Virus record (IMG/VR): IMGVR_UViG_3300025127_000046
Coordinates: 1 to 56,264 of that record
Length of the DNA: 56,264 bases
Source of the DNA: a virus
Strand: one strand, 5' to 3'
Shown: positions 1-56,264 of the stretch, piece by piece
Layout of the letters: every line of letters begins with the position of its first letter
How positions within the stretch are numbered: position 1 is the first letter of the stretch
Notes under the pieces: generated by a model
The model's input: only the letters and a program-made list of their open reading frames with translations
Database searches by the model: none
What the model was told of the DNA's origin: nothing
Translations under genes and position numbers: made by a program

Positions 1-166
1 GATGGCCCTCCAGAAATCATTAATGGAGCAAACTGATATTGTTCCCGTGTTGCAAGAATTCAATGTTCAGATAGACGACGCAGGCCAATTGGTAGTGATG
101 AATCCTCCAATGGTAAAAGCACCAGAAACCACGATAGCCACGCCAAGTAAGGTAGTAACCAGCTAA
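1..166 (+). CDS. C-terminal end of an unidentified protein (partial)
   Basis: An open frame runs from the window edge to TAA at 164-166. The visible 54 residues include a Met at base 2, but the gene probably begins upstream of the window. The tail is rich in Pro, Thr and Val (it ends TPSKVVTS), with no recognisable motif. Its stop overlaps the ATG of the next gene (TAATG), which implies translational coupling and one transcript. I do not recognise the protein. Confidence 0.55.
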   Translation, partial: MALQKSLMEQTDIVPVLQEFNVQIDDAGQLVVMNPPMVKAPETTIATPSKVVTS

Positions 167-423
167 TGCCTTTTTATATTTATAACTGTAAGGAATGTGA
201 CTCAAGTTTTAAAGTTTGGCACGGCATGACTGAAACACAAAAAGAATGTGTGTTATGTGAAAAGGAAGGTGGACTTGTCCGAGTTCCTCAAATTCCTTCT
301 GTTGTTAGAGCAACTATAGAAGACGAAAAAATTGGTCGATTGACCGAAGAATGTATTGGCGAAAACCAACAGCTTCTCAGTGAAATGAAAAAAGAAGCAA
401 GGAACCAAATTTATGAAGATTGA
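166..423 (+). CDS. Small zinc-ribbon protein (FmdB-like N-terminus)
   Basis: An 85-aa protein. The first 45 residues have the layout of FmdB-type zinc ribbons: MPFYIYNC followed by a CKEC pair (C8, C11), then a CVLC pair after HGMTETQKE, which gives a two-knuckle zinc site. The rest is charged and helical with no motif. FmdB-like ribbons in phages are common and mostly of unknown function; transcriptional or DNA-contact roles are guesses. It starts inside the stop codon of the preceding gene and overlaps the next gene by 11 bases, so it belongs to the operon that leads to the late sigma factor. Confidence 0.7.
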   Translation: MPFYIYNCKECDSSFKVWHGMTETQKECVLCEKEGGLVRVPQIPSVVRATIEDEKIGRLTEECIGENQQLLSEMKKEARNQIYED

Positions 424-814
424 TTTAGCATTTTGGCTAATTATGGCACTTTCTGCGTCCGTAATTGGCAATATAGTAGCACTTTATTACGTTAGGGTAC
501 TCTTGACTAAGCTATTTGATGTGGGCGAAAATTTGGTTGATTTAGTCGATATGATAACTAGTTATAGGAATCACCTCAAGTCTGTTTACGAAATGGAAAT
601 GTTTTATGGAGACGAAACATTGCAATTTTTACTACAACACACAAATAGTCTATCTACAATGTTAGAAAGTTTTGAAGAGATTGGCGACATTGTTAGTCCT
701 TTAGTGTTGGAAGAAGGCGAGGGTGAGCAACAAGAGGAAGAAAAAAATAATGCCGAGAAGACGATCACCGAACAAGATGTATTTTACGGCGGAACACGAA
801 CAAGCAATAGTTGA
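413..814 (+). CDS. Single-pass membrane protein, unknown function
   Basis: A 133-aa protein. Residues 5-28 are a hydrophobic helix (FWLIMALSASVIGNIVALYY), so it is probably anchored in the inner membrane by its N-terminus. The remainder is a helical domain and a strongly acidic tail with an EEGEGEQQEEE stretch. It overlaps the zinc-ribbon gene upstream and the sigma-factor gene downstream by tens of bases. Similar short anchored proteins occur beside gp55 genes in T4-like phages, but I know of no assigned role. Confidence 0.65.
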   Translation: MKIDLAFWLIMALSASVIGNIVALYYVRVLLTKLFDVGENLVDLVDMITSYRNHLKSVYEMEMFYGDETLQFLLQHTNSLSTMLESFEEIGDIVSPLVLEEGEGEQQEEEKNNAEKTITEQDVFYGGTRTSNS

Positions 815-1436
815 TTATTGCAATTCCGCATGTAATAAAGTCAGAACAAGACTGTATGTTAGATGGATACAGCCAGCATTTGACCAAATGGTTGATAAAA
901 TTGTATTCACATACAAGTTTACCACTTTACCTAATATTGATGAACTTAGAAATGAATGTAAAGTATGGTTAACAACAATTTTAGAAAAATATGACCCCAA
1001 CAAAGGCTCAAAGGCTTTTTCTTACTTTAGCGTCATTACAAAAAACTGGTTTATTCATCAGGTTAAAAAGACCACTAAGAGAAACCAAAGAGAGGTTGAT
1101 TTTGATAAAGCACTCAAAGAAATTGATCCTTCGAAAATAGTATGCCACCAGCCCTACATAAAAGACAGAGAAAGGGATGAATTTTGGCAGAAACTGTGGG
1201 TCGAAATGGATGGCTGGGGAACTGATGATATGAAAGACAACGAAAGAAAAGTTTACAAAGCTGTTGTTGAGATAATGAACTCTGTTGAAGATATTGAGAT
1301 TTTTAACAAAAAAGCCGTTTATCTTTACCTCAGAGAAATTACAGGAATGAACACGAAACAAATCGTATGCCAGTTGAATAAGTTTAGAAAAAAATATAAA
1401 CTTTTCAAGTCTGACTGGAATAACGGGAAAATCTAA
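750..1436 (+). CDS. Late-transcription sigma factor, T4 gp55-like
   Basis: A 228-aa protein with a region-2-like segment: YDPNKGSKAFSYFSVITKNW, then FIHQVKK and a basic stretch, at about residues 82-110. This matches the F-D/Y-P-x-K-x-x-x-A-x-x-Y-x-x-x-x-x-x-x-x-F pattern of T4-like late sigma factors, which replace host sigma and, with the sliding clamp, read late promoters. The C-terminus is a helical basic tail instead of a classical region 4. I chose ATG 750 because GAGGAAG sits just upstream; an in-frame GTG at 723 would add nine Lys/Arg-rich residues and lengthen the overlap with the preceding gene. It is probably the factor that reads the CTATTTAT sites listed below. Confidence 0.8.
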   Translation: MPRRRSPNKMYFTAEHEQAIVDYCNSACNKVRTRLYVRWIQPAFDQMVDKIVFTYKFTTLPNIDELRNECKVWLTTILEKYDPNKGSKAFSYFSVITKNWFIHQVKKTTKRNQREVDFDKALKEIDPSKIVCHQPYIKDRERDEFWQKLWVEMDGWGTDDMKDNERKVYKAVVEIMNSVEDIEIFNKKAVYLYLREITGMNTKQIVCQLNKFRKKYKLFKSDWNNGKI

Positions 1437-1443
1437 GTAAATT

Positions 1444-1451
1444 CTATTTAT
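1444..1451 (+). promoter_or_regulatory. CTATTTAT candidate late promoter element
   Basis: The octamer CTATTTAT lies in the 21-base gap between the sigma-factor gene and the next gene. The same octamer occurs at 10575, 30680 and 55038. Here the start codon follows only six bases later and there is no Shine-Dalgarno, so a transcript starting at the usual distance from a -10 box would be leaderless. Confidence 0.5.
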
Positions 1452-1457
1452 GTTGTT

Positions 1458-1748
1458 ATGAGTAAAAAACTAAATGAATACATTGACGAGGCGCTCTCTA
1501 ATATAAGAAATGATAGAGAGATAACCCGTGAACTTTTAGATGATGCGATTAAGTGGCTATCAAAAGATGAAGCACGGCATAAAGAAGTTGGCATAGTTAT
1601 GTCCAAATATGTCGAGACGTTGCAAAGATCGAATGAGCAATTAGTTAAGATTGTGGGAATGATGTCGAAGAAAAGCGGTGATGAAGGGCTATCTGCAAAA
1701 GACATGGAAGAGATCTACAACGCAATAAGCAATTCGGAGGAAGAGTAA
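1458..1748 (+). CDS. Small helical protein of the baseplate operon, unknown
   Basis: A 96-aa, highly charged, predicted all-helical protein (MSKKLNEYIDEALSNIRNDR and onward) with heptad-like leucines and an acidic end (SNSEEE). No known domain is recognised. It begins directly after a CTATTTAT element with no visible ribosome-binding site, and its TAA overlaps the ATG of the M23 hub gene (TAATG). That coupling suggests it is made with the hub, for example as an assembly chaperone or a small virion component; this is inference from position only. Confidence 0.7.
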   Translation: MSKKLNEYIDEALSNIRNDREITRELLDDAIKWLSKDEARHKEVGIVMSKYVETLQRSNEQLVKIVGMMSKKSGDEGLSAKDMEEIYNAISNSEEE

Positions 1749-3118
1749 TGGCCGGATTCAGAAAAATCCCAGATAGATACACGCCTTTCTTTGATTCAAT
1801 TGCGGATAAAGAATCTAGAGATGCTCATAGAAGCGACTTAGATGAATATTTCAATCCAATAAACGGTATTTTTGGAGGACAATCTGAGTTCGAAGCCATA
1901 GTACTTTCCGAAGAATCAGAAGTTACTAATACTGCATCTAACACAACTACTGATTTCAAATTTAAGAGATGCTTTGTGAGGATCTTGGGACTTTCTGACA
2001 ACTTTCTCATAGAGCAGTGTGAACTAGAGAATACCGTGACATCTGATGAGGAGAAAAAAAAGCTATTTGCTATGATATCTTCTTGTCATCCGATAGCCTA
2101 CGCAGAGAGGCCATCAACAGAAAACTCCGATCCTCCTAAATTGTCACCGGGTGACATTATTGTAGTAAAGTTTGGCGAAGGTCCTTCATATTTAGGTCGG
2201 CAGCGTGTGTTGACATACGACCCATTTAGAGTAAATAGAAGAGTTTCTAAGACCAATGAAAAATGTAAGGGACGTAGTGGCGATTTTATGAACAAGCCAT
2301 CAGATGGCAATAGTGGAAGATTAGGACCAGTTTCTGATAATGGCGGTGGAAGCCCAGCTATAAAGATAGGAGTTCAGCAGAGTGCATACTCTGGCCCAGA
2401 CTACGAACCAGCTCTGAACGCAGAGTTACCCTACACGCCCAGAAAAAACCAAGGCAAGCCATATGAGCCAACTACACCAGCTAAAATGATCGACTTTTCT
2501 AAAAGAGGGCCCGATTACAATGGCCCTGATGGGGTAGCACAATTTGATTGGCAAGTTGTCGGTGCTAGTTACCCAACTCACCCTAAAAGAACAATAATTG
2601 GCAGATTGTTTGGAGAACAAAGATCAAAAAGCCTGCACGGCGGAACAGATATTTCTGGTGGGAATGGGATTGGAGAACCTATGTATGCTGTCTTAGACGG
2701 CAAGGTTTACAGGGCTAATTGTTGTTCTAAAAGCGCTGGCGGACATGTAATTGTAGTTCATAAAGGAAAAAGAAAAGACGGAAAAGACATTGAATTTTTA
2801 GTTCATTATATGCATTGTGAAGCTATTTATGTTAAGAAAAACCAAGAAATCAAAAAAGGACAACATATTGCAGATCAGGGAAACACGGGCAATTCTTATG
2901 GCGCCCATTTACATTTTGAATTGTGGTGGGGCGTTAATTGGTATGACTGGAATGGGCAACAAAAATATAGAGTCAATCCAACAGTTGTTTTGGGCTTGCA
3001 ATATGGCTATGCTGGAAAAGCAAAAAAAGAAGTTGAAGCCGAAGGCGGTGGGGAAAAATTGGCAATTGGTAAGGCACATATAGATGGTGCCACTGGAACC
3101 ACGGTTTCTGGTGGATAA
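1748..3118 (+). CDS. Baseplate hub protein with M23 peptidase domain
   Basis: A 456-aa protein. The N-terminal 150 residues are mostly beta, with an OB-like segment (SPGDIIVVKFGEG), as expected of a hub protein. A Pro/Gly-rich linker of about 100 residues follows. Residues 290-410 form an M23 zinc endopeptidase of the LytM type: H297-GGT-D301 gives the HxxxD motif and H387-L-H389 the HxH motif, with another conserved His in LVHYMH. M23 enzymes cut peptide crosslinks in peptidoglycan, so this is probably the tail-tip enzyme that opens the wall during DNA entry, the job gp5 lysozyme does in T4. Genes on both sides are baseplate genes. The hydrolytic role is secure; placement in the hub is inferred. 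Confidence 0.82.
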   Translation: MAGFRKIPDRYTPFFDSIADKESRDAHRSDLDEYFNPINGIFGGQSEFEAIVLSEESEVTNTASNTTTDFKFKRCFVRILGLSDNFLIEQCELENTVTSDEEKKKLFAMISSCHPIAYAERPSTENSDPPKLSPGDIIVVKFGEGPSYLGRQRVLTYDPFRVNRRVSKTNEKCKGRSGDFMNKPSDGNSGRLGPVSDNGGGSPAIKIGVQQSAYSGPDYEPALNAELPYTPRKNQGKPYEPTTPAKMIDFSKRGPDYNGPDGVAQFDWQVVGASYPTHPKRTIIGRLFGEQRSKSLHGGTDISGGNGIGEPMYAVLDGKVYRANCCSKSAGGHVIVVHKGKRKDGKDIEFLVHYMHCEAIYVKKNQEIKKGQHIADQGNTGNSYGAHLHFELWWGVNWYDWNGQQKYRVNPTVVLGLQYGYAGKAKKEVEAEGGGEKLAIGKAHIDGATGTTVSGG

Positions 3119-3129
3119 ATGGAGTAATA

Positions 3130-4035
3130 ATGTCACATAACAAAGCGTATAACAAAAAAGATTTTTCACAAGCAAATCTAGAAGACACAGTTCAAAAAAT
3201 CATTGACCGAGGAATTGAGCCGGGATTATTTTGCACAGATATAGTAGAAGACGTACCTACGTTTCGTCAGGCTCAGTGTGAAAAGGTTATAAAAAACTCA
3301 TATAATTCTTCAATAGTACTAGGAAGGGACAGGAATGAATCTAGAGCATCCGGTGCTGGTGGCAAAGGCTACACACAGTGCGGTATGATTGATATAGTTG
3401 TCGGCAGAGGGGCAACATACTCTGCTAAAAAAAGAAAACAATTGACACCAAAAGACGTAATAGGTCCTAGTTTTTCATCTGATGCTGCTAGAATCTATAT
3501 AACTCAAAAATCCTTGGGAATTGATTCTTATTTTGGATTTGCTAATACAAAAACGGACTCATTTGGTAAATCTGCTGTCGCTTTGAAAGCAGACCACACA
3601 AGAATAATAGCAAGAGAGAGTGTTAGGATCTATTGCGGCGCAGGTGCATTTACACAAAAGGAAACAAACTCAAATGGCGCAAGTTTAGAAGTTCCGAAAA
3701 TAGAACTGATAGCCGGAAATGAGGACAAGCTACAACCAGTTGTTTTGGGCGACAACTTGGTTGAACATTTATCTAACAACCAAGACATGATGCGTGATAT
3801 GTTGTCGGCATTAGTTACAATTTTTTCACAACTCGCACAAATAAATGGCTTAATGTCTGTACTTACGCTTGGCACCGGTGGTAACTTTATAAATAACCTT
3901 ATTGATGATGTTGATGGTTTGGTGGAACAAAGTATGCAAATAATAAATACTTGGCTAGAAGAAACATCAGCCTTAGATAAATGCTTGTTACCCGGCAATA
4001 GATCGATTTTAAGCAACACTGTTTATACAACATGA
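3130..4035 (+). CDS. Baseplate spike-like or hub structural protein
   Basis: A 301-aa protein. The middle (residues about 150-185) has beta-repeat character, with SAVALKADHTRIIARESVRI resembling the repeated strands of gp5/VgrG-type needle helices. The C-terminal 100 residues are helical and hydrophobic. It starts 11 bases after the M23 hub gene with a GGAG site, and the 2039-aa structural gene follows 7 bases after its end. A spike or hub-associated role fits position and composition but I see no diagnostic motif. It could also be an adaptor between hub and wedges. Confidence 0.6.
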   Translation: MSHNKAYNKKDFSQANLEDTVQKIIDRGIEPGLFCTDIVEDVPTFRQAQCEKVIKNSYNSSIVLGRDRNESRASGAGGKGYTQCGMIDIVVGRGATYSAKKRKQLTPKDVIGPSFSSDAARIYITQKSLGIDSYFGFANTKTDSFGKSAVALKADHTRIIARESVRIYCGAGAFTQKETNSNGASLEVPKIELIAGNEDKLQPVVLGDNLVEHLSNNQDMMRDMLSALVTIFSQLAQINGLMSVLTLGTGGNFINNLIDDVDGLVEQSMQIINTWLEETSALDKCLLPGNRSILSNTVYTT

Positions 4036-4042
4036 GATAATT

Positions 4043-7000
4043 ATGACATCCAAATTTAAAAAATTTCAAAGAGACGAATGTCAAGAGGAAGTAAAAGAGC
4101 CAGTTGACATGTCTAAGTTCTGTCCAACCTGTGTTCCGGATAAAAATTACAAAGAACCCAGATGGTGGACAACAGAAAAACCTTACCTAAATGCAAAGAA
4201 GTGTGAATACTACACCATGGTCTCTATCAACAAGGATGGAGAAATGTTCACACATAGCTCCATAAAAGAATCAGGAAAGTCTTTTTCGGATGTTTTAGAT
4301 TCTTATAAAAAAGTTGGAATTCAGTTTTTATTAAATTTTTATAACAAGGTGCCAACAAACGAAATAAACGGTCGCCCAATTGAGGATTACGCAACAGCAG
4401 CAGATTATCATTTTTATAGTTTTGCGGACAGCACAATGGTTGTGTTAGTAACAATACCAGCAAATGTTTTTGATTCAATTCCGGAACAGCCAGTTATAGA
4501 AACTGAAGAAGACTTGATGACTGAAACAATGACTGTAAAAACAAAATATTTGATTTTGGTGTTGAAAAAGTTGAAAGCAACACTTTCTGTTTTTAGTAAA
4601 TTTCAAGCGATGTACTATCAACTAGAAGGTGGAATGGTAGCATATGAACAAACTGGAGAGCCTTTTTACTTAGAATTTTATCCAAACAGAATTGATATGT
4701 TTCTAGATGAATTGGAAAAGATTATTGAATTAAACAATTACTCATATGGGATTATTTCTGACCCACTGAACGAGGCCTACGAGTTGAAATTTACCTTTGA
4801 AGTATCTCAGGCCCTTGGTACATATAAGATCAAAAAAATTCAAGCCAGAAAGAACTTTGGCCGCAAATTCAAAACACTAAAAAAGGGACTATCAGCTTTT
4901 ACAAAAGCGCCACCCATGAAAGACGCTACATTAGTTGGTTATATAGCAAATGTAAAAAATATTGGCTTGCGAATAGATGCTAAAAAAACTCCTGCTTGGA
5001 CTGATTTTGTTGAAACTTTTACCTTTCCAAAAGTCATAGCGACTACTAAAGATAACTTTATCAAAAAAACTGGTATTAAGTGTGTTGACGATCAAATTTC
5101 AAAAGTTATCGGAGGCTTGGATGATTTTTTATTTAATCAGGTAGTAAAGTTTTCTGATGCTTTGGAATATCAATTGAACAAGGCGAACAAGACTGGCATT
5201 GCCACAATCAATTTGGGGCCTGATTCTATCGTAGATTCTAAAACACAACGCAAAATCGAAAATGAGTTCAGACTCAGTATACCAGAAATCTCTTTAAATG
5301 TTGAAAAAGAGAAAAAAACCTATAGAATCAAGAAGCCATTTTGTCTGGCAGACATGTTAAAAAACAACAAACAAATCTCAGAAGAATTTTTAAAATCAGT
5401 TATCAGTAGCTTAAATCCTTGTAAATTTATTGAATTATCTAAAACTGCAATTACTTGCATTATGTCTAATTTGGATTTTGAAACGAGTAACAGAGCAATT
5501 ATGAAAACTTGGTTTTCAAATGCAACGGCTCAAGGTCTGGAAGGCCTTCTTATGGGACTACCAGAGCCAGTTAGGCTTCAAATTTCTCAGGAAATTGCCT
5601 TAGAGCTTGGCGAAGAGGCCAACTTGGTTCCTACCGAAGAGCCAGACGACAGAGAAGGTCAGGTTTCTATTGCAAAGTTTTTAATTGATTCTGGGACTAC
5701 GATTACTGACGCATATGGCGACGCACTCACAGCTAGTGCAATAACTGGTATATCTAGTAGATCTAATTTGAGCGAGTCGCAAATAATGAAGGTCTATGAA
5801 AAGGTGATCATGAAAGTGGCATCAATTCAGGATTTGATGAAATCTATAGAGAACTTGCCGGGAATGGATTTACTAATGTCAATGACGGGCATCGGTGGCA
5901 GTGATTTTCCTGTTACCCACTATATAACACCGCCTATTGATAGTTTTCTGAATTCTTTGTCTTTTGATATTTGTGGAAAATGGCCATCTGGCTTGAGAAT
6001 GCCAAAAATTGATTTCAAATTTACTTCGTGGAGTTGGCCTAAGGCTTTAGGTATAATGTTTATAAAATTTTTGAGACTCAAGATAAAGGACCTCATAATC
6101 AATCTGATAGGTTTTGTTGCGGGCAAGATAAAAATTGAACTCCCAACGATACACAGTTTAGATTGTAACAACGTCAAGGATTTTGCAAAAGCTGCTAGTG
6201 ATTTACTGACAGATCGTAAAGATCTGAAAGATATTTTGTCTGAGGTTGTTTGCGGAGAGATAGACCAAGACAGAGACAAGCAGGAGCTATGTAATAATCT
6301 TTTGGGCCAAACTGGGCTTACAACAGATAATGCTATGGCAACACTAGCTTCTACGAACTACGATTCTCTAAATAATCCAATTGCAACAATGGATTCGCCA
6401 TCAAACCAGTTGAGTGACAAGGAGACAGTCGCTAGAGCACAGCAACCATTCATAAAGCTAACCAAGGCTATCTCCGTTTCTTCTACAAAAAATGAAATGA
6501 TAAGAGCCATTACATTGCCACCGGAAGAACAAGATTATAATTTTTTCAAAAACTTGTCCCTAACGATACCAATTGTCGTGCCTGAGTTTGCATCTTCTTT
6601 TGACACCGTAGAAAAAGTAGCTGAATTTTTTATCAAATTGTCAAACACGTTAACTTTTGACCAGAGACAAGCACTAAGAGACTCTGTAGATCCAACCGAA
6701 GAAGATCAGCCGTTAGAAAGCAGCATTTGTCTAACGAGCGAGCAAGTGGAACAGTGGAATGCGGAAAGACAAAGAGCTTTTGAAGAGTCCGGACTAAACC
6801 CAGATGTAGCAAAAGATTTTGTTGACAAACAGAATGAAAGAATAGCAACTGATTTGGAAGAGATGTTAGATCTAATTTCAAGATCACCAGAGGACTTATT
6901 CAAGGATGCTATTGATAGAGCCCTTGATATTGAAGGAGATGGGTGCGAAAATCCCCAAGCAGCTTTTGTCATGAGAGAAACCCCGGCAGAAGAAACTGTC

Positions 7001-10000
7001 AGTAGTTCTGTCCCGGCTGTATTTGGTAGGCTACAAAAGGCTTTTATCGATGACACTATAGAGTGGAATTTCTTTGAAAGACTTGTCGATACGCCCGGAA
7101 TTCTAAGTCTGATTTTGGCAGACAAAAAAGGTTTTACACTAAATTATCATAATGCTGTTAATAAAAGCGCCATTCTAAAGTTTTTCTTACCAGACCCCGG
7201 AGAAAACCCAGAAACTGTCTCGATCCAGATGCTTAAGTATTTAGAGTCTAACGATGTAGAGTTTGATGATAATAAAATTATTTTGAACTACAGTAACGAA
7301 CTTGACGATGATGATCTTTTTGAAAGTAAAATAATTTGCAGAAATGCGAAGAAAGGCTTGAATTACGGCGTTTCTTGTCGTTCGCCATTTGGAACTAGAA
7401 ACTTTTTTGTTAACCAGCATACATTTAGTGAGTTTGACAAGCAGTTTATAGCACCAAAGGGTAGTGAAGATTTTAGAACGATCACAATGCAAAACGTTTT
7501 GAACAATAGGTGGCAAAAGTTCAATAATGAAATAAACTTTTCGCAAGTAAACAAGATGTTGAAATCGATAGATAGACTAATTTTCACCGGCTTGAAATCC
7601 TCAATAATGTATACGCAAGATGGTAAAGTTTCCTCTGGTTTTGTTCATTCCGCACCCTTGCAGGAGATTACAAAGCAAGATTTAGAATATGTTGGCCCAA
7701 ATGGAGAAGAGTACGATTATGACGAAGAGCAAGCAATTTTAGGAAGGTCATCTACCAATAATAAAAGAGTAGTATTCTTAGATCCCAGTATGTATGGTGG
7801 TTCTTATAGAAATCCAAAATATTACATCAAGCCGCAAGAGCAGGAAGGGTGGATGAAAATTTCTAGATTTTTCCTGCCGGAAGCAAAAGGGGAAAAAAAT
7901 CAATTTACTTTTTTGAATGTAAGTGATATAGGAAAGTCTATGGACGACACAAGGAACAAAATAAAATCTGATCCTCGCCTACAAATAGCACCAGATCAAC
8001 TCGAAGAAGTGCCTTTTGATAGGGTCATATCCCCTTCGAAGCATGCTGCTATAGAAGGAACAGTCACAGCAACCATCAGAACTTTTTTGGCTGACTTTTT
8101 CATTAGAAGTATGCCGGTTATAAGTAATGTAGCCATAGGACCAGATAATTATGATGATTGCATGGCTGAATTTATTGTAGAAGAAATGTGCAAGAGTATG
8201 CAATCTCAGGAGCATGCACTGAAGTCAGTCTATACAGGCACAGTTTATTGGCTACTATTCTTAGAACAAGCAGTTCAGATTTTCAATAGAAAATTTGAGG
8301 ATTTTTCAAAGATCTATAGTGAAAAGAAAGAGAACATGTCTGAAGAAGAAAAGGCACTAGGCAGAGAGTTGCGAAAATATTCCAGTAGTTTGTTGCAAAT
8401 TGCCGCTGCCCAAAAATTATTTAACTATGACGACGGAACAGCGCTTGAGTTGCTCAAGGATGATTTTGTTTGGAACCTCTCTAGAAATTTGGATAATGAA
8501 TCGTTGCGTAAAAAGATAAGCCAATTAGAGTTTAGAATCAGAGAATTGGACAGAATAAAAGATTTTACTGACAAGATAGACGAAGGCACTGAAACTGTTC
8601 TAGATTCATATATATCAGCAGTAGAAAAAGCTGAAAAGTTTGTGACAATTTCATCAGACAAGGCTAAGTCTATGAATAAAAAATCTATAAATAAATCTGA
8701 CAAGATAAAAAAAGAACTAAGGATAGAAATAGAAAAAGCTAAAACGCAAATAGAGACCAATAAGATCAAAAAAATATATGGCGATGATATCGTTAGGGGA
8801 TCCTTGATTATTGGGTTTGGTAAGGATTACTGGAAAAACATGAACATAAATTACCAAGAATGGAATCGATCTATGAAAAAGATTCCAAACTATTCAACAG
8901 ACTCTGACAGTTATGGATTTGTGGGAGATGTAAATTTAGGGTTCAAATTTAGTGACTTGACGCTCAAGGAAGCAAACTTTGCTAGTAAAATCTTTACAAT
9001 TAGTTTAGTTGAAAAAGAATGCAAAGATGTGCTTAAATTTTTGGTCAAAGAACAGATCAAAAATTACTCTAAAGCACTAACAGACGTTGTCAGTCCTTCA
9101 ATCACAGACATAGGGAAATTTTTCTTGGGATCTTCTAAATCCAATATAATATCACCAGAGATTGGAACTACTGTTGAAAAATATAATAATATTGTGAGTT
9201 GTAGTGATAACCCGGCAACATCCAATCCACTGGACAATATTACGCTATCTGAAGAACAAATTCAACAAATAAAAGATAACGGTAATTTCTATTTTGAAAA
9301 GTATATAAAAATTACAGAAAAGGGCAAAGGTTCAACCAGAATAATCAGCCCTAAAGCATTCAAAAACATTTTGAGAAGCAAGAAGAATGTCGCCGGCAAA
9401 TATTTATCTGACTTCTTTGGCAATTCGATAATAAATGAAAAAGAGCAGAAAATGATAGGGTCTGTTGGAGTTAAGTTTGGACTAAGGCTGTGTTATATAC
9501 CCGGTGAAACTTTTTCTAAAGTGGAAAAAACCACAGACAATCTAGAGATCGCAAAAAATCTCAAATCTTTCATTTTCAAGCCTTCTCATGCTGGGCTAGG
9601 AGAAAATATTTTTCCCATGTGTTCATACGAGCAGGACCTTATGGACGAACTAATTTCCTTTTATATAAACTTACCAGATGACAATTGCAATCAAGATTTG
9701 AAATGTTACGTAGATAACCTAATGAGATCACCAGATTACGATCTCATCTTCAACAAAATTTTCAACATAAAAAGAATACCGTCAGTTCTGTCTGTTTATT
9801 CTTATATGAATTTTTTAAGTGCTCTAGGTGTCGATAAAAATGAAAGAGAGGATTCGGACGATTCAGAAATAAATAAAAACAATGTAGGAAAGATTTTCAA
9901 TGATTGTAAAAAAGAACTAAAAACTCTTTTTCTTTCTTCTTATATCAGAAAGGGGTATGGGCTTGACGATAAAAATCCAGATAGCCAGATAGAATATAGC

Positions 10001-10162
10001 AAGGATAGGGTCATGAAGGAAACAATCGATGCTAATACTTTAGCTGATAACATTCCTTGGTTCTATAAATTGAGAGAATCTATGACAAATCCATTTATTG
10101 ATGCACTTGGGGTTGTTGCAAGAAACAAGTTTTATAAGTTATTTACATTTTTGATTGAATAG
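4043..10162 (+). CDS. Very large (2039 aa) baseplate-region structural protein
   Basis: One uninterrupted frame of 2039 residues. An N-terminal segment holds two CxxC-like pairs (CPTCVPD and a later cysteine). A hydrophobic patch around residues 660-695 includes two amphipathic or membrane-like stretches, which is unusual for a baseplate protein. Residues about 1420-1580 are charged and helical, probably coiled coil (SEEEKALGRELRKY, then Lys/Glu-rich heptads). It is encoded between the hub/spike genes and gp25. It could be a giant hub or wedge component or an internal tail protein; it is too folded and too rich in beta segments to be a typical tape-measure protein. I do not recognise a family. 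Confidence 0.75.
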   Translation: MTSKFKKFQRDECQEEVKEPVDMSKFCPTCVPDKNYKEPRWWTTEKPYLNAKKCEYYTMVSINKDGEMFTHSSIKESGKSFSDVLDSYKKVGIQFLLNFYNKVPTNEINGRPIEDYATAADYHFYSFADSTMVVLVTIPANVFDSIPEQPVIETEEDLMTETMTVKTKYLILVLKKLKATLSVFSKFQAMYYQLEGGMVAYEQTGEPFYLEFYPNRIDMFLDELEKIIELNNYSYGIISDPLNEAYELKFTFEVSQALGTYKIKKIQARKNFGRKFKTLKKGLSAFTKAPPMKDATLVGYIANVKNIGLRIDAKKTPAWTDFVETFTFPKVIATTKDNFIKKTGIKCVDDQISKVIGGLDDFLFNQVVKFSDALEYQLNKANKTGIATINLGPDSIVDSKTQRKIENEFRLSIPEISLNVEKEKKTYRIKKPFCLADMLKNNKQISEEFLKSVISSLNPCKFIELSKTAITCIMSNLDFETSNRAIMKTWFSNATAQGLEGLLMGLPEPVRLQISQEIALELGEEANLVPTEEPDDREGQVSIAKFLIDSGTTITDAYGDALTASAITGISSRSNLSESQIMKVYEKVIMKVASIQDLMKSIENLPGMDLLMSMTGIGGSDFPVTHYITPPIDSFLNSLSFDICGKWPSGLRMPKIDFKFTSWSWPKALGIMFIKFLRLKIKDLIINLIGFVAGKIKIELPTIHSLDCNNVKDFAKAASDLLTDRKDLKDILSEVVCGEIDQDRDKQELCNNLLGQTGLTTDNAMATLASTNYDSLNNPIATMDSPSNQLSDKETVARAQQPFIKLTKAISVSSTKNEMIRAITLPPEEQDYNFFKNLSLTIPIVVPEFASSFDTVEKVAEFFIKLSNTLTFDQRQALRDSVDPTEEDQPLESSICLTSEQVEQWNAERQRAFEESGLNPDVAKDFVDKQNERIATDLEEMLDLISRSPEDLFKDAIDRALDIEGDGCENPQAAFVMRETPAEETVSSSVPAVFGRLQKAFIDDTIEWNFFERLVDTPGILSLILADKKGFTLNYHNAVNKSAILKFFLPDPGENPETVSIQMLKYLESNDVEFDDNKIILNYSNELDDDDLFESKIICRNAKKGLNYGVSCRSPFGTRNFFVNQHTFSEFDKQFIAPKGSEDFRTITMQNVLNNRWQKFNNEINFSQVNKMLKSIDRLIFTGLKSSIMYTQDGKVSSGFVHSAPLQEITKQDLEYVGPNGEEYDYDEEQAILGRSSTNNKRVVFLDPSMYGGSYRNPKYYIKPQEQEGWMKISRFFLPEAKGEKNQFTFLNVSDIGKSMDDTRNKIKSDPRLQIAPDQLEEVPFDRVISPSKHAAIEGTVTATIRTFLADFFIRSMPVISNVAIGPDNYDDCMAEFIVEEMCKSMQSQEHALKSVYTGTVYWLLFLEQAVQIFNRKFEDFSKIYSEKKENMSEEEKALGRELRKYSSSLLQIAAAQKLFNYDDGTALELLKDDFVWNLSRNLDNESLRKKISQLEFRIRELDRIKDFTDKIDEGTETVLDSYISAVEKAEKFVTISSDKAKSMNKKSINKSDKIKKELRIEIEKAKTQIETNKIKKIYGDDIVRGSLIIGFGKDYWKNMNINYQEWNRSMKKIPNYSTDSDSYGFVGDVNLGFKFSDLTLKEANFASKIFTISLVEKECKDVLKFLVKEQIKNYSKALTDVVSPSITDIGKFFLGSSKSNIISPEIGTTVEKYNNIVSCSDNPATSNPLDNITLSEEQIQQIKDNGNFYFEKYIKITEKGKGSTRIISPKAFKNILRSKKNVAGKYLSDFFGNSIINEKEQKMIGSVGVKFGLRLCYIPGETFSKVEKTTDNLEIAKNLKSFIFKPSHAGLGENIFPMCSYEQDLMDELISFYINLPDDNCNQDLKCYVDNLMRSPDYDLIFNKIFNIKRIPSVLSVYSYMNFLSALGVDKNEREDSDDSEINKNNVGKIFNDCKKELKTLFLSSYIRKGYGLDDKNPDSQIEYSKDRVMKETIDANTLADNIPWFYKLRESMTNPFIDALGVVARNKFYKLFTFLIE

Positions 10163-10172
10163 GAGACCATCA

Positions 10173-10565
10173 ATGTCAAAAAAAGATTTTTACACTATTA
10201 AGTTCCCACTAGAAATTGGGATGGAGGACATAGGTTATCAACAAATTAGTGATTTCAAAGAATTGGTTGAGTATAACATGAAAAGTACATTGTTGACTTG
10301 TCCCGGAGAAATAATCAGCGACCCACAATTTGGCGTTTGTATAAGAAAAGTTCTGTTTGAAAACCCAAACACTATCTCCAACGCAATGATTTCAGAAGTA
10401 ATAACAAACCAGATTAGCAAATATATTCCATATATCTCATTACGGGGAGTAAGAATTCTAAATGAGTACAATGGCCTTTCTATGAGAATTCAAATAAGGT
10501 ATTCAATTTCAAGCAGCGAAGCAGTAGAAACCTTTGAGTTTTCCGTAGAGTTACCAGAAATTTGA
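10173..10565 (+). CDS. Baseplate wedge protein, gp25-like
   Basis: A 130-aa protein of the GPW/gp25 (IraD-like fold) family. It has the family layout: an N-terminal strand (FYTIKFPLEIG), ELVEYNMKSTLLTCPGE, then the conserved DPQFGVCIRK loop (family pattern P-x-x-G, with E/D in the sheath-binding core) and a C-terminal beta strand ending in EFSVELPEI. In T4, gp25 links wedge to sheath initiation. I use ATG 10173, preceded by AGGAG; a TTG at 10155 would start inside the preceding gene and is less likely. The gp6-like gene follows, the usual partner order. Confidence 0.88.
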   Translation: MSKKDFYTIKFPLEIGMEDIGYQQISDFKELVEYNMKSTLLTCPGEIISDPQFGVCIRKVLFENPNTISNAMISEVITNQISKYIPYISLRGVRILNEYNGLSMRIQIRYSISSSEAVETFEFSVELPEI

Positions 10566-10574
10566 ATCTAGAAT

Positions 10575-10582
10575 CTATTTAT
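10575..10582 (+). promoter_or_regulatory. CTATTTAT candidate late promoter element
   Basis: CTATTTAT sits in the 39-base gap before the gp6-like gene, 22 bases ahead of its ATG at 10605. TTGGAG lies between them, so a transcript starting about seven bases after the box would have a short leader carrying a ribosome-binding site. Confidence 0.5.
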
Positions 10583-10604
10583 TTTCGATGTTGGAGAACA
10601 AGAG

Positions 10605-12404
10605 ATGCCAAATAAAAAAAATGTTAACATAAAATACACCAGTAGAGATTTCGATTCTATAAAAGAAGATTTGATTGATCATGCAAAAAGATATTACCCA
10701 GACAATTATAAAGACTTTACGACTCCTTCGTTTGGCACAATGATTCTGGACTCCATAGCATATGTTGGCGACATCTTATCTTATTATGTCGATTATGGTG
10801 TAAACGAGTCTTTTTTAGATACTTCTATTGAATTTGATAATATAAGAAAACATGCTAGATCGTTAGGTTACAATTTCCACGGAACACCTTCTTCATTTGG
10901 CATTGTATCTCTATTTGTTCTATGCCCAGCCAATACAGACGGAACAGCCCCTGATACATCTTATTTGCCAATAATAAAAAAGGGAGCGGCGTTCACCAGC
11001 GTAAACGGTGGAAATTACCTATTAACAGAAGATGTAGACATGAGCAGTCCGAAAAACAAATTTGTCGCAGCTAGATTCAACAACAGCACAGGTGCCACCA
11101 CGCACTTCGCAGTAAAGGCCTTGGGGCAAGTGCAATCCGGCATCTTTGAAGTTGTCAATATCGATTTGGTCGATTCTGCATTTGAAAGATTTCGAAAAAT
11201 CAGAATAGGTGACAACAAAATAACAGAAGTATTTGCAGTGGTTGATTCAAGCGGCAACAAATATTATGAAGTTGATAATTTATCACAAGAAGTTGTCTTT
11301 TTAGAGACAACGAACAAAGATGCCTTTACAGATGGTGTCAGATCAGTTCTAAAGCCCTTTGTGGCAACTAGAAGATTCACGGTCGAACAAGACGATACAG
11401 GAACGTATTTGCAGTTTGGCTACGGGTCAGAAGATGAAGATGATTCTGGTCTTGTAGATCCTTCAAAAGTTGCCTTAAAGATGCATGGCAAAAAGCAAAT
11501 TTCCAACAGTTCGTTTGATCCTGCTAAATTACTATCTACGAATAAGTTTGGTGTTTCACCATACAACACTACATTAAAAGTGGTTTACAGGGTCAATAAT
11601 CCAAACTCGGTCAATGCCCCGTCATTGTCTATAAATCAAGTTTCATATGCTAATTTTATTTTCAATAATGAATCTAGTCTGGTAGCCAATAACGTGACTT
11701 TTGTGAAAAATTCATTAGAGGTTTCAAATGAGGATCCGCTAACTGGCTTCAACCACGACTTGACCAACGAGGAACTAAAAGTAAGAGCAAAATCGTATTA
11801 TGCCTCACAGAACAGAGCAGTGACTAAGCAAGACTACGAATCTTTGATTTATCAAATGCCTCCAAAGTTTGGTTCAATAAAGAGAGCAAACATAGTCAAC
11901 GACCCCTCTTCGACAAATAGAAAAATCTCAGTTTACATAGTTTCTGAGGATAATGACGGCAAACTAGCAGCAACTGGTGGCGTAGTAAAAAATAACATCA
12001 AAAATTGGCTTCAAAAGTATATTCCTATAAATGATTCTGTTGAAATAAAAGATGCTATAATTATAAACTATAGTGTAGATTTTGTAGTTCAATATGATAG
12101 AAATTACGAACCCGACGAGGTTCTTCTAGCTTGCGTTGATAGGGTAGAAAATTTTGTTAATGACTCTTTGTACATTGGCGAACCAATTTATATAACAAAG
12201 TTTTATGATATTTTGAATAAAGTTACTGGGGTTGTTGATGTCAAAAAAGTTATGATCAAAAACAAAACAGGTTCAAATTATAGCAGCGTCTCTCTAGACT
12301 TTAACAAAATTGCTTCAAAAGATGGCACTTTTTATAAAGTGCCAAAAAATGTAATTTTAGAAATGAAATACCCCAAATTTGATATCAAAGGAACAGTAAA
12401 ATAA
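10605..12404 (+). CDS. Baseplate wedge protein, gp6/gpJ family
   Basis: A 599-aa protein with the typical start of the gp6/baseplate J family: IKYTSRDFDSIKEDLIDHAK followed by YYPDNYKDFTTPSFGTMILD, which is the fragment used to recognise T4-like gp6. The central region carries the VSNEDPLTGFNHDLTNEELK segment followed by AVTKQDYESLIYQMPPKFGS, the J-type core, and a C-terminal dimerisation part. In T4 this protein forms the inner ring of wedges. The stop overlaps the start of the next structural gene (ATAATGG), and the gene is preceded by a candidate late promoter. Confidence 0.9.
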   Translation: MPNKKNVNIKYTSRDFDSIKEDLIDHAKRYYPDNYKDFTTPSFGTMILDSIAYVGDILSYYVDYGVNESFLDTSIEFDNIRKHARSLGYNFHGTPSSFGIVSLFVLCPANTDGTAPDTSYLPIIKKGAAFTSVNGGNYLLTEDVDMSSPKNKFVAARFNNSTGATTHFAVKALGQVQSGIFEVVNIDLVDSAFERFRKIRIGDNKITEVFAVVDSSGNKYYEVDNLSQEVVFLETTNKDAFTDGVRSVLKPFVATRRFTVEQDDTGTYLQFGYGSEDEDDSGLVDPSKVALKMHGKKQISNSSFDPAKLLSTNKFGVSPYNTTLKVVYRVNNPNSVNAPSLSINQVSYANFIFNNESSLVANNVTFVKNSLEVSNEDPLTGFNHDLTNEELKVRAKSYYASQNRAVTKQDYESLIYQMPPKFGSIKRANIVNDPSSTNRKISVYIVSEDNDGKLAATGGVVKNNIKNWLQKYIPINDSVEIKDAIIINYSVDFVVQYDRNYEPDEVLLACVDRVENFVNDSLYIGEPIYITKFYDILNKVTGVVDVKKVMIKNKTGSNYSSVSLDFNKIASKDGTFYKVPKNVILEMKYPKFDIKGTVK

Positions 12405-14287
12405 TGGCTATAAAAAGATATACAGCAAATGCAGACAACACAATAACAAATGCTTACAAAGAAGATTTCAACAATAGAGGAACTGGCTCTAACATGGGCT
12501 TTTCTGACATCTTGGAAACTTTTTCGCTTTATGCACATAGAGATTCTTCATCCGCTGAGTTGTCAAGAATTATGGTACAATTTCCTGTTAGCGATATTAG
12601 CTCAGACAGAACATCTGGAAAAATTCCTGCTTCTGGTAGTGTATCGTTCTATCTTAGGATGTTCAATGCGGAGCACACAAGAACTCTTCCTGTTGATTAT
12701 AAACTTACGATCAATGCTATTTCCGCCGAGTGGGAAGAGGGCTATGGGCTTGATATGGCAAACTATTCTGACTTAACATATGACAAGGTTGGGTCTAACT
12801 GGATAAACGCCAACGGAACATCCGCCACCGCCACCGCAACTGTAACTGTTGCCAATGATGGATTTATTGAGGCTGGTGACACAATCACTTTGATTGCAAC
12901 TGATGGAACAGTAGTTGTGGCCACTGCACACGCTACTACTACAACTAGCACTGCTGCAACGACTGCGGTGCAATTTGCCCGAAATGGCGGGAGTAATTCC
13001 GCTGTTGCTACAGCAATTGCAACAGCTATAAATCATAGTTCATATTTTTCCGCCGCAGCAGAAGGGGCGGTAGTTACAATAACCCAAGCTGTCGCAGGCC
13101 ATGGTGGAAACACAGCAGTTACATGCGTCGACGGTGGCGGTGCTGGTCCTTGGTTTACTAAAACAAACTTTACCGGAGGCAGCGGCAAATGGTCCACAGC
13201 AGGAGGTGACTTCTACACAGATGCTAGTTCATCTTTTGAGCAGCGTTTTGAAATTGGGACTGAAGACTTAGAAGTTGATGTTACGACATTAGTCGAGCAG
13301 TGGGTCAACAGTGGCGGCAATGTTCTGGGTTCAAAAAACAATTACGGAGTTATGGTAAAGTTGTCTGGTGCCTATGAGGCATCTAGCTCAACTAATTCAA
13401 TTGGTGCACGAAAATCTTATTATACAAAAAAGTTTTTCGCAAGATCATCAGAATTTTTCTTTGACAGACCGATATTAGAAGCCAGATGGGACTCCACTAG
13501 AAGGGATAACCGAGGAAATTTTTTACTTAGCAGTTCGGCCCTACCAGCAGCAGATAATCTCAATACGTTGTACATGTATAATTACGTTAGGGGAAAACTA
13601 AGAGATATAAGAGGATTGAGCACGCAAGTACCAGTCATGAGGCTTTTTTACTCTTCCGGTTCAGTACCAGAAGGAACAGCACAATACTTCAGAAACTCAA
13701 GCAATGCAATAGTCAGTTACCTTAGTGCCTCTAGGGTATCAACAGGAGTTTACAAAGTTATTTTTTCTGCTACTAGTAGCGTTACAACGTCAACTTATCC
13801 CAATCTGGTTGATGTTTGGTCGTATAGTGGATCAGAAATACATACCGGGTCGGCTATTTCTCCAAAGACATATTATATGACAGGCAAAAATCCTGACAGC
13901 AAATATGTCATTACAATGCCAAACCTGAAAAAGCAATACATGAACCAGCAAACAGAAAGATTTAGACTTTATGTTAGAAATAAAAACTGGTCGCCGAACA
14001 TTTATACTAAAGCCGTGTCAACACCAGAAAGAATCATGGTTGACACGGCCTCGTATCAGATCACAAGAATGAGTGATAACAGGGTTGTTATTCCTTATGG
14101 TACATCTTCAACAAACCACACCGTAATGTCTTATGACGTGTCTGGTAATTATTTTGATTTAGATTTATCTATGCTAGAGTCCGGATACACATATAGAATC
14201 AATTATTCATTTTATGAAGATGGAATTGGATCTTATGTGGAGCAACCCTATTCTTTCAAAATCAGAGTAGTAAAGAATGAGTATTAG
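12404..14287 (+). CDS. Baseplate or tail structural protein with inserted Ala/Thr-rich module
   Basis: A 627-aa protein. The N-terminal half resembles DNRLRE-type beta domains of marine-phage tail proteins (residues about 40-300: LSRIMVQFPVSDIS, then SVSFYLRMFNAEHT and WEEGYGLDMANYSDLTYDKV). Residues about 141-261 are an Ala/Thr/Val-rich beta module that interrupts this fold; either side reads continuously as SNWINANGTS and KWSTAGGDFYTD. The C-terminal half has Tyr-rich strands (FRLYVRNKNWSPNIY). It follows gp6 by a one-base overlap and overlaps the LamG giant by 11 bases. The position fits a wedge or fibre-attachment protein such as gp7 or gp8, but this is by position only. Confidence 0.72.
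   Translation: MAIKRYTANADNTITNAYKEDFNNRGTGSNMGFSDILETFSLYAHRDSSSAELSRIMVQFPVSDISSDRTSGKIPASGSVSFYLRMFNAEHTRTLPVDYKLTINAISAEWEEGYGLDMANYSDLTYDKVGSNWINANGTSATATATVTVANDGFIEAGDTITLIATDGTVVVATAHATTTTSTAATTAVQFARNGGSNSAVATAIATAINHSSYFSAAAEGAVVTITQAVAGHGGNTAVTCVDGGGAGPWFTKTNFTGGSGKWSTAGGDFYTDASSSFEQRFEIGTEDLEVDVTTLVEQWVNSGGNVLGSKNNYGVMVKLSGAYEASSSTNSIGARKSYYTKKFFARSSEFFFDRPILEARWDSTRRDNRGNFLLSSSALPAADNLNTLYMYNYVRGKLRDIRGLSTQVPVMRLFYSSGSVPEGTAQYFRNSSNAIVSYLSASRVSTGVYKVIFSATSSVTTSTYPNLVDVWSYSGSEIHTGSAISPKTYYMTGKNPDSKYVITMPNLKKQYMNQQTERFRLYVRNKNWSPNIYTKAVSTPERIMVDTASYQITRMSDNRVVIPYGTSSTNHTVMSYDVSGNYFDLDLSMLESGYTYRINYSFYEDGIGSYVEQPYSFKIRVVKNEY
12824..13186 (+). other. Inserted beta-module within the structural gene
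   Basis: The coding sequence here is visibly richer in G and C than its flanks, with GCC/ACC/GCA codons and runs such as TATATVTVANDGFIEAGDTI. The encoded module ends in TNFTGG and looks like a self-contained beta domain used repeatedly in marine phage tail proteins. Removing it would rejoin the flanks smoothly. Read as a mobile domain, probably acquired by recombination. Confidence 0.5.
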
Positions 14288-17200
14288 AGATTTATTTAAT
14301 AAAAAAAGCGTTTCTATTGAAAACGTAGCCACAGGCAGTTCCGACATTGAATCTAAAGATTTTGTTTTAACAACAATGAAGAAAAACGAAACCTTTATTC
14401 AGAATGTTGATTTTGCGTCAGCATCAAATTTTGCACGCTTCGGGTCAGCCTACGAGTATTATACAACTTCAATTAGAAGAGTGTATGATGAATATCCATA
14501 TGACGGATCTGATAAGGAAAAAGCATTATTTGAATTAAGCTCTTCCTTCTTAGATAAGTACATTTTTGACAATCTATATCCAAAGTCGAATGGTTTTGTG
14601 ACTTTTTCATATGCTACTTTTATGGCATCAGCGTCTCCGGACGCCAATGGGTATGGAACACCCTCAGTCTCTGAAAGAGAGCAAATTTTTATCAGAGGGG
14701 GCCTACACACAGCATCTTCTGGTATGGAAGGAAAACCTTTAGTTAAAACGTTTTCTAATTCTATAGTCTATGATTCTGATAAAAACAGGACCACAACATT
14801 CAAATTGAATCCTAGTTCGGGATTTACTGTTGAGTTCTGGCTGAAAAAGCCAGCATTCAATACCTCTAAAACAGAAAGAGAGGTAATTTTTGATTCTTGG
14901 AATAACAAGACTGGTAATGACAACGGGCGCTTTAGAATTGTACTGGATGGATCTTCTGCCGCTGACACTTTTAAATTTGTATTCCGATCCGGATCGCTAG
15001 CATCAGGTAAAGGAGTTTATGAAACAACGGTAAGCGATTCAACTGTGACTAACGCATCTCTTACAACTTGGAAGCATTATGCTTTATCTGTTATATCTGG
15101 TTCTGGCGGACTCATAACTAGATTTTATGTAAACGGACTTTTGAATAAAAAAACGACACACAACGCTAATGGAGTGATGTTAGATATAGGCGGACTGATC
15201 AACGGCTCTATTGGGTCTCTAGTCGCAGCGACAACTCATCTTAGCCCTTCAAACCAGTATGGAGGAAAGCTAAGCGGAAGTCTTGATGATTTCAGATTCT
15301 GGAAAACCAGAAGAACATCTGAGCAAATTTATAACAACTATTATACTCACGTTGGCGGCGGAACAAATACTGACGATGCTAATACATCTTTGGGATTATA
15401 TTACAAATTCAACGAAGGTATAGTTGGCAATTCTTCATATGATTCGGTTGTTTTAGATTATTCTGGTAGGATTGCGAATGGTACGTGGACTGGGTATACT
15501 TCTGGCGCTAGAAACGCAGGATCAGCGTTTGTTTTGTCCAGCACTGTCACTTCTGAGCCTAAAGACCCAATTATAAGAAGCGCACATCCTGAAGTTACTA
15601 CTCTTCTGACAAACTTACAGACAAGTGGTAGCGCATGGGATGACAAAAATACATCTTTGCTTTACAATAGGGTGCCTAGCTGGATCAGAGAAGAGGATGA
15701 ATCTAATAATAAAAATGTTAAATACTTGTTTCAAATTATGGGTAGCTATTTCGATACTTTGTTTTTGCAAATAAACGAAATCCCAAAACTGAAAGAAAAA
15801 AGATTCTATCCTGACACCAACAAACCTTTGCCCTTTACAGAAAGACTACTAAAAGAACGTGGACTCATAACCACTAAAATTTTATCTAACAATACATTGT
15901 TTGAATATTACAATGGCAGAGACAAAAACAAAATTGTTTATGAAAAAGAGATCAACGTATTAAAGAATTTGATTTATAACAACATCTATAACAATTTAGA
16001 TTATATTATGAAAGCTAAAGGGACCGAGTCATCAATCAGAAACATGATGAGGTGCTTTGGTTTTGATGATGAGATTGTCAAGCTAAACATTTACACAGAC
16101 AACGGAACTCACTACTTTACAGATAAATCTAGACAAACAACGATTAATAAAAATTACGTAAACTTCAATACTACAAACACATTCAACTCAACAATTTTTC
16201 AAACTTCTTCAACTAATAATACAAACTCTTTTGTCACAGGGTCGAAAGCTGCACTAGATGAGCTTTATTCTGCAATGACCGTTGAGGCAAACATAATTGT
16301 CCCAGACAAAATAGAAGTACATGAGGACGGATATTTTGGAACTAACTTTTTATCTTCTTCTATTTTTGGATTACACGAAGCAGGTACAAATGTTGGAGTC
16401 TATACGTGGCCATCTTCAGAAATTGCAAATTTTCAAGTTTATCTTTTGAGAGACAGTTTGGAATCTAAGAATGCTAAATTTGTGTTAACAAATAGATCAA
16501 ATAGTTTCTTCTTAACATCTAGTCTAATAAGAGATGTATATGAAAATCAAACTTGGAACATCGCCGTAAGAGTGAAACCGCAAAAGTATCCTTTTATTGG
16601 CAATGTGGTAAGCACCTCAAATCCGTTATATACTATAGACTTTTACGGTGTAAACCACTCTTTCAGTGTTGTTGAGAATGAATTTCATGTATCAGAGAGT
16701 CTTTCCTATGCCAGTGGTTCCGCTTTCTTAACAAGACCTAAAAGACTTTATATAGGTGCCCATCGCACAAACTTCACAGGAGCGGTTGCCCAACAGTCAG
16801 ACCTCAAAATTGGATCGATTGCGTTTTATAATGACTATGTTAGCAACGATGACATCAAGCAACACAATTTAGATCCTATGAATTATGGTGTAGAAAAATC
16901 TATTTCATCTACATCAATGTTTGCCAATGGGGCTACTAATTCTTATAATTCTAAATTTGATTCAAACGTGTTGATTTGGAACTTCCAAACGGTCACAGGC
17001 TCAGACTCAAGTGGGTTATTTACTGTTGATGATTACTCAAGCGGATCAGCGGCAATTTCATCAACATTTCCGGATTATTTGACAAAAGCATATCACAAGG
17101 GTAAAGGTTTTTCCTTCCCAACTTCTAACAGTTCGTTTATCAAGAGCGAACTTGTTTATGCTAGCAAAAAAGAACTACCAGAAATGGCATATAATTCAGA

Positions 17201-20200
17201 CAGTGTTACTATTGAGACTGATGAAAAGAAGTTTTTTATTAAGGACGATGATGTAAGTGACAACTATTTCTCATTAGAAAAGAGTCTTTATCAAGTTGTT
17301 TCTGAAGAAATGCTAAACATGATTTCGTCGGTAAAAGAATTTAGCAATCTTATGGGTAAAGCAACCGATAGGTACAGAGTTGAATATAAGCGTGTCAATT
17401 TTATTAGATCGATGTTTTTCGATAAAGTCGAAGAAGACCTTGATTTTGATTCATTTACTGAATATTTCAAATGGATAGACAATTCTGTTTCTTATTTCGT
17501 TTCTCAATTGTTTCCTGCCTCTGCAAGGCACTCAAAAGACATTTCTGATATAGTTGAAAGTCATATTTTAGAAAGAAACAAATACCAAAACAAATTTCCG
17601 CTACTAACCAGATATCCTTCAACTGAAGGCCAAATCAAAGGAAGTAGCGAAATGAGGTATAGCTGGAAAACTGGTCATGCTCCAATTGGCGGAGCCGATG
17701 ACAAGAATTGTGTCTGGCAAAAGCTCAGAAAAGAAAGAACAGATATAGTTGAAAGAGAGACAATAAGACAAGTAATAAACACTGAGTCGACAGGAAGTGG
17801 CCCATCCTTGGCCAAGGCTGACCTGACAATTTACAGAGGGTCAGCGTTTGCTCTAAGAAGGCTATCAAAGCCCTACAGGATCTCTCAAGACTTGGAACCT
17901 CCGTTGCATGGTGGTATAAATTATCCACCAAAGAAGAATCGTGACGTTATTTATCACTTGGCACAAAGGCACGGTGAAAAAGGAAACTACGGGCAGCCAC
18001 TAAATGTTGTGGTAGCAGGGCCCGGCACTGGCAGTGGCAAAATAACACAAAGGTCATGTGACGACATACAAGATCCGAATCTAAAGACTAGAGTGTATTT
18101 AGATGCATTTGCTGGTAAATATTCAAATGAATCGTACTCGCCCGGTGCAAGAGATGTTGATAGTACTTATTCATATCGATTAACCGAATTGGATTTGCCC
18201 GTAACAGTAATCTCTAGCTCTGTTAATAGTGGTTACAATTCTCATGTCGTGAATCGTTTTGATTCTGGGTCTATTGTGACAAACATACACTCAGATACAA
18301 CCTCTCCAACGAACCATATTCCCATGCAGGGACCTTTTACTGAGACATGGGTAGGTGGACACCAACATAGACACATAGCTGTAAATAGGCGAGATTTGAG
18401 CCTTATAGACGATGACACTGGAACAGCACCTTTGAACAATTTGGACAACAAATACACAAGACCTGAAGGCTGGATGTTGCAGTTAGGAGACAAAGACTCA
18501 CCTCATGATGGCGCAATAGGTATCGTTGGTCCTGATTACGGTGGCCCGTATCCTGATCCGGCCAGAAAAGTAGCTGTTTTTTATCGAGAAGAGAGAGCAA
18601 AACGCCCTGTTAACATCAAAAACATTCGCTACACTACCGGTAGTAGGAATCTTGGTAACTTTAGAGAAAATTATGAATTAATTTCCGCTGGCGGTAAAAT
18701 GCAAAATAATCTTTATCTAAGAAAAAATCCGGATCACAATTTCATTCCACAAACTATTGGTGATATTTTACCAACGACTACTCATCCTATGACCCTGTTA
18801 GCACAAAGTCCAACATCTGTAGGTAATGTTTTTGGCTCTTACTCAAACAATAGACAAGTAGAGCAAGTAGCTGCTGTGGCTGGTGCAAAGGCTTCTGGAT
18901 CTATAAAGTTGTTTGGAACTTCTAGTATAAGTCCCTCACACAATGAAAATATAGTTCTCGGCGCAGGCGGAGGATTTGCGGCAAAGGAGTTTTGGCTTCC
19001 AAACGATATTGGTAAAACAACCACCGGAGAAGTTTACTTAATAAGTTCAGGGTCAAGTGACACTGACTTGTATAACAGTTTTCGCACACACTTGCAAAAT
19101 GCTTACACTTCAAGTTACTCTGTTTCTTACACTACATCCCCCGCTGTACTTGGAAGTGCCATTTACCAAACATCTTCACACAATGTATCTTATCTCACTG
19201 CCAGTGTTTCAAACTTCTCAGCGTCCTCGTTTACGTTAGCTGGTTGGTACAAATTTGATGGCACACATAGTGGCGATAAGCGTCTTTTTTGGCTGGGGTC
19301 GGCAACCGGAAATGGTCGTCACTCATATGCATGGGCAGATCAAGGATTGAGCTATATGCTACGATTCAGAATTAGCTACACAGATGGCGGAGGAAATCAA
19401 AAAGAAACCCAATGGCAACTGAGTGATCTTCCCGGCAAAATGAAGAACACTTGGGCACACATAGCCCTCACATGGCAGTCAAGTTCTGCCAATCCTACTT
19501 TTCAAAACAAACCAGTCATTTATATAAATGCTATTAGCCAGTCTTGGTCAACAACATGTGACACATATGCAGGCGGATGCCCATCGACTTGGGGAGGAAC
19601 ATATGTCCCCAATCCCATAAATCAGATTCAATTATTTGGAGATTCCAACGGTTGGAAAGGGGGAATTGACTCATTTCAGTTCTTCAATAAAGTCCTAACA
19701 AGCGCTGAGGTTTTGACACTGTACAACTCTAGAGTTGCACCAAACCATAGCAATCCGGCAATAGCAATTCCAAGTTCCTCACAGTGTGCTGCGTGGTGGA
19801 CTATGGGAGATCATGCTAGTGATCCAACACCCGTTCACGGACAGACAACAAACTTAGTCAATGGTGGCTTGATATACGATGTTATGGGCAACAACAACAT
19901 TACTGTTAAGCAAGCCACATTACAAGCCCGAAGAATGCATTGGTCGAGCGGTATTCCACAAACTGCTTCCTATGCCACATTCAGTCTAACAGCTAGCACC
20001 AGCACTGCCAACCAGAATAGAACCATAGTCTTGAGTTCTAGTGCGTGGCACCCGACTAAAAGAGCTAATTCGTGGTATGGAAGCGATTCTAGCATTACAG
20101 GCGGAATAACTCCGATAGCAGCAGTTCCCGGCAATATCAATGCCATTGTTAATTCTTCTGTGACAAACACTATAATTACATCAAGATTTTCAGCCCCGGG

Positions 20201-20750
20201 AGGTATTGAGACTTCCCATGGCTATCTGGATGCACATGCAAAGGAATATTCAGTTCATAACTCTTTGAACTATCGCAACTTGACTGTTCGTGGAACAGGT
20301 TCCGGTGAAAGTGGTACAATAAGAGTAAACAGTCAAGCGGGACGCAGAGAGGGCCTGAGAACATCATTGACAAGGCATTGCGGGCGCTTTGGGATTGACT
20401 CACAACATGGATCAGTTGCATCTTCTAATTATGAGTCTGAGGCTTCTTTTCACAAGATTCATCGAAATGTTGGTAGGAGGCCCACCGATACATCAACAAT
20501 TCCTGTGCCGGTTTTCAACGAAGACCATAATAATGCACATTTTAGCTCACTGTTGCCAAGGTCAGACTTTCAGTATTCTTGGGTAACTTCTTCATTGGGT
20601 AATAATTACTCATATAAAAGTGGAAAGCAGAGAATTTATGGCTACGCACCAACCGACGGAATTGTCAGTTCATCAGTAAGCATTGGTGGTGAAAGTGGAT
20701 TTGTCTCCGCAATAAATTTCCCAACCGCATCAGAAATTTTTGGAGTATAG
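14277..20750 (+). CDS. Giant (2157 aa) tail protein with two LamG-type lectin domains
   Basis: The first LamG/concanavalin-type domain is at residues about 178-358 (SGFTVEFWLKKPAF, then WKHYALSVISGSGG and GSLDDFRFWKTRRTSEQIYN). The second is at about 1648-1821 (SFTLAGWYKFDG, then TWAHIALTWQSSS and GGIDSFQFFNKVLTSAEVL). Between them, residues about 440-610 carry a T4-like tail segment (YLFQIMGSYFDTLFLQINEI, then GTESSIRNMMRCFGFDDEIV), a pattern I associate with marine-phage tail proteins. LamG folds bind sugars, so host-surface recognition or a fibre base is likely. Its start overlaps the previous gene, and the next ATG is two bases after its stop. Not a known gp number. Confidence 0.78.
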   Translation: MSIRDLFNKKSVSIENVATGSSDIESKDFVLTTMKKNETFIQNVDFASASNFARFGSAYEYYTTSIRRVYDEYPYDGSDKEKALFELSSSFLDKYIFDNLYPKSNGFVTFSYATFMASASPDANGYGTPSVSEREQIFIRGGLHTASSGMEGKPLVKTFSNSIVYDSDKNRTTTFKLNPSSGFTVEFWLKKPAFNTSKTEREVIFDSWNNKTGNDNGRFRIVLDGSSAADTFKFVFRSGSLASGKGVYETTVSDSTVTNASLTTWKHYALSVISGSGGLITRFYVNGLLNKKTTHNANGVMLDIGGLINGSIGSLVAATTHLSPSNQYGGKLSGSLDDFRFWKTRRTSEQIYNNYYTHVGGGTNTDDANTSLGLYYKFNEGIVGNSSYDSVVLDYSGRIANGTWTGYTSGARNAGSAFVLSSTVTSEPKDPIIRSAHPEVTTLLTNLQTSGSAWDDKNTSLLYNRVPSWIREEDESNNKNVKYLFQIMGSYFDTLFLQINEIPKLKEKRFYPDTNKPLPFTERLLKERGLITTKILSNNTLFEYYNGRDKNKIVYEKEINVLKNLIYNNIYNNLDYIMKAKGTESSIRNMMRCFGFDDEIVKLNIYTDNGTHYFTDKSRQTTINKNYVNFNTTNTFNSTIFQTSSTNNTNSFVTGSKAALDELYSAMTVEANIIVPDKIEVHEDGYFGTNFLSSSIFGLHEAGTNVGVYTWPSSEIANFQVYLLRDSLESKNAKFVLTNRSNSFFLTSSLIRDVYENQTWNIAVRVKPQKYPFIGNVVSTSNPLYTIDFYGVNHSFSVVENEFHVSESLSYASGSAFLTRPKRLYIGAHRTNFTGAVAQQSDLKIGSIAFYNDYVSNDDIKQHNLDPMNYGVEKSISSTSMFANGATNSYNSKFDSNVLIWNFQTVTGSDSSGLFTVDDYSSGSAAISSTFPDYLTKAYHKGKGFSFPTSNSSFIKSELVYASKKELPEMAYNSDSVTIETDEKKFFIKDDDVSDNYFSLEKSLYQVVSEEMLNMISSVKEFSNLMGKATDRYRVEYKRVNFIRSMFFDKVEEDLDFDSFTEYFKWIDNSVSYFVSQLFPASARHSKDISDIVESHILERNKYQNKFPLLTRYPSTEGQIKGSSEMRYSWKTGHAPIGGADDKNCVWQKLRKERTDIVERETIRQVINTESTGSGPSLAKADLTIYRGSAFALRRLSKPYRISQDLEPPLHGGINYPPKKNRDVIYHLAQRHGEKGNYGQPLNVVVAGPGTGSGKITQRSCDDIQDPNLKTRVYLDAFAGKYSNESYSPGARDVDSTYSYRLTELDLPVTVISSSVNSGYNSHVVNRFDSGSIVTNIHSDTTSPTNHIPMQGPFTETWVGGHQHRHIAVNRRDLSLIDDDTGTAPLNNLDNKYTRPEGWMLQLGDKDSPHDGAIGIVGPDYGGPYPDPARKVAVFYREERAKRPVNIKNIRYTTGSRNLGNFRENYELISAGGKMQNNLYLRKNPDHNFIPQTIGDILPTTTHPMTLLAQSPTSVGNVFGSYSNNRQVEQVAAVAGAKASGSIKLFGTSSISPSHNENIVLGAGGGFAAKEFWLPNDIGKTTTGEVYLISSGSSDTDLYNSFRTHLQNAYTSSYSVSYTTSPAVLGSAIYQTSSHNVSYLTASVSNFSASSFTLAGWYKFDGTHSGDKRLFWLGSATGNGRHSYAWADQGLSYMLRFRISYTDGGGNQKETQWQLSDLPGKMKNTWAHIALTWQSSSANPTFQNKPVIYINAISQSWSTTCDTYAGGCPSTWGGTYVPNPINQIQLFGDSNGWKGGIDSFQFFNKVLTSAEVLTLYNSRVAPNHSNPAIAIPSSSQCAAWWTMGDHASDPTPVHGQTTNLVNGGLIYDVMGNNNITVKQATLQARRMHWSSGIPQTASYATFSLTASTSTANQNRTIVLSSSAWHPTKRANSWYGSDSSITGGITPIAAVPGNINAIVNSSVTNTIITSRFSAPGGIETSHGYLDAHAKEYSVHNSLNYRNLTVRGTGSGESGTIRVNSQAGRREGLRTSLTRHCGRFGIDSQHGSVASSNYESEASFHKIHRNVGRRPTDTSTIPVPVFNEDHNNAHFSSLLPRSDFQYSWVTSSLGNNYSYKSGKQRIYGYAPTDGIVSSSVSIGGESGFVSAINFPTASEIFGV

Positions 20751-20751
20751 A

Positions 20752-23700
20752 ATGGCGAATTATTATTTAGACTTTGTTGGGTTGAACACTCTTATTTACG
20801 AACCAAGCACCTATATTGATGCCGATAGTGGCCTTTTTACTGGTACCACGAATGGAGAAAGAATCACAGATATAAATGGAGCCACCCAAGTGGTGTTCAT
20901 TTCCCCCATTGACAATGCAAGAGATGGCAGGTACAATCTTGTGGATACTGTCAATTTTATAGGCGCTATGGGAGGACTTACGATCTCGCCTATAGGCACA
21001 TGGCATCACCACGTGACTCATGGCGTGAAAAATTTCAAGTTTCCAAAATCAATTCCTAATTCTGCATCATATTTTTGTGCACTAATGCTACACAGGAACG
21101 GCCCCTATGGCTATCCAACGTGGAAACAGATCAGAGCTAGTGAGAATCCTCTAAGCAGAAGGCATGTTAAAGTGAGTGCCTTTACTCATGTTGTTGAGCC
21201 GGGCAACTCTATTGTAATTGATGGATCTAATGTAAGGGCAAAGTACGGAGAAATAAAAGCATACGTAGAAACTCCGGTCACTTTTAGAAATCATCCACTT
21301 GTGGTTCGAGGCGCATCAAGAACACAGTCGGAAAAGTCAAGCAAAATTTCAATGGAAAGATTTGACATCAAGACTAGCTACTCAAATCGATTGACGTTTT
21401 TTAACAACAAAGAGCTAGATAAATATTACGGCAAAACAGAAGATCGTGACAAGGTTTATGATAATATAAAAGATTTATATCTAGAAGATGGTCTGAATTC
21501 TATCGAATCGCCGATGGATGTTTTTGAGTTTATAAAATACTCCGAGACTGTCTATCCCTCGCAGATTTATGTCAACAAAAGTTATACAAGACAGAGAAAA
21601 AACTTCTCCTTCAATTGGAGAGATGAGAGAAACAACAGAAGACAAATGGGCGTTGATAACGGTTTTGGTTCCACCGTATCTCAGAGTGTGTGGCCTTTAG
21701 ACTGGAATACTGATGGCGACAACCACAGTACTGTGCTTATTCAACTGGGCTACGACCATCATGATGGCTCGTCGATTCCCCTAAAAGTAGATGCTGGAAT
21801 TTTGCAAAATCAATATTCTTCTGGTCACTATACGGTGCATCATTATGTGACATCTTCAGTGTTAGATACTTTTGTAAGGCCGGCCCCTATCTACAATAGA
21901 AAGCATACGATTGAACACTCGGCCTCGGTTGTTTCAAAGAATGGAATGCTAATCGAGGGCATTAATACTGGTACAACATTTGGCAATATAGGTGCTTTTG
22001 ACAGCTTTCAGGGTGATGCAAAGTGGCAAGCCGGAGAAATGAGAGGTAGAAATCCATTTTATGATTCTTATGACGAGTTTGTTCAAGGCGTAAGACAGAA
22101 AGGAAAAGGGTATACAATAGTGCCGGAGTTTAGAATAAGTAGCCATGTGAGCGATATAGTCTCGAAAGGAATAGACACAAAGTTTTCTAACATGTTTGAA
22201 TTGTCCGGGGCATTGGGTTCTGCTGATTTTAGCGATGAAGATAAATTTTTTGAAATCTATTCAACTAGTGACTTCCTTAAACATTTTGAAGTGATTAGAG
22301 AAGACCACAAAGACTTTGTTGAACCAAGAAGAATAAAATTAAAATGCAAAGCTGTATTGAAGTTTTTGCCTTATAATGGTTTTTATCCCGCACAAAGAAC
22401 AGTGGATATGGCAAAGCAATTTTATTCATCATACAGTAATGCAGTCTTAGGAGCAACAGGATCTACTTTTGATTATCAACCGTTAGGAAATTCGGCTAAA
22501 ATCGTCTTTCAAAACTTTTTAGCACCATTATTTGCACCCGGTGTTTTATTCAATTCGATAAAGTCTGGTATTGCTTGTGACTATCCTATTGTCACAAACC
22601 CAATTTCGGAAGCAAACGACAGGGTTTTGCTAAATCCGGCTGGCCCCAGCTTCGCCGGCAAATATTATCTCAACACAATAAGCAACACGGTGAATTTGTT
22701 TGAAGATAGAATTCCATTTACCGCATTGCTTAGTCCTGAAAGCCATATGGCAGGAAAATCTATTGGCTGCAATGAGCCTCATATTTCTAGCAACCTCTCA
22801 TCATCTGTATTTTGGAATGGCACCGGAGATAATTTGTATAAGCTAATGGCTCACAATTTTTTGTCTGAAGTGGGTTCATTTTTCTTGCAAGGTCAACAAT
22901 TTAGCAAAATTTATTCCGCACCATCAGATGATCCATCTGTTGGGCAAGCAAAGTCAGGATCAACATATTCTATGAGGGTTTCGATGTACAAAACATCGAA
23001 CACAGCATCTTTGACGCTAATCAACGGCTCCGATGGTTATTTTGCCGCTCCTCAGTACCCGTCCGGCTCCGTTGAGAACTTTACAATGTATTCAAGACCA
23101 ACAGCATTTGGCCCGCCTTCTCAAGCAACATGGCCCGCTACCGGATCTGTCTCTGACATGACCGGGTCAGACTCTGCGATTGGCGAGAATCACCCCTATA
23201 CTCCGCCCTACTATTATGGGCAAGCATGGGCAGATATCAAATTCACAGCAACTGAGACTAAAAAATACAGCATCGGAGAAATAATCCGTAATTCAACAGT
23301 TGAGTATTATAGACATTTAGACAGAAGAACTAATCATTCCAATGCAGACAGGAAAGAAGAGGCCATTAGAGTAAACAAGCTGTATAATACCAACGCAATG
23401 CAGCTAAGTGCATCTCTAGACTTGTTCGCTCAAGGTGAAATAAGAAATGTTGATTTGGTTGGAGACGGAACATCTCAAGGAGTGAGTGTTGCTGTTAATG
23501 CTTCTGGCGAAGAAAAGTCTAGATGGATAATTCAATCTTATTTTGAAACACCTATGTTAAATTTCAATAGTTATACGTCCACTGGCTCTCTTTATATGCC
23601 ACCAACAGAAGGCAAACAAGCTGTTCCACGTGGGATGTGGCATCAATATGGGTTTTTGGAAACAGACCCAGCTAAGGGCGTGTTCTTGGGAGTGTCTGAA

Positions 23701-25026
23701 ATACCAGAGGACTTTAGAACAAATTTTGTTGGCTCTGCGGCGGAAGAATCCTTAGTCGACTTATGCGGATTTAGCAAGGACGTAGTAAGACTAGGTACTC
23801 CTGCCACTGCCAAGCAAATTGGAGAAGCGGTAGTTGCAATTCCTTTTGTAGAGCAGAATGGTCGTAGAAAGTTTTTCAGATTAGAAAAAGGAGCTGTTTA
23901 TGGCGCAGCAGCAGATCTAGATATAAACACCAAAAGAGACAACATTGCAAATAGCATAATCGACATGGTTGATAAAATGAAAAGGTATGTTATTCCGCCA
24001 TTCATAGATTTTGTACATAGAAGAGACATTGAACCTTTTGCAATGTACATATTTGAATTTACAAAAATGCTAGACCAGCAAGATTTAGCAGATATATGGC
24101 AGAACTTGCCACCAAAAGATATTGGTCGTTCATTTAGTGAGGCGACAGCCACAATTAGTCACAACCTATTAGCCTATGAAATGCTTGGTGGTGGAAAGTT
24201 GAAAAAGTCCGAAGACGGCCAAGGAAAAGGTAATCCATTCCCAGAAAAAGTTCAATGGCTTGTATTCAAAGCCAAACAAAGAGGCGAGGCTAATTATTAT
24301 AATAAAGTCGTGGGATTGGGTAGAAAAACAAAAACAGCAGATTCTAAACCATTGCCTGAGAGTGATATTGGATCTTCAATATTTAGGCCGCCAAACTATG
24401 GAACAGACTTATCTTACAACTGGCCCTATGATTTCTTTTCATTGGTTGAGTTAGCCAAATTAGATGTTGATGTCACCATGTCTGATTCCTATGTTCAAGA
24501 TGATCCGAAATTATTGATAAAACCAATTATAGGAACGCCTACTGAGCCTCCTCCAAGGCCACCATTGCTTTACACTGGGCCGGTTGGGCCAACTGCTCCA
24601 ATACAAGAAGACTTCCCTGTTCTTGACGAGCAGAATACACAAGGCGAGAACATGGTAACAGGACAAATGATAAATTCTATTGAAGGCGATATGCAACAAA
24701 TAGAAACAGATTTTACAGATTTGATGCAGGATATGCAAACTATGACCCAAGGAGCGCAAGCAGGAATGGGCCCAATAAATATACAACAAGTAGCGATGGA
24801 CTCAGGGCCGGGCAGTTTTATGCCAGATACGCCAATGGATGGGGAACAAGTAGCATCCATGACGCAGAATTTTGTCGGCGGACTAACTAACAACATGATG
24901 CAACAAGCATCAACGATGCAACAGATGGCTTCAAGCCAATCAACTCAAATGCAACAGGCAGAATTGCAGGACGTTGGATCACAGTTTACGACAAATTTAT
25001 TATCTAACATGTTCACAGGATACTAA
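20752..25026 (+). CDS. Large tail/fibre-region structural protein (1424 aa) with Met/Gln-rich tail
   Basis: A 1424-aa protein of beta character, beginning MANYYLDFVGLNTLIYEP. I chose ATG 20752, preceded by TTGGAG; an in-frame TTG at 20740 would add four residues and overlap the preceding gene. Many short YNR/HDG segments and aromatic residues resemble marine tail proteins. The last 110 residues change sharply: a Pro-rich linker, then a low-complexity Met/Gln segment (DMQQIETDFTDLMQDMQT and MMQQASTMQQMASSQST), probably a helical bundle. No enzymatic motif is seen. The gene sits between the LamG giant and a family of appendage proteins, so it is probably part of the baseplate periphery. Confidence 0.72.
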   Translation: MANYYLDFVGLNTLIYEPSTYIDADSGLFTGTTNGERITDINGATQVVFISPIDNARDGRYNLVDTVNFIGAMGGLTISPIGTWHHHVTHGVKNFKFPKSIPNSASYFCALMLHRNGPYGYPTWKQIRASENPLSRRHVKVSAFTHVVEPGNSIVIDGSNVRAKYGEIKAYVETPVTFRNHPLVVRGASRTQSEKSSKISMERFDIKTSYSNRLTFFNNKELDKYYGKTEDRDKVYDNIKDLYLEDGLNSIESPMDVFEFIKYSETVYPSQIYVNKSYTRQRKNFSFNWRDERNNRRQMGVDNGFGSTVSQSVWPLDWNTDGDNHSTVLIQLGYDHHDGSSIPLKVDAGILQNQYSSGHYTVHHYVTSSVLDTFVRPAPIYNRKHTIEHSASVVSKNGMLIEGINTGTTFGNIGAFDSFQGDAKWQAGEMRGRNPFYDSYDEFVQGVRQKGKGYTIVPEFRISSHVSDIVSKGIDTKFSNMFELSGALGSADFSDEDKFFEIYSTSDFLKHFEVIREDHKDFVEPRRIKLKCKAVLKFLPYNGFYPAQRTVDMAKQFYSSYSNAVLGATGSTFDYQPLGNSAKIVFQNFLAPLFAPGVLFNSIKSGIACDYPIVTNPISEANDRVLLNPAGPSFAGKYYLNTISNTVNLFEDRIPFTALLSPESHMAGKSIGCNEPHISSNLSSSVFWNGTGDNLYKLMAHNFLSEVGSFFLQGQQFSKIYSAPSDDPSVGQAKSGSTYSMRVSMYKTSNTASLTLINGSDGYFAAPQYPSGSVENFTMYSRPTAFGPPSQATWPATGSVSDMTGSDSAIGENHPYTPPYYYGQAWADIKFTATETKKYSIGEIIRNSTVEYYRHLDRRTNHSNADRKEEAIRVNKLYNTNAMQLSASLDLFAQGEIRNVDLVGDGTSQGVSVAVNASGEEKSRWIIQSYFETPMLNFNSYTSTGSLYMPPTEGKQAVPRGMWHQYGFLETDPAKGVFLGVSEIPEDFRTNFVGSAAEESLVDLCGFSKDVVRLGTPATAKQIGEAVVAIPFVEQNGRRKFFRLEKGAVYGAAADLDINTKRDNIANSIIDMVDKMKRYVIPPFIDFVHRRDIEPFAMYIFEFTKMLDQQDLADIWQNLPPKDIGRSFSEATATISHNLLAYEMLGGGKLKKSEDGQGKGNPFPEKVQWLVFKAKQRGEANYYNKVVGLGRKTKTADSKPLPESDIGSSIFRPPNYGTDLSYNWPYDFFSLVELAKLDVDVTMSDSYVQDDPKLLIKPIIGTPTEPPPRPPLLYTGPVGPTAPIQEDFPVLDEQNTQGENMVTGQMINSIEGDMQQIETDFTDLMQDMQTMTQGAQAGMGPINIQQVAMDSGPGSFMPDTPMDGEQVASMTQNFVGGLTNNMMQQASTMQQMASSQSTQMQQAELQDVGSQFTTNLLSNMFTGY

Positions 25027-25028
25027 TC

Positions 25029-25958
25029 ATGACTTTCTTTAACAAAAAAGAGGATGTAATCAAAATAGAATTGACTCCACACGGCAGGAAGCTATTATCC
25101 AAGGGTAAATTGAAACCACAGTATTATGCTTTTTTTGACGACGACATTCTATATGATTCTGCAAAAGCAGGATTTTCTGAAACAAACACTGAAACAAAAA
25201 GCAGAATCCTTTCAGAAACTCCATATCTAAGGCCACAAGTAAGCTATATTGGAGTGGAATCAAATATAAGAGACCAAAAACCACAGATTGATAATAAAAT
25301 GCTAAATATGGTTGGCAGTAATAAAATAGAAGAGAAAAGAACAAATGGGTGGAAAGTAACGTTTTTACACAACACTGCATCGTCCATATCTAATAGCTTT
25401 GAATCATCTAATTCTCCAACCCTACAGATTCCACAAATAGATTGCAACATAGAGTATAAAATAAAATTAGAAAATGTGCAACCCAACAATCCAAAGACAA
25501 ACTACAACTTTTCCAGCATTGGGCAAAGTTTTGGCAACGAGAGTATAACACAAGAACAACAACAACTTCTAATTAACATCATCGAGCAAAATGGCTTCAA
25601 TTTTAACGAAGGGCTTGAGATGGAGGTGCACCTATATGAGGAAGATGAGTCGGCGTACAAAAAGTTATCCTTTATTGGCGAGAAGGAGATAATAGTTGAA
25701 GGCATCATGATTGATGATGAAGACTCCTTCTCTTCTTTGTTCAAGACAGAACAGAGACCAGAAACGCCTGACATAGTAAGTTATTGGCTTGATATAGCAA
25801 CCGATAGCACTATTGCGCCTTCTGATATCTGTAGCGGAAGAAAAAAACTTGAGCTAAATGATATTTACTTAGATAGTGAAGTAGAGTGTCCGGACGAAGG
25901 AGAGCTATATAATATTTATGCAAACACTGCTAAAGAGATCGAGGATTGTGAAGAATGA
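25029..25958 (+). CDS. Tail-associated protein with LTxHGRKxLSKG N-terminus
   Basis: A 309-aa protein. The N-terminus reads VIKIELTPHGRKLLSKGKL, a motif shared with the protein at 30708 (VVLTDHGRKVLSKG) and seen in marine T4-like phages. QYYAFFDDDILYDS and RILSETPYLRPQ follow. The C-terminal half is acidic (YEEDESAYKK, VECPDEGEL). The function is unknown; repeated use of this N-terminus in a phage tail region suggests a docking element for structural proteins. It overlaps the next gene by four bases (ATGA). Confidence 0.7.
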   Translation: MTFFNKKEDVIKIELTPHGRKLLSKGKLKPQYYAFFDDDILYDSAKAGFSETNTETKSRILSETPYLRPQVSYIGVESNIRDQKPQIDNKMLNMVGSNKIEEKRTNGWKVTFLHNTASSISNSFESSNSPTLQIPQIDCNIEYKIKLENVQPNNPKTNYNFSSIGQSFGNESITQEQQQLLINIIEQNGFNFNEGLEMEVHLYEEDESAYKKLSFIGEKEIIVEGIMIDDEDSFSSLFKTEQRPETPDIVSYWLDIATDSTIAPSDICSGRKKLELNDIYLDSEVECPDEGELYNIYANTAKEIEDCEE

Positions 25959-28729
25959 CAGTAGTAGGAAATGATTTGTTGCCAAATTGTTATGTAAAAA
26001 AAATAAATTTACATGATAACAAGATTGAAGTTAAGGCATTCTGTGTCGACTCCAACACAGAACCAGAATGGTGCAATGATCCGGTAAAGATGAAATATTA
26101 CAAATTGGTTGTCGTATCGACACAATCAGAGGCTGTTATTTTATCTATGCGTGAAGGTATCCTGAAAATGAACAAAAGGCACATTCAAAAGTTAGATGCA
26201 AATGCAGTTGTTAAAGTTGTTTCTATGAAGCACATAAAGTCTGAGGTCGTAGATGGTAATAAGATTTACCAAATTACAACTTCACATCCTTACGAAAATA
26301 CCAATAATTTATTTGTTTATGCTGCTGTAGTAGTTGATCCTATTGAGATTGCCGGCGAAAGATTCGCAGACGTAGAGTTTATTCAGGGCCCCATAGCCTC
26401 AGAGATTGTTTTTGAAAACGGCATAATGCAAACAACAACCAGCATTTGGAAATTGCCTAGTAATGAGCAATGGATTGGGCCAGTGCACCGACATCCAGAA
26501 GCAGGATTTATGCAGTTCTCTAGGCACTCTGACAATATTCCACACCAGCCAGTCTCTAGAGTTTATGTTCCTAATTTGAAACTGAAAGATCTAAGAAAAA
26601 AAACAAAAAGAAAAAATAGCATAAAAAAGTTTTCAAATAAGTTAACAGAAGTTTCTGATTTATTTCATTCGTTTGGAGATGATGGTGCTAATAAATTTAT
26701 GTTTTTCGTCAACATGGAGCAAATAATTTATAAAAACACAAAATATGGAACTGTCTTTTTGGCCCTTGACGATTCATATTCTGACAAATTCATCAATCAA
26801 ATAAGATTTAGAAATTTATCAATCAACAGAAACAAAATCAAAACATTTAGATTTATTAGCAACAAAGAAAAGAAAAGAAAAACCGTCGAGACAAAAAGAA
26901 TTATTACAAATTTTGAAAATATCGAGAGGGAATTCGTTGCTTCATACGGCGGCGAAACAATTCAGAGAAGAATCTTTCCCTTTGATAAAAAGTTAATGGC
27001 GATAGAATTCCCAGACACAGAATTACAAGAATTATTTGGTAAATATAATTATGATTTTTCTATGTCGTTTATGGATCCCACCATTGTTGAGGCTAAATCA
27101 ATTTTGCAAGATGTTTTACAAGCAATGAAATCGATAGACGATTACTTAAAAAGAATAAATTTTAGATTGAGAACAAAGGCACTAAAAGATAACCCTCCTA
27201 GCAACTGGTTTTCATCTGAGTTGTCTCTCTTTTCAGAAGATATCAGCACTGCTCCATGGATTTTCGCTCCAAAAATTTATTCTAAATACAAAAACATGTT
27301 TTTTAATGACGGAGAATCAACAGAGGCCACAGAGAACAAAAACTTTTCTCTTATAGAGCCCAAATCGTTGAACTATGGCTCACTATTGAATTTCAAATCA
27401 GAATTGTATAATTTGTACAATTATATTGAAAACGTTTTTGAGATAAAGATTGATAGTAAGAGTATAAACAATGAATTTTCGTGGCCCAAAAAAACAGCAA
27501 TGAGCAACATGGTGACTTACACTGCTCATTTTGAAAAAATAATTGAGCCACACTCCCACAGAAAGTTTTATTCGTATCTTCAAGACGGCACTGGTGACAC
27601 ATTTTTTAGAAGAATAAATAAAAACCAGATAAACCAAAGAGTACAAATTGAAAATAATAAATTTTTCAAATCTATGAAAAACGATTCTGACTCCGGTACG
27701 TTTGGAGATGTGAACAGCAGTAAAGCATCCTTTTTTACCCCAGTGTCTGTTCGGGGTAACAATAAACACTTTTCACTAGAAGATGTCAGAAATGTTGACT
27801 TGATAGAGTTCAACAAGTTCTATGATAATATAAAAATCAGAAAAGTTCGAAGCAAAAAGAGCGTGTTTAGAATAACGCCGTTAGCTTTTGAAATGTTTCC
27901 ACATCTCTTTGAAACACAAAACGAAGAAGATTACTATGTGGATGCCGAAGACTATTTAGGTAGTGATTCTAATTTCTTGAATTTTTCTGATGTTGAGGTT
28001 GAACAAAAGAAGAAAAAGTTTAGACAGAAAACCAAAAGAAAATTTAGTAATAAAATTTCCAAAAACAAGACAAGCTCTAGAGACAAAATTTCGATTTATA
28101 AAAAGAATAATATTTTTACGAAAAGGCCTATTTCTCGTGCTCCGAAAAGCTCTAGAGGGGTTCCTCTGATACCAAATCAATTTAGAGCTTTCAATTTTAA
28201 ATCTTTGAAAATTGCGAAGCCCGTCTTCACTCAAAGAGAAGTAATCGAAGCAGATAATGATTTGCTTGTTTCTGTTTATTATTTTTATATTTCTCAATTT
28301 GAATATCTGTTGGATTTCAAAGTTAGTTCAAATGGAGTTAAAGATTTGAAGAATCCTATTTGGAATGTTGTGACTCACGATATGATAGATAGTTTGTCGA
28401 ATGGAACATTGTGTAGAATGGTAAGACCAAAAAGCATGGCTACTAATTACGAAATAGACGAAAGAGTTGTGCTGCCGTATTCAGATGAGCATTTTATCAT
28501 GACCAACAGCACTCTCCCTGCGATTGCTCCCGAGGCCACAACATCATCATCATCGCAAACAATAAACAATTTCACAACCACAGCAAATGTTGATATGGCC
28601 GGCAGTGTAAGCGAATTAATAAAGCAAAATCCTACAACAGAAGAACAAATTTTCTCCTCAACAGAGACAAAAGAAACAGGACAAACAGCCGCAGCAACTA
28701 ACTATAACACTGGAACTGGAGGCTACTAA
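25955..28729 (+). CDS. Structural protein of the tail region, 924 aa
   Basis: A long protein with no domain I can name. The first 200 residues are beta-rich (PIEIAGERFADVEFIQGPIA, then IWKLPSNEQWIGPVHRHPE). A Lys/Arg-rich patch near residues 210-225 (LRKKTKRKNSIKK) and another near 685-700 (KKKKFRQKTKRK) make it strikingly basic. The C-terminus is Ser/Thr-rich and ends GTGTGY-like (NTGTGGY). It shares overlapping start and stop junctions with its neighbours, which mark it as part of the same structural operon. Virion location is inferred only from neighbours. Confidence 0.68.
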   Translation: MTVVGNDLLPNCYVKKINLHDNKIEVKAFCVDSNTEPEWCNDPVKMKYYKLVVVSTQSEAVILSMREGILKMNKRHIQKLDANAVVKVVSMKHIKSEVVDGNKIYQITTSHPYENTNNLFVYAAVVVDPIEIAGERFADVEFIQGPIASEIVFENGIMQTTTSIWKLPSNEQWIGPVHRHPEAGFMQFSRHSDNIPHQPVSRVYVPNLKLKDLRKKTKRKNSIKKFSNKLTEVSDLFHSFGDDGANKFMFFVNMEQIIYKNTKYGTVFLALDDSYSDKFINQIRFRNLSINRNKIKTFRFISNKEKKRKTVETKRIITNFENIEREFVASYGGETIQRRIFPFDKKLMAIEFPDTELQELFGKYNYDFSMSFMDPTIVEAKSILQDVLQAMKSIDDYLKRINFRLRTKALKDNPPSNWFSSELSLFSEDISTAPWIFAPKIYSKYKNMFFNDGESTEATENKNFSLIEPKSLNYGSLLNFKSELYNLYNYIENVFEIKIDSKSINNEFSWPKKTAMSNMVTYTAHFEKIIEPHSHRKFYSYLQDGTGDTFFRRINKNQINQRVQIENNKFFKSMKNDSDSGTFGDVNSSKASFFTPVSVRGNNKHFSLEDVRNVDLIEFNKFYDNIKIRKVRSKKSVFRITPLAFEMFPHLFETQNEEDYYVDAEDYLGSDSNFLNFSDVEVEQKKKKFRQKTKRKFSNKISKNKTSSRDKISIYKKNNIFTKRPISRAPKSSRGVPLIPNQFRAFNFKSLKIAKPVFTQREVIEADNDLLVSVYYFYISQFEYLLDFKVSSNGVKDLKNPIWNVVTHDMIDSLSNGTLCRMVRPKSMATNYEIDERVVLPYSDEHFIMTNSTLPAIAPEATTSSSSQTINNFTTTANVDMAGSVSELIKQNPTTEEQIFSSTETKETGQTAAATNYNTGTGGY

Positions 28730-30675
28730 TGAACTTTTCTTTAGAAAGAAAAATAAAAAGAAATGTCGTAGAGGACTATAAACTAAAACTTTCACAAACA
28801 GAAGATGAGCCTAATCTGCTCAATGCACAAATTTTGTCAAAAGAAGCAAAAATAGAATTCAAGAGCAGAAGTGAAAAAATAAGCTCTTTTAGCGATGTTA
28901 TACAAGTCAAATTGTCACCAAACATAGACGAAGACACTTTTAATTCTTTGGTCTCTGACTTGAACGAGGAACAGTTTACATTTCACAATATGAATTATTC
29001 CCTACCAGTAGAAAGTGACTTTTTGATTCCATATGAAGTTCATGGCAAAAGTCCGACAATCAAGATAGGCTCTAAGGTCAATTTTTATAATGAACAAATA
29101 GAAATAAATAATGAAATAAATGGCACACCGGATAGCATTTACAGACGGGCTGTAGACTTTGAAACAAAAAAATCGATTGATTTCTTTAGTGCTGCGAATA
29201 GAGGCGAAAACAACACGGGCAAAGACATTTTACATGAAAGTATTGATTTTGCCAATATAAATAGCAACAAGGAACTATACCCTTGTCATTCTGAAATAAC
29301 AATTTCTAGAAACGAAATAGAGGTATTTAGGCCAATACTAAAAGAATTGAAATTCTATTCATTGTTTATGAATGAAACGGAAAGAAAAATGAATAGAATT
29401 TTGTCATATTCCAATCAAAGAAACGAATCAGAGCAAAATTATCAATTCAATTTGTTAAATAATATAATCTCAAGTATGTCCGATGCTGATTTCAATGAAC
29501 ATCTTGTCTCTAGACAAGAATCAAGTACTATCAATTTTATTACAAAACTTGAGGCCTTAGGAAAACTACAAAAACAGTCATTATATAATTCTAATTATAA
29601 AAAACTTGTAGAAACAGGAGCAGTACCAGTTGAAACTATCTTTTATAAAATAACAAAATTTGAAGGGTTCCAAACAACAAACCCAGTAAAAAGTTTTATG
29701 GTACCGAATTATTCTGACGTGGTTAGTTTTATCGACACAGAGGTCAATTATAATAATAATTATACTTATTCTATAAGTGCATACGTTGTTGTTTATGGCG
29801 TCACATATTCCTACAACCTCGTTGATCAAAATTATGATTCTAGACAAGCAACTTTTGAGGTTAGGTCAGAGCCAAATCCTATTGTTACAAAAATTGATTT
29901 TATTTCTAAATCAATAACAATCTCAACTAACCCGCCATTATCACCTGACGTCAGATTTATTAACGAGTCTAGCAGCACTAACTTAATAAAAATGGCCTTT
30001 TTGATGAGAAAGGGGATTGAGAAAAAGTATTTCATAAACTTGTTAGAGCGAGACTCTATGCTAGAAATGAAGACAGATCCAGTAGACAATAAAGTAACTT
30101 TTGAAAACGCCATCGAGCCACTGACAGTACAGGTTATGCGATTAGACAAGAGGCCAAAATCAATTTATGATTTTAAAGACTCTATTGTGACAACAATTAC
30201 AAAGCAAGATGATGATTCAAGAAATATGGAGCTAATTATTCATAAAGAAAATATTTTTCCTAATAAAAAATATTATTACATTTTTAGGACGCAAAGCGTG
30301 ACGGGCATGGTCTCTAATCCATCACCGGTATATGAAGTAGAGTTGATAAAGGATTCTGATAAATCTAAAATTTCTGTGTCTATTATAAAAGTTGATATGG
30401 TAAAAGATTTTGATCCTACAAGAAAATTTAGGAACATGCTACAAGTCAAGCCTGCATTTATTCATACTGTACTTTTAGACAAAAGAGAGGACACATCTAC
30501 GATGCCTAACAGCAACACAGACCCTCTAAGTTTGTTCAGTCTTGGAAAGGCAGATTATCCAATTTGGGGTAGAAAATTCAAGATTCGAATCAAGTCAAAT
30601 GAAAGCGGGAAAATTTTAGATCTAAATCTAAATTTTAGTCTAATAAAGGAGCGAATCAAAGAAGATTTGTCATAA
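28729..30675 (+). CDS. Structural protein of the tail region, 648 aa, with fibronectin-like segments
   Basis: A 648-aa protein. The N-terminal 250 residues are charged and partly helical. Residues about 300-380 and 480-560 look like beta-sandwich repeats (ETIFYKITKFEGFQTT, then YNNNYTYSISAYVVVYG; and NIFPNKKYYYIFRTQSVTG), the alternation expected of fibronectin type III-like folds. No catalytic motif. It begins in the stop of the previous gene (TAATGA) and is the last gene before a candidate late promoter. Confidence 0.68.
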   Translation: MNFSLERKIKRNVVEDYKLKLSQTEDEPNLLNAQILSKEAKIEFKSRSEKISSFSDVIQVKLSPNIDEDTFNSLVSDLNEEQFTFHNMNYSLPVESDFLIPYEVHGKSPTIKIGSKVNFYNEQIEINNEINGTPDSIYRRAVDFETKKSIDFFSAANRGENNTGKDILHESIDFANINSNKELYPCHSEITISRNEIEVFRPILKELKFYSLFMNETERKMNRILSYSNQRNESEQNYQFNLLNNIISSMSDADFNEHLVSRQESSTINFITKLEALGKLQKQSLYNSNYKKLVETGAVPVETIFYKITKFEGFQTTNPVKSFMVPNYSDVVSFIDTEVNYNNNYTYSISAYVVVYGVTYSYNLVDQNYDSRQATFEVRSEPNPIVTKIDFISKSITISTNPPLSPDVRFINESSSTNLIKMAFLMRKGIEKKYFINLLERDSMLEMKTDPVDNKVTFENAIEPLTVQVMRLDKRPKSIYDFKDSIVTTITKQDDDSRNMELIIHKENIFPNKKYYYIFRTQSVTGMVSNPSPVYEVELIKDSDKSKISVSIIKVDMVKDFDPTRKFRNMLQVKPAFIHTVLLDKREDTSTMPNSNTDPLSLFSLGKADYPIWGRKFKIRIKSNESGKILDLNLNFSLIKERIKEDLS

Positions 30676-30679
30676 AGAC

Positions 30680-30687
30680 CTATTTAT
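30680..30687 (+). promoter_or_regulatory. CTATTTAT candidate late promoter element
   Basis: CTATTTAT lies in the 32-base gap, 20 bases before ATG 30708, with AAGGAG between. The spacing to the start matches the 10575 and 55038 copies. Confidence 0.5.
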
Positions 30688-30707
30688 AGTGATCAAGGAG
30701 ATATTAA

Positions 30708-31652
30708 ATGGCTTTTTTAGATAATAGTGGTGATATTATTTTAGATGTTGTACTAACAGACCATGGGAGAAAAGTGTTGTCAAAAGGAGATGGCTCTTTT
30801 CAAATTACAAAATTTGCAGTTGGAGATGAGGAAATTGATTATACTTTGTATAATACTTCTCATGCTAGCGGATCTGCTTATTATGATCTAGAAATTCTAC
30901 AAACACCAGTACTAGAGGCTTTTACTAACAATGCCTCTTCAATGAAGACAAAGCTAATTTCCATTCAGAATAACAATCTCTTGTATCTACCAGTTCTGAA
31001 ACTAAATGAAAACTATAATGACACACAAAGAAACACAAAAGGTGTTTATGTCGTGGCAGTAGATAGAGAGACTGAAGGTACTGACGCTGCTGGTACAATT
31101 AAAGCGATCGGTATTGATCAAAATGGAAAACATGTTGTTGGTGTTTTATTCGGAGAATCTTTTGAAAGCTCAAATAGCATCCGAGTTGATCAGGGAATAG
31201 ACAGCAGCGAAATTTCTCCGAAGCAATCCTCTTTGATGGACGGATTGATTGAAGATGTTTACATTTTACAAATTGACAATCGATTAGGGAGAATCGTTGA
31301 CTTAAATGGAAATAGAATCTCAGAAGATTACATCGACGATGATGATATAGCTTTTTACACAGTAGATGCATCAACTGGTTTAGTGGTCAACAACTCCGAT
31401 GATTCTACTTCTTCAACACAAACAATTTCTGGACCGAGAGGATCCATTTTACAATTCAAAATAGCAGCCTCGCTTGATTTGAACACTAGCACCTATTTGT
31501 TTACAAAGCTAGGTGGAACAGATACGATGCCGAGAAAAAGCGATGGTGCAAATACTAATGTTCGAATTATCGATACTCATGTTAGAGTAACAGGAATGGT
31601 CACAGGCTACACTTTAGACATTCCTGTTAGATTTGTAAAAACAATTACTTAA
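30708..31652 (+). CDS. Virion protein with LTxHGRKxLSKG N-terminus, paralogue of 25029
   Basis: A 314-aa protein starting MAFLDNSGDIILDVVLTDHG and RKVLSKGDGSFQITKFAVGD, followed by EEIDYTLYN. The N-terminal motif is shared with the protein at 25029 and is common in marine T4-like phages. The C-terminal part is a beta sandwich (RGSILQFKIAASLDLNTSTY, then VRVTGMVTGYTLDIPVRFVK). It may be an appendage or tail protein delivered in many copies, since it heads a separate operon with its own candidate late promoter and a good GGAG site. Function unknown. Confidence 0.72.
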   Translation: MAFLDNSGDIILDVVLTDHGRKVLSKGDGSFQITKFAVGDEEIDYTLYNTSHASGSAYYDLEILQTPVLEAFTNNASSMKTKLISIQNNNLLYLPVLKLNENYNDTQRNTKGVYVVAVDRETEGTDAAGTIKAIGIDQNGKHVVGVLFGESFESSNSIRVDQGIDSSEISPKQSSLMDGLIEDVYILQIDNRLGRIVDLNGNRISEDYIDDDDIAFYTVDASTGLVVNNSDDSTSSTQTISGPRGSILQFKIAASLDLNTSTYLFTKLGGTDTMPRKSDGANTNVRIIDTHVRVTGMVTGYTLDIPVRFVKTIT

Positions 31653-31667
31653 TAGAGAGAGAAAAAA

Positions 31668-32783
31668 ATGGCAGATAGCTTTTATAAAACACTAGACGGT
31701 GCAATTGATATTGTTGACACAAGGACACTATTACATGAAGCAATACCGTTGACTGGGACTATTGTTTCTGGTACTTATGGAACAAACAACATTAAAAATT
31801 TTGCTCACGGCATGTTTCAGTCCGTATATGATTATCCTTACCTTAGTTCTTCGGCTAATCATATTTTTGACATAACAATTGGAGTAGGTGCTTCCTCAGG
31901 TTTGGCTGCTAGCATCACGACCACAAATGGGCAAAAATCAAAGAAGAGAAACATTTACAATCAAATGGCACAATTACTAATGGGCTATGACCATACTGGT
32001 TCTGTTTTGCAGTTTGATGAAGATGGTAATATTGCTGGTGGCGGCACCAAAATGAACGATGTTGTCTTTCTAAACTTTTCACGCCTATTGGTAAAAGACG
32101 AGATAAAGAAAGGTTCTTTTTCGTTAGACCTTGGGGTCACTCCGGCATACGCTCCGGGATCACATATGGCAAAAAGAATAACAATCTCAGATCAAAGTGG
32201 ATCTAGTGGCTATCTTGTAAATTCCCCTGCTGGAGAATATGGCATTCTATATGCAACAAATAGTTCTGGCGTGACCGCTAATATTTTGAAAGCAAACCAA
32301 TCATATGCAGTTGGCCATATTTACTATCAAGCAGGGATCGCAGTTATTAGTTCCTCTGTATTCTTAAAACAATCAGATGGTGGGATCTTAAATAATAGTC
32401 ATTATTCACTAAGTATGTCAGGACCATCTACAACATCTGAAAACTTTAAGGCTGTCTTAACAGGATCGCAAATTTCAGGAGCAGCAGACAACATTAGGTC
32501 AAGAATATACAATATTCAATTCAACAACACAGTTGAGCTTAATTCTACAATTTATTTTTGCAGAATGAATCATAACGAATTCAATTATTCTACTAACCCA
32601 ACCTATCTCAACAATAGTAAATTGAGAGTAAAGACAAAGTCTACTGATTCTCCTGTTGCTTATATAACGACAATTGGTCTTTATAACGATAATAATGAAT
32701 TGATGGCGGTTGCTAAATTATCTGAACCTCTCAAGAAGGACCCAAGTCAAGAATACACAATTAGAGCCCGTTTAGATTATTAG
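31668..32783 (+). CDS. Tail appendage structural protein, paralogue of 32816
   Basis: A 371-aa beta-rich protein. It shares with its downstream neighbour an IKKGSFSLDL segment, followed by ASNSS-like strands, and an almost identical end: ITTIGLYNDNNELMAVAKLS here against ISKIGLYDKDKNLIGIAKVA there, followed by PLKKDPSQEYTIRARLDY. This marks a tandem duplication of a virion protein. An AGAGAGA ribosome-binding site precedes ATG 31668, fifteen bases after the preceding gene. Role unknown; fibre, whisker or decoration proteins are options. Confidence 0.72.
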   Translation: MADSFYKTLDGAIDIVDTRTLLHEAIPLTGTIVSGTYGTNNIKNFAHGMFQSVYDYPYLSSSANHIFDITIGVGASSGLAASITTTNGQKSKKRNIYNQMAQLLMGYDHTGSVLQFDEDGNIAGGGTKMNDVVFLNFSRLLVKDEIKKGSFSLDLGVTPAYAPGSHMAKRITISDQSGSSGYLVNSPAGEYGILYATNSSGVTANILKANQSYAVGHIYYQAGIAVISSSVFLKQSDGGILNNSHYSLSMSGPSTTSENFKAVLTGSQISGAADNIRSRIYNIQFNNTVELNSTIYFCRMNHNEFNYSTNPTYLNNSKLRVKTKSTDSPVAYITTIGLYNDNNELMAVAKLSEPLKKDPSQEYTIRARLDY

Positions 32784-32794
32784 ATCTCAATAAA

Positions 32795-32802
32795 CTAATT
32801 AT
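32795..32802 (+). promoter_or_regulatory. CTAATTAT, one-mismatch variant of the late-promoter octamer
   Basis: CTAATTAT lies in the 32-base gap between the two paralogous structural genes, 13 bases before ATG 32816, with GGGAGG between. It differs from CTATTTAT at one position and could be a weaker copy; a chance match is quite possible in AT-rich DNA. Confidence 0.25.
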
Positions 32803-32815
32803 TGGGAGGCTATCA

Positions 32816-33973
32816 ATGACATTTTACAAATTTGAAGAAGATGATTTATTTACAAACACTATAGAGGCTTATCCGCAATATTCTTTTTATATTCAGAGCG
32901 GATCACTTTATGTCGATAATATTCCGAATATTACAAGTTCAACCAATGCTAACATTCTAAATGTACCGCAGGGCGAGACTTCTTTATATGAAATGAACAT
33001 AAATCGCTCTAATAACTTTATTCATCCGTTTGTTATAAAGAACAGCAGCCGAGACAGTTTCAAGAAAATAAAAAAAGAGGTTTACAATTCAAGTCTGACA
33101 TTTGACGGCCAGACGGCTGCATCATCATACAGGATGTCTGCAAGCCTGTCGAGAGATTATTTCAGCACTACGACTAGATCTAGAATTCAAGCACTAAAGA
33201 ATAACTTCAAACATTACACTTACTTATCACCCCACTATCAGTATTCGTCATCACTTGGCGATAAAGCAACACAAAACATCAATCTAATCTCCATTCCTTC
33301 TATATTGTATGGCTCATCAATAAAAAAAGGCTCTTTATCGCTAAAATACTATATTTCTGGTAGTCTGGTAGGAGAGCTATCTGACTATAGAAGGAATGGA
33401 GATTTAGTTCAAGTTGGGCCTGCTGGTTCTACGGGATCCGGATCAGTGGCTGGTGTTGTTTTATACAATGAGGGGTTCGTCGCATTAACTGGCAGTTGGT
33501 CTCTTGATTCTCATTCTATTGCGTATGACACAACAGGCAACTCAAAGTGGGTACATTTTGGCTATGGTATCAAAAACAGTTCCGGCGTCAAGCCCACAAT
33601 CGCCAGTACAACTTTGTCTGCTAGTTTTCTGATGGAATACTCAGGAACTACTCATACACAAGTCTTGACAATGATGGCTCATTCGCCTTATGGTGAATTA
33701 AATCATTCTAATAATCCGACATTTGTATCATCGTCAAATAAATTCGAAATCACATCGGGATCACATCAGTTTGTAGAATCCCCAAAGGTAATAAAGAATG
33801 TTGTCTATTCTCAGTTTGCTGATGTGGAGCCGCAATTTAAAAAAGTTGTTTACATTTCAAAAATAGGACTGTATGACAAAGACAAAAACCTAATTGGTAT
33901 TGCAAAAGTAGCAACGCCTGTAAGAAAAACTGAGGAGCAATCATATACATTCAAGCTAAAATTAGACATTTAG
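32816..33973 (+). CDS. Tail appendage structural protein, paralogue of 31668
   Basis: A 385-aa protein related to its upstream neighbour through SIKKGSLSLKYYIS and a C-terminus with SKIGLYDKDKNLIGIAKVAT. It has an additional N-terminal domain beginning MTFYKFEEDDLFTNTIEAYP. GGGAGG precedes its ATG. It is the last gene of the structural block, and a strong sigma70-type promoter begins directly after its stop. Probably a virion surface or appendage protein. Confidence 0.72.
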   Translation: MTFYKFEEDDLFTNTIEAYPQYSFYIQSGSLYVDNIPNITSSTNANILNVPQGETSLYEMNINRSNNFIHPFVIKNSSRDSFKKIKKEVYNSSLTFDGQTAASSYRMSASLSRDYFSTTTRSRIQALKNNFKHYTYLSPHYQYSSSLGDKATQNINLISIPSILYGSSIKKGSLSLKYYISGSLVGELSDYRRNGDLVQVGPAGSTGSGSVAGVVLYNEGFVALTGSWSLDSHSIAYDTTGNSKWVHFGYGIKNSSGVKPTIASTTLSASFLMEYSGTTHTQVLTMMAHSPYGELNHSNNPTFVSSSNKFEITSGSHQFVESPKVIKNVVYSQFADVEPQFKKVVYISKIGLYDKDKNLIGIAKVATPVRKTEEQSYTFKLKLDI

Positions 33974-33976
33974 TAC

Positions 33977-34005
33977 TTGACAAGTGTATAATTATGTGTT
34001 ATAAT
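33977..34005 (+). promoter_or_regulatory. Consensus sigma70 promoter before the resolvase gene
   Basis: TTGACA at 33977-33982 and TATAAT at 34000-34005 are separated by exactly 17 bases; both hexamers match the consensus fully. The -35 is embedded in ACTTGACAA, shared with the promoters at 35700 and 45282. The expected start, about 34011-34013, falls at or just before the ATG at 34014. Host RNA polymerase should read this, which suggests early expression. Confidence 0.8.
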
Positions 34006-34013
34006 ATAGTATT

Positions 34014-34535
34014 ATGAAAGAAGTTGTTTTAGGATTAGATATCAGTACTAGTAAAGTTGGTCTTTGTGTAATGGATTATAAATTCAATCTATTAGAGACC
34101 ACGCTGATCAAGTTAAATACAAAAGAAGCACTAGAAGACAGGTGCCTACACATAGAAGAGTTTATTAACAATCTTGATTATAACATCAAAGATGTTTATG
34201 TCGAGTCTGCTTTTATAGCATTTTCCGGTGGAAAGACATCAGCAGTCACAATGAGCAAGCTACAGAGATTCAACGGAATGGTTTGCTTTATGATTAGAAA
34301 GCTGCTTGGCTTTATGGCAGTTCCATTGTCACCTGCTAAAGCAAGAGGGCTCGTTCATCTAAAAATAAAGCGTGGAGAAAACACCAAGCTAAGAGTGATT
34401 GAGCATGTTGAGCGTGCATTCCCAAAAGACTTTAATTATGAACTAACAAGACATGGAAACCCTAAGCCCGGCACCGATGATCGAGCGGATGCAATTGTCA
34501 TTGCATGGGCTGGCTTAAATCAAAAAAAGACCTAA
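34014..34535 (+). CDS. RuvC-like Holliday-junction resolvase
   Basis: A 173-aa protein of the RuvC/RNase H-like fold. Visible acidic residues are D9 in VLGLDIST, E64 in YVESA and D156/D159 in PGTDDRADAIVIAW, matching the metal-binding set of the resolvase fold. Length and spacing fit RuvC. It would cut four-way junctions during replication or before packaging; T4 uses an unrelated enzyme, gp49, for that. The gene begins immediately after a perfect promoter with no Shine-Dalgarno, so the message is probably leaderless. It is the first gene of the DNA-metabolism block. Confidence 0.82.
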   Translation: MKEVVLGLDISTSKVGLCVMDYKFNLLETTLIKLNTKEALEDRCLHIEEFINNLDYNIKDVYVESAFIAFSGGKTSAVTMSKLQRFNGMVCFMIRKLLGFMAVPLSPAKARGLVHLKIKRGENTKLRVIEHVERAFPKDFNYELTRHGNPKPGTDDRADAIVIAWAGLNQKKT

Positions 34536-34561
34536 TTAATGATTGATTGGAGTTATTGATT

Positions 34562-35692
34562 ATGAATTTTACATTGGAACAAGTACAACAAATCATTCAA
34601 GAGGAACTTGAAGATATTATCGCTGAGGATTGTTGGGATGGATATGAGCGTGTCGAAGGAACTGCTGAAGGTGCTCCCGGCTCTTGTCGCAAGAAGACTG
34701 ACGAAAGTATAAACGAAGAGCAGATTGACGAAGCAGAAATTTGCAAGAAAGGAAAAGATTGGGTTGATGGTAAGACAATCGGAGGCCAGAAGGTTAGCCG
34801 TGGTAAGGATGGAAAGTTCAACAACTGGTCTGCAAGAGCAGCACAAATTGCATCTAAATATTGCAAAGACCCTAACTACGGAAAAGGTAGAGGCAAGGAT
34901 TCTAAAAAGGAAGGAATCATCAGAGAAGAAGAAGGTGGCCTGAAAAAATGGGAAAGAGAAAACTGGACTCATTCAGATGGTTCGCCGTGTGGTGCACCCA
35001 AAGGAGGAGGCGACGGATCTGATAGTCGCTGCAAGCCAGCATCAAAATGGGCAAAAATGTCTTCTAAAGAAAAGAAGGCTGATAATGCGAAAAAGAAGCG
35101 TGGCACCGATAAAGGCAAGCAATATGTAAAATCTAATTATCCTGTAAAAAACGAATCACGTAAAAGGGTTATTGAAGTGCGTATAGTTAAAAAATCAAAA
35201 TTAAAAGAACAAAAAAATTGTGGCTGTGGTCAAGACCCATGCAAAACATATGGACTCCAAGAGCAATACATCAGAGAAGAAGAAATGAGCGATAAGGACA
35301 GAAAAGAGTTGGAGCAAATTCGAGATAAATTATATGGCGCTTCAAAAGCACATAAAGGCCAAGCAGATAAACTTGATGGCATATTGAAAGAAGAAGAATT
35401 AGAAGAAGCGGTGTATCAAGGAAGAACAGTTACGCTAAACAAGCCAATGCGTGGTGACGTTAAAAAATTCAAAGTTTATGTCAATTCTGGGAAAAAAGAC
35501 AAAGATGGTAAAGTAATAGCAAAGAAAGTTAATTTTGGTCACGGTGGAACCTCAGCTAAAGCCAAAGGCGAAAAGACAATGAAGATTAGAAAAAACAATC
35601 CGAAGGCTAGAAAAAACTTTAGAGCCCGTCACGGTTGCGATAATCCGGGACCAAAAACGAAAGCCAAATATTGGTCTTGCAAAAAGTGGTAA
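34562..35692 (+). CDS. Multi-module basic virion-type protein with capsid-targeting-like N-terminus
   Basis: A 376-aa protein, start ATG 34562 after TTGGAG. It begins MNFTLEQVQQIIQEELEDII, the shared N-terminal signature. A first Lys-rich module with conserved cysteines ends at I120-R-E122. A second holds the DUF5872-like stretch WTHSDGSPCGAPKGGGDGSD and ends at I237-R-E239. A short third module ends at L275-K-E277. The last is Lys/Arg-rich and ends in FRARHGCDNPGPKTKAKYWS, resembling small phage proteins of the DUF5754 type. The repeated [IL]-[RK]-EEE boundaries look like prohead-protease sites, so the product may be a polyprotein cut into basic, DNA-binding peptides inside the head. The cleavage is inference. 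Confidence 0.72.
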   Translation: MNFTLEQVQQIIQEELEDIIAEDCWDGYERVEGTAEGAPGSCRKKTDESINEEQIDEAEICKKGKDWVDGKTIGGQKVSRGKDGKFNNWSARAAQIASKYCKDPNYGKGRGKDSKKEGIIREEEGGLKKWERENWTHSDGSPCGAPKGGGDGSDSRCKPASKWAKMSSKEKKADNAKKKRGTDKGKQYVKSNYPVKNESRKRVIEVRIVKKSKLKEQKNCGCGQDPCKTYGLQEQYIREEEMSDKDRKELEQIRDKLYGASKAHKGQADKLDGILKEEELEEAVYQGRTVTLNKPMRGDVKKFKVYVNSGKKDKDGKVIAKKVNFGHGGTSAKAKGEKTMKIRKNNPKARKNFRARHGCDNPGPKTKAKYWSCKKW

Positions 35693-35699
35693 AAAATAC

Positions 35700-35727
35700 T
35701 TGACAAATTTTTCTAATAGGTTATATT
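35700..35727 (+). promoter_or_regulatory. Sigma70-type promoter before uvdE
   Basis: TTGACA at 35700-35705 and TATATT at 35722-35727, 16 bases apart, in the 57-base gap after the basic protein. The -35 context is ACTTGACAA as in the other two promoters. A GGAGG site follows at about 35740-35744 before ATG 35750. Confidence 0.7.
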
Positions 35728-35749
35728 GATATTAACATCGGAGGTCAAT

Positions 35750-36667
35750 ATGACAATAAACTTAGGATATGCATGTATCAACATGACATTACAAAAACAA
35801 AAGATCTGCTCTAATCGTGGCATGATCAAGCGCACTTTTAAATCTAAAGGTGTCGCATACGCATCAGAGCTAGCACTTATAAACGTGAAGGCTCTCAAAA
35901 AGATTATCGAGTGGAATAACACAAACGGCATCAAAGTCTATCGCATGACATCATGCCTGTTCCCTTGGTTCTCAGAATATGATATTTTTACTTTGCCAGA
36001 CATTGATGCTATTGCTGATATTTTGTCCGAAGCTGGTGAAATTGCAATGTCTGGCGGTCAACGTTTATCATTTCACCCCGGTCCCTTCAATTGTCTCGCA
36101 TCTCCAAGCGACGATGTGGTTCGCAAAACTATCGCAGAACTTGACGCACACTCGACGCAAATGGATCTTATGGGTTTGCCGGAATCTCCCCAAGCTAAAA
36201 TCAACATTCATGTCGGTGGTTCATATGGTGAACACGACAAAGCTCTTGCTAGATTCTGTAACAACTTTGCAAGACTGGCTCCAAACACACAAGCCAGACT
36301 CACTGTTGAGAACGATGATCGAGCCTCTCTGTATTCTACTAAAATGCTATACGACGGTGTGTTTTCTAAAGTTGGTGTTCCAATAGTTTTCGACTCACAT
36401 CATCATGAACTTGGTCCCCAAGATCTAGATTATCACGATGCGTTTTATCTTGCACGATCAACGTGGGACAAGATTGGTGTTAAGCAGATTTGTCATCATT
36501 CAAACTCTAAGAAAAAGTATGAGGACGAGTCAGTCAGAGCTAGTGCACATTCGGATTGGTACTATACGCCATTCGAAAACTACAAACAACCAGTCGATGT
36601 TGTGCTTGAGTGCAAGATGAAAGAGCAAGCGTTACTAAAATACAAAAAAGATTTTACATGCGTGTAG
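35750..36667 (+). CDS. uvdE: UV damage endonuclease UvdE
   Basis: A 305-aa TIM-barrel endonuclease of the UvdE family, near normal length. It opens with NLGYACINMTL, the family signature, and carries metal ligands in RLSFHPGPFNCL, KINIHVGGSYG, RLTVENDD, IVFDSHHHELGP, ICHHSNSKK and VVLECKMKE. UvdE nicks DNA directly 5' to pyrimidine dimers and some other lesions, an alternative to the T4 DenV glycosylase. I start at ATG 35750 because GGAGG lies six bases upstream; an ATA/ATT-type earlier start has no support. It has its own sigma70-type promoter and probably drives the array of small genes and the primase downstream. Confidence 0.93.
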   Translation: MTINLGYACINMTLQKQKICSNRGMIKRTFKSKGVAYASELALINVKALKKIIEWNNTNGIKVYRMTSCLFPWFSEYDIFTLPDIDAIADILSEAGEIAMSGGQRLSFHPGPFNCLASPSDDVVRKTIAELDAHSTQMDLMGLPESPQAKINIHVGGSYGEHDKALARFCNNFARLAPNTQARLTVENDDRASLYSTKMLYDGVFSKVGVPIVFDSHHHELGPQDLDYHDAFYLARSTWDKIGVKQICHHSNSKKKYEDESVRASAHSDWYYTPFENYKQPVDVVLECKMKEQALLKYKKDFTCV

Positions 36668-36837
36668 GCGATCTTGTTGTTTGGAAGCCTGACCTGCCCT
36701 TTCAATTCTCTAGAGATTATGGAATTGTCATTGAGGTTATTGATGGCTTTTTGGTCGGTGTTTTGTGGCTCGGCTCTACCGAAGTTTATTTAGAGCCAAT
36801 TAGGTATTTGGAGGTTATTTATGAAGAGGGCAATTAG
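36658..36837 (+). CDS. Small SH3-like protein, array member 1
   Basis: A 59-aa protein, MRVGDLVVWKPDLPFQFSRD with GIVIEV, VGVLWLGSTEV and a C-terminal LEVIYEEGN. The pattern VGDLV ... G-I-[VI] ... V-x-W ... LEV repeats in the following genes and suggests a small five-stranded SH3/KOW-like barrel. It starts inside the uvdE stop region. Its conserved LEV codons, TTGGAGGTT, double as the ribosome-binding site for the next gene. Function unknown. Confidence 0.72.
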   Translation: MRVGDLVVWKPDLPFQFSRDYGIVIEVIDGFLVGVLWLGSTEVYLEPIRYLEVIYEEGN

Positions 36838-37033
36838 TTCCATAAAGAAAGGTGCGCTTGTAAAAAAGAAGTACAATATTGACGAGGTTTTTGGCATCAC
36901 AACCTCAAATGTCGAATACCATAGTCCAATGAACAGCGGCACAGTTACCGCATATATTTGGGTTTTATGGGATGATGGTGACCACCACCTTTACAAAGTA
37001 GATATGTTGGAGGAAGTAAATGAAAGTAGGTGA
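36821..37033 (+). CDS. Small SH3-like protein, array member 2
   Basis: A 70-aa, somewhat diverged member: IKKGALVKKKYNIDEVFGIT, then SGTVTAYIWVLWDDGD and DMLEEVNESR. The G-x-L-V, V-x-W and L-E-x-V positions are kept. It overlaps member 1 by 17 bases and member 3 by 14; the last 14 bases encode NESR-stop here and MKVGD in the next frame. Confidence 0.68.
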   Translation: MKRAISSIKKGALVKKKYNIDEVFGITTSNVEYHSPMNSGTVTAYIWVLWDDGDHHLYKVDMLEEVNESR

Positions 37034-37187
37034 TTTAGTAAGAGTAAAAAATACGCCGTGGGATGATTTAGGAATTATTTTAGAAATAAACGGCAATTTC
37101 AAGTGGGCAGAAGTGCATTGGGTAACTTCCGGGTACATCTATGCTTTTTTTGCTGAAGACTTGGAGGTAGTAAATGGAAGTGGGTGA
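37020..37187 (+). CDS. Small SH3-like protein, array member 3
   Basis: A 55-aa protein: MKVGDLVRVKNTPWDDLGII, followed by LEINGNFKWAEVHWVTSG and FFAEDLEVVNGSG. ATG 37020 is preceded by TTGGAGGA. All scaffold positions of the array are present. Overlaps of 14 bases on both sides share the repeated junction sequence. Confidence 0.7.
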   Translation: MKVGDLVRVKNTPWDDLGIILEINGNFKWAEVHWVTSGYIYAFFAEDLEVVNGSG

Positions 37188-37356
37188 TCTCGTTTGGCTC
37201 GATAGGAGACAATTTTATGAGCATGACGAGAACGTTGGTATTATTTTAGAAGTCTTACAGACTCCTGATGGCAAACTTCTTAAAGTTGCATGGGATAATA
37301 ATGAGGCTTCATGGTTTCACGAAGACGAATTGGAGGTAATAAGTGAAAATAGGTGA
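37174..37356 (+). CDS. Small SH3-like protein, array member 4
   Basis: A 60-aa protein: MEVGDLVWLDRRQFYEHDEN, then VGIILEVLQTPDGKLLKVAW and DELEVISENR. TTGGAGGT precedes the ATG and is formed by the LEV codons of member 3. It is the best fit to the array consensus, with V-x-W written as VAWDNNE. Confidence 0.72.
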   Translation: MEVGDLVWLDRRQFYEHDENVGIILEVLQTPDGKLLKVAWDNNEASWFHEDELEVISENR

Positions 37357-37519
37357 TTTGGTTAAACTTAAAACAGGAACTGAGATTTATGGCTTCATTG
37401 TTTGTATACAAGAAAATAAATGGATTGGTTCTCGATGCGCCGTTGTCTGGCTACAGGACGGATTCCCAAAGAAATGGTATGCATTAGTCGAACTGGAGGT
37501 GTTAAATGAAAGTAGGTGA
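37343..37519 (+). CDS. Small SH3-like protein, array member 5 (GTG start)
   Basis: A 58-aa protein read from GTG 37343: MKIGDLVKLKTGTEIYGFIV, then KWIGSRCAVVWLQDG and LVELEVLNESR. The GTG is accepted because TTGGAGGT lies seven bases upstream and the 14-base overlap with member 4 repeats the junction seen elsewhere in the array. Confidence 0.68.
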   Translation: MKIGDLVKLKTGTEIYGFIVCIQENKWIGSRCAVVWLQDGFPKKWYALVELEVLNESR

Positions 37520-37691
37520 TATAGTTTACATGAGCAAATCGATGCTCGAAATGGGATACCCAGAGATGGGAATAGTTGTGGGAATGAAAGGTAAACATTA
37601 TGTTGTTGGTTTTCCAAATGGATTGGTTCAACCATTTCATCCTAACTGGGTTAGGGCCATATCAATCGAAAGGAAGAATAATGGCAAATAA
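37506..37691 (+). CDS. Small SH3-like protein, array member 6
   Basis: A 61-aa protein: MKVGDIVYMSKSMLEMGYPE, then MGIVVGMKGKHYVVGF and WVRAISIERKNNGK. VGDIV and GIVV are kept; the terminal LEV is replaced by VRAIS. It overlaps member 5 by 14 bases and member 7 by 11. Confidence 0.7.
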   Translation: MKVGDIVYMSKSMLEMGYPEMGIVVGMKGKHYVVGFPNGLVQPFHPNWVRAISIERKNNGK

Positions 37692-37926
37692 ATTTAAGGT
37701 AGGAGATCTTGTGAGGCATGTGCACTGGGATCTGTATGGAATAATTGTGCCAAGTGACAATTATTATAACTGGGTAAGAGTGATGTGGACTCGTGGAGAT
37801 TTGGAAAAGCCACCCCAAGGAATTACTTGGATGATGAAGGAGGAACGAGTTGGTTGGAATTCAACACAATTCCCCGTTTGTAAAGTGGCGAAGCATTGGA
37901 TCAAATTAGTACAAAAGGAGGAATAA
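37681..37926 (+). CDS. Small SH3-like protein, array member 7
   Basis: An 81-aa protein with the longest loops: MANKFKVGDLVRHVHWDLYG, then IIVPSDNYYNWVRVMWTRG, an insertion with KPPQGITWMMKEERVGW, and KHWIKLVQKEE. I use ATG 37681 after AAGGAAG; a longer frame open from 37600 overlaps member 6 and lacks a ribosome-binding site. The stop overlaps the primase start (TAATG). Confidence 0.72.
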   Translation: MANKFKVGDLVRHVHWDLYGIIVPSDNYYNWVRVMWTRGDLEKPPQGITWMMKEERVGWNSTQFPVCKVAKHWIKLVQKEE

Positions 37927-38864
37927 TGGAAGAAAAAGTTAAAATTTTATCGGAGATCTTGGGAAGACCCAACACTCCATCGGGCGGTGAGTTGTACTAC
38001 CATTGTCCTTATTGTAATCATCACAAGAAGAAGTTGGCAGTCAATCTCAAGAAAGGTTGGCACTGCTGGGTCTGCGACAAACGAGGCAAGAATGCTTATC
38101 GCATTGTCCGTAAGTTTGGAACATACCAGCAAAGACAGAAGTGGCTTGAGTTGGAAGGTCGTCTCGACCTATCAGAATTTGATCAAATCTTTAATGAATT
38201 GAATAATCTTGAAGAAGTACAGACAATCTCACTACCAGATGAATTTATATCGCTCTGTAACAAACACCTGCCTCGCACATGCAGAAAACCTTTAGAATAC
38301 TTGGAGAGCAGAGGTATAGGCAAAGATAAGATACTGAGATGGAAAATAGGTTACTGTCCCGAAGGCCAATATGGAGGCAGAATAATCATACCTTCGTTCA
38401 ACAATAACGGAGACATTAATTATTTTATTGCAAGATCTTATGTTGGTCACTCATGGAGATACCTCAATCCCCCGGCTAAAAAGGACGTTATTTTCAACGA
38501 ATTGTTTGTAGACTGGGATGAGCCGATCACGTTAGTAGAAGGAGTTTTTGATGCTATAGCGGCTGGGGAAAATGCTATTCCTGTGCTTGGGTCCACCCTG
38601 CGAGACAAAACAAAATTATTTCAGGCGATAGCCCTGAATGACACGCCGGTTTACTTAGCTTTTGATCAAGACGCTGAAAAAAAGACTGGACAAATTATTA
38701 AGAACATGTTATACTATGATATAGAGTTATACAAGATAGATGTAAGTGGCTTTGAGGACATCGCTGAAATGCCACGAAGGGTTTTGGAAACTCGAAGGGA
38801 AATGGCGCAAGCCATTGACCATGATGATTATTTTTTAATTGACGAACTTAGGAGGATAATGTGA
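37926..38864 (+). CDS. DNA primase with zinc ribbon and TOPRIM domain (gp61-like)
   Basis: A 312-aa primase. The zinc ribbon is C27-PY-C30 and C47-WV-C50 (GWHCWVCDKRGK). The TOPRIM catalytic domain has E205 in LVEGVFDAIAAGE and the D247-Q-D249 pair in LAFDQDAEKKTG. It makes short RNA primers at the replication fork together with a replicative helicase, not present in the window. Length and architecture resemble T4 gp61 and related phage primases. ATG 37926 follows AAAGGAGG and overlaps the stop of the last array gene. The start codon of the next gene lies inside this gene's ATG-TGA end. Confidence 0.9.
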   Translation: MEEKVKILSEILGRPNTPSGGELYYHCPYCNHHKKKLAVNLKKGWHCWVCDKRGKNAYRIVRKFGTYQQRQKWLELEGRLDLSEFDQIFNELNNLEEVQTISLPDEFISLCNKHLPRTCRKPLEYLESRGIGKDKILRWKIGYCPEGQYGGRIIIPSFNNNGDINYFIARSYVGHSWRYLNPPAKKDVIFNELFVDWDEPITLVEGVFDAIAAGENAIPVLGSTLRDKTKLFQAIALNDTPVYLAFDQDAEKKTGQIIKNMLYYDIELYKIDVSGFEDIAEMPRRVLETRREMAQAIDHDDYFLIDELRRIM

Positions 38865-39058
38865 GTGAGAAAGAGAAAGAATATTTACAAAAAGATTATA
38901 TTAAACTAAAAAATATATGCCGTGATCTTGTTTGGATGACACACGGAACAACGGATAAAGAAGAGCATTATGACTTAGTCAAAATGACAATACCAGCAAT
39001 CAGGGAAGCCCTTGAAATTATGAAGCAACTTATAGAGGAGGAACAATGTATAAGATAG
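38861..39058 (+). CDS. Small helical protein between primase and nuclease
   Basis: A 65-aa helical protein beginning at GTG 38861 (MSEKEKEYLQKDYIKLKNIC), with AGGAGG upstream. It contains HGTTDKEEHYDLVK, and no known motif. It overlaps the primase end by four bases and the nuclease/ATPase start by 13. Such small coupled genes often encode accessory proteins of the neighbouring enzyme, but nothing in the sequence proves it. Confidence 0.65.
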   Translation: MSEKEKEYLQKDYIKLKNICRDLVWMTHGTTDKEEHYDLVKMTIPAIREALEIMKQLIEEEQCIR

Positions 39059-42000
39059 CACACATAGCAGACACACACATAAGAAACTTGAAGTATCACG
39101 ATGAGTATAGAATCGCCTTTCGTGATCTTTATGAAAAATTAGCAAGCGACATGCCGGACCTTATTGTCCATTGCGGTGACCTTGCACATACAAAGACGCA
39201 ACTCAGTCCTGAATATTTTCAACTGTGCGCAGAGTTTCTATCGTCTTTAGCCAACATAGCGCCAACATATGTTATATTGGGTAATCACGATGGCAATCTC
39301 AAGAACGACAGTAGGCAAGATGCGATTACGCCTATTGTAAATGCACTGAACCATCCACGATTACATTTACTAAAAGATAGTGGTGAAGTTCATATTGGCA
39401 ATGATTTGGTTCTAAATGTGCTTTCAATCTTTGACCGAGACAATTGGGCCAAACCAACAAACAAAGAAAAAATTAACATTGCCTTGTATCATGGGGCAAT
39501 TGCCGGTAGCCAAACCGGTGCAGAATGGACAATGGACCAAGGAGATGACGATGTTTCTATTTTTCATGATTTTGATTTTGCGATGCTTGGAGACATCCAC
39601 AGACAGCAACAGCTAGACCTTGATGGTAGAGTCTGGTACTGTGGTTCAACCACTCAGCAGAAATTTAGCGAGTCTGCTCGCAAAGGTTATCTTTTGTGGG
39701 AAATAAACTCAAAAGACAAGTTTAACGTTTCAAAAAGATTCGTAATAAATCCAAGACCTTTTATTACAATAAGACTAACAGATAAAGGTGCGCTACCAGA
39801 CACTCATGTACCTAGAAATGCAAGACTCAGAATCATCTCTAGAACCAATTTGCCGGCTGATAAACTTAGGAAGGCAAGATCAATAGCGGAAATGAAATGG
39901 AGCCCTCATTCCGTAACAATGCTCAACGGCAAAGAATCGTCAAAAATGCATGATGAAGGCTATTATTCGAACTCTGTCTTATCTGAAAATCTAAGAGATA
40001 TCAGTGTGCAAGAAAAATACATTAAGAACTATTTATCCGACATGGAGCTTGAACCTAGCGTTTTGGAAAAGGTTCTTGAGCATAACCAGAAATACAATAC
40101 ATTAGCAGAACAAGGGGAGGAAGTTAGTAGAAATGTTATATGGAAAATTAAAAAAGCAGAATGGGACAATTTGTTCAACTACAGTGAAAAGAATGAAATC
40201 GACTTTGCAAAACTCAACGGGCTTGTTGGCATCTTTGGCCGTAATTATTCCGGCAAGTCTAGTATTATCGACAGCATTTTATTCACGCTGTTTAATGCAA
40301 CCTCGAAAGGTGAGCGAAAGAACGTACACGTCATAAACCAAAATAAGCAAAAGGCTATTGGTAAGGTAGAGATTGAGGTTGGAGATAAAACCTACAAAAT
40401 CTGTAGAAATTTAGAGAAGTATACTAAAAAGTATAAAGGCAAGGAGTCTCAAGAGGCTAAAGTTGATTTAGATTTTCATCTAGTTTCTGATGATGAAAGC
40501 CTGAACGGTACAACAAGGAATGAAACTGATTCCAACATTAGAAAGCACTTTGGGAGCATGGAGGACTTTTTGTTAACATCCATGTCTTCCCAGTTAGATT
40601 CTTTGTCTTTTGTCAAAGAAGGTTCTACGAAGCGTAAAGAAATTCTCGCTAAGTTTCTGGATTTGGAAATATTTGATAAAAAGTTCAAGTTGGCCAAAAA
40701 GGACGCTGCTGAGTTGCGTGGTGTCGTAAGAAGGCTACAGGATAAAAAGTGGGATAAAGAGATCCAAAAGAACATAGAGATCTTGGAGGAAATCAAGCAC
40801 GATCTTGCTAACCAAAATACCAAATGTCAAAAAATAACATCAGAGTGCGACAGTCTTCAGGCAGAACTTGACATTCTCAATTCCAGAATTGAGAACATAC
40901 CAGCAGAGCCAATTGACATTGATAAGGTTATTTTAGAAATTAGTAAGATACAGAAACGTAAGCAGCACCTCAAAGATCAAACTCAAGATTTCAATTTCAA
41001 GGTCTGGGAAATGGAAGAGCAGGTTGAATCTAAAAAGAAAGAGTTTGCGGAGATCAATATAGGCGAATTACGTCTTAGTAGAGCATCTGCTGATGCTATC
41101 GAGCATAAAATCAAAAAGACACGTGAAGCTATATCAAACTGGATTTCGCAAGAAAAGGTAGCACTAAAAAAGATCAAGATGTTAGATAATCACGAATATG
41201 ATCCCAACTGCGTGTTCTGTTGTGAAAATAAGTTCGTCAAAGATGCACATGATGCTAAATCTTCTTTACCCGATACGTTGGAGAAAATTGCCCATCTACA
41301 GCAGCACCAAAGAGATCTACAGGACTCGCTAAATGACCTAGACGTAGAAACAGTAGATAGCCAAATTGATTTACATGTCAAACTACAGGAAGACATTCAC
41401 CGCCTAAGCAGAACAATTGAGATGCACAAAATTTCTATTGAAGGCAACAAATCAAAAATAAATCTCCTACATAAGGAATACGAAGAGTTGTGTGAAAAGA
41501 AAAACCTTTATGAAGAAAATCGAGAAGCAATTGAAAATTTAGAGACATTATCTAGAGAAAAGAATGCTTTAGAAATGGTAATTCGCAGTAAGCAAAATTC
41601 TTATAAAAAGTGCCAAGATAGAATAACTGAGATTCTTGTTGAGAAAGGGTCAACCAAGTCGACATTGGCTACGTTGCTTGAAAACCGTAAAGAACTAGAG
41701 GATGTTGAGAGAGAGTGGATCGCTTATGATTTGTTTTTGCAATGTATGCATGCAAATGGCATTCCTTACCAAATTATAAAACAAAAACTTCCTTTACTAA
41801 ATGAAGAGATTGCAAAAATTCTAGAGAACATCGTTGATTTTGAAGTCTTTTTTGAGAGTAATGATGCAAAGCTCGACATCAACATAAAGCACCCATATTA
41901 TGATCCTCGTCCGTTATCTATGGGTTCAGGCGCAGAAAAGACATTGGCATCGATGGCAATACGTTTAGCTTTGATTTCAATAACAAATTTGCCAAAGAGC

Positions 42001-42195
42001 GAACTATTTATACTTGACGAACCAGCAACTGCTTTAGATCAAGAACACATGGAAGGCTTTACAAGATTGCTAAGATTGATTAAAAACCAATTCAAGACTG
42101 TAATTCTAATCTCCCATCTTGATTCCTTAAAAGACGTTGTCGACATGACAATTGAAATTGATAAAGTTGATGGCTATGCTAATGTGAGGGTGTAA
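39046..42195 (+). CDS. Fused Mre11/SbcD nuclease and Rad50/SbcC ATPase (gp47-gp46 fusion)
   Basis: A single 1049-aa chain holding both halves of the recombination complex. Residues 1-270 are a calcineurin-like nuclease: D9-T-H11, H42-CG-D45, N80-H81-D82, and HGAIAG and GDIHRQQQL further on. From about 385 an SMC-type ATPase begins: Walker A G398-RNYSGKS at 405, a long coiled coil, a zinc hook C722-VF-C725, a second coiled coil, the signature LSMGSGAEKT at 957-966 and Walker B ELFILDEPA with D991-E992. T4 and bacteria encode these as two genes (47 and 46; sbcD and sbcC). I see no stop, frameshift or internal ribosome-binding site at the join. The complex processes DNA ends for recombination-dependent replication. 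Confidence 0.92.
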   Translation: MYKIAHIADTHIRNLKYHDEYRIAFRDLYEKLASDMPDLIVHCGDLAHTKTQLSPEYFQLCAEFLSSLANIAPTYVILGNHDGNLKNDSRQDAITPIVNALNHPRLHLLKDSGEVHIGNDLVLNVLSIFDRDNWAKPTNKEKINIALYHGAIAGSQTGAEWTMDQGDDDVSIFHDFDFAMLGDIHRQQQLDLDGRVWYCGSTTQQKFSESARKGYLLWEINSKDKFNVSKRFVINPRPFITIRLTDKGALPDTHVPRNARLRIISRTNLPADKLRKARSIAEMKWSPHSVTMLNGKESSKMHDEGYYSNSVLSENLRDISVQEKYIKNYLSDMELEPSVLEKVLEHNQKYNTLAEQGEEVSRNVIWKIKKAEWDNLFNYSEKNEIDFAKLNGLVGIFGRNYSGKSSIIDSILFTLFNATSKGERKNVHVINQNKQKAIGKVEIEVGDKTYKICRNLEKYTKKYKGKESQEAKVDLDFHLVSDDESLNGTTRNETDSNIRKHFGSMEDFLLTSMSSQLDSLSFVKEGSTKRKEILAKFLDLEIFDKKFKLAKKDAAELRGVVRRLQDKKWDKEIQKNIEILEEIKHDLANQNTKCQKITSECDSLQAELDILNSRIENIPAEPIDIDKVILEISKIQKRKQHLKDQTQDFNFKVWEMEEQVESKKKEFAEINIGELRLSRASADAIEHKIKKTREAISNWISQEKVALKKIKMLDNHEYDPNCVFCCENKFVKDAHDAKSSLPDTLEKIAHLQQHQRDLQDSLNDLDVETVDSQIDLHVKLQEDIHRLSRTIEMHKISIEGNKSKINLLHKEYEELCEKKNLYEENREAIENLETLSREKNALEMVIRSKQNSYKKCQDRITEILVEKGSTKSTLATLLENRKELEDVEREWIAYDLFLQCMHANGIPYQIIKQKLPLLNEEIAKILENIVDFEVFFESNDAKLDINIKHPYYDPRPLSMGSGAEKTLASMAIRLALISITNLPKSELFILDEPATALDQEHMEGFTRLLRLIKNQFKTVILISHLDSLKDVVDMTIEIDKVDGYANVRV

Positions 42196-42196
42196 A

Positions 42197-42565
42197 ATGA
42201 AATTAACTACAAAATTATTGAAAAAAATAATAAGAGAAGAGGTTGATAGGCTCAAAGAAACAGCCTATAACAAAGCAAAAGAAATAGGGGAAAAGCACGG
42301 TATTAACGATTGGAAATCAATCGACTTCGACAAGCATGCGGCAGCGGCTAAACATGCCCTAAATATCTTGTCAAAGTTTGGTTATTTCAAAAGCGACAAT
42401 AAGGGTGTTGCAAGGTGGGTTAATGAGCTAAACCTAATGAATGGGGTATACAAAATTTATGTACACCCAGACAAATTTTCAGAAGTTGTGAATAAAATAG
42501 AAGCCGAAGCTCCTAGTATTGCAAGGTTCATGACAGTTACCTACTATGAGGAGAAAAAATTATGA
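42197..42565 (+). CDS. Small protein with capsid-targeting-like N-terminus, BRCT/peptidyl-unknown body
   Basis: A 122-aa protein beginning MKLTTKLLKKIIREEVDRLK, the clearest copy of the shared signature, with I-R-E as possible protease site. The remaining 100 residues form a mixed alpha/beta domain (NDWKSIDFDKHAAAAKHALN, then VYKIYVHPDKFSEVV) of no family I can name. ATG follows the nuclease stop by one base. It may be a head-packaged protein like the others that carry the signature. Confidence 0.68.
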   Translation: MKLTTKLLKKIIREEVDRLKETAYNKAKEIGEKHGINDWKSIDFDKHAAAAKHALNILSKFGYFKSDNKGVARWVNELNLMNGVYKIYVHPDKFSEVVNKIEAEAPSIARFMTVTYYEEKKL

Positions 42566-42642
42566 GTAAGTCAGAAGAAAAAAAATGTAAATGCACAACA
42601 CCGTGTTGTGAAGGTTGCCAATGTAAGGGGGGCTGTTGCTAA
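42562..42642 (+). CDS. Cys-rich 26-aa peptide, metallothionein-like
   Basis: An unusually short coding sequence: ATG 42562 to TAA 42642. After MSKSEEKK it reads CKCTTPCCEGCQCKGGCC, with eight cysteines among its last 18 residues in CxC, CC and CxxC spacings. A strong GAGGAG site lies just upstream within the preceding gene, whose stop overlaps its start (ATTATGAG), and its own stop overlaps the next ATG (TAATG), so it sits in frame with operon logic. The cysteines could bind zinc or copper like a metallothionein, or form a disulfide-rich peptide. No homologue known to me. Confidence 0.65.
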   Translation: MSKSEEKKCKCTTPCCEGCQCKGGCC

Positions 42643-42905
42643 TGGCCTGTCACGACGATCATGATGTTGAACAAGAAGACACTCGATTATCGGGTGATTG
42701 TGAATCGCATGAAGCGATGAATAAATTAGGAATGATTGATATCATTCTTGGTAAGGCTGTATCTAGAAAGTTGCTGGTTTTTGCAACAGCAACAGGAATG
42801 TTTATGTGGTATGGTCTTGATCCTGACACGTGGGGCCTGATTGCAATGATATATGTCGGTGGCCAATCTGTTATTGACACAGTCAAAGTATGGAAGCATG
42901 GATAA
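42642..42905 (+). CDS. Holin-like membrane protein
   Basis: An 87-aa protein, start ATG 42642 in the stop of the Cys-rich peptide. It has a charged N-terminus (MACHDDHDVEQEDTRLSGDC) and two hydrophobic stretches (LLVFATATGMFMWYGL and WGLIAMIYVGGQSVIDT) separated by DPDT, then a basic end KVWKHG. Size and two-helix layout resemble class II holins and phage membrane proteins with a YVGG turn. Lysis function is plausible, not proven; the lysis enzyme is not obvious nearby. The next gene begins inside its stop codon. Confidence 0.6.
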   Translation: MACHDDHDVEQEDTRLSGDCESHEAMNKLGMIDIILGKAVSRKLLVFATATGMFMWYGLDPDTWGLIAMIYVGGQSVIDTVKVWKHG

Positions 42906-43294
42906 TGTTTTGGGTTAAGCTAAAATTAGCTGCCGCATGGTGTCGCCAATACTGGAGATGGCTCGTATTTGTCATCGCAGTATTGGTTTCTTACCTTTTG
43001 GGTAAGAGAGACAAAGATAAACTGAAAGAACAAGCAAAGCTAGCAAAAGATATGTATATTAAAGAAAAGGAAGTGATCGAAAGAGCACATCAGCAAGAAA
43101 TGCAAGCCAAAGAAGAAGCACAACAAAGATATTCTGAGGCTGTCGATAAGATCGAAAAGAAGTACGAAGAAGACCAATTCGATTTAACCCATGCAAAGAA
43201 AGAAGCAGTTAAGAAGATGGTCAACAAGGCCAAGAACAACCCGGATGAGATTGATCGCATTCTGGAGGAACAATTAGGAATAGTAAAAAAATGA
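42905..43294 (+). CDS. Membrane-anchored coiled-coil protein, spanin-like
   Basis: A 129-aa protein from ATG 42905 (an in-frame ATG at 42890 is possible; the TAATG overlap favours the second). One N-terminal membrane helix (WLVFVIAVLVSYLLG) is followed by about 90 residues of charged coiled coil (DKLKEQAKLAKDMYIKEKEV and onward). The layout is that of an i-spanin or other inner-membrane linker, and the gene follows the holin-like gene, which supports a lysis role. No lipoprotein partner is evident. Function is inferred from architecture. Confidence 0.6.
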   Translation: MFWVKLKLAAAWCRQYWRWLVFVIAVLVSYLLGKRDKDKLKEQAKLAKDMYIKEKEVIERAHQQEMQAKEEAQQRYSEAVDKIEKKYEEDQFDLTHAKKEAVKKMVNKAKNNPDEIDRILEEQLGIVKK

Positions 43295-44424
43295 AACTTA
43301 TAATGGAAAATTGGAGAAGGTATATTGTAGAATCTAAGTTGAAATTGGATGAAAACCAAATGCAACCTAAATTCCTCAGAGAGTTTGTAATGAACGAGGG
43401 TCTTATTGAAGAAGACAAGGACCCTGACTCGTTATCTGTTCAAGAATTAGCCAATATGAAACCGCAGCAAATAATCAGTGCTTATGAAAACATGAAGAAG
43501 AATGAGACTGGTGACAGGATAGCAAAAAGAATTTCTCGGTACAAAGCATTGAACGACAGACTAAGAGAAACAGAATTTGAAATGTCAGAACTAAAATGGA
43601 CGAGAGAGGAAGGCGGACCTTCAATTTTCACTAATTTTTTCGACTCAATCAAAAAAATAACCAACGCAATTCTTAGGACCTCCTTCAAGACATCAAAAGA
43701 AAAAGAGGCCGATATAGAAAAAAATTATGACAAATCTGTCGCAGATCTTAGACAAATCATGCTTGATGCTTATAGTCCAATTGAAAGGGAGCTATTTAGA
43801 GCAATTAGTATTTTTACCGGAGGACATTACCCAGCGATCAGGGATCCTGATGCTTTTGATCCAAAGAAAGCCAAAGCTCTCAAGTTTGTTAATGATGGCA
43901 TCATCGACATGTTTCAGCCTTCCAAAGAAACATACGAAAAGGCTAAAGTAATATTACAGAAACTAGTTCAATCCAAAATAAAACCTGTCGAGGTGTGGAG
44001 AGGCCTTAGTATGAAAGAGACGACATCTAGTAAAAGTAGGTATGCCGGTTTAGATTTGTATAAGAAAGGGAACGTAATTAGTGTGGGTAATCTTAGCTCT
44101 TTTAGTACTGACAAGAATATTGCTTACGATAATTTTATGGAAGGCGAGCATTTTGCTAATTTGCAAAAAGGTCAATGGGGTGTTATATTATATATACCTA
44201 AATTGACAAGGGGTGCTGACGTCGATGAGTTCTCGCAGTTCGAAGACGATGAAGTAGAGATTATAGTGTCTGGTAAATTTAGAATAAGTAAAGTAGAATC
44301 GCACCCAAGAGGAAAGGAGAACAAGAGGCAAGAAGGCAATAGCTTACAGGACCTCTTGAATTCTCCAAACCCTCCAAGATATGATCAGCATGTCATAGTC
44401 ATAACGTTAGAGGATATAAAATGA
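43291..44424 (+). CDS. ADP-ribosyltransferase, R-S-E class (Alt/ModA-type), with capsid-targeting-like start
   Basis: A 377-aa protein. It starts MKLIMENWRRYIVESKLKLD, a variant of the shared N-terminal peptide with I-V-E as possible cut site. The C-terminal 170 residues contain the R-S-ExE triad of the arginine-type ART fold: R237 in VEVWRGLS, F271-S272-T273 in LSSFSTDKN, and E321-V-E323 in DDEVEIIV. This fold transfers ADP-ribose from NAD to Arg on target proteins; in T4, packaged Alt and later ModA/ModB modify host RNA polymerase and ribosomal proteins. The N-terminal 220 residues are helical and unassigned. It overlaps its upstream neighbour by four bases. A protein injected with the DNA is a reasonable reading. 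Confidence 0.8.
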   Translation: MKLIMENWRRYIVESKLKLDENQMQPKFLREFVMNEGLIEEDKDPDSLSVQELANMKPQQIISAYENMKKNETGDRIAKRISRYKALNDRLRETEFEMSELKWTREEGGPSIFTNFFDSIKKITNAILRTSFKTSKEKEADIEKNYDKSVADLRQIMLDAYSPIERELFRAISIFTGGHYPAIRDPDAFDPKKAKALKFVNDGIIDMFQPSKETYEKAKVILQKLVQSKIKPVEVWRGLSMKETTSSKSRYAGLDLYKKGNVISVGNLSSFSTDKNIAYDNFMEGEHFANLQKGQWGVILYIPKLTRGADVDEFSQFEDDEVEIIVSGKFRISKVESHPRGKENKRQEGNSLQDLLNSPNPPRYDQHVIVITLEDIK

Positions 44425-44648
44425 AATTTTTATTATTATTAACATTAGCACAAGAGACCGAAGAACCAAAGGTCAAATATCAAAAAGAAACGGTCATAGA
44501 CTTTGAAGGATTAGAATTAGAAGGCGAACTGGTAAGGCCGCAAGGTAACCTCATCTTAGAAAGAAAACGAGCAAATTTCAACCCTCTCATTAGACTAAGA
44601 GACACTTTTGATGCCGAGATCAAACAATCGGGAAAGGACATAGAGTAG
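44421..44648 (+). CDS. Short secreted protein with compact signal peptide
   Basis: A 75-aa protein with a very short hydrophobic start (MKFLLLLTLAQ), then ETEEPKVKYQKETVIDFEGL and ELEGELVRPQG, RKRANFNPLIRLRDTFDAEI. The segment TVIDFEGLELEGELVRPQ is reminiscent to me of small periplasmic proteins in deltaproteobacteria and Bdellovibrio-like hosts, which is only a recollection. If so, it could be a host-derived gene. The start overlaps the ART end, the stop overlaps the next GTG (TAGTG). Confidence 0.55.
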   Translation: MKFLLLLTLAQETEEPKVKYQKETVIDFEGLELEGELVRPQGNLILERKRANFNPLIRLRDTFDAEIKQSGKDIE

Positions 44649-45253
44649 TGAAATTGACAACAAAACAGTTAAAACAAATCATTAAAGAAGAATTAGGCTC
44701 GCTTGTAAAAGAAGCAATGTATGTTCCACCCGGGGTGACTGACATCAGAAAAACACTCAATCCCCGACAGAGAAGAGCGGCGGATGAATTATACCAGACA
44801 GATCCAATAATGGGATCTGAGTTAGGTGGCGTGGACAAAGATCATATGGGCCCTGAGAAACCCGAACAGATTCTTGGGACTACTGGGATGCGGATACCAA
44901 AAGAAACAATTCGAAACACAGCAATAGATTATTTATCATCTGGATGGGATCGTGAGCGAATGCCCTTTAAGAATTGGAATATACACGCACTAAAGCCAAA
45001 GGTAATGAACCATGTACTTGACACACATTATCCCGGCTTCAGGGAACGTTTGGCTAATAGATGGAAAGGAGAACCAGAACATCAAAAAAGTCAGGACAAT
45101 CAGCTTAAATGGCATGGCTTCCCTGACGGTGAGGAGTGGTTCGGGAAACATCGTGAATCTATAGATCAAATTGTCACGGAAGTTATCTATGATATGTTCA
45201 AATTGTACAACAAGGAAGTTCTTCATGATATATTCAAATCGGATAGTATGTGA
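44648..45253 (+). CDS. Unknown protein with capsid-targeting-like N-terminus
   Basis: A 201-aa protein read from GTG 44648 (the stop of the previous gene overlaps it). The N-terminus MKLTTKQLKQIIKEELGSLV is the closest relative of the one at 42197. The body contains KPEQILGTTGMRIPKETIRN and GWDRERMPFKNWNIHAL, and a helical C-terminus with many aromatic residues (EEWFGKHRESIDQIVTEVIY). No domain is recognised. Cleavage at I-K-E would release about 185 residues. It sits just upstream of an independent promoter at 45282. Confidence 0.66.
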   Translation: MKLTTKQLKQIIKEELGSLVKEAMYVPPGVTDIRKTLNPRQRRAADELYQTDPIMGSELGGVDKDHMGPEKPEQILGTTGMRIPKETIRNTAIDYLSSGWDRERMPFKNWNIHALKPKVMNHVLDTHYPGFRERLANRWKGEPEHQKSQDNQLKWHGFPDGEEWFGKHRESIDQIVTEVIYDMFKLYNKEVLHDIFKSDSM

Positions 45254-45281
45254 GAAATAGAATATAATTACAAGAAAAAAC

Positions 45282-45310
45282 TTGACAAACCCCTAAAAGC
45301 GTGTTATACT
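45282..45310 (+). promoter_or_regulatory. Sigma70-type promoter before the Rz-like gene
   Basis: TTGACA at 45282-45287 and TATACT at 45305-45310 are 17 bases apart, in the 78-base gap after the 44648 gene, with the shared ACTTGACAA context. A CGGAG site follows at about 45322-45326 and ATG at 45332. Confidence 0.75.
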
Positions 45311-45331
45311 ATATTTTTACACGGAGATCAA

Positions 45332-45742
45332 ATGACTAGTTTTTTTATGTTTTTGCTAATGGCATGCCCTGTTGCTCATGCGGATGTGCCAAAGTTTACA
45401 AGTATTAAGAAAGGAGAAGCTGCGCCCTTCGCAGGGCGACTATTCAACGACGAGGCTCTTGCAATTATCATTGTTGATAAGAAATTCGAAGGCAAAGAAT
45501 GCCAGTTGCGTGTGAATTACGAGGTTGATTTGATGAAGGCACATGAAAAATACAAGTTTGATATCCTCACGGCGACTTGTGAAGCAGATGATATGCGTTT
45601 GAGCGAACTAATTAGCATTAGGGAAGAAGAAAACAAATTTCTTCGTGAACAGATTAAGCCAAGTAAAAACTCGTGGTGGTTGGCTGGTGGATTTATCACT
45701 GGTGTGGCAACTGCGATTGGCATAATGAATGTTATAAAATAG
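45332..45742 (+). CDS. Exported, membrane-anchored protein (lysis or spanin-like)
   Basis: A 136-aa protein with a clear signal peptide (MTSFFMFLLMACPVAHA, then DVPKF) and a C-terminal membrane helix (WWLAGGFITGVATAIGIMNVI) preceded by charged segments. The body has FEGKECQLRVNYEVDLMKAH, typical of marine-phage proteins labelled Rz-like or lysis-related. An exported domain held by a C-terminal anchor is compatible with a spanin role. It has its own promoter, so it is probably regulated apart from the flanking genes. Annotation is by architecture, not by motif. Confidence 0.65.
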   Translation: MTSFFMFLLMACPVAHADVPKFTSIKKGEAAPFAGRLFNDEALAIIIVDKKFEGKECQLRVNYEVDLMKAHEKYKFDILTATCEADDMRLSELISIREEENKFLREQIKPSKNSWWLAGGFITGVATAIGIMNVIK

Positions 45743-45750
45743 GAATTATT

Positions 45751-45996
45751 ATGAAAATAACAAAACAAAAATTATTGAACTTAATAAAAGAAGAGATGGA
45801 GCTAGATAACGTCCTATCAGACGAATTGGAAAATAAAGTTGGACCAATTGCGAAAAAACTTAGAGATGATTTGAAAACAAATGCTGCTGTGGTCAAGATT
45901 GTAGACGACGCAGCAAAAAACATTTCTGGTGGAAATGAAAACGTTCAGGGATTAGTCAAGGCAGCTATTCTAAGTAAGATTTTTATTGAAGACTAA
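45751..45996 (+). CDS. Small protein with capsid-targeting-like N-terminus
   Basis: An 81-aa protein. I use ATG 45751, since the following MKITKQKLLNLIKEEMELDN is the shared signature; a longer frame open from 45673 begins inside the previous gene. The remainder is helical and hydrophobic at the end (GLVKAAILSKIFIED). The possible cut site is I-K-E. Confidence 0.66.
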   Translation: MKITKQKLLNLIKEEMELDNVLSDELENKVGPIAKKLRDDLKTNAAVVKIVDDAAKNISGGNENVQGLVKAAILSKIFIED

Positions 45997-46006
45997 TGGA
46001 GGCACC

Positions 46007-46393
46007 TTGAGCAAAGATCCAAATTATGCAATTAAAATAGAAAAAGCAATAGCAAAAAAGTATGGCGATGAAACCGTACAGCACCCTAAAAAGAATTGGT
46101 GCGATAAAAAAGAAAAAAAATACTTATCGGAAATGAAAAGGCTTTACAAGCCAGAAAGCAATCCAGATGATGATGTTGAAATTGACGGTGTTTTAATATC
46201 AAGGAAACTAATTACAAAAGAATCTGATCGTTCTTGTCCGATTTGTAACACATATTCATTCAAATCAAGCGATGATGTTTACATGTCAAAGTTTGGTTGC
46301 TGTCAAAGGTGCTACATTCAGTGGGTTGAAGGCCGTGAAGAAAGATGGAAAAACGGATGGAGACCAAATGAAGATTACAAAAACGAGACTTAG
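46007..46393 (+). CDS. Zinc-finger-like protein, unknown function
   Basis: A 128-aa protein, start TTG 46007, chosen because GGAGG lies four bases upstream; a TTG at 45986 has no such site. Two cysteine pairs, CPIC and CCQRC (near residues 84-108), suggest a zinc ribbon. The N-terminus SKDPNYAIKIEKAIAKKYGD resembles a small family in cyanophage-like genomes with no known role. It overlaps the next gene by 26 bases. Confidence 0.65.
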   Translation: MSKDPNYAIKIEKAIAKKYGDETVQHPKKNWCDKKEKKYLSEMKRLYKPESNPDDDVEIDGVLISRKLITKESDRSCPICNTYSFKSSDDVYMSKFGCCQRCYIQWVEGREERWKNGWRPNEDYKNET

Positions 46394-46673
46394 AAAAATT
46401 ATTCAAGAAGAAATGCAAAGACTTGAGGAAATCGATAATGATTGGGCTGTTGAAAAGGCCATGGATGAATTGAGACGATTATTGCTTTCAGGCAGAATCC
46501 CAGATCCAATTATGGTTTTAGATGGTTTTATTGAGGAATTGAAAGCTATGTCTGATGGTGGTAGCGACTTGCCGCCAACAGGAGGCTCCATTCCTCCTTC
46601 AGGTGACATGGGCGGAATGCCAATGCATGCCGGTATGATGGAAGGATTCAAAAGAAAAAAGAGGAAAAAATAA
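46368..46673 (+). CDS. Small protein with capsid-targeting-like N-terminus
   Basis: A 101-aa protein from ATG 46368 after GGAG. It begins MKITKTRLRKIIQEEMQRLE (I-Q-E possible cut site), continues as a helix with IPDPIMVLDGFIEELKAMSD, then a Gly/Pro/Met linker and a strongly basic end (KRKKRKK). A basic C-terminus would suit a DNA-bound internal protein. Its TAA overlaps the next ATG. Confidence 0.66.
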   Translation: MKITKTRLRKIIQEEMQRLEEIDNDWAVEKAMDELRRLLLSGRIPDPIMVLDGFIEELKAMSDGGSDLPPTGGSIPPSGDMGGMPMHAGMMEGFKRKKRKK

Positions 46674-47224
46674 TGGCAGATTCTAATATTTTAGAGATTG
46701 TAAGAGGCTTGGCCCAAGCGGCAGCAAATGCTTATGATGGTTCGCATGATGAGCGCTTTGTTCGTGATGGCGAGGCTAAGAAAGTCGGACTCCAGAGAGA
46801 GGAAGGTTGCCCTATAATGGATTCTAGGGTTATGGATGGATTTAATGTAAAATTTTACGGAAATAAAATCTGTATAAAATACCAATCAGACATTCAATTG
46901 AAAGAGATTCATGGTGGCGGCTTTGAAACAGAGATGGAAAGAAGACTCGATGAGATCAAAAAGTTCTTGCAAAAAGAGTATAAGGTAATCACCGGCAAAT
47001 CAATTACATTATCAAAAGTAGACGATATTCAGATTTTAGCAACTTCTGTTTCACGAGTAAGGTCATTTGTACAAGCATATCGTCACTATAACATATCCGG
47101 CCTAAAAGAAGACGAAGGCTGGAAAGGATCAGAAAATAGATCTGTTGATGATTCTATTAGAAAGTTTTTAGAGTTAAGTAACAATAACAAGAGACCCCAG
47201 AACGATACAAGGAAAAAGGGCTAA
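46673..47224 (+). CDS. Unknown protein upstream of the large terminase
   Basis: A 183-aa protein. N-terminal helix (ILEIVRGLAQAAANAYDG), a beta-rich centre (VKFYGNKICIKYQSDIQLKE) and a C-terminal helical tail with NISGLKEDEGW. Its position directly before gp17 is where a small terminase or packaging accessory is expected, but I see no helix-turn-helix or other defining feature, so I leave it unnamed. Confidence 0.65.
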   Translation: MADSNILEIVRGLAQAAANAYDGSHDERFVRDGEAKKVGLQREEGCPIMDSRVMDGFNVKFYGNKICIKYQSDIQLKEIHGGGFETEMERRLDEIKKFLQKEYKVITGKSITLSKVDDIQILATSVSRVRSFVQAYRHYNISGLKEDEGWKGSENRSVDDSIRKFLELSNNNKRPQNDTRKKG

Positions 47225-47230
47225 TGTATA

Positions 47231-48814
47231 ATGGCCTTCAGGTTAACAAAGAAACAGATTGTTAAAGAAATACTAAAATGTGGAAAAGATGCTCCACATT
47301 TTATTAATAATTATTGTCGAATAAGTCACCCCATGAAAGGTTTGATTCAGTTCAAGACTTACCCATATCAAGATGATTTACTAAATGATTATAATGATTT
47401 TAGATTCAACGTTATTCTAAAAGCTAGGCAGTTAGGGATATCAACCATTACTGCTGCTTATTGCGTTTGGTTTATGCTTTTCCACAAAGAAAAGAACATT
47501 GTTGTTCTTGCGACCAAGTTCAGCACAGCGGCGAACTTAGTAAAAAAAGTAAAAAGTATGATGAAGAATTTACCTGAGTGGATGAAAATAGCAACAATTG
47601 ACGTTGACAATAGAACGTCTTTTGAATTATCTAATGGCTCAATCATAAAAGCAGTGCCCACTTCTGAAGACGCTGGTCGTTCAGAGGCGTTATCTTTGCT
47701 TGTTGTTGATGAGGCTGCTCATATAGAAAAAATGAATGAAATTTGGACTGCGGTTTACTCCACGCTAGCAACTGGTGGTCGGTGCATTGCACTTTCTACT
47801 CCAAAAGGAACGGGAAACTGGTTTCACAAGACGTATATTGGGGCAGTTGACGGAGAAAACGAATTCAATCCCATAGAGCTAATGTGGGATGTGCACCCGG
47901 AGCGAGATCAGGCTTGGTTTGAAAAGGAAACTAAAAACATGTCTAAGAGACAAGTGGCCCAAGAATTGCTCTGTAATTTTAACACCTCCGGAGATACAGT
48001 TGTTCATCCGGATGATTTGGCTTGGATTCAAGGAAACATCAAAGATCCGATCTATAGAACTGGATATGATAGAAATTTTTGGATTTGGGAGAAATTTGAC
48101 GGCAATAACCAATACTTACTAACAGCAGACGTAGCCAGAGGCGATGGTGCAGATAATTCTGTATTCCATGTCATAAAACTAAACACCATGGAGATCGTAG
48201 CAGAATATCAGGGCAAACCATCTTTAGATTTATATTCTAGGATCCTGTTTGATGCCGGTGTTGAATACGGAAATTGCTTATTAGTTGTCGAGAACAACGG
48301 AATTGGGATCTCTGTTTTAGAAAAGCTATGTGATTTGGGATATCCTAATCTTTACTATTCAATAAAGTCAACGCATGAGTTCGTTGAGTCTTATCAGGGG
48401 GAAGTGATGGACAAGGCCGTAGCAGGGTTTACTACTTCTACCAAGACAAGGCCACTGGTTGTGGCTAAATTGGAAGAATTTTTTAGGAATCGACTCTTAA
48501 CAACTTATTCATCTAGAATTTATCACGAATTGAAGACATTTATTTGGCAAAACGGCAAACCACAAGCAATGCGTTCATATAACGACGATTTGGTTATGGC
48601 ACTTGCCATCGGCTGCTGGGTCAGAGATACCGCTCTACAGGTCAACAAGAGAGAAGTAGAATATAAAAAAGCGCTATTGAATTCTATGTATAAAAGTGAC
48701 AGCGTTATGAACACAACAATTAAAGGAATGAAGGGCTACAACGAAAAAATTGAAGAAAAACAACAAAAATTCAAAGAAGATATGACTAAATTCTCATGGA
48801 TTTACAAAGGATAA
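47231..48814 (+). CDS. Large terminase subunit (gp17-like)
   Basis: A 527-aa packaging motor. The ATPase domain has the deviant Walker A LKARQLGIST near residues 63-72, as in T4 gp17, Walker B LLVVDEAAHI with D160-E161, and a coupling segment LSTPKGTGN. The RNase H-like nuclease has D300 in LTADVARGDGAD, a second acidic site in LVVENNGIG, and D452-D453 in YNDDLVMALAI. It translocates genomic DNA into the prohead and cuts it. Length and motif order are normal for this family. The portal gene follows after four bases. Confidence 0.93.
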   Translation: MAFRLTKKQIVKEILKCGKDAPHFINNYCRISHPMKGLIQFKTYPYQDDLLNDYNDFRFNVILKARQLGISTITAAYCVWFMLFHKEKNIVVLATKFSTAANLVKKVKSMMKNLPEWMKIATIDVDNRTSFELSNGSIIKAVPTSEDAGRSEALSLLVVDEAAHIEKMNEIWTAVYSTLATGGRCIALSTPKGTGNWFHKTYIGAVDGENEFNPIELMWDVHPERDQAWFEKETKNMSKRQVAQELLCNFNTSGDTVVHPDDLAWIQGNIKDPIYRTGYDRNFWIWEKFDGNNQYLLTADVARGDGADNSVFHVIKLNTMEIVAEYQGKPSLDLYSRILFDAGVEYGNCLLVVENNGIGISVLEKLCDLGYPNLYYSIKSTHEFVESYQGEVMDKAVAGFTTSTKTRPLVVAKLEEFFRNRLLTTYSSRIYHELKTFIWQNGKPQAMRSYNDDLVMALAIGCWVRDTALQVNKREVEYKKALLNSMYKSDSVMNTTIKGMKGYNEKIEEKQQKFKEDMTKFSWIYKG

Positions 48815-48818
48815 AAAA

Positions 48819-50762
48819 ATGGCTTATAATAAAAATAACAAGAATCCGTATAATGAAACATCAGGGCTTTTCAAAGCGCTCACAAAATTATTTTCGGGTC
48901 CAATAATAAATAGAAGAACTCAAACAGGCAGAAAACTCAGACGCAGACATTTAGACATGTTTTCATCTAAGTTTAGATCTGCTAGCGGTAAACAATTCAA
49001 AAAGACAGAATACAATGCAATGAATGCGATCACTGTCAACATGATCTCGGCTAGAAATAGAACAGAGCGTTATGTAGATTTTGATGAAATGGAATATGAA
49101 CCAATAATTGCATCTAGTATTGATATTTATGCGGACGAAATCACTACACACTCCTCAATACAACCAATGTTGAAGATCAAGTGTCCGAATGATGAAATAA
49201 AGGCAATTTTAAATTCATTATATTACAATGTTTTGAACATAGAGCACAATCTTTTTGGATGGGCTCGCACCATGTGTAAGTATGGCGATCTATTTTTGTA
49301 TTTAGACCTTGACGATAACATAGGAGTTCGTTCGTGCATTGGGATTCCGTCCCAAGAAGTGGAAAGATTAGAAGGCGAAGATGAATCAAATCCAAATTAT
49401 GTACAATTCCAGTGGAATTCTGCTGGTTTGACATTAGAAAACTGGCAGGTTGCACATTTTAGGGTTTTAGGAAACGACAAGCACTATCCATACGGGACCT
49501 CAGTCTTAGAGCCAGCCAGACGCATATGGAGGCAGCTAATTTTGTTAGAAGACGCCATGATGGCCTACAGAATTGTTCGTTCTCCAGAAAGACGAGCATT
49601 TTATATTGATGTTGGGTCTATTCCCCCGCAAGATGTTGAGCAATATATGCAAAAAGTCATGACTCAAATGAAGAGACACCAAGTTGTTGATCCGAAAACT
49701 GGTCGGGTTGACTTACGATACAATCCGCTTTCTATTGAGGAGGATTATTTTATTCCAATCCGTGGTGGTGCTTCCAACACAAAAATCGAATCTATGAAAG
49801 GTGGGGAATTTACCGGCCAAATAGAAGATGTTAAGTATCTGCGTGAAAAGTTGTTCGCAGCGTTAAAAATCCCACAATCATACCTTGTTATGGGTGAGGG
49901 CGCACAAGAAGACAAGACAACATTGGCCCAAAAGGACATCAGGTTTGCGAGAACAATTCAAAGACTACAAAGATCTGTTGTGTCTGAATTGGAAAAAATA
50001 GGAATTATACATCTTTTTACATTGGGCTATCGTGGAGATGACTTGCTGTCATTCAAGTTAGGTTTGAACAACCCTTCAAAAATAGCAGAATTACAAGAAC
50101 TGGAGCACTGGAAGACTAAATTCGACGCAGCGGGTGCGGCCACTGAAAACTATTTCTCTAGAAGGTGGGTAGCAGAAAACATGTTGGGTGTATCCGAAGA
50201 AGAGTTCCTCAGAATGCAAAGAGAGATGTACTTCGACAAAAAATTCTTAGCAGATCTTGAAAAAGCAGCATCTGGTGAACAAGGAGGCGGTGACGATCTC
50301 GGTGGTGGTGATCTAGGCGGAGACCTTGGCGGCGATCTCGGTGGGGACCTTGGTGGTGATTTGGACCTCGGAGGTGATGAAGGCGGTGATGCCGGAGAAG
50401 ATGAAGGAGGAGACGCTGGTGGTGACGATGATGTTCTATTGGCAGCGCCCGGCAAAAGAGATGAGGACATTTGGGTTCGTGCAGATGCGGCCAAGTTCAA
50501 GAGAGGCAAATATAAAAGGCACAAGTCTTCTTATGACAAAGGCGGCAGAAGAAAGCAGATGAAAAATATGGCTACTGGAGAATATGGACAAACTGGGCGA
50601 TCAATCTGGAAAGGATATCCAGAACTGAGTCGTTTAGGGAAAGGTATTATAGAATCTCATAAAGTAGAAGAAAATAAACTATTTAGTACTAAAGATGAAA
50701 CAGCTTACTTAGTTGAAGGCTTACTATCAAAGAGGAATAATGATGAAAATGAAGCACAATAA
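48819..50762 (+). CDS. Portal protein (gp20-like)
   Basis: A 647-aa portal. The wing/crown region includes YEPIIASSIDIYADEITTHS, and the core reads RIVRSPERRAFYIDVGSIPP and KMIVMGEGA-type residues near 360 (PQSYLVMGEGAQED), typical of T4-like gp20. The portal ring forms the unique vertex and docks the terminase. Residues about 489-538 carry an acidic Gly-Asp low-complexity tract (GGDLGGDLGGDL), described separately. The C-terminal end carries WVRADAAKFKRGKYKRHKSS and overlaps the next gene. Confidence 0.92.
   Translation: MAYNKNNKNPYNETSGLFKALTKLFSGPIINRRTQTGRKLRRRHLDMFSSKFRSASGKQFKKTEYNAMNAITVNMISARNRTERYVDFDEMEYEPIIASSIDIYADEITTHSSIQPMLKIKCPNDEIKAILNSLYYNVLNIEHNLFGWARTMCKYGDLFLYLDLDDNIGVRSCIGIPSQEVERLEGEDESNPNYVQFQWNSAGLTLENWQVAHFRVLGNDKHYPYGTSVLEPARRIWRQLILLEDAMMAYRIVRSPERRAFYIDVGSIPPQDVEQYMQKVMTQMKRHQVVDPKTGRVDLRYNPLSIEEDYFIPIRGGASNTKIESMKGGEFTGQIEDVKYLREKLFAALKIPQSYLVMGEGAQEDKTTLAQKDIRFARTIQRLQRSVVSELEKIGIIHLFTLGYRGDDLLSFKLGLNNPSKIAELQELEHWKTKFDAAGAATENYFSRRWVAENMLGVSEEEFLRMQREMYFDKKFLADLEKAASGEQGGGDDLGGGDLGGDLGGDLGGDLGGDLDLGGDEGGDAGEDEGGDAGGDDDVLLAAPGKRDEDIWVRADAAKFKRGKYKRHKSSYDKGGRRKQMKNMATGEYGQTGRSIWKGYPELSRLGKGIIESHKVEENKLFSTKDETAYLVEGLLSKRNNDENEAQ
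50284..50433 (+). repeat. Gly-Asp repeat tract in the portal gene
   Basis: About 150 bases encode a repeated GGDL/GGDE/GGDA pattern (GGDLGGDLGGDLGGDL and onward), in GGTGATCTCGGTGG-type units of 12 bases. It lies near the portal C-terminus, before the conserved last 80 residues. An expansion/contraction by slippage is the likely origin; it adds a flexible acidic linker to each subunit. Confidence 0.8.
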
Positions 50763-51567
50763 GAAAAGAAATACCGCTTTTCTTTACGAATGTCTTGTAA
50801 AAGAACTTACAAAATCAATTGTTAGAAATGATAAAGACAAAAAGAAAGCAATTATAAAGATTATAAAAGAGTTTTACTGTAGAGGATCACTCTTGAGAGA
50901 GGATTTGGAAATATACAAATCGGTTCTAGAATCCAACAAGATGTCTACAGAGTTCGCCAAAAGATTTATCTTTGAAGCGAAAAAAGACTACGACGCTTTA
51001 GATAGAAAAGCTATCTTCAACCTCCAGACAAAGCTGATTAGAGCCATTAACGAGACGTTATCAAACAATGCTTTTGCTAACTTTATATCAAACTACAAAG
51101 ACATAGCGTCTGTTGGTGCTTTTTTTGATTCCAATTTGAAGGCAAAAAACAGACTAATTGTCGAATCTAGGCTGCTGACAAAATTGACTAAAAAGCCTAG
51201 TGCCGAAAAGGAAATGAGGCATATTGATAACCTGACTTATAAAACTTTTGTGGATTCTTTTAACAAGAGATATGAAAAGACATTAAGAAAAGAGCAAAAG
51301 GACTTACTGACTAATTATATTGTTTCTTTTTCTGATAATGGATTAGGCCTAAAATCGTTCATGAATGAGGAAATTTCACGACTTATAAAAGAGGTAGATA
51401 ACATTACCGAAACTCAAAAAAACGATAAAAATGGTATGTTTTTGTCCAAAATAGAGCGTGTTTCTACTAAGTTGAAAGACTTTTCAAAGAAGCCTATCTG
51501 TGAGCAAATGGTAAAAGATGTTTTTTATATACAAGATTTAGTAGCGGAGATCAATAGAAATGCCTAA
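50740..51567 (+). CDS. Head-module protein of unknown function, 275 aa
   Basis: A helical, basic protein starting MMKMKHNKKRNTAFLYECLV; ATG 50740 follows AGAGG and a second Met follows directly. It has FAKRFIFEAKKDYDALDRKA and long helices, with no catalytic motif. Genes of this type follow the portal in marine T4-like phages and their products may be prohead proteins. Its end overlaps the next gene by eight bases. Confidence 0.68.
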   Translation: MMKMKHNKKRNTAFLYECLVKELTKSIVRNDKDKKKAIIKIIKEFYCRGSLLREDLEIYKSVLESNKMSTEFAKRFIFEAKKDYDALDRKAIFNLQTKLIRAINETLSNNAFANFISNYKDIASVGAFFDSNLKAKNRLIVESRLLTKLTKKPSAEKEMRHIDNLTYKTFVDSFNKRYEKTLRKEQKDLLTNYIVSFSDNGLGLKSFMNEEISRLIKEVDNITETQKNDKNGMFLSKIERVSTKLKDFSKKPICEQMVKDVFYIQDLVAEINRNA

Positions 51568-52246
51568 TTTGAAAATAACACCCAAAGACATGCTCAATGT
51601 TGATTTATACGATGATGTTGATGTTAGAGTGCAACAGGCGCAACAAGTTCCAGTTCAAATAACGGGCCTTCCGAGTCAGGAAGAGAAGGTTAGCGTCAAT
51701 ATCAAGCCGCCTGACATGTCTGTTAACATCATTAACGATAAGAAAAGAGTATTTGAATTTCAACTAAATGTTAGAAGCGCTTTGAATGGCGACTTTATGA
51801 TTTTTGACCATAAAGACATTGATATCATGATAATAAAGGAAAAAAAGAAAATTGTTGCATTTGCTAAAGACATGATGTCGGAGGCGGTTTATGGTGCCGA
51901 AAATCGACTTTTCAACCATCTACGTAAAAAAGGGATTGTGGCTTATGACTCAATAAAAGGCGGTAGCGTCTATGGGTCTCTAGAAGCCCTTATGTTGGAA
52001 GCCAAAGATAAAAAAGAGCCGGAAGTTCTTGATTTAGTTTTATATCAAATTAGTGAATGGATGAAGAACGAAAAACCACATTTTGAAACCGATAACGATT
52101 ATGATGATCTTATCAATGACTATTATTCAGATCCAGAAGAAGACCAGTCGACTGAGTTAGGCGAAGTGCCACATGAAGAAGAAAAAGGATCAATAAGGCA
52201 GCATGGCTTGTTTGCTCCATATCTTTACGGGAGATATACGTACTAA
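51560..52246 (+). CDS. Head-module protein of unknown function, 228 aa
   Basis: A 228-aa protein with mostly beta start (VRVQQAQQVPVQITGLPS), KRVFEFQLNVRSALNGDFMI, a helix, and an acidic tail (DPEEDQSTELGEVPHEEEKG) ending in GLFAPYLYGRYTY. The closing segment is Tyr-rich, as in some docking tails. No recognised domain. Its TAA overlaps the ATG of the second ART-like gene, which supports co-expression. Confidence 0.66.
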   Translation: MPNLKITPKDMLNVDLYDDVDVRVQQAQQVPVQITGLPSQEEKVSVNIKPPDMSVNIINDKKRVFEFQLNVRSALNGDFMIFDHKDIDIMIIKEKKKIVAFAKDMMSEAVYGAENRLFNHLRKKGIVAYDSIKGGSVYGSLEALMLEAKDKKEPEVLDLVLYQISEWMKNEKPHFETDNDYDDLINDYYSDPEEDQSTELGEVPHEEEKGSIRQHGLFAPYLYGRYTY

Positions 52247-53073
52247 TGATATTATCTGCCTTTCAAATAAAGCAAATAATAAAAGAAGAAATAGAATTCT
52301 TTTTAGACGAAGATAGAAGGGGTAACAAAATAATTGGCTATCACGCAACAAACACAGGGGTAAATCTATCTAATGTGCTTGGATGGAAAGAGATTACAAC
52401 CAATAGGAGCGTAGATATGGCCTCTGCTCAGGGTGGTGGCTTTTACTTATTTAGTGACAAGAATAGAGCACTAAGAAGACTCAAGAGCACTGCGGCAGTC
52501 TCTGATTGGGATGAAGAAACAGGCATTCATTCATATAGAAAGATGGATCCTGATTTAGATGGACTAGGTATGATTATAACCCTAGAGGTCCCCTACAGCT
52601 TTAGGCACTTGGAAATAGATTATGAGGTTAGCTACGACATTTGGATTGATTTCGTAATCACCTATATGGATAGGTTCTTGTCCTTAACGCTGCCTAATGG
52701 ACAAAAGATTTTTGATTATTATGACAAAGAAAATAATAGGATTGTAGTTAAACCACCATACAACGTAAAAAGACAATTAGGCCCTTATATTACATTAGAC
52801 AAGAAAATATCTGGTGGCACAAAAAGATTGGTTGGGAACGTTATGTCTAGAGTTTTCAAATTTATGGAACAAGGACTATTTGGTTCTGCTGCTAAGGGAA
52901 TTCACCAAGAGTTCGAAGAGCAGCTAATTGAGAAAGCACCAGCATTCAAGTATAATGGGAAAAACATCTCACCAACTAAAATAGAAATTGTTGTAAATGA
53001 TAGATTATATGACGTGACAAAAGAAGTTCTTTCTGGGGATTTCGAACGTATGAAAGCAAAACTGGAGATTTGA
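52246..53073 (+). CDS. Probable second ADP-ribosyltransferase (H-Y class) with capsid-targeting-like start
   Basis: A 275-aa protein beginning MILSAFQIKQIIKEEIEFFL, the shared signature with I-K-E. Directly behind it are H33 in IIGYHATNTG and, after about 30 residues, Y67 in GGGFYLFSDKNRALRR. This H...GxGFYL spacing is that of PARP/diphtheria-toxin-like H-Y-[EDQ] transferases and DUF3990-like proteins. The third residue is uncertain; E247 in KIEIVVND is a candidate. The domain would use NAD to modify a protein or nucleic acid. It is not related in sequence to the R-S-E enzyme at 43291. It sits between portal-associated genes and the protease, an unusual place for an enzyme. Confidence 0.62.
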   Translation: MILSAFQIKQIIKEEIEFFLDEDRRGNKIIGYHATNTGVNLSNVLGWKEITTNRSVDMASAQGGGFYLFSDKNRALRRLKSTAAVSDWDEETGIHSYRKMDPDLDGLGMIITLEVPYSFRHLEIDYEVSYDIWIDFVITYMDRFLSLTLPNGQKIFDYYDKENNRIVVKPPYNVKRQLGPYITLDKKISGGTKRLVGNVMSRVFKFMEQGLFGSAAKGIHQEFEEQLIEKAPAFKYNGKNISPTKIEIVVNDRLYDVTKEVLSGDFERMKAKLEI

Positions 53074-53381
53074 TGGATTTACTATATTTTATTCTTGCCT
53101 CATATGGCTTGACCTTTATTTTGGTTTATGGCAAGATTTTTGAAGACCTAAGGCCGGCAAAAGATTATAGTAAAAAATGGAATACACTATTTCATTGCCC
53201 TCTTTGCGTAGGATTTTGGACAGGATGCTTTCTTTTTTTGATAAACGCCGGAACCGAACTATTTACTTTTGATTACACAATTGCAAATTTTTTTATTTGC
53301 GGTTGGATCTCATCTGGGACTTCTTATTTTCTATCTATGGTAGTGGATGATTCCGGATTTAAAATAACAAAAAAGGAATAA
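53073..53381 (+). CDS. Membrane protein with CPLC motif (DUF1360-like)
   Basis: A 102-aa protein from ATG 53073 (TGATG overlap with the previous stop, GGAG upstream; a TTG at 53070 is less likely). Hydrophobic segments: LLYFILASYGLTFILVYG, then FWTGCFLFLINAG and FFICGWISSGTSYFLSM, with FHCPLCVGFWTG between, which resembles DUF1360 proteins. It probably lies in the host inner membrane. Role in a phage unknown; superinfection control is one guess. Confidence 0.66.
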   Translation: MDLLYFILASYGLTFILVYGKIFEDLRPAKDYSKKWNTLFHCPLCVGFWTGCFLFLINAGTELFTFDYTIANFFICGWISSGTSYFLSMVVDDSGFKITKKE

Positions 53382-53384
53382 AAG

Positions 53385-53708
53385 ATGAAATTAACAAGCA
53401 AAAGACTTAAGCAAATGATCAAGCGGGAACTAAAGGAAATGATGTCTTACAATAGAGATGATGACCAAAGAAGCAAGAATGCATTCATGATGCATCATTT
53501 GAACAACGTTTTGAATGGGATTACTGCTATCCCTGTTGACCAAAAAGCACAAATTGAATCTTCAGTGAAAAACTATACAAGAAATGCAGATTTTCCACAG
53601 ACATTTGATAATGCTTTAGAAATGGCTCTCAATGATACAGTGCCCGAATTACCTAGTGAGTTAAAAGGAATGATCATGCAGCAAGTAAGATCACAATCAG
53701 GAGAATAA
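53385..53708 (+). CDS. Small protein with capsid-targeting-like N-terminus, upstream of the prohead protease
   Basis: A 107-aa helical protein beginning MKLTSKRLKQMIKRELKEMM. The IxE of the other copies is replaced by K-R-E, with L-K-E three residues on. The rest (NAFMMHHLNNVLNGITAIPV, then LPSELKGMIMQQVRS) is helical. Gene position just before the protease is that of T4 core genes 67 and 68, so it may be a minor prohead core protein. Confidence 0.66.
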   Translation: MKLTSKRLKQMIKRELKEMMSYNRDDDQRSKNAFMMHHLNNVLNGITAIPVDQKAQIESSVKNYTRNADFPQTFDNALEMALNDTVPELPSELKGMIMQQVRSQSGE

Positions 53709-53709
53709 A

Positions 53710-53763
53710 ATGACTAAAAAATGGATGTTACAGCCCGTTCGACGTTGTTGTTCAGGAAGCTGA
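53710..53763 (+). CDS. Possible 17-aa microgene before the prohead protease
   Basis: ATG 53710 to TGA 53763 encodes MTKKWMLQPVRRCCSGS. GGAG lies about eight bases upstream. It lies in an 89-base gap that also holds a GC-rich hairpin at 53769. A second open frame from ATG 53721 (31 codons, reading VTARSTLLFRKLTQAGNARN in its middle) overlaps it but lacks a ribosome-binding site. I cannot tell which, if either, is made; it may instead be a regulatory leader. Confidence 0.35.
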   Translation: MTKKWMLQPVRRCCSGS

Positions 53764-53768
53764 CTCAA

Positions 53769-53783
53769 GCGGGTAACGCCCGC
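53769..53783 (+). promoter_or_regulatory. GC-rich hairpin ahead of the prohead protease
   Basis: GCGGG-TAACG-CCCGC forms a five-base-pair stem with a five-base loop, ending 14 bases before ATG 53798; AAGGAA lies between. It has no U-run, so it is not a typical terminator. It could mask or stabilise the protease leader. Confidence 0.4.
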
Positions 53784-53797
53784 AATAAGGAAAGAAA

Positions 53798-54424
53798 ATG
53801 GCTAAAAAATTATTAACAGAATTTTTTGAACTTTGCAAGGATGGTATTTGCCAAGACCTGTTGACCGAGAGGGAAAAGAGAGAAATGGCAAATGGCGTTC
53901 TGTATTTATCTGGTAGACTTCAGACATGCGAAAAAAAGAATGGCAATGGAAGAGTCTACCCGTGTAAAGTTCTTGATAGAGAGATTAACAATTACAAAAG
54001 AGTTATAGAGGACAACAGGGCTTTAGGCGAACTAGATCACCCTGATGACTCGGTTATAAATCTTAGAAATGCTTCTCATATGGTAACAGACATCTGGTGG
54101 GAAGGAAATGATGTAATGGGCAAGATAAAGGTCCTAGACACACCATCTGGTAAGATCTTGAAAGATCTTATCAATAACGGCGTAAAATTAGGAATTTCTT
54201 CTAGAGGCCTTGGATCTGTAAAAGAAAGCATGGGAAACACTGTTGTGCAAGAAGACTTTGAACTAATCTGCTTTGACATTGTTTCGGAACCATCAACGCC
54301 CGACGCCTACATATATCCAGAGCAGAGCGCTTCGGGCAGAACCATTAGGATGCGTGAAAACAAACTTAATGAAAAGAAAGATCTGATACTTAACGATCTT
54401 TTTGATAAAATTTTGAGAGACTAA
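53798..54424 (+). CDS. Prohead maturation protease (gp21-like)
   Basis: A 208-aa serine protease of the T4 gp21 type (assemblin-like fold). Visible family features are VLYLSGRLQTCEKKNGNGRV, H81 in LGELDHPDDS and S134-S135 in KLGISSRGLGSV, with the second catalytic region in FDIVSEPSTPDAYIYPE. It digests the scaffold and trims head proteins, cutting after E in [IL]-x-E. T4 gp21 itself is processed, and this protein has possible sites near both ends (LLTE, RENKLNE). It is the likely processor of all proteins with the shared N-terminal peptide. Its stop overlaps the next ATG. Confidence 0.92.
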   Translation: MAKKLLTEFFELCKDGICQDLLTEREKREMANGVLYLSGRLQTCEKKNGNGRVYPCKVLDREINNYKRVIEDNRALGELDHPDDSVINLRNASHMVTDIWWEGNDVMGKIKVLDTPSGKILKDLINNGVKLGISSRGLGSVKESMGNTVVQEDFELICFDIVSEPSTPDAYIYPEQSASGRTIRMRENKLNEKKDLILNDLFDKILRD

Positions 54425-54831
54425 TGAATAAAAATGAACTAAAGAGAATCTTGAAACCTCTTATAAAGGAGTGTATCAAGGAAGTGCTTTTTGAAGAAAG
54501 TGGCGCTTTGTCGCATGTTATAAAAGAAGTTGCGGTTGGTTTATCTGGAAAAGAAACAATAACAGAATCCAACTATAATGCGCCCAAACCCAAGGCAAAC
54601 AATAAGCACTTAAAACAAAAAAAGAAAAAATTGCTTGATGTTATTGGGCGTGATGCTTACAACGGAATAGATCTTTTTGAAGGGACAACCCCGGCTCCAG
54701 CGCCTGTTCAAACTGGAAACGGTAGAGGTCCATTGTCTGATGTGGCCCCTAATGATCCCGGAGTTGATATAAGTGAAATTTTTAATGCAAAATCATTTGC
54801 AATTTCTAGAAAAATGATGGGGAAAGAATAA
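54424..54831 (+). CDS. Prohead core/scaffold-like protein
   Basis: A 135-aa protein after the protease, where T4 has its scaffold gene 22. It starts MNKNELKRILKPLIKECIKE, a variant of the shared signature, with VLFEE. Further possible protease sites are TITE and LFE. The middle is Lys-rich (KHLKQKKKKLLDVIGRD), then a Pro/Gly linker (TTPAPAPVQTGNGRGPLSD) and a helical end. It is shorter than a normal gp22 and could be a minor core protein or a cut-down scaffold. The stop overlaps the bS21 start. Confidence 0.65.
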   Translation: MNKNELKRILKPLIKECIKEVLFEESGALSHVIKEVAVGLSGKETITESNYNAPKPKANNKHLKQKKKKLLDVIGRDAYNGIDLFEGTTPAPAPVQTGNGRGPLSDVAPNDPGVDISEIFNAKSFAISRKMMGKE

Positions 54832-55037
54832 TGGCAACAAATCTGGTTGTAAAGCCTAGAAGGGGCGAAAATATTGAGCGAGTTATAAAAAGGTTCAATA
54901 GGAAAGTAAAGAAACTTGGAATCATAAACGAATACAAGGAAAGTCAAAGGTATACTAAGCCTTCTGATAAGCGAAGATTGAGAAACAAGAGATCCGATAG
55001 AAGAAGAGCAAAGGAATTAGCAAAAGCTAACAAATGA
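54831..55037 (+). CDS. rpsU-like: Ribosomal protein bS21 homologue
   Basis: A 68-aa basic protein with the bS21 layout: MATNLVVKPRRGENIERVIK then RFNRKVKKLGIINEYKESQR, followed by YTKPSDKRRLRNKRSDRRRA. The RRGENIERVIKRFNRKVKK helix and the YTKPS turn match bacterial S21 (helix, Y-[ET]-K-P-[ST], basic second helix). bS21 sits near the Shine-Dalgarno helix of the small subunit; phage copies are known in aquatic phages and can replace the host protein. Here it is coupled to the scaffold gene by a TAATG overlap, which would time it with head assembly. Confidence 0.85.
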   Translation: MATNLVVKPRRGENIERVIKRFNRKVKKLGIINEYKESQRYTKPSDKRRLRNKRSDRRRAKELAKANK

Positions 55038-55045
55038 CTATTTAT
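55038..55045 (+). promoter_or_regulatory. CTATTTAT candidate late promoter element
   Basis: CTATTTAT begins right after the bS21 stop, 20 bases before ATG 55066, with TTGGAG between. The spacing is identical to the 30680 copy. Confidence 0.5.
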
Positions 55046-55065
55046 AAAAGATTGGAGAAATAACT

Positions 55066-55527
55066 ATGTCAGTACATAAGTATACAAGTTGGGGCAGGAC
55101 AAGAAGCCCAAAAAATATAGCAGGCTCTCAAGGTGGAACAGTAACACCGGTTGAGAGTTTAGATGATTTAAGAGGAATCACGTCAGCAATTGGAAGTCAG
55201 GGTTACGCAACAGAAAACCAAAGATACTTGCATGTGTTGATTGAAGATACTAATGAAGACGACAGCGAAACTGTAACTGTCTTTGGGTATTGCCACGCAT
55301 TTCAAAGATGGTTTCCTCTTATGACAAGAGTCGGAGGAACAAATGCTGCTCAAAGCGGAACAGAGGAAATAAGCATAGTCGGTGAGGATTCCAATCTTAC
55401 TCCTGCCAGTTGTACACCCGACAAACGCACATATCGAGTTTATGAAATTGTCGGAGTTGACAGGGTAGCGTTTCATTGTGCTGACGCTTCTGAGATTAAT
55501 CTCTTTGCCGCTTGTAGCACATTTTAG
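55066..55527 (+). CDS. Virion protein, unknown (153 aa)
   Basis: A 153-aa, beta-rich protein beginning MSVHKYTSWGRTRSPKNIAG, with YLHVLIEDTNEDDSETVTVF and a C-terminal YRVYEIVGVDRVAFHC. No motif. TTGGAG precedes the start. It opens a new structural operon behind a candidate late promoter; a head decoration or tail-fibre-related role is a guess. Confidence 0.66.
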   Translation: MSVHKYTSWGRTRSPKNIAGSQGGTVTPVESLDDLRGITSAIGSQGYATENQRYLHVLIEDTNEDDSETVTVFGYCHAFQRWFPLMTRVGGTNAAQSGTEEISIVGEDSNLTPASCTPDKRTYRVYEIVGVDRVAFHCADASEINLFAACSTF

Positions 55528-55539
55528 TAGGAAACAACT

Positions 55540-56145
55540 ATGGCAGATTTTGGATGGGCATATTTATCTGGGGCAGTAACTGGTGAAGGACCGGCAAAAA
55601 GCATACAGTATTTGAAAGCAACTAACGGTGAATTAACCGGTAGTTCTAAATTTACATTTGATCAAAGCACAAATAAGCTGTTCTTGACCGGAACAATGAT
55701 AATCAGCGGAACCATTCAAGCACTTACGTTTGACGTAATCCACACAAATAAAATAGAATTGCAATCTTCGGGTAGCAGTAATTTTGGTAACGATAGCGGC
55801 GACACACATGTTTTTACAGGGAGCGTTTCTATAGTTTCTGGTGCTTTTAGGAATCATTACAAAAGACTAACAACGACCTCATACACAGCTAGTGCCTATG
55901 ACTCAATAATTGGAGTTAGCGCCAGTGCGGCTGTGTCTATAAAGTTGCCATCGGCAGCAAGCGCTTATGGTAGAGTTCTTATAATAAAAGACGAATGGTC
56001 TTTTACCAGAACAAACCCAAAAGCGATCGGAATTACGGCCTCCTCTGGTCAAAAAATAGACCATGCGGATAATTATGGTATCACTGGAGATAATGCTGCT
56101 CTCAGTTTATACTCGGATGGTGTTTCCAAGTGGTTCATCTATTAG
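55540..56145 (+). CDS. Tail-fibre or appendage-type protein (201 aa)
   Basis: A 201-aa protein with the style of marine-phage fibre proteins: GEGPAKSIQYLKATNGELTG and KFTFDQSTNKLFLTGTMIIS, a repeated DTHVFTGSVSI module, then a compact end with VLIIKDEWSFTRTNPKAIG and YSDGVSKWFIY, the W-F-I-Y end common in trimeric fibre tips. GGAAACAAC precedes its ATG. Likely trimeric, exterior. Confidence 0.7.
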   Translation: MADFGWAYLSGAVTGEGPAKSIQYLKATNGELTGSSKFTFDQSTNKLFLTGTMIISGTIQALTFDVIHTNKIELQSSGSSNFGNDSGDTHVFTGSVSIVSGAFRNHYKRLTTTSYTASAYDSIIGVSASAAVSIKLPSAASAYGRVLIIKDEWSFTRTNPKAIGITASSGQKIDHADNYGITGDNAALSLYSDGVSKWFIY

Positions 56146-56159
56146 CAGGAGGCTAATTT

Positions 56160-56264
56160 ATGGGTTACAATGTTTTAAGCGGAAGCGTCTCAGTAACACA
56201 TCTAACAAGTGTTAGCGGCTCTTTCATTGGAGACGGATCACAGCTAGAAAATGTTGAGCAGTTT
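56160..56264 (+). CDS. Start of a further fibre-like protein (partial)
   Basis: ATG 56160 follows AGGAGG. The visible 35 residues start MGYNVLSGSVSVTHLTSVSG and continue SFIGDGSQLENVEQF, a short-repeat fibre style with GSFxGDGSxL, which resembles the module in the preceding protein. The gene continues past the window edge. Confidence 0.7.
   Translation, partial: MGYNVLSGSVSVTHLTSVSGSFIGDGSQLENVEQF

What the first reader, a model, noticed from the sequence alone, without database searches (positions are those of the whole stretch)
36658..37926. Seven tandem small SH3-like genes with identical 14-base overlaps
Members at 36658, 36821, 37020, 37174, 37343, 37506 and 37681 share VGD[LI]V ... G-I-[VI] ... 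V-x-W ... LEV. At four junctions the overlap is exactly 14 bases with pattern [AG]TG[AG]AA[AG]T[AG]GGTGA, encoding M-K-V-G-D in the new frame and a short C-terminus plus TGA in the old. Unequal recombination between repeats would preserve such junctions. The gene family looks like a growing and diverging array.
Basis: seen in the sequence. Interest (0 to 1): 0.72.

Follow-up and report, generated by a model that had tools for sequence, protein, structure and literature searches.

The report
Swappable array of tiny phage genes
A large uncultured T4-like virus carries a row of seven tiny genes, each making one small barrel-shaped (SH3-like) protein, and related viruses gain, lose and reorder these genes whole at short shared joints that hold the start of one gene and the end of the one before; the set probably works early in infection against the bacterial host.

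Summary
In detail: seven small ORFs lie at the stated coordinates between a UvdE gene and a DNA primase gene. Four junctions overlap by exactly 14 nt; the other two overlap by 17 and 11. Two details are softer: unit 2 lacks VGD, and units 6-7 lack LEV.

Relatives with 82-95% identical primase have 2, 3, 4, 7 or 11 units at this spot; more distant ones have none. Orthologous units recur in other orders and at other loci. Ends of homology cluster at junctions: 99 of 109 lie within 35 nt of a unit start, against 52 expected. Some single-unit indels are bounded by junction repeats. One scan of viral contigs plus a profile gave 474 distinct units, and contigs of 180-290 kb hold up to 31 detectable copies.

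The junction is a ~30-nt composite. The codons of "LEV" are the next gene's Shine-Dalgarno, and the GGTGA inside the next gene's VGD codons is the previous gene's stop. So "LEV" is partly an RNA signal.

AlphaFold gives a five-stranded SH3-like barrel (pLDDT 89). No Pfam or PHROG family fits well. My best guess for function is early host-takeover or counter-defence binding proteins; that is inferred, not shown.

The parts
35700..35727 (+). sigma70-type promoter (TTGACA-16-TATATT) in front of UvdE and the array; probably drives the operon early
   Evidence: 11 of 12 matches; kept as TTGACA plus TATATT/TTATAT/TATTAT upstream of UvdE in L002, L003, L006 and L008; consensus match only, no transcript data
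35750..36667 (+). UvdE-type UV endonuclease gene, upstream neighbour; its stop TAG lies inside the first codons of unit 1
   Evidence: Pfam UvdE E 8.7e-53, phrog_8420 E 2.7e-43; sequence
36658..36837 (+). unit 1 (59 aa), ortholog cluster [5]
36821..37033 (+). unit 2 (70 aa), cluster [19]; lacks VGD; absent from L003
37020..37187 (+). unit 3 (55 aa), cluster [3]
37174..37356 (+). unit 4 (60 aa), cluster [8]; predicted five-stranded SH3-like barrel
37343..37519 (+). unit 5 (58 aa), GTG start; no close ortholog among the relatives fetched
37506..37691 (+). unit 6 (61 aa), cluster [18]
37681..37926 (+). unit 7 (81 aa), longer variant; five strands, moderate confidence
37009..37033 (+). composite junction 2/3: Shine-Dalgarno GGAGG, start, stop
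37163..37187 (+). composite junction 3/4
37332..37356 (+). composite junction 4/5
37495..37519 (+). composite junction 5/6
37926..38864 (+). DNA primase gene, downstream neighbour (TAATG overlap with unit 7); anchor used to find relatives
   Evidence: phrog_47 E 9.7e-38

Best explanation
This is a modular array of single-domain SH3-like genes in a T4-superfamily myovirus. Shown here: each gene body is bounded by a ~30-nt composite junction. Reading along it, the last codons of gene n (L-E-V) contain GGAGG, the Shine-Dalgarno of gene n+1; then comes the ATG/GTG of gene n+1; then the GGTGA of its conserved V-G-D codons supplies the TGA that stops gene n. Across relatives whole genes are present, absent, replaced or reordered, and homology starts and stops at these junctions. 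Inferred: recombination inside a junction leaves both neighbouring genes intact and translatable, so the junction works as a joint where cassettes can be gained, lost and swapped without harm, and the ORFs are translated by coupled re-initiation. The array sits behind a conserved sigma70-type promoter with UvdE and primase, so it is probably expressed early. Inferred, least certain: the products are small binding proteins with different partners (net charge -12 to +12, variable loops), used for host takeover or counter-defence. The phage keeps a changing repertoire because hosts change.
For: Array size at one syntenic site: 7 (window; the same 1360 bp in L004), 7 with different members (L002, primase 94%), 4 (L003, 95%), 11 plus 3 at a second site (L005, 86%), 3 HMM-detected plus a probable fourth (L006, 86%), 2 plus 2 at a second site (L008, 85%), 3 (L009/L010, 82%), none in L011-L020 (64% or less). 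Changed order and place: L008 [8]=[19] against window [19]=[3]=[8]; L203 [28]=[30] against L005 [30]=[28]; cluster [5] is first in the primase-site array of the window but at the second site in L008. Breakpoints: 99 of 109 internal ends of inter-locus homology lie within 35 nt of a unit start; random placement gives 51.8, at most 71 in 2000 trials. Single-unit indels: unit 2 between window and L003 (193 nt); one unit of 193 nt start to start in L182, missing in L180, with a 30-nt shared junction. Junction: 40.7 bits of information, 75% pairwise identity against 28% in unit bodies; 153 of 211 unit-unit overlaps are 14 nt, and 22 of 33 in loci not chosen by junction. The Gly codon of VGD is GGT in 94% of units that an upstream ORF runs into, 61% of the others, and 29% of other Gly codons. 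LEV-like C-terminus in 85% of units followed by an overlapping unit, 44% of those not (p 9e-19). Start codons: where the first residue reads V, 124 of 131 codons are GTG. Fold: pLDDT 89, five strands; profile hits to Spt5 and NusG KOW and HERC2/MIB1 SH3-like domains. Early SH3-like phage proteins with a role against the host: T4 MotB (PMC7827196) and phi3T Nip, which binds the SpbK TIR domain (PMC11984713).
Against: Whole-gene gain and loss is usual in compact phage genomes, so unit-sized indels do not by themselves prove recombination at the joint. Many BLAST ends are non-independent, and homology will always run through a conserved junction. Most loci were found with a junction pattern, which inflates the 14-nt share, though the primase-anchored loci agree. 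No array change was caught between near-identical genomes. There are no expression, translation or phenotype data for these phages. The functional step rests on fold, position and diversity only.
Confidence: 0.6

Rival explanations
1. Ordinary gene mosaicism plus mechanical constraint. Units are gained and lost by illegitimate recombination anywhere, selection keeps only intact genes, and the constant overlap simply follows from the conserved first codons. The junction is a translation signal, not a recombination joint.
For: With M-K-V-G-D as first codons, only overlaps of 4 or 10 (one frame) and 14 (other frame) are expected, and these are the main values seen: 14 in 153, 4 in 22 and 10 in 7 of 211. 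Non-homologous genes (a GIY-YIG-like and a MazG-like protein) also show the 14-nt arrangement. Junction identity can be accounted for by SD, start and VGD codons.
Against: Random pairs of junctions share 8-14 exact bases in a row (median and 90th percentile), which could serve phage recombination. Orthologous units are reordered and moved between sites, and indels carry 6-40 nt of shared junction sequence.
Confidence: 0.3
2. The proteins are one biochemical class of nucleic-acid binders (KOW-like, as in NusG or MotB), multiplied for dosage, acting on phage or host DNA or RNA near the replication genes.
For: Best profile hits are KOW domains of Spt5 and NusG and ribosomal uL24; Foldseek hits include ribosomal SH3-like proteins; neighbours are UvdE, primase and an SbcC-like protein.
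Against: No basic character: mean net charge -1.2, range -12 to +12; unit 4 is -10. The best PDB fold matches are PetP and YorP. Strong divergence between units argues against simple dosage.
Confidence: 0.2
3. Selfish or nearly neutral accretion: the cassettes spread because the joint makes them easy to copy, with little benefit.
For: Very high copy number (up to 31 detectable per contig); rapid turnover.
Against: dN/dS mostly 0.04-0.29 and intact frames throughout.
Confidence: 0.08
4. The array is one polyprotein made by frameshifting at each junction.
For: All shifts are in the same direction, and a Shine-Dalgarno-like sequence can stimulate frameshifting (general knowledge).
Against: First codons are almost only ATG or GTG (291 and 124; GTG in 124 of 131 cases where the residue reads V), at normal Shine-Dalgarno spacing; frame relations differ between arrays (4-, 10- and 14-nt types).
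Confidence: 0.02

Closest known systems
PeSL mobile regulatory cassettes of T4-type phages (Arbiol 2010; Comeau 2014; known here only through citations in PMC4503421)
   Same: short repeated regulatory motif thought to mediate modular shuffling of early genes in T4-like phages
   Different: PeSLs are promoter plus stem-loop motifs between genes; these junctions are translational (SD, start, stop), lie inside overlapping ORFs, and join paralogous genes
Lineage-specific gene expansions in large phages, e.g. about 35 zinc-ribbon copies in Bacillus phage G (PMC7824862)
   Same: one small domain multiplied many times in one large phage genome
   Different: different fold; no junction-linked cassette array described there
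T4 MotB (PMC7827196)
   Same: early gene of a T4-like phage, KOW/SH3-like domain, host takeover
   Different: two domains (KOW plus OB), binds DNA; not an array of single domains
phi3T Nip (PMC11984713)
   Same: early phage protein with SH3-like domains that binds and inhibits a host defence protein
   Different: 279 aa with two SH3-like domains plus an HU-like domain; no sequence relation tested
YorP (2heq) of the Bacillus subtilis SP-beta prophage, and PetP (2n5u)
   Same: small SH3-like proteins, top Foldseek PDB matches
   Different: single genes; E 3e-3 to 1e-2 shows shared fold only
Small uncharacterised phage proteins in BFVD, e.g. A0A516MB52 (42% identity, TM 0.78)
   Same: same fold and size; probably members of the same family
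   Different: no array or junction is described for them in what I could read

Membership tests
SH3-like barrel superfamily (incl. KOW) | small five-stranded beta barrel | tested here: met
   AlphaFold unit 4: pLDDT 89, pTM 0.75, strands 6-9, 22-30, 33-39, 45-49, 53-55 with a short helix at 50-52; unit 7 weaker, pLDDT 72
SH3-like barrel superfamily (incl. KOW) | sequence relation to known members | tested here: met
   profile of 82 units against PDB: Spt5 5.6e-6, NusG 2.4e-5, HERC2 2.7e-4
KOW proteins (NusG/Spt5/MotB-like) | nucleic-acid binding | not testable with these tools
   no binding data; net charge is not basic
Any curated Pfam or PHROG family | score above the family cut-off (Pfam) or strong match (PHROGs) | tested here: not met
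   window units and 82 aligned units: only scattered weak hits, and no window unit reaches a Pfam cut-off
PeSL cassettes | intergenic early promoter plus stem-loop terminator at each joint | tested here: not met
   junctions lie inside overlapping ORFs; the scan shows no + strand promoter or terminator at the four 14-nt junctions
T4 MotB | N-terminal KOW plus C-terminal OB-fold | tested here: not met
   units are one domain, median 61 aa
Integron-type gene cassettes | integrase and attC sites | not tested
   no integrase was searched for; the joint is explained by translation signals
T4-superfamily myoviruses (the carrier) | T4-type terminase, portal and protease | tested here: met
   TerL phrog_2 1.6e-51, portal phrog_213 1.1e-71, protease phrog_207 5.9e-62; TerL 47% to Flavobacterium immuto phages

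The most novel reading that the evidence does not exclude
A self-preserving gene-cassette system without an integrase. A ~30-nt coding junction that is at once ribosome-binding site, start, stop and recombination joint lets large phages assemble and reshuffle repertoires of tens of SH3-like effector genes, comparable in logic to an integron or a variable effector locus.
Probability: 0.3. Interest if true: 0.85.

Novelty: new variant of a known kind. Interest (0 to 1): 0.62.

Why it matters
Phage genomes are full of tiny early genes of unknown function. Here hundreds of them fall into one fold family with one rule of assembly, so an unannotated mass of genes becomes one testable question: what do these SH3-like proteins bind, and does the joint promote exchange? 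If they are counter-defence or takeover proteins, the joint gives a simple DNA pattern for finding more. The case also shows how one short sequence can carry protein, ribosome-binding and stop information at once and so keep a gene array intact while its members change.

Tried and rejected
DNA search of the array against 50,697 phage records: only chance-level hits. tblastn of single units: nothing significant. The Aeromonas phage 65 hit is a single ORF, not an array. Reference relatives Mel-JY01, immuto and S-WAM2 have no profile match; LR756508 has one. The single genome-contig match to the junction pattern is probably chance. Promoter or terminator at each 14-nt junction: rejected. Uniform DNA-binding character: not supported by charge. 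The 215-nt indel between the 99.7% identical contigs L176 and L193 is not a unit but a short ORF plus a tRNA-like stretch, so it is not evidence for array change. Literature searches found no description of such arrays, but the library holds open-licence papers only; the two PeSL papers were not held. Two family searches failed on wrong coordinates and one script on a missing file.

Full report
Observation. The window is a 56-kb virus record. TerL, portal and protease mark it as a T4-superfamily myovirus, with a TerL only 47% identical to its nearest phage record, Flavobacterium immuto. Seven ORFs of 55-81 aa lie at the stated places between UvdE and DNA primase. Four overlaps are exactly 14 nt; the others are 17 and 11. 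The extended junction is far beyond chance.

Relatives. Primase-anchored viral contigs show the same site with very different contents: 7 units in the window and L004 (the same virus, 1360 of 1360 bases identical over the array), 7 partly different in L002, 4 in L003, 11 in L005, 3 HMM-detected plus a probable fourth (MLKKYMGNCSFKRGDLV) in L006, 2 in L008, 3 in L009/L010, and none in ten more distant contigs. The primase itself is 82-95% identical across the close group. Units diverge much faster (47-82% identity, against 79-95% for UvdE and primase in the pairs measured) but remain under purifying selection.

Family. A scan of viral contigs with the junction pattern gave 73 stretches. A profile built from the units then found 510 units, 474 distinct. 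Whole contigs of 180-290 kb hold up to 31 detectable copies, often in further arrays, as in L236, L237 and L238. Many more ORFs sit in 14-nt slots but fall below the profile threshold. The same pattern in 257 Gb of prokaryote contigs gives one match, with no unit in that genome.

Junction anatomy. Consensus: ntTgGAGgTgaTnA-aTGaAagTnGGTGAttTnGT. In the upstream frame it reads L-E-V-I-[NS]-E-[SN]-R-stop; in the downstream frame M-K-V-G-D-L-V. Because of those first codons an upstream ORF is expected to stop after 14 nt in one frame, or 4 or 10 nt in the other. The observed values are mainly those: 14 in 153, 4 in 22 and 10 in 7 of 211. Loci not chosen by junction agree: 22 of 33 are 14 nt. The stop constrains a synonymous site: GGT in 94% of units with an upstream ORF running in, 61% otherwise, 29% elsewhere. 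LEV-like ends occur in 85% of units followed by an overlapping unit and 44% of those that are not. First codons are ATG or GTG, which speaks against a frameshifted polyprotein.

Shuffling. Ortholog clusters appear in different orders and at different sites. Homology between loci ends near unit starts in 99 of 109 cases against 51.8 expected. Clean single-unit indels exist: unit 2 (window against L003), and a 193-nt unit in L182 missing in L180 with 30 nt of shared junction. Recent duplicates within a locus are few: 11 pairs at 45% or more, best 87%. So whole-gene modularity with breakpoints at junctions is shown. That the junction actively promotes recombination is inferred, and the ordinary-mosaicism rival stays open.

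Expression. A sigma70-type promoter, 11 of 12 matches, ends 22 nt before the UvdE start and is kept in four relatives. No + strand promoter or terminator is seen at the four 14-nt junctions. Early expression of a coupled operon is inferred.

Fold and function. Unit 4 folds with good confidence into a five-stranded SH3-like barrel; unit 7 is similar with less confidence. The profile reaches Spt5 and NusG KOW and HERC2/MIB1 domains. Foldseek reaches PetP, YorP and many small phage proteins. No Pfam or PHROG family covers the units well. Net charge varies from -12 to +12, which fits different partners better than one nucleic-acid ligand. Two early phage proteins with SH3-like domains act on the host: MotB (PMC7827196) and Nip (PMC11984713). 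From this I infer host takeover or counter-defence; that step alone I would put at about 0.4.

Verdict. It is a new variant of phage modular shuffling and of domain expansion, on a large scale and not described in anything I could search.

Noticed in passing
L238:11299-12780: UvdE lies inside an array, flanked by two closely similar 78-79 aa units; UvdE itself may move as a cassette. In the window UvdE directly precedes the array.
   Followed up: no
L236, L237, L238: Several CxxC...GHN...C zinc-knuckle proteins (about 260-300 aa, up to three per region) are interspersed with the SH3-like arrays: another expanded family.
   Followed up: no
L176 oriented 2162-2378 vs L193: Two contigs 99.7% identical over 7 kb differ by a 215-nt insert with a 38-aa ORF and a tRNA-like stretch.
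   Followed up: partly
window 33977-34005: Perfect extended sigma70 consensus (12 of 12, TG before the -10) just before the RuvC-like gene at 34014; a TATAAT also stands there in several relatives.
   Followed up: no
L206, L208, L179 (14-nt slots): Genes that look like a GIY-YIG nuclease, a MazG-like protein and a SWIM-type zinc finger sit in array slots with the same 14-nt junction and an ESR tail; the assignments are by eye.
   Followed up: partly
L003:5039-5239 and L006:8840-9040: A different small, apparently helical gene (66 aa) takes the last slot before primase in these two relatives.
   Followed up: no
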